Source of the DNA: Acidimicrobiia bacterium | GTDB lineage: Bacteria > Actinomycetota > Acidimicrobiia > Spongiisociales > JAHEDJ01 | Direction of reading: 5' to 3' | NCBI GenBank assembly: GCA_029210695.1 | Contig: JARGFH010000040.1 | Coordinates: 1 to 33,884 of the forward strand | DNA: 33,884 nt | Part shown: one piece after another, positions 1 to 33,884 of the stretch | Position numbering within the stretch: position 1 is the stretch's first letter | How the letters are laid out: every line of letters starts with the position of its first letter | Notes under the pieces: generated by a model | What the model was told of the DNA's origin: nothing | The model's input: only the letters and a program-made list of their open reading frames with translations | Databases searched by the model: none | Position numbers and translations under genes: made by a program

Positions 1-77
1 ACTCTTTGTCGGATCTGTCAACAGTCACAGCCGGCAGCAGGGTGCCCGGTGTGCCGTCAAAAATCGGGGGGCCACCC
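1..77. repeat. Terminal direct repeat, left copy
   Basis: These 77 bases are identical to 33808-33884. An open reading frame continues in phase through the repeat, so the two ends join to make a 33807-bp circle. A length of 77 equals a common assembler k-mer size, so this is most likely an assembly overlap and not a packaged terminal redundancy. Confidence 0.95.
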
Positions 78-127
78 CGAACGGGGGGCCGCAAATCATG
101 TGTCGTCACCTTCCAACCCTCAATCAT
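1..127 (-). CDS. 5' part of the WD/RD-repeat protein (continues at 33807 to 33107)
   Basis: This is the true beginning of the gene that ends at 33107. The ATG at 127-125 follows the TAA stop of the DnaA-like gene directly (TAAATG), and GGGAGG lies 6 bases upstream of it. The frame reads to base 1 without a stop and continues in phase at 33807, giving 275 residues in the circular genome. In the linear record the gene looks as if it begins at GTG 33835, which is only its codon 34. The first 33 residues (beginning MIEGWKVTTHDLR) have no homology I recognise, but the ribosome site and tight junction make this start convincing. Confidence 0.8.
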   Translation of the reverse strand, partial: MIEGWKVTTHDLRPPVRGGPPIFDGTPGTLLPAVTVDRSDKE

Positions 128-559
128 TTATGGCCTCCCTGAAATCAGCTGCCACACCAACGCTGCCGTGTCTGCGTCTTCCCGTACCGTCTGTTCGGCT
201 TCGGTTTGGAGCCGACGCAGGTGACGGCCCGACACATTCAGATAGGCGGCCACCACAGTGCGGGGCACCTCGAGATGGTGGCGGGTGATGAATGCCACCA
301 GCCGGCGAGCCCGGAGCGCGGCCGGGGTGCGGGTCCCATCCGACACCGACCCTGCGGATGTGCCACACAACATGGCAATCCGGGCGGCCAGGTCTGCGAA
401 GAGTGGGTCGGGGACCGGAAGTATAGTCCCCGACCCACGGCAGGAACCGGGGATACGGGGACCCGGTGGGAGGCCTGCCAAGACTGCCTGTTGTCGGGCT
501 GGGAGACCGCCACTTCCCGAAACGGCCCCCCTTGGCCCAACCCTTGTCGCCTGTGTCAC
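128..559 (-). CDS. DnaA C-terminal (domain IV)-like DNA-binding protein
   Basis: This 143-residue protein starts at GTG 559, which overlaps the upstream stop as GTGA; an ATG at 586 is possible but overlaps the previous gene by 31 bases. The first 45 residues are Gly/Pro-rich. From about residue 48 to 130 the pattern resembles DnaA domain IV: a helix (LFADLAARIAMLCG), an RARRLVAFITR helix where DnaA has RARQIAMYL, and a helix-turn-helix ending GRHLRRLQTEAE where DnaA has DHSTVLHA. The DnaA signature core is not conserved and there is no AAA+ domain, so it cannot be an initiator ATPase. It could bind the phage origin, bind host DnaA boxes or act as a transcription regulator. Its place between a zinc-ribbon gene and the WD-repeat and initiator genes favours a role in early replication. 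The family match was made by eye and is moderate. Confidence 0.6.
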   Translation of the reverse strand: MTQATRVGPRGAVSGSGGLPARQQAVLAGLPPGPRIPGSCRGSGTILPVPDPLFADLAARIAMLCGTSAGSVSDGTRTPAALRARRLVAFITRHHLEVPRTVVAAYLNVSGRHLRRLQTEAEQTVREDADTAALVWQLISGRP

Positions 560-858
560 TGGTTTCTGACCGCGCAGTGGAGACATGCCAACCCCAACAC
601 GGTGCGACGAAACACACCAACCCGATTGCTGTCACCACAGACCGGGCAACGAGCTGGACCCGCCAGGTTTTCGGGTGGGGTAGCAGGCGCTGGTGCCGGT
701 ACAGGGGGAGACGGAGAACCTCCATTACTTGCCTGGCCGGCAACTCCCACCCCACCCGAAACCGTCGGTTCTGCACCCACCACCGGAAGTACCACACCGG
801 TGGACCCGCTACGACGAGAAGGAAAAACGGGTATGGATAGGTGCAGAACCGACATCAT
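556..858 (-). CDS. Proline-rich protein with C-terminal zinc ribbon
   Basis: This 100-residue protein starts at ATG 858, or ATG 855, behind a strong GGAGG. The upstream membrane-protein gene ends in the same bases (ATGA overlap). Residues 35-68 are rich in Pro, Ala and Gly and probably disordered. The C-terminus carries CPVC and CLHC pairs about 17 residues apart, a four-cysteine zinc-ribbon arrangement near residues 71-94. The stop overlaps the GTG start of the DnaA-like gene by 4 bases, so the two are probably translated together. Function is unknown; a zinc-stabilised DNA- or protein-binding adaptor is an inference from the motif and early-operon position. Confidence 0.65.
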   Translation of the reverse strand: MMSVLHLSIPVFPSRRSGSTGVVLPVVGAEPTVSGGVGVAGQASNGGSPSPPVPAPAPATPPENLAGPARCPVCGDSNRVGVFRRTVLGLACLHCAVRNQ

Positions 859-1016
859 GAAACCTCCGTATCAAGGCGAAGCCAGGCCGTCAACGACAAC
901 CAGGCGGGAACAACAAACAGCAGAACCGCGCGCAGGTCTCCGAACCAGACGGCAGCGATCAGGAACCCGAACGACAGGCCGGTCGTGGCGTTGAGGAAAC
1001 GGGCCCACCAGGTCAC
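855..1016 (-). CDS. Small two-helix membrane protein
   Basis: A 53-residue frame fits exactly between its neighbours. Its GTG start (1016) overlaps the stop of the HTH gene as GTGA, and its TGA overlaps the ATG of the zinc-ribbon gene as ATGA. It starts VTWWARFLNA and has two hydrophobic stretches, about residues 12-24 (TGLSFGFLIAAVW) and 28-46 (RAVLLFVVPAWLSL), with a short GD turn between. This is the profile of a small inner-membrane hairpin protein. Being second in the early or immunity operon, it might affect superinfection or the membrane. No family is recognised. Confidence 0.6.
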   Translation of the reverse strand: MTWWARFLNATTGLSFGFLIAAVWFGDLRAVLLFVVPAWLSLTAWLRLDTEVS

Positions 1017-1231
1017 GACGCCACCTCGGAAGGCTCCTCGAGATCAGCACACCAACGTCGGACGGTCGAAGCAGTGACTGCCACAGCACCCTGGGTTATG
1101 AGGTGGAGATCTTGGGACATCGACTCGTAGGAGGAGCCGTTGTGACGGGATTCACGGAGGAATCTTTCTAGTGTGGTATCTGCATCTTTGACGAGCAGGC
1201 GATCCACCATTTTGCGAAGGTCGTGTGCCAT
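1013..1231 (-). CDS. Small helix-turn-helix regulator (Cro- or excise-like)
   Basis: This 72-residue protein starts at ATG 1231. No Shine-Dalgarno lies upstream, but promoter elements are placed so that the transcript would begin at or next to the ATG (leaderless). A TTG at 1267 would lie in the -35 box and is rejected. The sequence has an N-terminal helix (LRKMVDRLLVKDAD) and a helix-turn-helix near residues 20-62, where SSYESMSQDLHLIT forms the first helices and TASTVRRWCADL the recognition helix. It is divergent from the XRE repressor gene, as Cro or an early activator is in temperate phages. It could also be the recombination directionality factor. Its stop overlaps the next start by GTGA. 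Confidence 0.65.
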   Translation of the reverse strand: MAHDLRKMVDRLLVKDADTTLERFLRESRHNGSSYESMSQDLHLITQGAVAVTASTVRRWCADLEEPSEVAS

Positions 1232-1267
1232 GGGGCGGATTATTGTATATACGAGCGGAAAAGTCAA
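1232..1267 (-). promoter_or_regulatory. Leftward early promoter, probably leaderless
   Basis: On the minus strand TTGACT (1267-1262) is followed after 17 bases by AATAAT (1244-1239). An overlapping TACAAT (1247-1242) is an alternative -10. Initiation 6-8 bases after the -10 falls on or next to the ATG at 1231. The 8-bp palindrome GTATATAC (1245-1252) overlaps the -10 and may be an operator. Confidence 0.55.
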
Positions 1268-1299
1268 GCAGAGTGCGCGCCACTATCTGGTGTGTTGTG

Positions 1300-1335
1300 T
1301 TGCGCGTTCACTGCGTATGAGATACCGTATGGAAC
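1300..1335 (+). promoter_or_regulatory. Rightward repressor promoter, probably leaderless
   Basis: TTGCGC (1300-1305), a 17-base spacer and TACCGT (1323-1328) precede the ATG at 1336 by 7 bases from the end of the -10. There is no ribosome-binding site, as expected for a leaderless message. The dyad GTAT-GAG-ATAC (1315-1325) overlaps the -10 and shares half-sites with the palindrome in the leftward promoter, so one protein could control both. Confidence 0.5.
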
Positions 1336-1734
1336 ATGGATACCGACTGGACACCACAAAGAGGGGTCAAGACAGGTCGGCTATGGATGCATCACAGCCA
1401 AGAGGATCTGGCGAGAGCACTGCAGAACACGACCGGCGACAGATGGACTCGTGGAATGATCCAAGCCCTCGAGTCGGGTCGAAAGCATCTCACCATCGAG
1501 ATCGCCATGGCCATATCGGACATCCAAAGGCTCTCGCTTGACTTCTACGCCTATGGGCCCGCTGCTAGCGTTGCCTCCGGAAGCCGATCTGTTTCAGATC
1601 GCGCTATTCCGGGGTATCACCAACTCCCTGCTCAGGGAGAGTTCTCCTTCACTGGCTCCAACACTATGGCTCTCCCGTTCCCTCAAAGTGAACAGCCGGA
1701 CGAGATTCGTGAAGAGGTGCTCCTCGTTTCCTAA
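1336..1734 (+). CDS. XRE-family HTH transcriptional repressor
   Basis: This 132-residue protein has an XRE/Cro-C1-type helix-turn-helix at about residues 18-72. The hallmarks are SQEDLARAL (helix 2), a recognition segment ending in TRGMIQALESGRK, and a following helix IEIAMAISDIQRLSL. The C-terminal 60 residues are Ser/Gly/Pro-rich with no protease or dimerisation domain that I recognise, so it is shorter than LexA-like or CI repressors. It is divergent from the leftward early operon and sits 49 bases upstream of the integrase, which makes it the best candidate for the prophage repressor. Translation appears leaderless. An open frame for the integrase overlaps its 3' half, but the likely integrase start lies beyond its stop. 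Confidence 0.75.
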   Translation: MDTDWTPQRGVKTGRLWMHHSQEDLARALQNTTGDRWTRGMIQALESGRKHLTIEIAMAISDIQRLSLDFYAYGPAASVASGSRSVSDRAIPGYHQLPAQGEFSFTGSNTMALPFPQSEQPDEIREEVLLVS

Positions 1735-1783
1735 AGCAAATCCGTTTTTTTCCGATAGTTGTGGAGTCAAGGACAGAACGACC

Positions 1784-2632
1784 ATGGGGCGGCCACCTGG
1801 GCGGGGAGAAGAGTTATGGATGTCATATGGGGACTTCCGCGAGTACCTGGCCAGGGACGGACTCTCAATCAAAACGATCCGCATCTACCTCTACCGCCTC
1901 GCCCAAATCGAGGACTGGTGCAAGTTCATTGGCAGCAACATCAACGAGCTCACAGCACTCGAGCTCGCCCGATATGTCGACTCCACACCCAACTCCACCT
2001 CGACCCGGCGGCACATACAATCCACACTGACACGCTATTGGGCCATGACCGGCCGGACCGACCCGCCAGTCGGCGCCGTACGGGTACCACCAAAACCGTA
2101 CATGGTATGCCGAGCTCTCGAAGAAGACGGAGCGCGGAGACTCGCCCAAGTCGCACAAGGATGGTGGCCACAAGGGACTGCCGTGCTGATGGCGATGTAC
2201 TTGGCGATGCGTCGGGAAGAGATAGCAGAGGCGCGGTGGGATCGGTTCGATGGGAATCGGGAGTGGTATACGGTGCAGGGGAAGGGTTCGGTTGTGGCCA
2301 CATTGCCTGTGCATCCAGCGTTACGCCGGGAGCTCATCGGTCGACAGAACGGGACGGCCTATGTTTTCGAGGGGTTGGGAGCTCGTGATCATGTCGCGCC
2401 GGGAACGGTTTGGACGTGGGTGCGTCAGGTCGCGGAAGAGGCCGGGCTTGGAACGATCAGCCCACACGTGCTTCGTCATACGGCGTTGGCGACTGCCAAC
2501 GACCGGACCGGGAACCTGCGGGCAGTTCAAACGTTCGCACGGCATGCCCGACCTGAAACAACAGCCGGCTACACCCGCACCACCGCGGCACGGCTTCAAG
2601 AGGTAATGTTCGCTTTGGACTATCTGGAATGA
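1784..2632 (+). CDS. int: Tyrosine recombinase (phage integrase), rightward
   Basis: This 282-residue protein has an N-terminal SAM-like core-binding domain (about residues 13-90) and a C-terminal catalytic domain. All catalytic positions are visible: Arg143 or 144 in MRREEIAEARW, Lys167, His228-x-x-Arg231 in PHVLRHT, His254 and the nucleophile Tyr263 in AGYTRTT. The enzyme should join phage attP to host attB. ATG 1784 was chosen because AAGGA lies about 10 bases upstream; ATG 1820 is an alternative, and the longer open frame from 1538 would overlap the repressor. GGAG right after its stop serves the next gene, so the two are probably co-transcribed. It has no long arm-binding domain, so it resembles XerC/D-sized recombinases. 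The attP site is not identified. Confidence 0.88.
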   Translation: MGRPPGRGEELWMSYGDFREYLARDGLSIKTIRIYLYRLAQIEDWCKFIGSNINELTALELARYVDSTPNSTSTRRHIQSTLTRYWAMTGRTDPPVGAVRVPPKPYMVCRALEEDGARRLAQVAQGWWPQGTAVLMAMYLAMRREEIAEARWDRFDGNREWYTVQGKGSVVATLPVHPALRRELIGRQNGTAYVFEGLGARDHVAPGTVWTWVRQVAEEAGLGTISPHVLRHTALATANDRTGNLRAVQTFARHARPETTAGYTRTTAARLQEVMFALDYLE

Positions 2633-2642
2633 GGAGATTGTG

Positions 2643-3404
2643 ATGGACTGGTGGAGGACCCTGAAACGGTGGCAGAAGGTGTTGCTGGTGGTGGTTGTGC
2701 TGATTGTGTTGGTCGCGGTGATACCCGGCTCCGGAGACGACAATCCACAGGCTGGGACTGCTACGACAAGCCCGCCGACAAGCCCCGACACCACCGGTGT
2801 GTTGTCGACCGGCCCGACAGTCACAACAACATTACAGACAACAACCACAGTCCCGGCGACCACCACAACCAGCCAGCCGGTCACCTTTGAACCGTTCACC
2901 CTGTCCGGATCCGGAGACGACATCGTCGACCTCCAAGTCCCGAACGACCTGCCAGCCATTCTGAACATCTCCTCGTCAGGAACCAGCAACATTGCCGTGC
3001 TCTCCTACGACCAGGCCGGTGGCCGGCTTGACCTGCTCGTCAACGAAATCGGCGTGTACCAGGGTGCACGACCGGTCAACCTGTACACAGACGAGCTCGT
3101 CGCCGAACTGGAGATCACAGCATCCGGAGCATGGGAAATCCTCGTCAACCCAATCCTGGCAGCCCCCGTCTACAACGGTGACCTGTCAGGCACCGGTGAT
3201 GCTGTGATCCTGGTCGGTGCCGTTTCTGGTCGGCTTCATGCCACTCACAACGGTTCAAGCAACTTTGCTGTTCTCTCCCACGGGACAGATCGGGATCTCC
3301 TCATCAACGAAATCGGTGTGTACGAAGGGACGGTCCGATTGGACGACGGAGCGCTGCTTATCGAGATCGAAGCAGACGGCGCCTGGACCCTCACCGAAGG
3401 TTAA
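2643..3404 (+). CDS. Membrane-anchored surface protein with two beta-type repeats (possible lysogenic conversion factor)
   Basis: This 253-residue protein starts at ATG 2643 with GGAG 6 bases upstream. It has a basic N-terminus, a membrane segment at about 13-27 (VLLVVVVLIVLVAVI), a Thr/Pro-rich stalk at 40-80, and two homologous domains at about 88-167 and 181-251. Each repeat carries SN(I/F)AVLS, a NEIGVY block (134-139 and 222-227) and a closing G-A-W turn. The architecture is that of an exported protein held in the membrane by an uncleaved anchor. It is read with the repressor and integrase, so it is probably made in the lysogen. Superinfection exclusion or an altered host surface are inferences; similar domains are, from memory, found in actinobacterial exported proteins. 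Confidence 0.75.
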   Translation: MDWWRTLKRWQKVLLVVVVLIVLVAVIPGSGDDNPQAGTATTSPPTSPDTTGVLSTGPTVTTTLQTTTTVPATTTTSQPVTFEPFTLSGSGDDIVDLQVPNDLPAILNISSSGTSNIAVLSYDQAGGRLDLLVNEIGVYQGARPVNLYTDELVAELEITASGAWEILVNPILAAPVYNGDLSGTGDAVILVGAVSGRLHATHNGSSNFAVLSHGTDRDLLINEIGVYEGTVRLDDGALLIEIEADGAWTLTEG

Positions 3405-3428
3405 CCCCGAGGAGCCTTCCAGGACGCG

Positions 3429-3462
3429 GAGAAGCCCCCCACCTCCAGGTGGGGGGCTTCTC
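3429..3462. terminator. Strong bidirectional terminator hairpin
   Basis: A perfect inverted repeat pairs GAGAAGCCCCCCACCT (3429-3444) with AGGTGGGGGGCTTCTC (3447-3462), with CC between the arms. It lies between the converging ends of the rightward lysogeny operon and the leftward late operon. The stem starts GAGAAG and ends CTTCTC, which gives some U richness in either direction. It should stop transcripts from both sides. Confidence 0.9.
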
Positions 3463-3482
3463 TGTGGAGGATGGGTGTTAGG

Positions 3483-3692
3483 TCAGGTCTTGGTGGTGTC
3501 GTACTCCGGTACCGGCCAGATACGGGTAAATACCGGCCACTTCTTCCCAAGCCAGCTCGACGCCAGATTGAGCACTCCGGCTGCCAGTCCGGTGAACACG
3601 ACGGTGAGTGCCCCCTCATCAATGGCGATGCCTTTGGCGGCAGCCCAGGCCACTATTGCGGCCACCACGGTCTTGATTGCGGATCGGATCAT
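3483..3692 (-). CDS. Small holin-like membrane protein
   Basis: This 69-residue protein starts at ATG 3692 with AAAGGAG 8 bases upstream. It has two hydrophobic segments, about 4-22 (SAIKTVVAAIVAWAAAKGI) and 29-45 (LTVVFTGLAAGVLNLAS), then a charged tail (GKKWPVF). It is the last gene of the late operon, after the amidase and another membrane protein, which is the usual actinophage lysis order. It could form the lysis pore or assist a holin. The frame stays open upstream: GTG 3752 has GGAGG 9 bases away, and the open region reaches 3845 (separate entry). Confidence 0.65.
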   Translation of the reverse strand: MIRSAIKTVVAAIVAWAAAKGIAIDEGALTVVFTGLAAGVLNLASSWLGKKWPVFTRIWPVPEYDTTKT

Positions 3693-3845
3693 CGGAAAGG
3701 CTCCTTTCGGGACAGGTTTGGGTAGGTCCTGGTAAGGGTGGTAAAACGTCACAGTATGAAACCTCCGTCGGTGGGATGGCCGGTAGGCGATTAGAACCCC
3801 TTCGAACAGGAGAACGGCAGTGACAAGGACGGCCAGGCCGGTCAG
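3693..3845 (-). other. Open in-frame upstream extension of the holin-like gene, no ATG start
   Basis: Between the DUF2746-like gene and the holin start, the holin frame is open and reads like protein: a hydrophobic helix (LTGLAVLVTAVLLFEGVLI) followed by a basic stretch. No ATG, GTG or TTG occurs in frame before GTG 3752. A CTG at 3845-3843 overlaps the previous gene's TGA as CTGA, the geometry used by ATGA and GTGA elsewhere here. It may be a CTG-started third membrane segment or a decayed gene. Confidence 0.4.
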
Positions 3846-4213
3846 ATGCCCGTCCCGGTTGGTGGGTCGAAGGTGATGTCGGATCGTCGGCTGCGTGAAG
3901 CCGGATCACGGACAAGATGCTGTTCCAACTGTCGGGTGATGTTGTCCTGCCCGAGCTCGAGGCGGGTGATCCGGTCGACCAAGGTGAGGCCGCCATTGGG
4001 TGTGAACTCTTCTGCGATGCTCATCAGCACTGGGAGTGCCTCTGGCAGGTCACGAGTGTGTGCAGCGATACCGGCCAGCAGGTCGGCGGCATGCACCAGG
4101 GCGCGCAGCCCTCTCCAGGCGGGAATAACCCCTTTCTGCCAGGCCAACCCCAACACAGCCAGGAAGGCAGCACCAGCAGCAAGCTGGGTGGCAAAATGGT
4201 CCAGCCAGTTCAC
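3842..4213 (-). CDS. Membrane protein of the lysis cassette (DUF2746-like)
   Basis: This 123-residue protein starts at GTG 4213, overlapping the amidase stop as GTGA. An N-terminal hydrophobic segment (about 8-24, QLAAGAAFLAVLGLAWQ) is followed by an amphipathic region and a C-terminal soluble part with a helix LVDRITRLELGQDNITRQLE that could form a coiled coil. One membrane helix plus coiled coil after the endolysin matches the small actinophage proteins grouped as DUF2746, often noted as putative holins or lysis accessories. The tail is Arg/Ser-rich and ends in DPPTGTGI. The family call is from memory and moderate. Confidence 0.6.
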   Translation of the reverse strand: MNWLDHFATQLAAGAAFLAVLGLAWQKGVIPAWRGLRALVHAADLLAGIAAHTRDLPEALPVLMSIAEEFTPNGGLTLVDRITRLELGQDNITRQLEQHLVRDPASRSRRSDITFDPPTGTGI

Positions 4214-5079
4214 AGGACAGCTTTCATCTTGGCGAGGGTTTGAAGTGCCCGTTCGGCGAGTGCTTTAGCAGCGGCGGCGTCGTTGATGGCCTGCCCGATC
4301 TGATCGTTGACACCATCTGACGTGTTGATGTCTGCGGTCAAAGCAATGTTGGCTGCGACTGTGGTCGGGTCGGCACCGGACACACCAACCCGACCGGCCA
4401 AAGCCCGGTAGGCGTCCAACACGTAAGGCAAAGAGCGGGCGTTGCCACCACCAGTAGTGACCCGTTCGTACAGTTCAACAATGAACTCTTCCTGAACAGG
4501 GGTGAGCATAGGGTCCTCCAAACTGGTGAGAAAACGGGTCCACGGAAAATCGGGGCCCGGGTCTCTCCGACGGTCAGGGTCGAGGCGACTGTGATCAATG
4601 AACCCGAACCTGCCGGCGTCAGCCTCGGTTTTGGTCAACCGGACGGGTGGTATCCCCAGTGCCACCCACCGGAGTCCGGGGTTGCGAAGCAAAGTAAGGG
4701 TTTGGTTGGTCCACCAGTCGGGAGCGGCCGCCCATTCCAGATAGTCGGTGGAGATCTCCACCCCGACCGCACACCGGTTGTAGCCGTGGACATGAAACCC
4801 GGTGAAGTCGTCGGGCAGCATCTCAATATGACTGTCGGAATCGATGGTGTCATGCCACGACACCGGGCGGGTGGTGGTGGCTGCGTAGTTGGCGACGTTC
4901 TCCGCGCCGGTGTCGGGTGGGTTGTAGTCGGGCAGTTGGGTGGTGACATGCACAACAGCCAAATGCGGGCCTGCAATCCCATGCCGGCAGACTCTGCGGG
5001 TGGGGTAGTACCAGCCACGCAGACCGTTGTCCCGAACCGGCGCGTTGAGGTTGGGATGGTCAAGCAGGTAAAACCCCAT
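4210..5079 (-). CDS. Endolysin, N-acetylmuramoyl-L-alanine amidase (Amidase_2/PGRP type)
   Basis: This 289-residue protein starts at ATG 5079. Residues about 35-182 form an amidase fold that cuts the bond between N-acetylmuramic acid and the stem peptide. Predicted zinc ligands are His44 in AVVHVTT, His163 in IDHSRLD and Asp173 in RRDPGPDFPW; the DPG-x-x-FPW box is characteristic. His76 in SWHDTI lies where the family often has an active-site residue. The C-terminal 90 residues are helical, with an Ala-rich coiled segment (ANIALTADINT onward), and may bind the wall or oligomerise. There is no signal peptide, so export probably depends on the holin-like proteins downstream. A separate mycolic-acid esterase (LysB) is absent, which argues against a mycolate-bearing host. 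Confidence 0.88.
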   Translation of the reverse strand: MGFYLLDHPNLNAPVRDNGLRGWYYPTRRVCRHGIAGPHLAVVHVTTQLPDYNPPDTGAENVANYAATTTRPVSWHDTIDSDSHIEMLPDDFTGFHVHGYNRCAVGVEISTDYLEWAAAPDWWTNQTLTLLRNPGLRWVALGIPPVRLTKTEADAGRFGFIDHSRLDPDRRRDPGPDFPWTRFLTSLEDPMLTPVQEEFIVELYERVTTGGGNARSLPYVLDAYRALAGRVGVSGADPTTVAANIALTADINTSDGVNDQIGQAINDAAAAKALAERALQTLAKMKAVL

Positions 5080-5099
5080 TGATGTGTCACCCTTTCGAC

Positions 5100-5903
5100 T
5101 TAGAAGGTTCTGGAGGCGATGAGTGGACGGCGGGGGTACACGTCGAGGAAATCGGCACCGGACGTGCGGCGGGCTTCCAGGTAGATGTCAAGGCCTGACC
5201 CTGCCCACAGTCCAGCGAGACTGCCGTTGAGGGTCACCCCGAACAGGCCACCTCCCAACAGTCCGGTCACACCGGTGATCGTATCGATGACACCACCCGC
5301 CCCTGTTGACCCGTAGGTGGGCCAAGCCCAGATCCGCAGGTCGGCGACTGTTGTGTCCCCCCACGAACAGTCAACGGTGACTTCAACTTCGTTGACGTTG
5401 TCTGAGTTGGGATACCAGTGGGCCAAAGTCACGTAACTGGCCGATGTGGTGGTTTGTAGAGTCGGATCGACTGCCATGACCCGTTCCCCGAACGATGACA
5501 GTTGGGCAGACGACCATAAGGTTGATCCGGCCGTGTTGAAAATGTCGAGACTGACACTGTCAATTTCGACGAGCACGTTCCCGGAGGCGTCGTAGAACCG
5601 CAAACCTGTTTGAGTGAACTCGGCGAGCCGTGTCCCCGCCGAGTTGTTGAGTCGGATCCCCGTCCCGTCAATCAAGACGAGGGTCGAACCGTCCGCCTCG
5701 AAAACTTCCACGCCATCAGAGTCGAGTTCGGTGAGGACGTTGCCCGACGAATCGAGGACCTGGATTTTCCCGCCGTCGGTGACAGTGATTCCACCTGCAC
5801 CGATTGAAGCCCGCTCGAGACGGGCGGCCAGTTCCAAAGTGCGGACCCGTCTATCGAGTTCGGCAAGTCGGTTGGCTTCAGGAAACCAGGAAGGACCAGG
5901 CAC
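5100..5903 (-). CDS. Tail fibre/spike protein with coiled coil and beta repeats
   Basis: This 267-residue protein starts at GTG 5903 behind AGGAG, overlapping the end region of the upstream gene (TAGGAG). Residues 10-33 are a heptad helix (RLAELDRRVRTLELAARLER), followed by a run of about 20-residue units around GGKIQVLDSSGNVL, DGVEVFEADGSTL, TGIRLNNSAG, TGLRFYDASGNVL and VSLDIFNTAGSTL. Such repeats form trimeric beta-prisms or helices in tail fibres. The C-terminal 120 residues look like a globular beta domain (VTVDCSWGDT, DIYLEARR). Its position between the baseplate-type protein and the lysin suits a receptor-contacting fibre. A trimeric state is inferred. Confidence 0.7.
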   Translation of the reverse strand: MPGPSWFPEANRLAELDRRVRTLELAARLERASIGAGGITVTDGGKIQVLDSSGNVLTELDSDGVEVFEADGSTLVLIDGTGIRLNNSAGTRLAEFTQTGLRFYDASGNVLVEIDSVSLDIFNTAGSTLWSSAQLSSFGERVMAVDPTLQTTTSASYVTLAHWYPNSDNVNEVEVTVDCSWGDTTVADLRIWAWPTYGSTGAGGVIDTITGVTGLLGGGLFGVTLNGSLAGLWAGSGLDIYLEARRTSGADFLDVYPRRPLIASRTF

Positions 5904-5911
5904 ATGTTCTC

Positions 5912-6991
5912 CTAGAGGGGGGTCAGGTAAAGGACTGCCTGTTCACGGCCACGTTTCCATTCGATGTCGATTCCAATGACCTGTTGGAACTCGTCGACTG
6001 GTTGGTAGGGGGACGGCCAGATGACCCGAATTTCGTCGTCGAGACTGTACGACCCAAACGGTGGATCGATGGTGTCGACTGTGATCGCGATCAGATTAGG
6101 CACGTTTTTCCAGGCGGCTAGTTCTGCCCTCACATGATCTTGGAGACTGGTGGAAACCGTGATGTCTTTGTTGATGTAGGGGCGTTGGGTGAGCCCGTAT
6201 GTGGAGGTGGCGGTCGAGTCTTGCAGTTGGAAAGCGAGCATCCCGCCTTGCCCTCCGGAGCCGGAGGGGGCGCCTTCACCGGCCCCTACCCCAAGTATTT
6301 GTGAGGCTTGTTGAGTGGCGTCGATTTGACGGGTGAAGCTGCGAATGTTGCGAATGTCGAAGATGATGTCGGGGCGGCGTCGTCCCCGCCGCGGGTAGGA
6401 GGGGACGAACGCCCGGTCGGATGGCCGGAATTGAAAATCGAAACCGTCATTGACGTCGGCCAGTTCAACAAGAGCATCGAAGATGTTTTTGTGTTCGTAC
6501 CCTGGGTAGAGGCGGGTGCGGGTGCGTCCCGACCCGGATGTGAACCCTTTCACAATGCCGAAGTCGCCGCCTGCTTTCTGCTGGTGGTGGTTGATCAACG
6601 TCCAGGCAATATCAAACTGGTCGTCGACTGTGTCGGTGAAGGAGAGGGTGGAGGTGACATACCATTTGCGCAGGTAGGCCATCAACCCTTCCGCCCCGAA
6701 CTCGACAGACCGTTTCTTGGCGCTCTGCCTCTCGACAACAGTCAACAGAGGGCCAACCCAGACGGGTTCACTGTTGCGTCGGATCACAACCTCATGAGCT
6801 CCGGCCGTAAGGTTCGAGACCGACGTTTTGGGATGGTCGGGGGACAGTCGGAACGTGCATGCTCCCGGCCGGTTGTGACGCCATCCGTAACGGATAATCT
6901 CTGCTGGGAACTCTTCACCGATTGGACCACCCCCGCGGGGTTGGGTGGCCAGAGTGGTGACAGCACTTTGCGGTTGGGTGGCCGGGGGGAT
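5912..6991 (-). CDS. Minor tail/baseplate protein (Gp37-like), 5' end without a standard start
   Basis: The first standard start is GTG 6787 (291 residues), but coding in the same frame clearly continues upstream (reads EEFPAEIIRYGWRHNRPGA, then TFRLSPDHPKTSVSNLTAG) to about 6991. Codon ATC 6991-6989 lies 6 bases after GAGGAG. An ATG at 6996 is one base out of frame and would join through a run of six Cs if there were seven. So either an ATC start is used, or a C was lost in the homopolymer. The protein has features of the ReqiPepy6 Gp37-like family of actinophage baseplate or minor tail proteins: an early beta domain around AGAHEVVIRRN and a DFQFRPSDR-type middle. It probably sits at the tail tip. 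The match was made by eye. Confidence 0.7.
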   Translation of the reverse strand: MPPATQPQSAVTTLATQPRGGGPIGEEFPAEIIRYGWRHNRPGACTFRLSPDHPKTSVSNLTAGAHEVVIRRNSEPVWVGPLLTVVERQSAKKRSVEFGAEGLMAYLRKWYVTSTLSFTDTVDDQFDIAWTLINHHQQKAGGDFGIVKGFTSGSGRTRTRLYPGYEHKNIFDALVELADVNDGFDFQFRPSDRAFVPSYPRRGRRRPDIIFDIRNIRSFTRQIDATQQASQILGVGAGEGAPSGSGGQGGMLAFQLQDSTATSTYGLTQRPYINKDITVSTSLQDHVRAELAAWKNVPNLIAITVDTIDPPFGSYSLDDEIRVIWPSPYQPVDEFQQVIGIDIEWKRGREQAVLYLTPL

Positions 6992-7011
6992 GACATACTC
7001 CTCAAATGTTG

Positions 7012-8178
7012 TTAGGCGTACAAGTCGACGATGACGATACCTTGCCCACCGGCGCCACCAGCTTTGGCTGTGCCCTGCGACGCCAGGTTGGCGCCTCCAG
7101 ACCCGCCTGCGCCATACCCTGACGCGACGGCGCCGTTACTGGAAATTTGCTGCGACTGGCCGGTGCCTGTATCACCCAGCAGGCTCGACCCCCCTATCCC
7201 GCTTTTAAGCAGTTGCGAAAACCCGAACACCGAGAACCCGCCGCCACCGCCCGCTGTTTGGAAGTCGCCCGCCGATCCTTGCCCACCGGCACCACCCAAC
7301 GTGGCAGCAGGTCCGACCAACGACGGACCCGAAGATCCGCCGCCACCGCCTGACGCGATAGCAAGTGTGCCGAACGACGACGCTCCACCGGCTCCACCCG
7401 TCGCTCCGGCACTACCGACACCGCCGGCACCCACTGTCACTGTCTCGGACGCGCTCAAAGCACTGGCGGCGGTGGCGGTGTCGGCATATCCACCACCACC
7501 GCCACCGCCCCCAGCAGCGAACTGTCCAGCCGCCGTTATTGCCGCGCCACCACCGGCACCACCGCCACCCTGCACCCTCACACGAACCTTTTTCAGCCAC
7601 GGATAATCCGCTTTCGTAAACGTGCCTGATGATGTGAACTGGACTGTTTGAACGTGTTCACCCCGGATGGGTGCCTCATACCGGTTGTCGGTGATGTTTC
7701 CGTTGACGATGGCGGTGGTGGCGGCTGCCACGTCAACTGTGGCCAACAGCAAAGCCCCGTCAGGGAGCGTTGGGGCTGTCGGGGCGGCGGCTGGGGTGCC
7801 TTGGATCAGTTCGACGTCTGCATAGGAGTTGCCGGACGAGTCGAATGTGTCGTCGTAGATTCGGGCGATGACAATGTCTTTGCGCGGGTTGGTCGGGTCA
7901 GAAGCCGGAACTGCCAGCACTTGACTGGCGTTTTGATGTTCGATCACGTAGACGCCTTGCCCGGCTAGATCACCTGCCACCACAGCCCGGTCGTAGGCAG
8001 TACCTGATCCGACTTTGACGTTCATGTCGGTACCCAAGTTTTGGGCGACTTTGAAACTGAGGCCGGCGACGTCGACTACCCCTTCAGTTAGGAGGACACT
8101 GTTGATGAGCCGGTCGATCACCGCCGGTAGTGACTCCAACTGGATAGCCCGGGTTTTGATTGTTGCGGTGGCAGCCAT
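7012..8178 (-). CDS. Glycine-rich tail fibre / receptor-binding protein
   Basis: This 388-residue protein starts at ATG 8178 with GGAGG 5 bases upstream. Residues 1-170 resemble an attachment domain with short beta strands (NVKVGSGTAYDR, GQGVYVIEHQN, RKDIVIARIYDDT). Residues about 195-388 are extremely Gly-rich (VRVQGGGGAGGG, GGGGGGGGYADT, SGGGGGSSGP) and end in GGAGGQGIVIVDLYA. This is the glycine-rich domain seen in many phage tail tip proteins, thought to form polyglycine-II bundles that bind receptors. The domain begins after VQTVQFTSSGTFTK, a typical lead-in. It probably contacts the host surface. Confidence 0.75.
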   Translation of the reverse strand: MAATATIKTRAIQLESLPAVIDRLINSVLLTEGVVDVAGLSFKVAQNLGTDMNVKVGSGTAYDRAVVAGDLAGQGVYVIEHQNASQVLAVPASDPTNPRKDIVIARIYDDTFDSSGNSYADVELIQGTPAAAPTAPTLPDGALLLATVDVAAATTAIVNGNITDNRYEAPIRGEHVQTVQFTSSGTFTKADYPWLKKVRVRVQGGGGAGGGAAITAAGQFAAGGGGGGGGYADTATAASALSASETVTVGAGGVGSAGATGGAGGASSFGTLAIASGGGGGSSGPSLVGPAATLGGAGGQGSAGDFQTAGGGGGFSVFGFSQLLKSGIGGSSLLGDTGTGQSQQISSNGAVASGYGAGGSGGANLASQGTAKAGGAGGQGIVIVDLYA

Positions 8179-8192
8179 TCAATCCTCCAAAA

Positions 8193-9023
8193 CTAAATCC
8201 AGGCGTCACGCCATTCGACATCACAGGACGCGTCGGTTGTCACGCCGGAACCCTTGAACCGCAGTTCGTTGTTACCGGGTGCCAGAGGGAAAAACTCGGA
8301 ATTGACAAACAGGTTCAAATAGCGGCTGGCCCCCGACGCAAACGCGATCGATCGGATGCGGGGGTGACTGACGATCACCAGTTGTTGACCTACCCCAATC
8401 TGGGCTCCACCTTCAGCCGACAAAGCGATTGTCTTGCCGGTGGTGACATTCTCGATTATCGGGTCGGTCAGCACACCTGAAGTAGGGCCGTTGATGGTCA
8501 GGGTCGGCCATGTTTCCCACGTGCCGTTATTCGACACGACAGTTCCGGCACCGGAACCGGCCGCCCCATACGTTTTCGGGTAGGTGACCGGATAGGACAG
8601 CCCGGCGGACGTGGCGAACACTGCCAAACTGTCCGACGACAGGACAGCTGCGTAGATGGCCGGGTCGGAACCGGACAGCAACACGTTGACAACAGTGGAC
8701 CCGGCTTTGCGGGTCACTTTGCGTGATTTGACCCGGCAGTAGCGGAGTCGGTCATCCCAAACGAACGGGTCTTCTGTTGACACTGACGGGGCAAACGCGG
8801 CCAACACTTGGTCGGTGAGTGTAGTTAAAGCCGTGCCGACTACCACAATCTTCAGTGGGTTGGATGAGCCGACCGCGTAGGAGTCGCCGGGGATGGCCCC
8901 ATGGTAGGCGGGCAGGTTGTCGTTTTGGATGTCAACGTCGAGACTTTCAACGGTGAGGGGCCCATCGATGAGAACGTCGGTGCCGTCACCCATCGTCAAA
9001 CCGCGAAACGTGTAGACGCTCAT
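8193..9023 (-). CDS. Distal tail protein (Dit-like)
   Basis: This 276-residue protein starts at ATG 9023, overlapping the tape-measure stop as ATGA. Its position directly after the tape measure is that of the distal tail protein that opens the baseplate in siphoviruses. The N-terminus has strand patterns (VYTFRGLTMGDGTDVLIDGP), and the C-terminus (LPAPGN-like LAPGNNELRF, then CDVEWRDAWI) is typical of the second Dit beta domain, with W-R-D-A-W at the end. A middle segment (PTLTINGPTSGVLTDPIIEN) is the usual phage-tail carbohydrate-like beta domain. Function is inferred mainly from order and general pattern. Confidence 0.65.
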   Translation of the reverse strand: MSVYTFRGLTMGDGTDVLIDGPLTVESLDVDIQNDNLPAYHGAIPGDSYAVGSSNPLKIVVVGTALTTLTDQVLAAFAPSVSTEDPFVWDDRLRYCRVKSRKVTRKAGSTVVNVLLSGSDPAIYAAVLSSDSLAVFATSAGLSYPVTYPKTYGAAGSGAGTVVSNNGTWETWPTLTINGPTSGVLTDPIIENVTTGKTIALSAEGGAQIGVGQQLVIVSHPRIRSIAFASGASRYLNLFVNSEFFPLAPGNNELRFKGSGVTTDASCDVEWRDAWI

Positions 9024-11029
9024 ATGCCTGACGTCTTTGTCTGCCAGGCGACTTCCCGACCGATGGCGATCGGGTCGGCTTCGGATCGAATGTAGAACGG
9101 GCCGATCGGACTGGCCCCTTCACTAGCGGACAGGTCACCACCACCGGCGAGGGCCAGGTCGGGAATGTTGAATCGGGTTACCGTGGCGAACGCTTTGCCA
9201 ATGTCGGTGGACGTGCCCAACAGTCCGGTGATGATTCCTTCCCCAAGAGGGGCCCCGATCAGAGCGGCAGTAACCTTGGAGGGGGATCCGATTCCGAAGA
9301 AGGATTTGATCCCGTCGATCGCCCCCCCAATTTTCTGTTTGAGCGAGTCGAGTAGTTTGGTTCCGATGTCTTTGATCCCGTCGAGGATCCCGTCGATCAG
9401 ACCGGCGCCAAGGTCAAGACCGGCCTGCACCAAATCGGCGAGGAAGGCGACAACCCGGCCGGGCAGGTTCTTGAAGAACTGCAACACGTCGTCGATACGG
9501 TCGGAGATGATGGTTGTGAGACTGTCCCACGCTTCCCGAGCGGCGGTTTTGACGTTGGTCCACAGGGTGGACCAGGCCCCGGCGATTTTGCCCCAGAAGC
9601 CGCTGATCCATCCGGAAACCAGGTTGAAGGCGCCACCGATGATGGCGGTGATTCCATCCCAAATACCGGACACGAACTGTTTGATCCCATCCCACATGAG
9701 CTGCCAGTCCCCGGTAAACAGTCCTCGGAAGAAGTCGAAGAGGCCGCTGATAGCGTCAAGCACCCCTTCGATGACACCGCGGATGGTCTCCCACACAACC
9801 TGTACGGTGCCGAGGATGATGTCACCCCACTCCGCCCAGAACGCTTGCAAACCGCCGAGTACAAGTTCGACTACGGTTTGGATGGTGGCCATGGCCGAAC
9901 TGATGGCTTCCCCGATTTTGGGGAATATGTCACCGGTGAGTTTCTGCACTGTGGCAAACGTAGAAGTCAGGCCGTTGCTGCCACTGAACCAGCCGATCAC
10001 CTTGTCGACGATCGGCCCGATGGTGTCCATAGCCCGCCCGATCGCATCGAACACACGGGTGGCGACCGGTTCCAAAGCCACCAGAACCCGGTTCTTCAAC
10101 ATCTGCCACTTGTCAGAGAACGACTGGGTGTCAGCCGCCGCGCCGAGTACCGTTTCGGACCCGCCGGCGATGACCCCGGTAAGCTCACCAAGTTCGAACC
10201 GGCCTTCCCGAATGGCGGCTGCCATGTCCGGACCGGCCCGGGCCCCGAACGTTTCAATTGCCAACTGGTTCGCTTCAGACACTGTGCCGGCGTTTTTGAT
10301 TTCGTCGGTGATCCGGGCTAAAGCGTCGGCCGGTTCTTCCCCTGCCCGGGCCATTTTGGCCAACCCTTGCCGCATACCACCGAGCACCGCTTCAGTGTTC
10401 ACACCTTCCTTTTCGAACTTGCCGAACAGGGCCAACGATTCGTCAAGGCCAAACCCCATTTGGCGGAGTGGTGAACCGAACTGGACGACCAGATCGGACA
10501 GTTTCCCCACCCCGATCCCGGTGCTTTGCGACGCCCGAAACACCTTGTCCAATGTGGCAGCCTGATCACCGGCAGCCACATCCCAATCCCCGAACAGCCG
10601 GGTGGTGGAAGCGATCTGACCGGCCAGGTCACCACCGGTGATACGGGCCAACTCGATTTCGATTTCGGCCAGATCCTGTAACCCTTCCCCGGTTGCGCCG
10701 GTACGAGTGTTCAAATCTGCGATTGCCGTGGCCGCGTCGCCGGCTGAGGTTGGAACCGCTTTGAACACCTCTTTGAAATCGGATTCAAGACCACCCAAGG
10801 CTTCACCGGTTGCACCCGTCCCAACCCGGATCGTGTCGACTGCCTCATCGAACGTTTCACCGATTTTGAAGGCGGCGATACCGGCGCCGATCCCCACCGC
10901 CAGCAGACCGCCGGCAGCCGCACCGACTTTGAGCATGGTCGGTGAAATCATCGAGGTCAGTTGGGATGAGAACTGTGACGTCAGAGACGGTCTGACGTTG
11001 ATGAAAGCGGTACCGGCGGGAAGACCCAT
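9020..11029 (-). CDS. Tape measure protein
   Basis: This 669-residue protein sits after the frameshifted chaperone pair. It has a hydrophobic segment near 33-52 (LKVGAAAGGLLAVGIGAGIA), a TP901/TMP core with VGTGATGEALGGLESDF and an FGSPLRQMGFGLDESLALF stretch, and a long C-terminal half of Trp-rich helices (LVSGWISGFWGKIAGAWSTLW) that probably span the tail lumen or a membrane at ejection. SIGSPSK-type wording (FFGIGSPSKVTAALIGAPLGEGI) near residue 580 is typical of tape measures. Short for the class, it suggests a tail of roughly 100 nm (about 1.5 angstrom per residue). Start ATG 11029 has GGAG about 10 bases upstream. Confidence 0.92.
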   Translation of the reverse strand: MGLPAGTAFINVRPSLTSQFSSQLTSMISPTMLKVGAAAGGLLAVGIGAGIAAFKIGETFDEAVDTIRVGTGATGEALGGLESDFKEVFKAVPTSAGDAATAIADLNTRTGATGEGLQDLAEIEIELARITGGDLAGQIASTTRLFGDWDVAAGDQAATLDKVFRASQSTGIGVGKLSDLVVQFGSPLRQMGFGLDESLALFGKFEKEGVNTEAVLGGMRQGLAKMARAGEEPADALARITDEIKNAGTVSEANQLAIETFGARAGPDMAAAIREGRFELGELTGVIAGGSETVLGAAADTQSFSDKWQMLKNRVLVALEPVATRVFDAIGRAMDTIGPIVDKVIGWFSGSNGLTSTFATVQKLTGDIFPKIGEAISSAMATIQTVVELVLGGLQAFWAEWGDIILGTVQVVWETIRGVIEGVLDAISGLFDFFRGLFTGDWQLMWDGIKQFVSGIWDGITAIIGGAFNLVSGWISGFWGKIAGAWSTLWTNVKTAAREAWDSLTTIISDRIDDVLQFFKNLPGRVVAFLADLVQAGLDLGAGLIDGILDGIKDIGTKLLDSLKQKIGGAIDGIKSFFGIGSPSKVTAALIGAPLGEGIITGLLGTSTDIGKAFATVTRFNIPDLALAGGGDLSASEGASPIGPFYIRSEADPIAIGREVAWQTKTSGI

Positions 11030-11034
11030 TGTGT

Positions 11035-11451
11035 TTACTCTCCTCGAGGTGTGTAGACCACTCGACCGCCGAACAACAGTTTCAGGTCATGGGCAGTAGC
11101 CGGGCGGCGGGGTGGTGTCCACGGTCTGGGCAGCCGCAACGGGTCGGGTAGACGGGTCCCCTTCTTGCTGTTGGCCTTGACCAGAACCCGAATGTTTTCG
11201 TGGACGAGTTCGGCGATCACCGCCAACAGTTCTTCCGTATACCCCCATGGTGGCTGATCGGGAGGGGTTCCGGCCACGTCACGGTAGATGGCCGCACCGG
11301 GCGGCAACCCGAACAGCAGTGAACGTAGGCGACGTAGTTCAACCCCGCCCGGATTCCACAACAGGTGGCGAAGGTCCAGGCGGTAATGGGCTTGGAAGTC
11401 GGCCTCTAACGCTCCGAAGTGCTGTCGGATGAAACGCCAGAGGCTAAGGAT
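11035..11451 (-). CDS. Tail assembly chaperone, frameshifted (T) part
   Basis: This frame has no good start of its own (a TTG at 11361 is unconvincing), yet it reads as protein from at least 11451 (ILSLWRFIRQHFGALEADFQ, then AHYRLDLRHLLW). It is reached by a -1 shift from the upstream gene at GGGGGAA (11457-11451), giving the long G-T fusion. The wording LWRFIRQHF and YRLDLRHLLWNP is usual for the T segment of actinophage tail chaperones. The fusion binds the tape measure and recruits tail-tube protein during assembly. It ends (VVYTPRGE) six bases before the tape-measure start. The shift is inferred from frame phase and gene order. Confidence 0.8.
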   Translation of the reverse strand: MLSLWRFIRQHFGALEADFQAHYRLDLRHLLWNPGGVELRRLRSLLFGLPPGAAIYRDVAGTPPDQPPWGYTEELLAVIAELVHENIRVLVKANSKKGTRLPDPLRLPRPWTPPRRPATAHDLKLLFGGRVVYTPRGE

Positions 11452-11735
11452 TCCCCCGGATCGATGCCGAGCTCCTCCAAATAGCCGGAGACGAGCACTT
11501 CAATGTCCTTGTGGTCACCGCCAGCCTTTTTGAAAGCAGCCCATTGGCTGTCACCCATCACACCGGCCAGGAACCCGGTCAAAGACCCACCCTCGAACGC
11601 TTCCAAGGCTGCAGCCGGGATCGCCCGGGGGAGCACCAGTTCAAGACCGTCGAGAACGACTACCGGACCGTCATCGTCAGTTTCAGCCTGGGCGGCCCGC
11701 ACCGCGCGGGCCTTGTTCAGGTCAATGCGAGACAT
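11406..11735 (-). CDS. Tail assembly chaperone, short (G) product
   Basis: This 109-residue protein starts at ATG 11735, sharing one base with the major-tail stop (TGATG). It begins MSRIDLNKARAVRAAQAET, followed by a beta pair (PVVVLDGLELVLP) and helices (AAALEAFEGG, DIEVLVSGYLEELG), typical of gpG-like chaperones between major tail and tape measure. Translation either stops at TAG 11408-11406 or shifts -1 at GGGGGAA to make the longer G-T protein. The ratio of short to long product usually sets tail assembly. Confidence 0.85.
   Translation of the reverse strand: MSRIDLNKARAVRAAQAETDDDGPVVVLDGLELVLPRAIPAAALEAFEGGSLTGFLAGVMGDSQWAAFKKAGGDHKDIEVLVSGYLEELGIDPGESLASGVSSDSTSER
11451..11457 (-). 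promoter_or_regulatory. Candidate -1 ribosomal slippery site
   Basis: In the zero frame the codons are CCG GGG GAA. Slipping back one base at GGGGGAA lets the glycyl tRNA re-pair perfectly and moves translation into the T frame, which is open from here. This is the only homopolymer-like run in the overlap of the two frames, and it precedes the conserved LWRF segment. Confidence 0.65.
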
Positions 11736-12298
11736 CAGGCAAACGCCGGGTCGTCGGTGAGTAGCAGGTATGGGGAAATGCCGGCCGATTCGATGATCTC
11801 AAACCCGATCGGCAACCCCGCTTCGGAACCTTTCACCAGTTCCGTTTCGACGGCTTCAGAGTGGGTGCCCCGGGCGATCAGCAGACGATAGTTTTTGGTG
11901 CCGTCCTGCCATTCGACAATCAGCGACTTTTCCGGGACAACCCCGTCGCGGGTTGGCGTGAACGTGTATTCGCCAACATGACCGACCGGATCGGGTTCGG
12001 TCACCACCCCGTTGAGTGCGAACTCGACGTTGCCTTTGTTCCACTGTTGCATTGTGAACGCCACCGACGCTTCATACCCTTCGATGGTGCGGCGGGTCGG
12101 ATACAGTGACTGCCACGACTTGATCATCGCCTGGGACGGTTCGTCTTTGAACTTGAGACCGTCCTCAGTCAAAAATCCGAGCTCAACAAAGGCGACGTTG
12201 AGTGCGTCGGAAATGTAGGTTGGTAGTGCGGTACCGACCGGGGCAACATAGGCGGCACCGTTGGCACCGATGACGATCTCTGCGTTGGTTTGGGTCAC
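11735..12298 (-). CDS. Major tail (tube) protein
   Basis: This 187-residue protein starts at GTG 12298 behind AAAGGAGGT, the best ribosome site in the late operon, as expected for an abundant structural protein. It has the tail-tube pattern: an N-terminal NAEIVIGANGAAYVAPVGT, LGFLTEDGLKF (strand-turn), then EASVAFTMQQWNKGNVEFAL and a C-terminal YRLLIARGTHSEAVETEL. Its place between the tail terminator and the chaperone pair is canonical. It should polymerise into the tail tube around the tape measure. Confidence 0.87.
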   Translation of the reverse strand: MTQTNAEIVIGANGAAYVAPVGTALPTYISDALNVAFVELGFLTEDGLKFKDEPSQAMIKSWQSLYPTRRTIEGYEASVAFTMQQWNKGNVEFALNGVVTEPDPVGHVGEYTFTPTRDGVVPEKSLIVEWQDGTKNYRLLIARGTHSEAVETELVKGSEAGLPIGFEIIESAGISPYLLLTDDPAFA

Positions 12299-12357
12299 AA
12301 CGGACCTCCTTTATTCTGCGACTGGGTGCCCTCGATGGCAGGGTTTTCCGACGGAAA

Positions 12358-12741
12358 CTAGGGGTGGGTGTACACGGCAGCACCGAACATGTAGTGGGGC
12401 CGATCCGTTTCCGGATCCGGCAACCATGACGGTCCGAGTGTTTCTTCAACCTTGGTGACCACCCCCAACACGTGGGAGGTTGACCACATGGACAACACTG
12501 ATTTGCGGGTGACGGCCGTCACATCCCAGGCGGCCGGTTTGTCATCAGCCCACACGTCGATCTGGAGGCTGGCCCGTTCAAGGTGATCACCCACCACATA
12601 AGGTCCGCTGATTCGAAACACCCGGACTTTGGGCCAGGCTTGCCCGGCCGGGATTTCTGTGCCGATTCGGGTACCGGTCAAAGTGGTGACAGTCGAGTCG
12701 GTGAGGAGATGAGCGACGGTGAGGGCCTCAACGTCAACCAT
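12358..12741 (-). CDS. Tail terminator / tail completion protein
   Basis: This 127-residue protein immediately precedes the major tail gene in transcription. The pattern resembles gpU-like tail terminators: an N-terminal helix (VEALTVAHLLTDS), a strand GPYVVGDHLERASLQIDVWADDK in the middle, a helix with DVTAVTRKSVLSMW and a C-terminal PHYMFGAAVYTH strand. It would cap the tail and join it to the head. Start ATG 12741 has only a weak purine tract. A 59-base gap with a small TTTCCG/CGGAAA hairpin separates it from the next gene. Confidence 0.7.
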   Translation of the reverse strand: MVDVEALTVAHLLTDSTVTTLTGTRIGTEIPAGQAWPKVRVFRISGPYVVGDHLERASLQIDVWADDKPAAWDVTAVTRKSVLSMWSTSHVLGVVTKVEETLGPSWLPDPETDRPHYMFGAAVYTHP

Positions 12742-12744
12742 CGG

Positions 12745-12960
12745 CTACTTCTTCGCTGCCGGTTTCTTGGAAGCCGCCTTTACAACAGGCTCCTCGAGGA
12801 CGAGCTCCTCAAGATCGTCGAAAGTGTCCTCCGCGCGACCGGTTGACTGTCGGGCGAGACCCGCCCATCCGAGACGCCGTGCCTCAGACAAAGACACCTC
12901 GGCTGTGTCACCGGGTTCGTGGCCTTGATGGGATTTCAGGTAGGTGATTCCAACGTTCAT
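12745..12960 (-). CDS. Small lysine-tailed structural-region protein
   Basis: This 71-residue protein starts at ATG 12960, overlapping the previous stop as ATGA behind AAAGGAG. The first half (MNVGITYLKSHQGHEPGDT, then AEVSLSEARRLGWAGLAR) matches the pattern of small phage proteins with a beta hairpin followed by 'EARRLGWAGLA', common in head-tail regions. The C-terminus is acidic (DDLEELVLEE) and then Lys/Ala-rich (KAASKKPAAKK), a likely disordered, charged tail. It may be a head-tail accessory or a nucleic-acid-binding minor head protein. Function unknown. Confidence 0.6.
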   Translation of the reverse strand: MNVGITYLKSHQGHEPGDTAEVSLSEARRLGWAGLARQSTGRAEDTFDDLEELVLEEPVVKAASKKPAAKK

Positions 12961-13280
12961 GAGTCTCCTTTCACAGGGCCAAGCACCGATTCGGCACCAC
13001 GACGCAACGGTGCAAACACCGCCAGATTGGATGGTGGACCGGTACCAGCTTCCACCCAATGCGACGACCAGTGCATGGCGTTCACCCGGCCCAACCATTC
13101 ACCGTTGTCATCACGACCCACCACACTTTCAATCCCGTTGCGATAGTCACCCGACCGGACCGGAGCCAAACCACGGACTGCTTGTTCGACCATCGGTACA
13201 GCCGTTTCGAGAAGTTGTCGGGCTTCGTCAGATTTCAGATAGTCGTCCGCGAAATCCGGATTTGGAACGAACAAAGCCAT
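12957..13280 (-). CDS. HK97-gp10-like tail-completion / neck protein
   Basis: This 107-residue protein shows the gp10-like pattern: a helix EARQLLETAVPMVEQAVRG, then LAPVRSGDYRNGIES, a strand pair with WLGRVNAMHWSSHWVEAGTG and a closing FAPLRRGAESVLG. The motif A-P-V-x-[ST]-G-x-x-R-x-[GS]-I followed by W-V-E-x-G-T is the signature of the family acting between head completion and tail terminator. The ATG follows the upstream TAA without a gap (TAAATG). Confidence 0.75.
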   Translation of the reverse strand: MALFVPNPDFADDYLKSDEARQLLETAVPMVEQAVRGLAPVRSGDYRNGIESVVGRDDNGEWLGRVNAMHWSSHWVEAGTGPPSNLAVFAPLRRGAESVLGPVKGDS

Positions 13281-13640
13281 TTACTCGTCCAACTGTCGAA
13301 GGTGAAGTTCGATGTGATGTTGTCCACGTGGACTGCGTGCCACCGCTGGTGGGCCGATGATCTGAAAGGTCAGGTTGCGGGCTTCGACCCGGTCGCGGCC
13401 GGTCATCGCAACGTCCATGTCGAAGGTTGCACCGTCAACCCGCCGGTGCAACACACACAACCAGTCACCAACCTGCAAATCCCGGTTTTCAACGGTCTCT
13501 TGCCCGGATTGTTGTTCCAACCATCCGTAGTAGTCGACCCGTCCGGTTTCGCCGATGGTCGGATTGTTGTAACGGTCGGTGCCTATCTGACCAACCGTCA
13601 CCACTGTGACCGTTTCGGTGGCCAGAAAGGTGAGACTCAT
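13281..13640 (-). CDS. Head-tail joining (head closure) protein
   Basis: This 119-residue protein starts at ATG 13640, overlapping the previous stop by ATGA. It has the small beta-barrel pattern of head closure proteins: TETVTVVTVGQIGTDRYNNP at the start (strand, loop, N-N-P), then GWLEQQSGQETVENRD and a middle VGDWLCVLHRRV, with C-terminal strands EARNLTFQIIGPPAVARS and HHIELHLRQLDE. Position between the connector and the gp10-like protein matches. It would close the portal after DNA packaging. Confidence 0.7.
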   Translation of the reverse strand: MSLTFLATETVTVVTVGQIGTDRYNNPTIGETGRVDYYGWLEQQSGQETVENRDLQVGDWLCVLHRRVDGATFDMDVAMTGRDRVEARNLTFQIIGPPAVARSPRGQHHIELHLRQLDE

Positions 13641-13978
13641 GTCAGTTGGAGGACCGCCACCGACAGGCCGGTCACTTCAGAAAGGGTGAATCGGGCGTCG
13701 TTGGAACCGTCAGCGAACAAATGGGGGGGAAGTTCAACGAACAGGTCACCGGTGGTGGCCGGTACCGACACGGTTGGGTCTTCAACCGCCAACCCTCCCA
13801 CCTGGCCGGGGGTTTCCAACGTGACAACACAGGCACCGGCACCCGACTTTTTGAAATGAAGCATCGTTTTGCCGGCCAGCCGTACCAGATATGTGTTCGC
13901 AATGGACAGACCGGTCGTGTAAGCAGCGGCCAGACCGGTGCGGGTTACGGGTTCGGCGGTGAGTCGGACATCAGCCAT
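13637..13978 (-). CDS. Small beta-rich head-tail region protein, function unknown
   Basis: This 113-residue protein starts at ATG 13978 with GAGAGGAG 7 bases upstream. The pattern GNTYLVRLAGKTMLHFKK-like (ANTYLVRLAGKTMLHFKK), followed by VVTLETPGQVGGLAVEDPTV and VATTGDLFVELPPHLF, is an alternating-strand, one-domain protein often seen among actinophage head-tail genes. It resembles small capsid decoration or head-completion proteins but has no assigned function that I can prove. Coupled to the head closure gene. Confidence 0.6.
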   Translation of the reverse strand: MADVRLTAEPVTRTGLAAAYTTGLSIANTYLVRLAGKTMLHFKKSGAGACVVTLETPGQVGGLAVEDPTVSVPATTGDLFVELPPHLFADGSNDARFTLSEVTGLSVAVLQLT

Positions 13979-13996
13979 GAGAAGGCTCCTCTCGGA

Positions 13997-14620
13997 TTAT
14001 TGGATGGGGACGGTGGAACGGTGGCGGCCGTACCGGCGGGCAACGGTAAGGTCGTGGTCGATGAGCCGACCGGCCGCGGCGACGTCTTTCGTCACGTCGG
14101 TGTAGGTCACCGAATATGAACCGATCGACTCCTGTCGGACACCCAGATTGTCGTTGGCAGCGAAAGCGGCAGCAGCCAGGAACATGCGGGACACGACCAC
14201 AGCACACAGCCCACGCAACCCGTCAGGAACGTCAGCCACAGTCGTGAACCCGGCTGTGTAGGTGACTACGATCGACTGTGGTTTGACCGTCCAGAACGTG
14301 TGGTAGCCGCCAGACAGGCGAACTACTTCACCTTTCTTACCGCCGTGCTTCAACACAAAGTCAGTGTTCTCGACCAGTGCGATACCGTCCTCGACCAATG
14401 ATGTGACCGCGGTGACCGGCCAGTGTGGAAGCCACAACGACGACCGAAAGTCGGGTCCGTCCAACGTGTCCACATAGTTGGCTTCATCAAGTGGAGTACC
14501 GACCGCAGCCTCGATACCACCCTGAGCCAGTTGGATCAGCTTGGCCACCCAATTATTAGGATCGGAGACAATGGACGACTGGAGTAGGGCTTCAATGTCC
14601 GACTGGTCACAGAGCGCCAT
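13997..14620 (-). CDS. Head-tail connector (adaptor) protein
   Basis: This 207-residue protein begins MALCDQSDIEALLQSSI, the usual opening of gp15/gp6-type head-tail adaptors, and has a helical N-terminal half (AKLIQLAQGGIEAAVG), a strand insert (DTLDGPDFRSSLWLPHWPVT), and IVVTYTAGFTTVADVPDGLR followed by long helices. The segment Y-x-A-G-[FY] plus 'P.dl' is typical. It would dock onto the portal. ATG 14620 has GGGAGG 7 bases upstream inside the end of the preceding gene, with a 14-base overlap. Confidence 0.8.
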   Translation of the reverse strand: MALCDQSDIEALLQSSIVSDPNNWVAKLIQLAQGGIEAAVGTPLDEANYVDTLDGPDFRSSLWLPHWPVTAVTSLVEDGIALVENTDFVLKHGGKKGEVVRLSGGYHTFWTVKPQSIVVTYTAGFTTVADVPDGLRGLCAVVVSRMFLAAAAFAANDNLGVRQESIGSYSVTYTDVTKDVAAAGRLIDHDLTVARRYGRHRSTVPIQ

Positions 14621-17258
14621 GTGTCAACCTCCCGCGCATTCGAACGATCTCAACAGGCTGACGGATGAACCCGACGGGTTGACGGATGAACCCGACGGGT
14701 TGACGGATGAACCCGACGGGTTGACGGATGAACCCGAAAGGTTGGGTCCCGTAGGCGGTGCCAACCCAGGAGATATTCCCGGTAGCGGACCCTTCGGGAA
14801 TACCTGAGGCGGCTACCCCGTCTGCGGAACCCACCCAGGACATCGATCCTGCAACAGCGCCTTCGTGGACGGCAACCCCATCTGCCGAGCCCACCCAGGA
14901 CATCGATCCTGCAACAGCGCCTTCGTGGACGGTTACACCGTCTGCGGAGCCCACCCAACCGACGGCTCCTGTTGAAGAACCTTCGTGGGTGACGGCACCG
15001 TCTGCACTCCCCACCCAGACAATCGACCCAGTCGAATCTCCTTCATGAACAACAGCGCCGTCCGCGGTGCCGGACCATGCAACCGACCCAGTGGCAGAAC
15101 CTTGATGAGTGGTGGCACCATCTGCCGAGCCAACCCACGACACAGACCCGGCACTTGACCCTTCGTGGACGGCAACCCCATCTGCCGAGCCCACCCAGGA
15201 GATGCTGCCTGTCGCGGTGCCTTCGGGGACACCCGTCGGAGCCACCCCGGTAGCCGACCCAACCCATCCGACTGCACCTGCGGCAGATCCTTCGTGGACG
15301 GTCGCGCCATCGGCAGCACCCACCCAACTTATGGCACCAGCCGCAGACCCTTGATGGGTGGTCGCGCCGTCCGCGGACCCAACCCAGGAAACGGCTCCCG
15401 ACGACGACCCTTCATAGGTTGCAACGCCATCGGCAGTACCAACCCAACTTATGGCACCAGCCGCAGACCCTTGATGGGTGGTCGCGCCGTCCGCGGACCC
15501 AACCCAGGAAACGGCTCCCGACGACGACCCTTCATAGGTTGCAACGCCATCGGCAGTACCAACCCAACTTATGGCACCAGCCGCGGACCCGGTTGGCGTA
15601 GATGCCAGCGGCCCAATCCAATCAGTGTTGCCCAATTCGATGGCATCCACATACCAGTGCTGTGTGACATCAGAGAAAACTCCGAGGTCAAGGTCCTCCC
15701 ATTCGGTGCCGGTGACCGCCGTTCCGGTCAGGCCGATCTCCTGAATGAGAGTGACCGAATCGCCTTCGTAGTAGCGGACCAGCAAGGTTCCGTCACCGAC
15801 ACCTGTCGCCGTCTCCGACGCGTAGTTGAGCTCGATTCGATACCATGTCGCCACCGACAGGGCGGTTGTGGCTGTGGCAATGACCCCACTGTTATCTCGC
15901 AATTGAATCTTGTTAGTCGCGTCGATATGGATGGCGAACGGGGTTATGAGGTCAGTATGTTCGGTAGCTTGAGCGATGCGATGATCGGTTGACGGCAAAG
16001 ACGGGTAGTAAAGGTACAGTCGGAGGAAACCGACCTCCGCTTGATTGAGGTCATACCAGCGGAGCTTGTGTGCGGCTGTTCCTCCTGCTGTGTAGTTGAT
16101 CTCGCAAGACACCAGCCCGTCGTGGACAACCGCAGTGTCGTAGGTGATGATTCCGGTGGCAGGTGTGGTGCGCTGAATCCCGTCGATGGTGTCAGTGTCG
16201 GCAATAGTCGTGTTGACTTCCGCACCGTCGACACCACCTTCGAATCCGTGCGTCCAGACCAAGGTTGGGTTGATGTGTGGTTCTACGTTGTAGGCATCGA
16301 AGAGGGAGCCGTCACCTTCGACTACTCGAAATCGGAACTCTTCCTGGTCGGACACAATGTCGGCTGAGTCGAGTTCGAGAACCCACAACCATTCGACTGT
16401 CACCCCTGCCGCAATGGTGCGCCCGGTAGTGAACGTGCCGTCCGCCTCGTCGGCGCGACCCCCTGCAAAACTGCCCGTCGACACTCGTTGAGTCAACAAC
16501 GATTCGTTATCGACGATGTCTGCCGACGCGATTGAGTTGACTCTGGCTGAAGCCCCGTTCACGTCTGTCCAGGCAGTCCAGTTGACTGCACCACCAGTAC
16601 CTTCAGCCATGTAGCTGTACTGCAACTTGGGGTTGATGGTTGCTGATTCGGCGGTGCCGGTGTTTTTGACACCCACCCGCAGATGGAAGATTGTGTCCTT
16701 GTCGGTGACCGCATCACGATCAGTCGAGTTCAAAGCAGCCGAACCTGCTGCCGTCCCATCAGCGAAGAACCCGAAATGGTCTTGCTCGAGGACAGCGACA
16801 GCAGCAGCAGGCGTGTAGGTGATCGTGACCGTGAGCGCCGACGCCGCCAAGGTGGAACCGTCCGCCCCCTTGACCTTGTTCCACAAACACCACGCATCCG
16901 ACACTCCATCACCACGAACCACCGCAGCTTCCCAGTCGGCAACTGACAGGCCGGTGGGGATGCCTGTTGAATCAGTGTGGTCGCTGGAGCGGGCAATGTT
17001 CTGGTTGCCGGTCGATCCTTCGCCAGGGTGCTGGGAGATCTCGGTTGCGCCGGTGACAACAGCCACCCCGGCAACGTTGTCCCATGAGTCGTCGACGAAG
17101 CCGGACCCGGTGACCGTCCACTGTGTTCGGATTGAGGTGACTGCGGCCGGGTCGAGGTCGGGTGGGGCGGTGGAGTTGTCGAGGGCATAGTTCCCGACCA
17201 GAGCGGCGTCAGTCGTGGACGGTGCAGTACCGGTGCCCAGGCGGATCCAGGTGGCCAC
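14607..17258 (-). CDS. Large minor structural protein with LamG-like domain and 20-residue repeats
   Basis: This 883-residue protein starts at GTG 17258 (one-base overlap, TAGTG). Residues 1-150 and 155-340 look like beta domains. Residues about 345-550 are a LamG/concanavalin-like domain (FLRLYLYYPSLPS, TWYRIELNYAS, HWYVDAIELGNTDWIGPLA). The C-terminal third is 14 tandem units of about 20 residues with the consensus GSaxGaiSWVGsADGvavhE, then four units of GFIRQPV. It lies between the connector and small capsid genes, not among tail genes. The likely role is a head fibre or decoration filament that binds cells or sugars, which is an inference. Repeat units share long stretches of identical DNA, so copy number may vary. 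Confidence 0.7.
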   Translation of the reverse strand: MATWIRLGTGTAPSTTDAALVGNYALDNSTAPPDLDPAAVTSIRTQWTVTGSGFVDDSWDNVAGVAVVTGATEISQHPGEGSTGNQNIARSSDHTDSTGIPTGLSVADWEAAVVRGDGVSDAWCLWNKVKGADGSTLAASALTVTITYTPAAAVAVLEQDHFGFFADGTAAGSAALNSTDRDAVTDKDTIFHLRVGVKNTGTAESATINPKLQYSYMAEGTGGAVNWTAWTDVNGASARVNSIASADIVDNESLLTQRVSTGSFAGGRADEADGTFTTGRTIAAGVTVEWLWVLELDSADIVSDQEEFRFRVVEGDGSLFDAYNVEPHINPTLVWTHGFEGGVDGAEVNTTIADTDTIDGIQRTTPATGIITYDTAVVHDGLVSCEINYTAGGTAAHKLRWYDLNQAEVGFLRLYLYYPSLPSTDHRIAQATEHTDLITPFAIHIDATNKIQLRDNSGVIATATTALSVATWYRIELNYASETATGVGDGTLLVRYYEGDSVTLIQEIGLTGTAVTGTEWEDLDLGVFSDVTQHWYVDAIELGNTDWIGPLASTPTGSAAGAISWVGTADGVATYEGSSSGAVSWVGSADGATTHQGSAAGAISWVGTADGVATYEGSSSGAVSWVGSADGATTHQGSAAGAISWVGAADGATVHEGSAAGAVGWVGSATGVAPTGVPEGTATGSISWVGSADGVAVHEGSSAGSVSWVGSADGATTHQGSATGSVAWSGTADGAVVHEGDSTGSIVWVGSADGAVTHEGSSTGAVGWVGSADGVTVHEGAVAGSMSWVGSADGVAVHEGAVAGSMSWVGSADGVAASGIPEGSATGNISWVGTAYGTQPFGFIRQPVGFIRQPVGFIRQPVGFIRQPVEIVRMRGRLTHGAL
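14659..14742 (-). repeat. Four tandem 21-bp units encoding GFIRQPV
   Basis: Four contiguous units beginning TGACGGATGAACCC (plus strand) encode GFIRQPV four times in frame at the C-terminus of the 883-residue protein. The first three are near identical; the unit nearest 14742 has diverged. Such a short in-frame array is prone to slippage. Confidence 0.9.
14743..15593 (-). repeat. Fourteen coding repeats of about 60 bp (20 residues)
   Basis: The repeats encode the consensus GSaxGaiSWVGsADGvavhE. Two units are lengthened to 23 residues by a G-(V/I)-PE insert. Trp-Val-Gly and Ala-Asp-Gly are almost invariant, which suggests a regular beta structure such as a solenoid or filament. Confidence 0.88.
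15322..15584 (-). repeat. Perfect 143-bp direct repeat with 120-bp period
   Basis: Bases 15322-15464 are identical to 15442-15584. The 120-bp period equals two 20-residue units, so a two-unit block duplicated recently inside the repeat array. The identity at synonymous sites shows the duplication is new or maintained by recombination. Confidence 0.9.
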
Positions 17259-17536
17259 TATCGGTTACCCCTTCCCCAGCAGCAGGCGTAGAAAGGCCCG
17301 GCAGTGGGTTCGGCGGCCATCACTTCGGGAATGTTCTGAGGCCAATCAGAACAGTCAAACCCCGGGTAACGTTGCGCGAACCATTGACCTACCGGAGCGT
17401 CACGCCAACGGGTGTCCCAGTTCCCCCACACCGAGCAGCGGGGGATCGGGCCGTCGGTGTCGAGGAACTGGCAGACTTTGCCGTCAATGAAACAGCAGTG
17501 GCCGCCGCGGTCACCCCGGCCGTCACACACCAGCAT
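17258..17536 (-). CDS. Cysteine-rich small protein
   Basis: This 92-residue protein has eight cysteines: Cys4, a CC pair at 14-15, Cys22, Cys34, one near 62 and a CC pair near 85-86. The order HCCFIDGKVCQFLDTDG, PRCSVWGNWDTRW and YPGFDCSDWPQNIP looks like a compact metal- or disulphide-stabilised domain with several Trp. The wording is reminiscent of conserved actinophage proteins, but I know no function. Its place between a small head protein and the 883-residue repeat protein suggests a virion-associated part. ATG 17536 follows AGGGGGC by about 7 bases. Confidence 0.6.
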   Translation of the reverse strand: MLVCDGRGDRGGHCCFIDGKVCQFLDTDGPIPRCSVWGNWDTRWRDAPVGQWFAQRYPGFDCSDWPQNIPEVMAAEPTAGPFYACCWGRGNR

Positions 17537-17548
17537 GATTGGTGCCCC

Positions 17549-17896
17549 CTATGTGGCTGTTCCTGGAATGCTGATTCCGGTGACGGTGTACTCCCCAGCC
17601 GCGTTGAAAGCCTGGTCGCCGGTCGTTGGCAGCCACCCATAGAACGTGCCTACGGTGAGCGCCGACCAGAACCCGACATGGGTGGCAGGACCGCTCGCCG
17701 CGCCCCCGGTGAACGGCAGGTCAACCAAAGCGATCATGTCACCGTTCGCAGCCGCCTCCCATGTGATCGGTTGGCGGGCCGAGGTCGCTTCGTTGCTTCC
17801 GGCCGCGTCGGGTATCGCAGTGTGGATTTGCAGGTGCGTTGCCGCCCCCTGCATGGCGGCAGCACCGATGTTGAGCAGGGCATCATTGAGTGGCAT
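17549..17896 (-). CDS. Small phage structural protein (beta-rich)
   Basis: This 115-residue protein starts at ATG 17896 with a one-base overlap (TGATG) and AGGAG 7 bases upstream. The wording AATHLQIHTAIPDAAGSNEA, PITWEAAANGDM, HVGFWSALTVGTFYGWL and GEYTVTGISIPG is that of a recurrent small actinophage structural-region family, an alternating beta protein with a conserved histidine near the start. It may decorate the capsid or accompany the repeat protein that follows. Function is not established. Confidence 0.6.
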   Translation of the reverse strand: MPLNDALLNIGAAAMQGAATHLQIHTAIPDAAGSNEATSARQPITWEAAANGDMIALVDLPFTGGAASGPATHVGFWSALTVGTFYGWLPTTGDQAFNAAGEYTVTGISIPGTAT

Positions 17897-18198
17897 CAGT
17901 CATCTCCTGAGGCGTCTGCGATCACCTTGCCCAAACCCTCAATGAGCGACTTGCGTGGGTTCTCCGTTGCCTGCTCGGTCTCGAGAGCTGCCGTGGCAAG
18001 GTTGAGGTCGTCGCCGACCTCTTCGAGAATGTCTTTGACCGACTTGGCCTTTTCGACAACCGTCGCGCCGATCATGACGATCGGGTTGCCGTCGGAGTCG
18101 ACCGGGATCAGCTGGCCTTTGGCGAGTTGCTCGGCAATGTGGTCTGGAAGGGGCTCGTCGAACTCGAAGACGGCCCCTCCCGTACCTTTGAGCAACAT
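17896..18198 (-). CDS. Small head-region protein, function unknown
   Basis: This 100-residue protein starts at ATG 18198 with a one-base overlap (TGATG). It has a beta start (LLKGTGGAVFEFDEPLPDH), then IAEQLAKGQLIPVDSDGNPI and an Ala/Glu-rich helical tail (LNLATAALETEQATENP). The first part matches a small domain seen in phage head proteins where a residue pair 'QLAKGQL' ends in an 'IPV' strand. It could be an assembly or decoration factor. No function proven. Confidence 0.55.
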   Translation of the reverse strand: MLLKGTGGAVFEFDEPLPDHIAEQLAKGQLIPVDSDGNPIVMIGATVVEKAKSVKDILEEVGDDLNLATAALETEQATENPRKSLIEGLGKVIADASGDD

Positions 18199-18560
18199 CA
18201 GGCTGTCCTGGGCATGTGCAGGGCGGTGATGGTGCCGGTGGCGGCTGCTTCAACGTCGACGTGAAGACTGCCGTCGGCTTGGATGAACCGGCCCGACGTG
18301 AACGGACCGACAAACCCGACCGCTGCGTTGAGGGGGACGATCAGATCTCCCTGTCCTGCTTCGAGGGCAGGCGGGTTGGCACCGACCTTGATGGTGAAGT
18401 TCTTGGCACCGACGAACGTCGAGCTGATTCGCAGGACCAGTTCTTCGAGAGGCACACCTGAGATGATGTGCCCGTTGGTTGGGTCGACGGCTGTACCGGC
18501 CGGGTCCGCCAGACTGGCGTTCGGGGTGAAGACGTCGGCGGTGATTGCTGTACGTGCCAT
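18198..18560 (-). CDS. Probable capsid decoration protein
   Basis: This 120-residue protein starts at ATG 18560 with GGAAAGGA 8 bases upstream. It lies directly after the major capsid gene, the normal place for a decoration (head stabilisation) protein. The pattern ELVLRISSTFVGAKNFTIKVGANPP then GDLIVPLNAAVGFVGPFTSG RFIQADGSLHVDVEA is one beta sandwich, with GRFIQADG typical of this actinophage family. It probably binds capsomers in many copies. Assignment rests on order and pattern. Confidence 0.65.
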   Translation of the reverse strand: MARTAITADVFTPNASLADPAGTAVDPTNGHIISGVPLEELVLRISSTFVGAKNFTIKVGANPPALEAGQGDLIVPLNAAVGFVGPFTSGRFIQADGSLHVDVEAAATGTITALHMPRTA

Positions 18561-18582
18561 GTGATGGTTCCTTTCCAGAAGC

Positions 18583-18611
18583 GGGGGAACCCCCTACAAA
18601 GAGGTTCCCCC
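18583..18611 (-). terminator. Stem-loop after the major capsid gene
   Basis: GGGGGAACC (18583-18591) pairs with GGTTCCCCC (18603-18611) around an 11-base loop. It lies in the only sizeable gap between capsid and decoration genes. There is no T-run after the stem in the direction of transcription, so it may be a partial terminator or an mRNA-stabilising 3' end that raises capsid output. Confidence 0.5.
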
Positions 18612-18633
18612 TTCGACTCAGACTCCGGTCAGA

Positions 18634-19485
18634 TCAGGTCGGTGATACGGTCGCGATTGCGATCCCGTTCGGACGGACCAGTTTGGCGCCGTACAGGTGA
18701 AGCCCCTTGACCGCATCCGAGAACGAGTCTTCGGGCCGGTAGGCTTCAACCTTGTTGATCTGCTCGGCGAACGAGATTGCACCCGGGAACCCGGCTAAGA
18801 CAACATTGTCGTCACCGACCGGATTCGGAGTGTTGTTCGACATGCGAATGTCGAACCCGGAGGCCCGGCCGATGAACCCGTTGCGGAGGGCTTCCGTGCC
18901 ACCTGACGCGTCGGCCCGGACGAACCGGTCGTCGCGGAGGAGCCGACCATGGAACCAGGGTGGGATCACAACGTAGCGACCCTCCTTCGGGACACTTGCG
19001 TCGTCCAACGCCACCATAAGTGGAACAAGCACCAGATCGTAGGCGTTGGTCGGGGTGGCTGCCACGACGGCGATCGTGCCAAGATCATTGGCTGCGACAA
19101 CCCCCGTGTACAGGGAGACGACGTACTGGTCGGCGACGTCACGTAGCCCGTAGGCGGCTTCAACGATCGCTTCGGGAATCACATCGCCGGCAGCTTGCCG
19201 TTTGTCGACGTCGTCGACTTCGAAGGCGAAGTACTTGGACTGGTCGACAATCAGTTTTCGCTGCGCGGTGGTCAGCTGCTCAGGGGTGATGGTTGTGGAC
19301 CCTTTGACGTAGGTTCCAATGGTGGGGCGGCTGATCGAGTTGATGGTGACCGTGTCACCCTGCTCGCTGATCTCACCCTCATAGTCCCGGTTGACGACGC
19401 CTGGAGCGGCATACACCAGAGACTTTTTCAGGGAGGCGAGCAGGAGCTTTGACCAGATCTCCGGTATGAATGTCGCTAGCGACAT
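18634..19485 (-). CDS. Major capsid protein
   Basis: This 283-residue protein starts at ATG 19485 with GGAG 6 bases upstream. It begins MSLATFIPEIWSKLLLASLKK, the usual N-arm of actinophage HK97-fold capsid proteins, followed by VVNRDYEGEISEQGDTVTIN and a domain with VDQSKYFAFEVDDVDKRQA. It has DLVLVPLMVALDDASVPKEG RYVVIPPWFHGRLL, where the 'iP..ge.rwVV.pp' wording is classic. No protease domain is fused. It follows a scaffold gene. It forms the icosahedral shell. Confidence 0.9.
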   Translation of the reverse strand: MSLATFIPEIWSKLLLASLKKSLVYAAPGVVNRDYEGEISEQGDTVTINSISRPTIGTYVKGSTTITPEQLTTAQRKLIVDQSKYFAFEVDDVDKRQAAGDVIPEAIVEAAYGLRDVADQYVVSLYTGVVAANDLGTIAVVAATPTNAYDLVLVPLMVALDDASVPKEGRYVVIPPWFHGRLLRDDRFVRADASGGTEALRNGFIGRASGFDIRMSNNTPNPVGDDNVVLAGFPGAISFAEQINKVEAYRPEDSFSDAVKGLHLYGAKLVRPNGIAIATVSPT

Positions 19486-19495
19486 CGGATACTCC

Positions 19496-20149
19496 TTACT
19501 GCTTCACCCCTAAAAGATGAGCGAGTCGGCCCTCGTTGTGAGCTTTCTCAACGTCTTCAGGGGACATGGATTTCAGGTCGTCACGTGTGATCGTGCCCGA
19601 TCCGCCACCGCGGAGACCTTGGTCTCCACTGCCGGTACCGGCGACCTTCTTCAGATACGGTTTCTCGGTGACGAGAACGTCGATCGCTTCGTCGACTGAC
19701 TTGGCGGTCGGCTGCCCATCCTCTCCGTACTCGATCGTCGACGTGTCCAACAACCGCCAGGCAGCATCCAGATCGTGGATGTCCTTGGTTGCGGCACGGG
19801 TGATCACCATTGACCTCGTGAGGGCGTCCTTGATGCGCTGATCGGTGTCGGCTTTCGCCTTCTCCGCCGCAGCAGCACGTTCGGTTGCCTTCTCGAGTTC
19901 GGTCTTCTGTTCTTCCTGCGCCTTGTCGAACTCTGAAGCTTTGGCTTTCAGGTCGTCATAGTCGGCGTATTTGGAGCGTTCCCGACGTAGCCGGTCGGCG
20001 ACAACACGGTCGAGGTCCTCTTGTGTGAACGTCTTCGAGTTGTCTTCGTCAGACTTGCCAGTGTCACCGTCGCCGGTTTTACCGTCGCCGGCAGCTCCGC
20101 CACCGGCATCGTCGTGCTCTTCACGGAAGGGACGGAATGGTACGAACAT
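19496..20149 (-). CDS. Scaffolding protein
   Basis: This 217-residue protein starts at ATG 20149 with GGAGG 8 bases upstream; the longer open frame has no support. An acidic/Gly-rich N-terminus (DDAGGGAAGDGKTGDGDTG) is followed by a long, charged coiled-coil helix (DRLRRERSKYADYDDLKAKA, EFDKAQEEQKTELEKATERA) and a C-terminal part ending KSMSPEDVEKAHNEGRLAHL LGVKQ. The 'sp.ev..A...G.la.llg' ending is usual for scaffold C-termini. It would guide procapsid assembly and leave before maturation. A TCGGCC/GGCCGA hairpin (20167-20182) lies just upstream of its ribosome site. Confidence 0.85.
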   Translation of the reverse strand: MFVPFRPFREEHDDAGGGAAGDGKTGDGDTGKSDEDNSKTFTQEDLDRVVADRLRRERSKYADYDDLKAKASEFDKAQEEQKTELEKATERAAAAEKAKADTDQRIKDALTRSMVITRAATKDIHDLDAAWRLLDTSTIEYGEDGQPTAKSVDEAIDVLVTEKPYLKKVAGTGSGDQGLRGGGSGTITRDDLKSMSPEDVEKAHNEGRLAHLLGVKQ

Positions 20150-20230
20150 GAATGTTTCCTCCGTTTTCGGCCCGTCGGCCGAGGTCACCGGCTGTTGAAC
20201 GCCAGCCGTGAGCGCTAACCCGAACCCCGT

Positions 20231-21037
20231 CTAGGCGGCGTCCGTGAACTTGTGCGCGCTGTTCCACAATGTGGGACCGAGCTCGCCGTGTGAAACAATG
20301 CTGACCGCCGGTAACGTGTCTGTGTCGATACGAAGCCTCGACATTGCTTCCCGTGTGTACGGAAGGTCTGCGGACCGTAACTGGTCTTTGACCAGGGACA
20401 GGGAGTCCCCGTCGATGATTCGGGACGGTGCGCGGGTCCCGAACAGGGGTTCTACAGTGCAGCCACAGTTCGAATGGATGGGCATCAGATCTTCCGACGA
20501 GTAGCGTTGGGTGGAGGCCACAATGCACAGGCCACAGTTTTTGCCTGGTGCCAGTACCCGCTGATATCCGACAATCCTTGACGACTGGCTGGTGACCGCT
20601 TGGGCGGCGTTGCGGGCTGCCAGTTGTGTGTCTGTGTCGGCCAACATGCCGACCGTGTTGCGGCCTTGACCTACTGCGTCAGACCAGGAAGCACCCGCCG
20701 ATAAGGCTGTCCATGTCCTCACGAACGGTCGCCGATACACAACCTCCGGTGGGGTGGGACGGATGGGAATGTCGGTGAGGCCCAACGGGGACACGGCAAC
20801 ACCCAGTTCGAACTCCTGGAAAGTGGCCAGGTAGGCGTCTGTGGCGGAGACGGCTGCGTCGGTGATCGTGGCCAACACCGGCAACACGGTTTCGAGGAAC
20901 CGGGGTATGTCGGCTTCGTTGTATGAGGTCAGGTCTTTCCATGCGGTCACGGCTGTACGTCGGGCCGCACCGCGCAGCTGTTCAATACGGAAACGGTAGG
21001 CGGCCACCAACTCTTTACCGAGCACAGTGTCAGCCAC
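20231..21037 (-). CDS. Minor head protein, phage Mu gpF-like
   Basis: This 268-residue protein starts at GTG 21037 (TTG 21043 is possible), overlapping the stop of a small gene by 8 bases. The long open frame upstream to 21187 covers another gene and is not used. Near the C-terminal third lies the MuF zinc-like motif: Cys168-x2-Cys171, His188-x2-Cys191-x-Cys193 in KNCGLCIVASTQRYS and PIHSNCGC. N-terminal helices (VLGKELVAAYRFRIEQLRG) are usual for the family. It sits between the portal and scaffold genes, as expected, and would be a few copies inside the head near the portal. Confidence 0.8.
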   Translation of the reverse strand: MADTVLGKELVAAYRFRIEQLRGAARRTAVTAWKDLTSYNEADIPRFLETVLPVLATITDAAVSATDAYLATFQEFELGVAVSPLGLTDIPIRPTPPEVVYRRPFVRTWTALSAGASWSDAVGQGRNTVGMLADTDTQLAARNAAQAVTSQSSRIVGYQRVLAPGKNCGLCIVASTQRYSSEDLMPIHSNCGCTVEPLFGTRAPSRIIDGDSLSLVKDQLRSADLPYTREAMSRLRIDTDTLPAVSIVSHGELGPTLWNSAHKFTDAA

Positions 21038-21227
21038 GGTCAACCTGTCTGATGATCTCGGCGAGTTCGTCGTGAAGGTATCCGCCGTCACACCAGCGCA
21101 GTCGGCGGCTACACGAACGGCACACCCAACCGGTGCCGGCCACCCACCGTCGCGCCCACAGTCCCCACCGGCGGCAATGCCATTCACGGGCCAACTCCCA
21201 CCAGCCGGTCAACACGATTTTCAGCAT
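21030..21227 (-). CDS. Small tryptophan/cysteine-rich protein between portal and MuF
   Basis: This 65-residue protein starts at ATG 21227, sharing one base with the portal stop (TGATG). It opens MLKIVLTGWWELAREWHCRR and has seven Trp and three Cys, with a C-R-S-C pair (VCRSCSRRLRWC) and a helical, charged end (LHDELAEIIRQVDRG). Its stop overlaps the MuF-like start. The exact fit between neighbours supports a real gene. Function unknown; a zinc-binding head accessory is possible. Confidence 0.6.
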   Translation of the reverse strand: MLKIVLTGWWELAREWHCRRWGLWARRWVAGTGWVCRSCSRRLRWCDGGYLHDELAEIIRQVDRG

Positions 21228-22675
21228 CAGACAGTCTCCGCCGGTTCCCCAACCTGAGCGGTGCTTTGACCCAGAAGACTGAACAGGTTCGAGGTGGCAG
21301 CCATCGTCTTCCACCGTTTGATCTCCTGCGGGGTAGCGTTGGCTCTCTCCCACAAAGCCTCGTTGGGAATGTCCAATGCTTTCAGTTTGATCACCGCGTC
21401 AACATGCTCCCCTTCAGAACGGGACTCGGGATCCCCCCACAACGTTTCAGCAGACCGTTCGTTCGACTTCTCATCGTTCATGGCTGCAAAACCGAGTCGA
21501 ATGACCGCTTCCCACGATTCCCCAAAATGCAGGTGCTGCCGTTTCACTTTGGCGACCAGACCGGTCTCAGTCGCTTTCAACGACTCACCCGACGGAAACG
21601 CGCCGGACTGGCCTAACAGGTAGTGGGGTGGTGTCCGGGTGATCGCCGCCAAATGTTGCACGTCGGCTTCAACCGCCCGAATGAACCCGGCCAAAGTCAC
21701 CTCAGGGAACGAACCGAACTTGGCTTCTGGGTTTTCGTCCATCCACACCGAATCAACGGCGGCGTCGTAGTCGATCGGGACGGCCTCACCAGTTTCAGGA
21801 TCCTCCACCAGTGAGATACCTGTCGCCCACCGTTTCTGACTGGCAGTGAACTCGGCAGCCAACATGCGACCGAAAATGGTGGCGTTGATCCGATCCTGAA
21901 TCGAGGTCACATCCGAAATCTCCGACACCCCGCCACGGATCAGGTCCGGATGGTTACGAAACACCACAATCGGGACCGCGCCAAGCGGGTTTGTGAGCGG
22001 CCATTCTTCCCCTTCGGGTTCACGTCGCATCCAGTCGCCACCCTCACCCCGCCGGTATTTGACCACCCAGCCCGGCAGGTACACGGTCGCAAAGGTGGTT
22101 GTTCCAACCTTCCACCGTTTCAAAGCTGCTGCCCGGAGTCGCCGGTTTTCCGGTGAATGGGCGACGATGACCTCCGACGGATGTTCCGGCATGATCAGTG
22201 GTATGTCACCGGTCGGCCAAACCGACACATATGAGGTGCCCGACTTCAACGCTTCAGTGTGAACCTGGTCGGATTCGGCGTCCAGATTGTTGGCCTGCCA
22301 CATCGTCCAGGCTGCTTCGTCACCGACCGTGTCCCCGAACCGGAACCCTTCGACCCGTAACCGTTCACCAAGCGCGTCAATGACCAGCCGCATCCAGTTG
22401 GTTCGTGACTTGACCAACAGGTCAGCATACTTCCGTTTGTAGTAGGTGGCTTTCTCCTGGGAACGAAACGGCATCTCCGGGAGCGGATGGTCACCCCGGT
22501 AGTATTCGTCAAACCTCAACGCCTTCGACGCCTGCGCGTCCAACTGGACTTCGAGCAGTTTCAACCATCGCCGTGCTTCAACATCAACCGGCCCGTCACC
22601 GACTAACGAATCTGACCCGTTCGGCATCGGCATCAACGTCTTCGAATCGTTGAAGAAGTCAGACGCAACAGCCAT
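21227..22675 (-). CDS. Portal protein (SPP1 gp6-type)
   Basis: This 482-residue protein starts at ATG 22675 behind GGAG. It shows the portal pattern: N-terminal helices (EARRWLKLLEVQLDAQASKA, LRFDEYYRGDHPLP), TNWMRLVIDALGERLRVEGF, a middle with IPLIMPEHPSEVIVAHSPEN and a late IVVFRNHPDL, then the stem and crown helices (FTASQKRWATGISL, EVTLAGFIRAVEADVQHLAA, ITRTPPHYLLGQSGAFPSGE). The PPHYLLG-x4-PSGE-x-LKA box is diagnostic of phage_prot_Gp6 portals. It makes the dodecamer through which DNA enters and leaves. Confidence 0.93.
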   Translation of the reverse strand: MAVASDFFNDSKTLMPMPNGSDSLVGDGPVDVEARRWLKLLEVQLDAQASKALRFDEYYRGDHPLPEMPFRSQEKATYYKRKYADLLVKSRTNWMRLVIDALGERLRVEGFRFGDTVGDEAAWTMWQANNLDAESDQVHTEALKSGTSYVSVWPTGDIPLIMPEHPSEVIVAHSPENRRLRAAALKRWKVGTTTFATVYLPGWVVKYRRGEGGDWMRREPEGEEWPLTNPLGAVPIVVFRNHPDLIRGGVSEISDVTSIQDRINATIFGRMLAAEFTASQKRWATGISLVEDPETGEAVPIDYDAAVDSVWMDENPEAKFGSFPEVTLAGFIRAVEADVQHLAAITRTPPHYLLGQSGAFPSGESLKATETGLVAKVKRQHLHFGESWEAVIRLGFAAMNDEKSNERSAETLWGDPESRSEGEHVDAVIKLKALDIPNEALWERANATPQEIKRWKTMAATSNLFSLLGQSTAQVGEPAETV

Positions 22676-22690
22676 AGGGGAGACTCCTTT

Positions 22691-24247
22691 TCACCGTTTG
22701 AATGCCCGATACTGCTGCTTCTTGACGGTCGCGCCGGCGGCGATAGCGTCACCACGCGCCTCCCAGGACAACACACCGGCCGGGACCGCGTCGATCTTGC
22801 GGGGGGACATGGGCCGATCTTTCTGAACGGTCCACATGCGACGTTTGTGGTCGTCGACCACGTTCAACATTTGGCGGCGGGCATGACCGACGTGCTGAGC
22901 CATTTGAACGTCACCGTCGTTGGAGAGGTCGCCGGCAGTGATCGCTTCGGAGTAGCGGCGCACCGCGTAGGCCATCTGCTTGGGACGGTTGGTCCACCAC
23001 TCGAGAACAGTCTTCTCACCCCAACGGCCCTGCCACCGGTCGATCAAAGTTTCGATGCGTTGCGGGTCGCAGTAGACGCGCCACACTGAAAACCGGTCGA
23101 ACGTTTCGACCATGGTCCCGTCAACGTCGTCGAGGGGATGTTCGTAGTCGTCGTCAGCGTCGGGGGGTTGTTCCCAAATCCCAATGACGAACTGGTGGCC
23201 GGTTTCAACCTCGGTACCGACTACAGCCAAAGCGTCATCCCAGCGGGCTCCGTCCACCCCGATCGTGATCAACGCCCCATCGGGGACAACCCGATCATCG
23301 ACGCGCGCCTTCCACACTTCCGGGTCGAAGGCGGCGTCACCTTCACCCCGTTTCCGGTTGAGGAAAAACCGTTCGGCCTGACCTGGGTCACGGGTGAGGA
23401 GCTCAACAATCTCCATGTCGATCCGGTCCAGGTCAACCCAATGCGAATCCCCGTACACTTTGCGGAGCATCCGCCGGCGGTCACGTCGGTTGTTGATCGA
23501 CCCCGACCCCGGATCCACATCATCCAGATAGACGCCTGGAGCCTGCGACTCTGATGTCTGCTGAGCTACCGACTCCTCGGTCGGATTCCAAGCGTTGGTG
23601 GTTTCAAGGAAACGGCCGTTCATGCCGGCCAGGTTGCGGCGTTGCGTGTCAGCCACCCGGCGGCCCTGATTGTGGGCTGTCCAACTGTGTGTTTCGTCCT
23701 CCACACAGAACGTGATCCGCTGACCAAGTCTGGAATGATGCGACGACGTGACAGGTTCGATCTTGCCGCCGTGGGGCAGGTTGATTCGGGTGCGGCCGGT
23801 ATCGGGAATGTCAAACCGTAGGGCAGACAGTTCGATCATCGGCAGCAACGCCAACCAGACGTTGTCGGTCTGATCACCAGACACCGCCGTGACTTGAATC
23901 CACGGGGTTGCCCACGGTCGGCCAACCGGTTCACCGGCTGCGTTCCAACCGGCCGGACGGACCGGCCCTTCCGGATGGGCTTCGACGATAACCACCGCCG
24001 ACGAGAACGGGCCCTTCCCCCATTTCTGTGGGCGGACCAACTGGCTGCCACGTTCGAAAACAAACTTGCCTGACTTCGGATCGATCCGGTACAGCCAAAG
24101 CAGATGATGCCACATCTCATCGGTGAGGAGATACGGTTCACCCACCTGATCCCCATCCGGAATCACACAGCAAGCCTCGATCAGATCTCCCACCTGATAG
24201 CCGAGAGTGGGGAACTCACCTGGATACTCAGGACCGCGCCACGGCAC
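22691..24247 (-). CDS. terL: Terminase large subunit
   Basis: This 518-residue protein is the packaging motor. It starts at GTG 24247 directly after the small-subunit stop (TAGGTG). The ATPase domain has an adenine/Walker A region RPQKWGKG (residues 72-79; a variant of the classical loop, as in many actinophages), a Walker B with acidic Glu183-Asp184-Glu185 in FCVEDETHSW and a coupling motif near ETTNAWNP (215-222). The nuclease domain has Asp332 in TIGVDGARWDDALAVV and probably a second acidic residue in EWWTNRPKQM or downstream. It cuts and pumps DNA through the portal. HNH gene and small subunit lie just upstream. Confidence 0.93.
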   Translation of the reverse strand: MPWRGPEYPGEFPTLGYQVGDLIEACCVIPDGDQVGEPYLLTDEMWHHLLWLYRIDPKSGKFVFERGSQLVRPQKWGKGPFSSAVVIVEAHPEGPVRPAGWNAAGEPVGRPWATPWIQVTAVSGDQTDNVWLALLPMIELSALRFDIPDTGRTRINLPHGGKIEPVTSSHHSRLGQRITFCVEDETHSWTAHNQGRRVADTQRRNLAGMNGRFLETTNAWNPTEESVAQQTSESQAPGVYLDDVDPGSGSINNRRDRRRMLRKVYGDSHWVDLDRIDMEIVELLTRDPGQAERFFLNRKRGEGDAAFDPEVWKARVDDRVVPDGALITIGVDGARWDDALAVVGTEVETGHQFVIGIWEQPPDADDDYEHPLDDVDGTMVETFDRFSVWRVYCDPQRIETLIDRWQGRWGEKTVLEWWTNRPKQMAYAVRRYSEAITAGDLSNDGDVQMAQHVGHARRQMLNVVDDHKRRMWTVQKDRPMSPRKIDAVPAGVLSWEARGDAIAAGATVKKQQYRAFKR

Positions 24248-24727
24248 CTAAGCCTTCTTCTTGGCCGACTTGGGGTCGACTGCTTTCACCCGCCGTTTCG
24301 GTTCAACAACATGCAGCTGGTGGACTTCGGCGAGCTCCTCAGCTTCAGTGGGGAGCAGCCAGCGAAGATCACGGCGTCCCGGTTCTGTCAAACCGAGAGA
24401 CTTCTTCAACCTGTCCAAACCGATCAGCAACGTACCGATCCCTTTGGTTTCTGAATGGGCCAACATGCGGGCAACCGTGTCCTCAATGCGGATCGCACGA
24501 GTCAGGTCCGCCCACTGTGACTCGATCCACATGTGCGCCATCGGCGACTCCCACCAGCGGATCCACGTGTACTTCGTCTCCTTGAGCAACCCACCCGACA
24601 CTCGAGGCAGGTTCGGTTTCGAACCCTCATACGGTTCAGCCGGCAGAACCGTCCACTCGCCACGCTCCGGCATGTTGCGCCGGCGACGTTCGCCCGGCAG
24701 TTTCGGAGCGGGCCCTCTTCCAGCCAT
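24248..24727 (-). CDS. Terminase small subunit
   Basis: This 159-residue protein starts at ATG 24727 with TTTGGAG 6 bases upstream, internal to a longer open frame. It begins MAGRGPAPKLPGERRRRNMP, the common opening of actinophage small terminases (P27 family), followed by WTVLPAEPYEGSKPNLP and helices (TWIRWWESPMAHMWIESQWA, DTVARMLAHSETKG). It ends in a basic Lys-rich tail (KAVDPKSAKKKA). It binds the packaging site and recruits the large subunit. Confidence 0.87.
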   Translation of the reverse strand: MAGRGPAPKLPGERRRRNMPERGEWTVLPAEPYEGSKPNLPRVSGGLLKETKYTWIRWWESPMAHMWIESQWADLTRAIRIEDTVARMLAHSETKGIGTLLIGLDRLKKSLGLTEPGRRDLRWLLPTEAEELAEVHQLHVVEPKRRVKAVDPKSAKKKA

Positions 24728-24840
24728 GAAAAACTCCAAACGGTGAAAGGTTACAAAGGACGGGTCTGACGGATGGGAACAGTCGGATAGACCCGTACAC
24801 ATGGAGAGAAGCTGCCCTCACCGGTCCCGCGGTGATGTGA
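24728..24840 (-). other. Structured gap before the small terminase: candidate cos/packaging site
   Basis: This 113-base gap between the HNH and small terminase genes contains two inverted repeats: TCACCG-GTCCCG-CGGTGA (24818-24835) and ACGGGTCT (24760-24767) with AGACCCGT (24789-24796) around a 21-base loop. HNH-terminase phages often carry their cohesive-end site near these genes. The data allow only candidacy. Confidence 0.35.
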
Positions 24841-25188
24841 CTAGTTAGTGCCTCCCCACCCCCGACCGCGATGTAACTCTCGAGATCGAGCGGCCTCACG
24901 TGCAGTTTTCGCCTTATGACAGTCGACGCACAGAGACTGCAGGTTTGTTTCCGAATGATCGTCGTTGTTGACGATGTGATCTACCTCAGTAGCGGGGGCA
25001 CCACACTTCACACAGCGATACCTGTCTCTGCGGAGAACCCGGACCCGGCGACGGTTCCAATCCTTTGGGAGTCTGGAGCGTCGAGTCGACCCAGTCCAAG
25101 GGGCCGGTTGATGTTGAATGCAACGGCCAGTCGACGACAGTTCCGGACATCCCGGCTCGGCGCATACCCTCAGCGAACGACGAGACAC
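24841..25188 (-). CDS. HNH endonuclease next to terminase
   Basis: This 115-residue protein starts at GTG 25188, with AGAGGG 8 bases upstream. It has an N-terminal Cys cluster (Cys9, Cys14, Cys23 with His25) and an HNH domain: Cys59-x2-Cys62, the active Asp70-His71 in TEVDHIV, Asn82 in TNLQSLC and Cys87-x2-Cys90-His91. HNH proteins next to terminases assist cos cleavage and packaging in many phages (HK97 gp74 type). Since it is the gene directly before the small terminase, that role is likely. Confidence 0.85.
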   Translation of the reverse strand: MSRRSLRVCAEPGCPELSSTGRCIQHQPAPWTGSTRRSRLPKDWNRRRVRVLRRDRYRCVKCGAPATEVDHIVNNDDHSETNLQSLCVDCHKAKTAREAARSRELHRGRGWGGTN

Positions 25189-25220
25189 AGCGGAGCCCCT
25201 CTGCTTTTGCTGCTTCCCTC

Positions 25221-25463
25221 TTAGCCATCGAGAATATTTACGATATCGAAGGCGTCCAGGTCGGCGATAACCTCCAACAACATGCCGCGAATGTCCCAGT
25301 TCCTGATTTGGCGGTCGCGGATGATGTACAGGCGCCGGGAGCCGTCAGCATCAAGGAACTCGGCAACGATAAGGGCTCTAGTTGTGACTGTGGCCGCGTC
25401 ACCTATGTCGGCTTCGATGTCGGCGCAGAGCTTGTCGACCGCTTCAAGGACCGGATCGTTCAT
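25221..25463 (-). CDS. Small acidic protein, function unknown
   Basis: This 80-residue protein starts at ATG 25463, overlapping the previous stop as ATGA. It opens with a helix NDPVLEAVDKLCADIEADIG and has a beta hairpin (TRALIVAEFLDADGSRRLYI IRDRQIRNW) followed by helix LLEVIADLDAFDIVNIL. The strand-turn-strand with LDADGSRRLYIIRD is a form seen in small conserved actinophage proteins. It is strongly acidic. No function recognised. It may belong to the first part of the late operon. Confidence 0.6.
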   Translation of the reverse strand: MNDPVLEAVDKLCADIEADIGDAATVTTRALIVAEFLDADGSRRLYIIRDRQIRNWDIRGMLLEVIADLDAFDIVNILDG

Positions 25464-25660
25464 GCTGTCTCTCGGGTGGCCGTTGCCCGGTTGCGAGGGT
25501 ACCGGATCGGTTGATGGACCCAACACTCCGCATGTTTGTTGTACACCGACAGGACAGTCGCACAGTCAGCCTGCGAGCACACCCGGCCCGGTTGGAACCG
25601 TTTCCTCGGTTGGGTCGGATGGAGAACACGGTGCATTGCAGTCGACGACACGACGTTCAT
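25460..25660 (-). CDS. Small zinc-finger protein, first gene of the late operon
   Basis: This 65-residue protein starts at ATG 25660 with GGAAGG 8-9 bases upstream; a GTG three codons earlier is too close to the site. It carries VCSQADCATVLSVYNKHAEC WVH: C-x4-C, LS-x-YN, then C-x2-H, a small zinc motif common in actinophage and actinobacterial proteins. Its tail is basic (RYPRNRATATRE). The first gene after the proposed late promoter, it could bind DNA or RNA and control late genes. That role is inferred. Confidence 0.6.
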   Translation of the reverse strand: MNVVSSTAMHRVLHPTQPRKRFQPGRVCSQADCATVLSVYNKHAECWVHQPIRYPRNRATATRETA

Positions 25661-25757
25661 GCGGGTCACCTTCCCCCAAAGTTTCCGGCAGAAACTGCTA
25701 CGAGGCCCCGGTCGGGACCCCGTGTGTAGGCGCACCTGTCGTGAACCTAATAACAGC

Positions 25758-25787
25758 ACTGTAGTTCACCCCGTCAAAGCAAGTCAA
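25758..25787 (-). promoter_or_regulatory. Candidate late promoter
   Basis: TTGACT (25787-25782), an 18-base spacer and TACAGT (25763-25758) match actinobacterial sigma-70-type promoters. It lies in the 173-base gap (25661-25833) between the second recombinase and the first packaging-side gene. Transcription would begin near 25751 and leave about 90 bases of leader, with a small AGTTTC/GAAACT hairpin near 25681-25697. A second TTGACG lies at 25777-25772. The rest of the gap shows nothing I can name. Confidence 0.55.
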
Positions 25788-25833
25788 TCACTCAATGACG
25801 GTTGACGATCCAGACAAATGTCCCCTACAACCC

Positions 25834-26730
25834 TCAGGGTTCGTTATCAGGACGGGTGAGGGTGTCACCTAGAAGGCGCGCGGCTGCGGCGGTAGCAGTG
25901 CGAATGTTGCGGCCGGCGATGTAGCGTAGGGTGGTTTCGATCGACCGGTGACCTAGCAACTGTTGGACATCCTGAACGGGTGCACCCGCCTCCAACGCCA
26001 AGGTTGCTGCAGTGTGACGCAACGTATGGGGTGTGCACTTTTCGACCCCCACCGAGGTGGAGAGCTCGACGATGGTCTCCCAACCGGCTCGTCGTGACAG
26101 TGGCCGTCCTTCGGAGGTCAGAAGGATGGGGCCTTCCTTGCGGTCGCCGGCCGCCCGTCGTACAGCCTCGAGCACTGGCGGGGACAGAGGTTTCGCCTGA
26201 CGGTGGCCCCCCTTTACCGTCACAGTCAAAACGTCGTCGCTGATATCCTCCAGACGGGCTGTGCACGCCTCGGCGATTCGCAAACCCACACCCACCATCA
26301 GCCACACCAAAGCATGCGCAGCAGCCGACCGGTCCCTAGCAGCCGAAATCAGCAGCCGGGCCTGTGCAGGGGTCAACCCAGACTTTTGGGGTCCCTCACC
26401 TTTAGGGCGCCGCAAATGGACAGTCGGGTCTGTCTCCACATGCCCCTCATCAGTCAAATACGAGAACAACGAATGGACGGCTGACGCTTTCCTCTGCACC
26501 GTCTTCGGAGCCAACCCCTTCCCAATCAGTTCGGCCAGCCACCGTTGAACCACCGGCCGTGACACCACAAGCAACCCCACATTCACATTCTCCAGGTAGG
26601 TGATGAACTGGGCGACATCCGTACCGTACCCACTACGGGTGTTCGGTGTCATGCCCACCAACCAGTCCGCCACCAACCCACGCACCTCACCCATGCCATC
26701 ACTCATGCCATCACTCATCGGAGCAATCAT
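25834..26730 (-). CDS. Second tyrosine recombinase (XerC/D-like)
   Basis: This 298-residue protein starts at ATG 26730 (ATG 26718 possible). It has a SAM-like DNA-binding N-terminal domain (about 14-95) and a full catalytic domain: Arg151 in GVGLRIAEACTARLEDI, Lys173, His235-x-x-Arg238 in TPHTLRHTAAT, His261 in LLGHRSIETT and Tyr270. The size and wording match XerC/D-type recombinases more closely than the rightward integrase. The two share little sequence. It may resolve genome dimers, act on a host dif-like site or be a replaced/ancestral integrase. N-terminal MSDGMSDGM reflects a 12-bp tandem repeat. It ends the early operon and stands upstream of the late promoter. Confidence 0.87.
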   Translation of the reverse strand: MIAPMSDGMSDGMGEVRGLVADWLVGMTPNTRSGYGTDVAQFITYLENVNVGLLVVSRPVVQRWLAELIGKGLAPKTVQRKASAVHSLFSYLTDEGHVETDPTVHLRRPKGEGPQKSGLTPAQARLLISAARDRSAAAHALVWLMVGVGLRIAEACTARLEDISDDVLTVTVKGGHRQAKPLSPPVLEAVRRAAGDRKEGPILLTSEGRPLSRRAGWETIVELSTSVGVEKCTPHTLRHTAATLALEAGAPVQDVQQLLGHRSIETTLRYIAGRNIRTATAAAARLLGDTLTRPDNEP

Positions 26731-26765
26731 ATCCTCGCCTTACCTTCCGGGAGATTATCGCTCAT
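26727..26765 (-). CDS. Possible 12-codon leader peptide before the second recombinase
   Basis: A tiny frame encoding MSDNLPEGKARI starts at ATG 26765 and ends in a TGA that overlaps the recombinase ATG as ATGA. It begins MSDN like several neighbours. Its GGAAGGTAAGGCGAGG is also the ribosome-site region of the recombinase. It may be chance, or a translational-coupling leader. Confidence 0.3.
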   Translation of the reverse strand: MSDNLPEGKARI

Positions 26766-26776
26766 CGTCCACGTCC

Positions 26777-26971
26777 TCAGTTCGCCTTCCATCGGCGGCG
26801 ACACCAACCACAAATATCAGACCCAACCGGATCCACAGTGCCGATCAGAAGCGAGCCGATAGCCGGTTTGGTGAAGGCGGGACCGAGTTCGACGGCTCGG
26901 GTAAGGGCCGGGCAAGTCTCAAACAGGTGATCGACTGTGACGCCGGCATCACCCTCGTGGTGGCATGTCAC
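26777..26971 (-). CDS. Small cysteine/histidine protein (zinc-binding type)
   Basis: This 64-residue protein starts at GTG 26971, overlapping the upstream gene by 23 bases. The pattern TCHHEGDAGVTVDHLFETCP, with a closing CGWCRRRW, spreads Cys3, His4-5, His15, Cys20, Cys54 and Cys57 as in small actinophage zinc proteins of the form 'C.H......vdHl...CP.l.....C.wC'. There is no clear ribosome site, so it relies on coupling. Function unknown; possibly nucleic-acid binding. Confidence 0.55.
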   Translation of the reverse strand: MTCHHEGDAGVTVDHLFETCPALTRAVELGPAFTKPAIGSLLIGTVDPVGSDICGWCRRRWKAN

Positions 26972-27245
26972 GGATCGATTCCACAGTCAACACGACAATC
27001 TGAAGTCGCTGGATCTCATCTTCCCATTCGTAGTCACCACCAACCGTTGCCAGCTCATCGGCATAGAACGACTCGACCCAATCGACAGCCTCATACCAAG
27101 AATGAAATTGGAACCCGCCGTAGTCACCGATGTCATCGCCGTCCACGGCCTCGACCCAATACCGTTTGCTCTTGGCTGTCGGTGCAGCAACCACGTTCAA
27201 AGAGACGGTTCCCGTCGCCTGAGTTCCTGGGGTGTTGTCATTCAT
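26949..27245 (-). CDS. Small acidic protein, function unknown
   Basis: This 98-residue protein starts at ATG 27245, sharing one base with the previous stop (TGATG) and preceded by GAGAGG. It begins NDNTPGTQATGTVSLNVVAA and has an aromatic, acidic core (KRYWVEAVDGDDIGDYGGFQ, HSWYEAVDWVESFYADEL) and a C-terminal strand (RLQIVVLTVESI). High Asp/Glu and Trp/Tyr content could suit a DNA-mimic or an inhibitor of a host enzyme, but that is only a guess from composition. Confidence 0.55.
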   Translation of the reverse strand: MNDNTPGTQATGTVSLNVVAAPTAKSKRYWVEAVDGDDIGDYGGFQFHSWYEAVDWVESFYADELATVGGDYEWEDEIQRLQIVVLTVESIRDMPPRG

Positions 27246-27544
27246 CAGACCCTCTCCTTCTCCTTTTGGTACGCCGCCCACGTTTCGTTCCATTCCCAGG
27301 GACGCTCAAACATGTCGCAAACCTCGGTAACGAGAGCCTTAGGCCAGCCGGCGTAATACCAGCGAACCAAGGCAACCACCTCGTCAGGGTCGTCATACCA
27401 GAAGCTTTCTAACGTTTCGATTCGGTGGTCGTTCATTTTGCCCATTTTTGGTTCCTTGTTTGGTGGGTAGATGTCGTGAGGGTCCCAGAGTTGGCATCGG
27501 TTCCCGTGTTCGCAACGAGCATTGCACAGGGTGTTGTCACTCAT
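27245..27544 (-). CDS. Small Cys-leader plus helical protein, function unknown
   Basis: The frame from ATG 27544 gives 99 residues: a Cys leader (CNARCEHGNRCQLWDPHD), a segment IYPPNKEPK and a helical, Trp-rich body (FWYDDPDEVVALVRWYYAGW, VCDMFERPWEWNETWAAYQK). An internal ATG at 27445 has AAGGA 7 bases upstream and would make the 66-residue body alone. The site is duplicated before the neighbour at 27797, which argues that 27445 is the ancestral start and that the leader fused in frame. ATG 27544 overlaps the upstream stop by 8 bases in the GATGAGTGA motif used elsewhere here. Confidence 0.5.
   Translation of the reverse strand: MSDNTLCNARCEHGNRCQLWDPHDIYPPNKEPKMGKMNDHRIETLESFWYDDPDEVVALVRWYYAGWPKALVTEVCDMFERPWEWNETWAAYQKEKERV
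27442..27472 (-). repeat. Duplicated ribosome-site block, copy 1
   Basis: On the minus strand this block has ACCCACCAAACAAGGAACC followed by AAAAATGG. It matches 27794-27823 at most positions, in the same place relative to an ATG. In both copies an upstream frame reads IYPPNKEPK through it. It is a small duplication of a gene junction. Confidence 0.8.
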
Positions 27545-27797
27545 CGGACACGCTCGCATCGGACACGCTCGCATCCAGAGCAGCATGCCCCGCTGCCGTG
27601 AGCAGCAGACGCTCCTTCCCAGAATAGGTGAACTCAAACCGGGCCAACCCAAGTCGCACCAAACGGCGGGAATGCGGAGAAGACACATGAGAAGGACCCG
27701 ACGAGCTTGAAATCCACATGGACCGACCTGCCGCTTGCATCTCTCGCATTCGGGCAAGGACAGTTAAATCCTTCTCGGTAATTACAGTGTTGTCCAT
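27537..27797 (-). CDS. Small winged-helix-like protein
   Basis: This 86-residue protein starts at ATG 27797 with AAGGAG 5 bases upstream. N-terminal helices (EKDLTVLARMREMQAAG) are followed by SSPHSRRLVRLGLARFEFTYSGKERLLLTAAG, the pattern of a winged helix: helix, LxRLGLxxF, wing, then LTAAG as in 'hypothetical phage wHTH' domains. It may bind DNA and regulate early genes. The C-terminus DASVSDASVSDE is encoded by a 15-bp tandem duplication that also forms the start of the next gene. Confidence 0.55.
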   Translation of the reverse strand: MDNTVITEKDLTVLARMREMQAAGRSMWISSSSGPSHVSSPHSRRLVRLGLARFEFTYSGKERLLLTAAGHAALDASVSDASVSDE

Positions 27798-28090
27798 TTT
27801 GGCTCCTTGTTTGGCGGGTAGATAATGTGCGTTATGTTCGCTGCCCAGCAGGCGAGTGTGGCGAACACATGCCAATTGCACGTCGACCCATCAGGCATCG
27901 GAGCGACACACAGAATCGACGGACTGACATGCCCCTCACTATCAATCTCATGGTCAAGAAGTCCGGCATGACCGTTAGCACACACCACCCAAACCCCAGA
28001 CCGCCGATTCAACTCATCAGACGCCCAGGTGAGCAGCTGAGTCGGAATGCCGCGTTCGAGGGAGTGGCCGATCACAACTCGATCAGTCAT
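27782..28090 (-). CDS. Small protein with C/H metal-site pattern, function unknown
   Basis: This 102-residue protein starts at ATG 28090 with AAGGA 7 bases upstream, overlapping the next start by 16 bases. The N-terminal part reads TDRVVIGHSLERGIPTQLLTWASDELNRRS. The middle has VVCANGHAGLLDHE, SILCVAPMPDGSTCNWHV, a C-x2-GH ... C-x8-C-x-W-H arrangement suited to a zinc ribbon. It ends IYPPNKEPKWTTL, the duplicated block. Function unknown. Confidence 0.55.
   Translation of the reverse strand: MTDRVVIGHSLERGIPTQLLTWASDELNRRSGVWVVCANGHAGLLDHEIDSEGHVSPSILCVAPMPDGSTCNWHVFATLACWAANITHIIYPPNKEPKWTTL
27794..27823 (-). repeat. Duplicated ribosome-site block, copy 2
   Basis: On the minus strand this block has ACCCGCCAAACAAGGAGCC followed by AAAATGG, a near copy of 27442-27472. 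It supplies the Shine-Dalgarno and start of the winged-helix-like gene and encodes the end of the upstream gene. Confidence 0.8.
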
Positions 28091-28374
28091 CGTGAGGTCC
28101 TTCCAGTTTTCATGCGTACGTTGAACCCCGCCGACTGAACCGCGTCGAGCGCCCGCACCAACCACATGATGTGAGTGTGGCGGTGATCGTCTGATACGCT
28201 CGACCACTTCTCCGCGTGGATCATCCGATTAGCTTGCCCGCCGTCGAACGTGCTGCATTCACATCGGTGCGCAACCTTCGCCACGTCAACAAGCTGCTCG
28301 GCGGTGTAGACGCCTTTCGTGACCGGCCAGAGAGACGCCGCCCATTCTTCATCGGTGGGGATGTTGTCACCCAA
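28087..28374 (-). CDS. Small hypothetical protein
   Basis: This 95-residue protein starts at TTG 28374, where GGAG lies 8 bases upstream, and its first bases overlap the upstream TGA (TTGGGTGA). It reads GDNIPTDEEWAASLWPVTKGVY, TAEQLVDVAKVAHRCECSTF and a helical end HTHIMWLVRALDAVQSAGFN. Its stop overlaps the next ATG by ATGA. No domain recognised. Confidence 0.55.
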   Translation of the reverse strand: MGDNIPTDEEWAASLWPVTKGVYTAEQLVDVAKVAHRCECSTFDGGQANRMIHAEKWSSVSDDHRHTHIMWLVRALDAVQSAGFNVRMKTGRTSR

Positions 28375-28609
28375 CTAGATCACTCCCTCGCCTGGTCCGC
28401 CACCGGTGATCACATTCGGGGCAAACCAGAAACATGCCACCCCGACCACCGTCTCGGTCGACGTATGAATCGACTACCACAACTTGTAACCGGCCCTTCT
28501 CGATCCCCACGACCTCTTCAACTGTGACACCTCTGTACGTATGTTCCAGGTTCCAGCCAGCATCGGCCCGATGATGACAGTTTGAGCACATGATGGTGTT
28601 GTCACTCAT
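28367..28609 (-). CDS. Small zinc-ribbon protein
   Basis: This 80-residue protein starts at ATG 28609 with GGAGG 9 bases upstream. It has CSNC (residues about 8-11) and CPEC (about 63-66) with a beta region between (GVTVEEVVGIEKGRLQVVVV DSYVD), a classical zinc-ribbon pair. Start and upstream stop share the GATGAGTGA overlap of 8 bases with the DUF5131 gene. It may be a small transcription- or translation-related adaptor; function unproven. Confidence 0.6.
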   Translation of the reverse strand: MSDNTIMCSNCHHRADAGWNLEHTYRGVTVEEVVGIEKGRLQVVVVDSYVDRDGGRGGMFLVCPECDHRWRTRRGSDLVG

Positions 28610-29483
28610 CTCGATCAGCCTCCCTGCTTCCACTGTGTACGCGGGGCATTTCGTCCCAGGTACACCCATCCAAGATGCGGCCCGCGGCCCGTTTGCCTAC
28701 ACGCCACATCTTCTGAAAGGCGCCGGCGCCGTTATCAAGAACGACCGACTCGGCAGAGGCTGGGATTCCCCCATAGGTCCACGACCACTCGCCCCATTGT
28801 TTGAAGAAGAACGGCACACCGGCTGTCTGACAACGACTACGAATATCCCGCACCCAGTCGGGGTGCATCGGGCGGGCCCCGGGTCCGGACTCACCACCAA
28901 CAATCACCCAATCGATAGCGGATAAGTTGAGGGCAGGGAGCGGCCCCAACAGCGGTTCGAGCGACAGGAACCGCACCGCCGCCGATGTGGAGCGCAGATG
29001 GTTCGCCCGGAACGCATACCGGTTCTCTTCGATCGAGGTCCCCAGCCACACGTTCGGCAGCGGACCGAAGTCCTCACCAAACTCGTCATCTGTCTCATAC
29101 CACTGAACCCACCGGGCCATCCGCTGTGGTCGTTTCGTCAGAATCTGAAAGACGTGAGCCTCCGCCCGCTCCATCACATGCCACACGCGGGCGATGAACT
29201 CCGGTGGCACATCGGGGTGGAACAGATCGGACATCGAGTTCACGAACACACGGCGAGGGCGCTTCCATCGCAACGGCTGATCCAACCGCTCCGGCAAACA
29301 GCGCACCAAACCAGTCCAATCATCCCTAATCGTGATGCCCCGATATGCCTCATTACCAGTCGTCTCGATACGGCGACTCATCGTGATCGCATAGCAGTTG
29401 TCACATCCCGGCGATACCTTTGAACACCCCAAAACCGGATTCCAAGTGGCATCGGTCCACTCGATCTTCGATCGATCACCCAT
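28602..29483 (-). CDS. DUF5131 family protein (phage Gp37/Gp68)
   Basis: This 293-residue protein starts at ATG 29483. It opens GDRSKIEWTDATWNPVLGCS and has the three-cysteine motif Cys20-x6-Cys27-x2-Cys30 in GCSKVSPGCDNCYA, with RPRRVFVNSMSDLFHPDVPP, QILTKRPQRM, WLGTSIEE and WVIVGGESGPGARPM following, all DUF5131 hallmarks. The TIM-barrel-like pattern with a CxxxxxxCxxC cluster recalls radical-SAM enzymes, although substrate and cofactor are not settled for the family. Such genes occur in many phages and in mobile elements, commonly in early or accessory regions as here. A tRNA- or DNA-modifying role is a hypothesis. Confidence 0.85.
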   Translation of the reverse strand: MGDRSKIEWTDATWNPVLGCSKVSPGCDNCYAITMSRRIETTGNEAYRGITIRDDWTGLVRCLPERLDQPLRWKRPRRVFVNSMSDLFHPDVPPEFIARVWHVMERAEAHVFQILTKRPQRMARWVQWYETDDEFGEDFGPLPNVWLGTSIEENRYAFRANHLRSTSAAVRFLSLEPLLGPLPALNLSAIDWVIVGGESGPGARPMHPDWVRDIRSRCQTAGVPFFFKQWGEWSWTYGGIPASAESVVLDNGAGAFQKMWRVGKRAAGRILDGCTWDEMPRVHSGSREADRDE

Positions 29484-29489
29484 CGGTTA

Positions 29490-29555
29490 TCACCTTGCGT
29501 CTCCCTGTTTCCAGTCGTGTTTCTCACACCACATACGCCGGATCGTCTCACTCAT
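29490..29555 (-). CDS. Putative 21-residue micropeptide
   Basis: ATG 29555 starts MSETIRRMWCEKHDWKQGDA R and stops at 29490, just before the DUF5131 start. The ATG overlaps the upstream stop in the repeated GATGAGTGA form. C-x2-H (residues 10-13) suggests half a zinc site. Its role could be only to couple translation to the DUF5131 gene, whose start is 7 bases after its stop. Confidence 0.4.
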   Translation of the reverse strand: MSETIRRMWCEKHDWKQGDAR

Positions 29556-29757
29556 CGGTTTCCACCCGCAGCAAAAAGTACGTCCCCACAGGTATGTCCC
29601 TCTCATCGGTTGGACCAAGATACAAGGACCGGGTCAACACCTCACCAGAGGTCTCAACGTAGATCTTCGTGACCTCAATCAGCGAGTCAAGCCGTTTGAG
29701 CATTCTGTCAACATGCCCATTGACCAAAGACGTTATCGCTCCGAACGGTTCGTTCAT
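29548..29757 (-). CDS. Small hypothetical protein, probably the 3' part of a broken gene
   Basis: This 69-residue reading frame starts at ATG 29757 (TTG 29760 adjacent), with no good ribosome site. It reads NEPFGAITSLVNGHVDRMLK RLDSLIEVTK, mostly helical, then a strand region (YVETSGEVLTRSLYLGP). The same frame continues upstream as a natural-looking helix (TDQQWIDDARRL) directly to the TGA of the preceding micro-ORF. So the two appear to be one 109-codon gene split by a stop. A point mutation from TGG is the simplest explanation. Confidence 0.5.
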   Translation of the reverse strand: MNEPFGAITSLVNGHVDRMLKRLDSLIEVTKIYVETSGEVLTRSLYLGPTDERDIPVGTYFLLRVETDE

Positions 29758-29793
29758 CAAACGGCGAGCGTCGTCGATCCATTGTTGATCTGT

Positions 29794-29877
29794 TCACCCT
29801 TTCCTGTTGACGAGCATTGATTCGTGTGCTCGTTGTGCCTGCTCTTTCATTACTTCTGCCATTTGGTTGTCACTCAT
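29794..29877 (-). CDS. 27-residue N-terminal part of the split gene
   Basis: ATG 29877 starts MSDNQMAEVMKEQAQRAHES MLVNRKG, a helical peptide, and ends at TGA 29796-29794. The ATG overlaps the upstream stop by 8 bases in the GATGAGTGA motif. The downstream codons stay open and protein-like in this frame to 29548. It is either a true micropeptide or the start of a 109-codon gene interrupted by the TGA. Confidence 0.45.
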   Translation of the reverse strand: MSDNQMAEVMKEQAQRAHESMLVNRKG

Positions 29878-30088
29878 CGGACACTTCTCCTGCTTGAAGT
29901 TTGAACTGTTCCCACTCCTTGATCGTCTCAAACGCTTCCATCCGACGTGCCACCGCACACCCCTCCAAAAATGCCGTCAACTTGAACAACCAGTCGGGCA
30001 GACTGTCAGCCACCGCCAATTGCAGAGAAGCGACCGCCAAACTGAACTCGGCCCGTTGCACCACCCACGGATCATGTAGCTTCTTCAT
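29870..30088 (-). CDS. Small helical protein, function unknown
   Basis: This 72-residue protein starts at ATG 30088 with an ATGA overlap to the upstream stop; ATG 30103 would add five residues. It is helical throughout (DPWVVQRAEFSLAVASLQLA, LFKLTAFLEGCAVARRMEAF, ETIKEWEQFKLQ) with amphipathic spacing and one Cys. It ends EVSDE, whose codons supply the ATG of the next frame. No domain recognised. Confidence 0.55.
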   Translation of the reverse strand: MKKLHDPWVVQRAEFSLAVASLQLAVADSLPDWLFKLTAFLEGCAVARRMEAFETIKEWEQFKLQAGEVSDE

Positions 30089-30387
30089 CCCCATATCAGC
30101 CATCCCAACACCACACCAACACCTGTCCCATACAGGGCAAACATGACCATCACTATCAGCACCGGAGTAGCCCGGTCGATCGTTGCCTCGTCGTCCGCAC
30201 CGACCCATACCTTCCGATACCCAAGCGTCTCACGGCAGCAATCACACAGATCATCGGGATAACACCATTCGGAGTCGGTGAGGCACCGTGCCCGATGTGG
30301 TCCCACTGTCCGATGCTCGAACGAGCCCTCCACTCCCTCAAAGTTGAGGATGTCGTCACTCACCGGACCGCGTGTTTCATCGTCCAT
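30085..30387 (-). CDS. Small membrane protein with cysteine cluster
   Basis: This 100-residue protein starts at ATG 30387 with AAGGA 9 bases upstream, overlapping the upstream gene by 11 bases. A soluble N-terminal part has Cys at about 42, 49, 55, 57 and 58 (ARCLTDSEWCYPDDLCDCCR), and the C-terminus is a membrane helix at about 76-100 (VLIVMVMFALYGTGVGVVLG). A cytoplasmic metal-binding head on a C-terminal anchor is suggested. Its function is unknown; membrane-bound early proteins often affect superinfection. Confidence 0.55.
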   Translation of the reverse strand: MDDETRGPVSDDILNFEGVEGSFEHRTVGPHRARCLTDSEWCYPDDLCDCCRETLGYRKVWVGADDEATIDRATPVLIVMVMFALYGTGVGVVLGWLIWG

Positions 30388-30868
30388 TAGGGGGGTTCCT
30401 TTCGGGGAGTGGGTGGCCGCACCAGGCGCAAAACCGGGGCCACGTGATGTCGATTGGGTGGTGGCAGTGTCGACACAAAGAGCGTGCTTCGACCGTCCAA
30501 CCGGTGTGAATGAACCCGGCCAAAGCATCAGCCCGACGGGTGATGTGGTCAAGTTCACGAGTGAGGAGGTTGTGCGCGTAAACAGGGGTGGGGTCAAAGC
30601 TTTGACCGGCGGTCGAACCTGACACCCTTTCACGGTCGGGGCGGATGGCCTGATTCGCCGACGACAACAAAGCCAGAGTATCGACCCGGTTCAGGTAGGC
30701 GCGCACTGTGGTAGCTGCTGCTGTGTCCAGGTTGGCGACAAAGCCCAACTGGTCGCGCAGGCCGGCAATGGTCCGATCTCGAGCTTGTACGGTGTCGACC
30801 AGATCGGACCGTTGCCGTTGACAGGTCTCCAAACGGTCATGCAGTGACGGCTGCCGGGATTTCGTCAT
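30377..30868 (-). CDS. Coiled-coil protein with C-terminal zinc ribbon
   Basis: This 163-residue protein starts at ATG 30868 (ATGA overlap). It has an N-terminal coiled coil (HDRLETCQRQRSDLVDTVQA, then RDRTIAGLRDQLGFVANL), a helical middle (AYNLLTREL-like LLTRELDHITRRADALAGFI) and a C-terminal zinc ribbon CRHCHHPIDITWPRFCAWCG. The type C-x2-C-x14-C-x2-C-G is usual for small phage zinc proteins that tie into host complexes. Function unknown; an early adaptor for replication or transcription is possible. Confidence 0.6.
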   Translation of the reverse strand: MTKSRQPSLHDRLETCQRQRSDLVDTVQARDRTIAGLRDQLGFVANLDTAAATTVRAYLNRVDTLALLSSANQAIRPDRERVSGSTAGQSFDPTPVYAHNLLTRELDHITRRADALAGFIHTGWTVEARSLCRHCHHPIDITWPRFCAWCGHPLPERNPPNGR

Positions 30869-31488
30869 CGGGCAGCCGTTCCGAGGACCCCGGTTTCTGT
30901 CAGAAACTCTCGAAGCAGGACTGCTACTTCGTGTCTACGCCCGTAGACGGTGCGTCCGTCGAGGATGTCATGATGGGTTTTGCACAGCAGAACCGCATTG
31001 TCAGGGTGGTTGACGGTTTTGGAGCCGCCCATACCCCGATGGTTTAGGTGGGCGCACTCGAGCGGGTTGCCTCTACCGGTCGGGAAGGTGCAGCCGGGCC
31101 AACGACAGGACACGTCCCGGACGCGCACATGCTTCGACAGGGCTGCCATGGACATCATGAGCTTCCCGCGCGGGATCCCGCGCGGCCTCGTATAGTCATC
31201 CAGACCTGGATAGTTGACAGCAGCAGGGCGGCTCGGTGAGGATCCCGCACCGCCATCATCAACAGCAGTGGGTGAGCTGTGTTCACAGAAGTGGGTGAGG
31301 TGAATCCACACACCCTCAAACAGGCCCAACGCCTGACCGGACACGATGCGACGGTCACACCGCAAACAGCGGCCACCATGTTTGGCCCGAAATGTTGCTT
31401 CTGGGACTGCTTCGATCAAAGGTGGTATTGGGGTGTGTCCGTCGCATAGGACGCAGGTGCCCGGGTCCATCAAATGCAAATCACACAT
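30865..31488 (-). CDS. HNH endonuclease with N-terminal zinc ribbons
   Basis: This 207-residue protein starts at ATG 31488 (8-base overlap with the upstream gene). The N-terminal third has two Cys clusters (MCDLHLMDPGTCVLCDGH, GGRCLRCDRRIVSGQ ... HFCEH). A linker of Ser/Pro follows, and the C-terminal domain is HNH: SCRWPGCTFPTGRGNPLECA HLNHRGMGG, N-x-x-LL-C-K-T-H-H in NAVLLCKTHH. The His-x-Asn-His and Asn/His set fits the beta-beta-alpha-metal fold. It lies in the early operon after the initiator group, so it may cut DNA during replication or host takeover, or be a homing-type or nicking enzyme. It differs from the packaging-side HNH. Confidence 0.78.
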   Translation of the reverse strand: MCDLHLMDPGTCVLCDGHTPIPPLIEAVPEATFRAKHGGRCLRCDRRIVSGQALGLFEGVWIHLTHFCEHSSPTAVDDGGAGSSPSRPAAVNYPGLDDYTRPRGIPRGKLMMSMAALSKHVRVRDVSCRWPGCTFPTGRGNPLECAHLNHRGMGGSKTVNHPDNAVLLCKTHHDILDGRTVYGRRHEVAVLLREFLTETGVLGTAAR

Positions 31489-31912
31489 GAGGGGTCGAAG
31501 CTTTTTGGGAGGTTTCACCGGCGGTGGGAAGGGCAGAGGCCATACCGGTGCGGGTGGCGTCACAAGCAACACAGATTGCTTCGCGCATGCCACCAGCAAG
31601 GTGGAAGATGGCCCAGCGGGGATGCCGGCAAAAGTCGGGGTCGGTTGGATCCACCCCCTCAGGGACGTCTGTTCTCGAGTGTGCTTTCGCAGCGGCCAAC
31701 AGTTCAGACGGAGAGGGTGCCGATTTGCGGCCCTGCTCATACAGTTCGTGGACGGCCTTCCACAACGCCCGTTCCGGTACCCTCGAGAAGTCGGGGAACA
31801 GGGAGGCCACCCGTTCGGCTGATGCCAGCCAGCGGGTACCCGGCCAACGGGTTTCAATCCATTCCAACACGTCAGCGAACGTGTCCTCAGACAGGCGGTG
31901 CATCAGGCTCAT
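31481..31912 (-). CDS. Replication-module protein, helicase-loader-like N-terminal region
   Basis: This 143-residue protein starts at ATG 31912 (ATGA overlap). It begins SLMHRLSEDTFADVLEWIET RWPG, then TRWLASAERVASLFPDFSRV and WKAVHELYEQGRKSAPSPSE LLAAAKAHS. Tandem short helices ending in P-S-P-S-E-L-L-A-A-A resemble small helicase-loader or primosome proteins next to phage initiators. The end has a His/Cys cluster (FCRHPRWAI ... ICVACDATR). No P-loop is present, so it is not a DnaC ATPase. The role is inferred from context. Confidence 0.5.
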   Translation of the reverse strand: MSLMHRLSEDTFADVLEWIETRWPGTRWLASAERVASLFPDFSRVPERALWKAVHELYEQGRKSAPSPSELLAAAKAHSRTDVPEGVDPTDPDFCRHPRWAIFHLAGGMREAICVACDATRTGMASALPTAGETSQKASTPHV

Positions 31913-32178
31913 GGTCGGCCACCCATCAACGTTTCCAACCTGCCGGCCACTTCCGGGCCGAGGAACGTGGCTGCCACACCACGCAGCACAGCCATGGCAG
32001 TGTTGGCACCCGTCATCCCATACTGGTCTTTGGAAAACAAAGCTTGGGCGCGGACGTCCAACCAGCCGGCTGTCCGATCAAACAGATACGCTTCCAACAG
32101 GCTGTCGGTCAGTTCAACCGACGGTTCCCCTGCTTCGATCCGTCGGCGGGTTTCAGCCAGATCGGTAGCCGGATGCAT
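31909..32178 (-). CDS. Small helical protein in the replication module
   Basis: This 89-residue protein starts at ATG 32178, sharing one base with the initiator stop (TGATG). Helices: HPATDLAETRRRIEAG, EPSVELTDSLLEAYLFDR, TAGWLDVRAQALFSKDQYG and NTAMAVLRGVAATFLGPEVA. Nothing I recognise. It lies between the initiator and loader-like genes and is coupled to both, which suggests a role in replication. Confidence 0.55.
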   Translation of the reverse strand: MHPATDLAETRRRIEAGEPSVELTDSLLEAYLFDRTAGWLDVRAQALFSKDQYGMTGANTAMAVLRGVAATFLGPEVAGRLETLMGGRP

Positions 32179-33110
32179 CAGCCTGACCCCCTGGCAACCT
32201 GACGGATCGCATCCCGACGTCGTTGACGGGCTGTGGCCGCCTGATATTCGTCACGGTCTACGTCTGATACGGCTGTCAACGGGTTCGACGAATGGAAGCG
32301 GCGCCAATGGGTCGCCAACGAACTCAACGTCAGTTTGCCTAACCCCCACTCGAGAACCAGCCGTTGTGCGATCGGTTGTAGTTCATCCGGATCCACGCCG
32401 GCCCGTAGCAGTTCGGTTTGGAAACGGCCTTGGAGTTTGCGTTGGGCTTCGGAGGGTTCCGAACCGACTGCTTGAGAGATTGCCTCCCACATTTGGTCTC
32501 GGACCGGCTTCGAAATGGGTGGCGGTCGAGATAGATCGACCGTAGGGAGATCTATCTCTCTGGTGGGAGCGGGAGCGGTCTCTTTAGAAACCGGCCCTGT
32601 GGCGCGCGCTGAGGACGTCCCACAGGGCCGGTCTTGACCTGAGGTTGAGACCGGCCCTGTGGTTCCGGTCGAGACGTCGGAGGAAACCCCAGGTGGAGGG
32701 GGTGTGGCGTCGTCGTTCACGTCGAAAACAGGCGGTTTTGAGGGTTCAGTTTCTAACCCGGCCCCCTGGGGCCGGGTAAGGATTGGGAGGCTGTTTTCAG
32801 TGTGGTCTTGACCGCATATACACTCACCGGTGTACCGGTTGGGAACGTGCAGCTGATATTCCTGAGCTTCACGCCGGCGCCGGCCCAACACTTCGACAAA
32901 CCCCAGTTCGATGAGCCGGTCCAAGTTTTTGCGAACGGCCCGATCTGAGCTCACCGACGTGTACTCGGCCAACATGAGCTCTGGCACTTTGGCGTAGCCG
33001 ACGTCGTTGGCCTGATCAGCGAACGCCACCAGCAGCAGTTTGAGATGGCCGGGTAGTTGGCGGCCTTCATGGCGGGCCACCCAGGCGTGTGGTGTGACAT
33101 GATGACTCAC
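32178..33110 (-). CDS. Replication initiator-like protein with winged helix (O-like layout)
   Basis: This 310-residue protein starts at GTG 33110 (GTGA overlap with the WD-repeat gene). The N-terminal 95 residues are a winged helix: HLKLLLVAFADQANDVGYAK, VPELMLAEYTSVSSDRAVRK, NLDRLIELGFVEVLGRRRR and EYQLHVP, as in phage O and replication initiators. Residues 100-200 form a Pro/Ser/Thr-rich linker. The C-terminal domain (205-310, RDQMWEAISQAVGSEPSEAQ, LVLEWGLGKLTLSSLATHWR RF) resembles the part that recruits the helicase loader. The linker-coding DNA contains three 13-bp elements at 30-bp steps, so the protein probably binds its own gene, as lambda O does. Initiator identity is inferred. Confidence 0.7.
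   Translation of the reverse strand: MSHHVTPHAWVARHEGRQLPGHLKLLLVAFADQANDVGYAKVPELMLAEYTSVSSDRAVRKNLDRLIELGFVEVLGRRRREAQEYQLHVPNRYTGECICGQDHTENSLPILTRPQGAGLETEPSKPPVFDVNDDATPPPPGVSSDVSTGTTGPVSTSGQDRPCGTSSARATGPVSKETAPAPTREIDLPTVDLSRPPPISKPVRDQMWEAISQAVGSEPSEAQRKLQGRFQTELLRAGVDPDELQPIAQRLVLEWGLGKLTLSSLATHWRRFHSSNPLTAVSDVDRDEYQAATARQRRRDAIRQVARGSG
32528..32558. repeat. 10-bp perfect inverted repeat in the initiator gene
   Basis: GAGATAGATC (32528-32537) and GATCTATCTC (32549-32558) form a perfect dyad with an 11-base loop. It is A+T-richer than its surroundings and lies 32 bases from the 30-bp phased elements. It may be part of the origin, such as a binding or unwinding site. Confidence 0.6.
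32590..32662. repeat. Three 13-bp elements at 30-bp spacing, alternating orientation: candidate origin iterons
   Basis: ACCGGCCCTGTGG occurs exactly at 32590-32602 and 32650-32662, and its reverse complement CCACAGGGCCGGT at 32620-32632. The starts are 30 bases apart, about three helical turns, so all sites face one side of the DNA. The middle copy is inverted and encodes an unrelated peptide (RPCGT instead of TGPVS), so the constraint is on DNA, not protein. In lambda the origin iterons lie in gene O in the linker-coding part; this is the same place. Confidence 0.7.
32756..32777. repeat. GC-rich near-perfect palindrome in the initiator gene
   Basis: ACCCGGCCCC (32756-32765) and GGGGCCGGGT (32768-32777) are separated by CT. 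A 10-bp stem of this G+C content would form a very stable hairpin in RNA or single-stranded DNA. It lies 94 bases upstream of the phased elements with respect to transcription. Its role is unknown; it could be a primer or control hairpin of the origin. Confidence 0.6.
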
Positions 33111-33884
33111 AGGTTTGACCCCCGGTAGTAGGCGTGGACGGTGCCGTCGTCGTTGCAGTCGATCATCGCCCAACCCAACGTGTTGTCGCCTGTAGGTACA
33201 GCAACCGCTAAGCCGTGGTGGTGGGCGTCACGGATACCAGTGGTGAGAAGCATCGGGTTGTGGTTAGTCCATCCCCGATGTGACGCAAATTCGACAGCCA
33301 AAGCGTCCCGAACGTCCCAAGCGTCCCAAGCGTCCCGAACGTCCCAAACGTCCCAAACGTCCCGAACGTCCCAAACGTCCCGAACGTCCCAAACGTCCCG
33401 AACGTCCCAAGCGTCCCAAGCGTCCCGAACGTCCCAAACGTCCCAAGCGGTGTCGTACTGTTGGAGAGTCCAATCCAAACCCCGAGCTTCCAACGCCTCC
33501 CTCAGCGACACCTCCACATGTTCGGCATCCCATTCGGGACGGGCCAAAGCATCACGCCACAACAACACCGAGGACACAATGTCAGGATCCTGCAACGGCC
33601 GGTGCAGTGCTGTTACCGCATTCTCGAGTTCTTCACGGATGGCTTCACGCACCATAACCAGTTGGCTGGCACGGCATTTGTCACCCCGTTCAACCACCGG
33701 CTGATCTGTTTCGATCTTCCACAGACGGGACGGCCACCCGTCCGGCCACAACCCGCCAATTCGCAGGGCTGTTTCCGGGCTGCGAGTGAAGTTCCACCCT
33801 TCCGCACACTCTTTGTCGGATCTGTCAACAGTCACAGCCGGCAGCAGGGTGCCCGGTGTGCCGTCAAAAATCGGGGGGCCACCC
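33107..33884 (-). CDS. WD/RD tripeptide-repeat protein (main part; starts at 127 in the circle)
   Basis: The frame is open to the end of the record and continues in the circle to ATG 127, giving 275 residues (828 bases with the stop). The N-terminal 160 residues include CAEGWNFTRSPETALRIGGL WPDGWP and a helical region with REAIREELENAVTALHRPLQ. Residues about 163-210 are 16 units of (A/V)-(W/R)-D. The C-terminal 60 residues (FASHRGWTNHNPMLLTTGIR, GLAVAVPTGDNTLGWAMIDC, NDDGTVHAYYRGS) may be a small catalytic or binding domain. Its stop overlaps the initiator start. It has no counterpart that I recognise; tripeptide repeats of this kind are prone to slippage. Confidence 0.75.
   Translation of the reverse strand, partial: GGPPIFDGTPGTLLPAVTVDRSDKECAEGWNFTRSPETALRIGGLWPDGWPSRLWKIETDQPVVERGDKCRASQLVMVREAIREELENAVTALHRPLQDPDIVSSVLLWRDALARPEWDAEHVEVSLREALEARGLDWTLQQYDTAWDVWDVRDAWDAWDVRDVWDVRDVWDVRDVWDVWDVRDAWDAWDVRDALAVEFASHRGWTNHNPMLLTTGIRDAHHHGLAVAVPTGDNTLGWAMIDCNDDGTVHAYYRGSNL
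33305..33448 (-). repeat. Sixteen tandem 9-bp units encoding WD/RD tripeptides
   Basis: Units of the form GTCCCRARC (plus strand) run for 144 bases without interruption, and each encodes AWD, VWD or VRD. The period is exactly three codons, so gain or loss of units keeps the frame. Variation among units is limited to two positions, which suggests continued slippage or recombination. Confidence 0.92.
33808..33884. repeat. Terminal direct repeat, right copy
   Basis: Identical to 1-77. It is the closing overlap of the circular assembly, and counted once the circle has 33807 bp. Confidence 0.95.

Follow-up and report, generated by a model that had tools for sequence, protein, structure and literature searches.

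The repeat-bearing DNA within the replication initiator gene of the phage described here is very probably its replication origin, of the style known from phages lambda and SPP1. This probability rests on three features taken together: repeated elements, an easily melted segment and conservation at the level of the DNA. Origins that lie inside initiator genes have a characteristic anatomy, with initiator-specific repeats in the DNA that encodes the linker and easily melted DNA after them, hence our reading. A preliminary description had placed a candidate origin in this gene, and that proposal is now supported by a related phage, by the layout of distant homologues and by a lambda control.

The window, meaning the whole 33,884-nucleotide stretch of DNA analysed, corresponds to contig C40 in an assembly of 3.9 Mb and is the genome of a temperate phage. 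Its ends (1–77 and 33808–33884) are identical over 77 bp, which implies a circular phage genome of ~33.8 kb (about 33,807 bp). The phage encodes a tyrosine integrase (25834–26730) and a terminase akin to actinobacteriophage terminases, and all of its recognised genes are on the minus strand.

The initiator gene occupies 32178–33110 on the minus strand and begins with GTG, which corrects the preliminary description. The start codon shares a GTGA overlap with the upstream stop codon, and the related phage supports the same start. The 310-aa product comprises a winged-helix N-terminal part, an unstructured linker and a helical C-terminal part, which an AlphaFold model (mean pLDDT 59.7) places at residues 21–87, 101–199 and 201–308. 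The winged helix scores roughly 64–92 per ten-residue block, and the majority of linker segments fall below 50. This model agrees with the earlier placement of the repeats in the linker between the winged-helix N-terminal and the C-terminal domain. Among PHROGs replication-initiation families the protein matches phrog_270 (E 7e-8) and phrog_1032 (E 1e-5), along with a weak match to the O-like family phrog_391 (E 6e-4). Structural comparison with BFVD places it next to phage helix-turn-helix proteins and proteins of the lambda O type. A PDB fold search returned generic winged helices only, none reaching E 0.001, and in Pfam every match, HTH_36 among them, was weak and fell short of the cut-off, with RepA_N (PF06970) absent. 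Protein and DNA searches of phage and plasmid records and two scans of bacterial genomes found no relative. Directly downstream, two small minus-strand genes (89 and 143 aa; 31481–32178) are collinear and similar in the related phage and are candidates for the helicase loader; family searches with both gave no match, and no helicase-loader gene was recognised, a point counted against the origin reading.

Three 13-bp elements at exact 30-bp steps were confirmed in the initiator gene. The element ACCGGCCCTGTGG is found at 32590–32602 (+), inverted at 32620–32632 (−), and again at 32650–32662 (+), so that the middle copy is oriented opposite to copies 1 and 3. These exact copies are the only three in the 3.9-Mb assembly. 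The middle copy does encode a different peptide, as first described: in the minus-strand gene the peptide is TGPVS for copies 1 and 3 but DRPCG for copy 2. The accompanying claim that equal steps put all copies on one helix face holds only approximately, because with 10.5 bp per turn a 30-bp step makes 2.86 turns rather than a whole number, a rotation of ~50 degrees per step. When the whole window is shuffled by dinucleotides, inverted 13-mer pairs at most 80 bp apart arise at a mean of 0.05 per shuffle; the window itself holds several places with such pairs, and three arms occur only at the ACCGGCCCTGTGG site. Within the initiator gene, inverted repeats form 16 matching pairs relative to a null mean of 0.8, exceeding 500 of 500 synonymous-codon shuffles.

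Two further structures had been overlooked. Copies 2 and 3 together form a 43-bp near-palindrome (32620–32662) with 21-nt arms that are 90% complementary, and the 10-bp arms GAGATAGATC (32528–32537) and GATCTATCTC (32549–32558), separated by 11 nt, make up another inverted repeat, the second, spanning 32528–32558. At the start of the linker, an imperfect palindrome (CTAACCCGGCCCC/GGGGCCGGGTAAG; 32753–32780) carries degenerate 13-mer matches in both phages and is possibly an outlying site. In the gene upstream of the initiator, a 9-bp unit (CGTCCCAAA/CGTCCCGAA) is repeated head to tail ~16 times at 33298–33450 and is translated as W-D-V/R-D-V. These tandem repeats were considered as iterons and ruled out because they are missing from the related phage.

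The second inverted repeat lies within the 40-bp segment of the initiator gene with the weakest pairing (32525–32564), the proposed unwinding element. The nearest-neighbour energy of this segment is −52.2 kcal/mol, where the gene has a mean of −59.7 (s.d. 2.7), and synonymous shuffles would predict stronger pairing (p 0.015). In the coding sense the segment begins 26 bp 3′ of 13-mer copy 1. The weakness is mild, as the segment is outside the 20 weakest of the genome, whose weakest reaches −48.3 kcal/mol, and this was counted against the origin reading.

The only close relative found was IMGVR_UViG_3300037483_001810, whose initiator is 85% identical, and the close comparison therefore rests on two sequences. 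The two initiator genes align gap-free, within a continuous 84% alignment covering 31289–33164. One block of 117 bp (32518–32634, minus strand), the proposed core origin, is identical in both phages, and no other identical run in the compared shared DNA is as long, the runner-up being 49 bp. That shorter run lies at 32036–32084, in the small gene that directly follows the initiator gene. On both sides of the 117-bp block the flanks are ~65–70% identical, with nearby 40-bp bins down to 25–28 matches. The block encodes initiator residues 159–198, within the predicted unstructured linker, and shows no synonymous change over 42 consecutive same-residue degenerate codons, in comparison with 32% changed elsewhere (permutation p 2e-5). 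It contains 13-mer copies 1 and 2, the second inverted repeat and the weakest 40-bp segment; it starts 2 bp ahead of copy 2 and stops right after the second inverted repeat.

Judged by this comparison, the stretch is conserved as DNA and not as protein. The original assertion that the DNA itself is conserved thus stands, with 117 bp unchanged between phages ~84% identical in the gene region. Conservation of the motif and its spacing, a check proposed with that description, was found in part in this one close relative: copies 1 and 2, both proposed initiator binding sites, are identical, while copy 3, which lies outside the block, keeps its place and spacing but is degenerate, with two mismatches (ACCGGTACTGTGG). 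The state of copy 3 was counted against the origin reading, as was the energy profile of the relative, where the weak segment of the block is only second weakest, behind a different part of the gene.

Distant homologues display the same layout. Scanning IMG/VR with a winged-helix profile built from three sequences yielded 30 loci, of which 26 besides the window are non-redundant (L044 was set aside as a duplicate of L043). Repeats were assessed as 9-mers repeated inside the gene relative to synonymous shuffles (p < 0.01). An excess was detected in 28/30 homologues and in 24/26 of the non-redundant set, the exceptions being L053 and L060, compared with 10/85 controls, which were neighbouring long reading frames picked by length and given 100 shuffles each. 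The arrays occur directly after the winged helix, with unit spacings of, for example, 17, 21, 22 and 39 bp, and such arrays are present too in prophage homologues from the same bacterial class. Their repeat sequences differ from the 13-mers of the window and are mostly direct, with an inverted excess in 6/30; the alternating orientation of the window’s 13-mers, set against direct repeats in most homologues, was counted against the origin reading.

In 17/27 genes the start of the weakest 40-mer falls between −40 and +60 of the array’s 3′ end, where 3.5 were expected (p 2e-9), and in 13/27 the DNA there is weaker than the protein requires (p < 0.05). For these counts the array was set by hand from the 13-mers in the window and its close relative, and by an automatic rule in the other genes. 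One prophage initiator homologue (L025) has a TGA stop within the family match and is apparently decayed; its linker-coding DNA retains strong direct and inverted repeats. Five other matches (L024 and L028–L031) resemble host GntR/MarR-type regulators in sequence and were excluded as not being phage initiators. As a control, lambda gene O was put through the same procedure and gave a repeat p of 0 of 500 and a weakest 40-mer 4 nt past iteron 4. The control recovers the known origin of lambda.

Other functions for the conserved block have to be weighed against an origin. If it acted as RNA, two strong mRNA hairpins would control translation, termination or antitermination, and conservation would reflect RNA structure. 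The minus-strand RNA does fold into two hairpins (−50.9 kcal/mol, z −4.1, with 0/200 shuffles as stable), but such folding is expected of any inverted repeat, and in the relative the hairpin of copies 2 and 3 loses pairs with compensating changes absent. Moreover, the mostly direct repeats of the homologues (inverted excess in 6/30) are unable to form hairpins, the whole window has no Rfam match at gathering scores, and an RNA function fails to predict the adjoining weak DNA. We consider a role as RNA improbable. Operators typically have inverted repeats, and the initiator could autoregulate, so the repeats might instead be operator-like sites where binding of the initiator or a repressor regulates the replication genes, with no origin function. 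Yet the sites are ~450 bp into the gene, away from its start, and the repeats of the relatives are paired with an easily melted 3′ segment for which an operator has no need; we regard this as highly improbable.

The 117-bp identity could also be a recent recombination tract or chance, free of any constraint. Phage genomes are mosaic, and two sequences alone cannot separate this from constraint. However, the block exceeds every other identical run in the compared shared DNA (117 bp, next 49 bp), its edges coincide with a 13-mer (2 bp before it) and the end of the second inverted repeat, both flanks are ~65–70% identical, and the repeats are significant in each genome by itself. Such an accident appears extremely improbable.

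For an origin, we propose the following sequence of events. The winged-helix domain of the initiator would bind the 13-mers that face each other in inverted orientation (32590 and 32620), and the 13-mer at 32650 would serve as an auxiliary site. The resulting complex would melt the weak segment at ~32525–32564, and the C-terminal part of the initiator, or a small downstream protein, would recruit the host DnaB-type helicase. Binding, melting, helicase loading and the start of replication at this site are all inferred. In an alternative arrangement, which we find doubtful, the initiator reads two inverted 13-mers together as a single large palindrome, and a second protein, of host or phage, has its own site in the second inverted repeat over the weak segment and sets the melting point; the result would be a compact, two-part origin of ~117 bp, unlike iteron arrays. 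As a locator of the origin, GC skew around the genome is not decisive: it has its minimum at 30385, 2.2 kb from the repeats, and a detrended maximum at 21003, which is not opposite (amplitude p 0.017), and these positions were counted against the origin reading.

The lambda origin lies in the middle of gene O and consists of initiator-binding repeats with easily melted DNA to their 3′ side (PMC7466680). The phage studied here resembles it in having its proposed origin midway through the initiator gene, repeats followed by weak DNA on the 3′ side, and the weak O-like family match (E 6e-4). Where lambda has four direct 18–19-bp iterons and an AT-rich tract, this phage has three alternating 13-mers 30 bp apart and a separate inverted repeat in a GC-rich, only mildly weak segment. 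Its origin would work like that of lambda, yet we do not file it under the lambda O/P module because it lacks direct 18–19-bp iterons and no loader gene could be recognised. The same in-gene anatomy is found in SPP1, whose oriL is within gene 38 (PMC6316719); SPP1 differs as a Bacillus phage with direct repeats and a second origin, oriR, and the phage studied here differs in that its loader was not recognised.

Plasmids offer a further parallel. In pSK41-type RepA_N initiators, four Rep boxes at the centre of the rep gene are bound by the N-terminal winged helix, and the linker encoded by the origin is dispensable (PMC5703833). Both systems have repeats specific to the initiator in linker-coding DNA; ours is a phage and not a plasmid, with different repeats and without a RepA_N match in Pfam. 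Among actinobacterial phages, RepA of extrachromosomal mycobacteriophage prophages is an initiator with an N-terminal helix-turn-helix, for which an in-gene origin was suggested as possible and repeats were not reported (PMC7157519). Those prophages are kept extrachromosomally, whereas the phage studied here encodes an integrase.

For an uncultured phage with an initiator unmatched among the phage records searched, these results provide a short candidate origin that can be tested, and they offer a candidate replicon for hosts without genetic tools. Repeat excess over synonymous shuffles, combined with weak DNA at the 3′ end of the array, flags likely origins in most of the distant homologues. 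As the procedure also recovers the known origin of lambda, it suggests that many phage origins may be locatable from sequence alone.

Several other features of the phage genome were observed. A DUF5131 protein is encoded at 28602–29483 (E 8e-103; phrog_2045). An 883-aa reading frame at 14607–17258 is a probable tape measure gene with long internal repeats at 14760–15590, one pair of which is 166 bp in length, 98% identical and 120 bp apart. Finally, a 34-bp near-perfect palindrome beginning GAGAAGCCCCCCACCT lies at 3429–3462 and is possibly a terminator.
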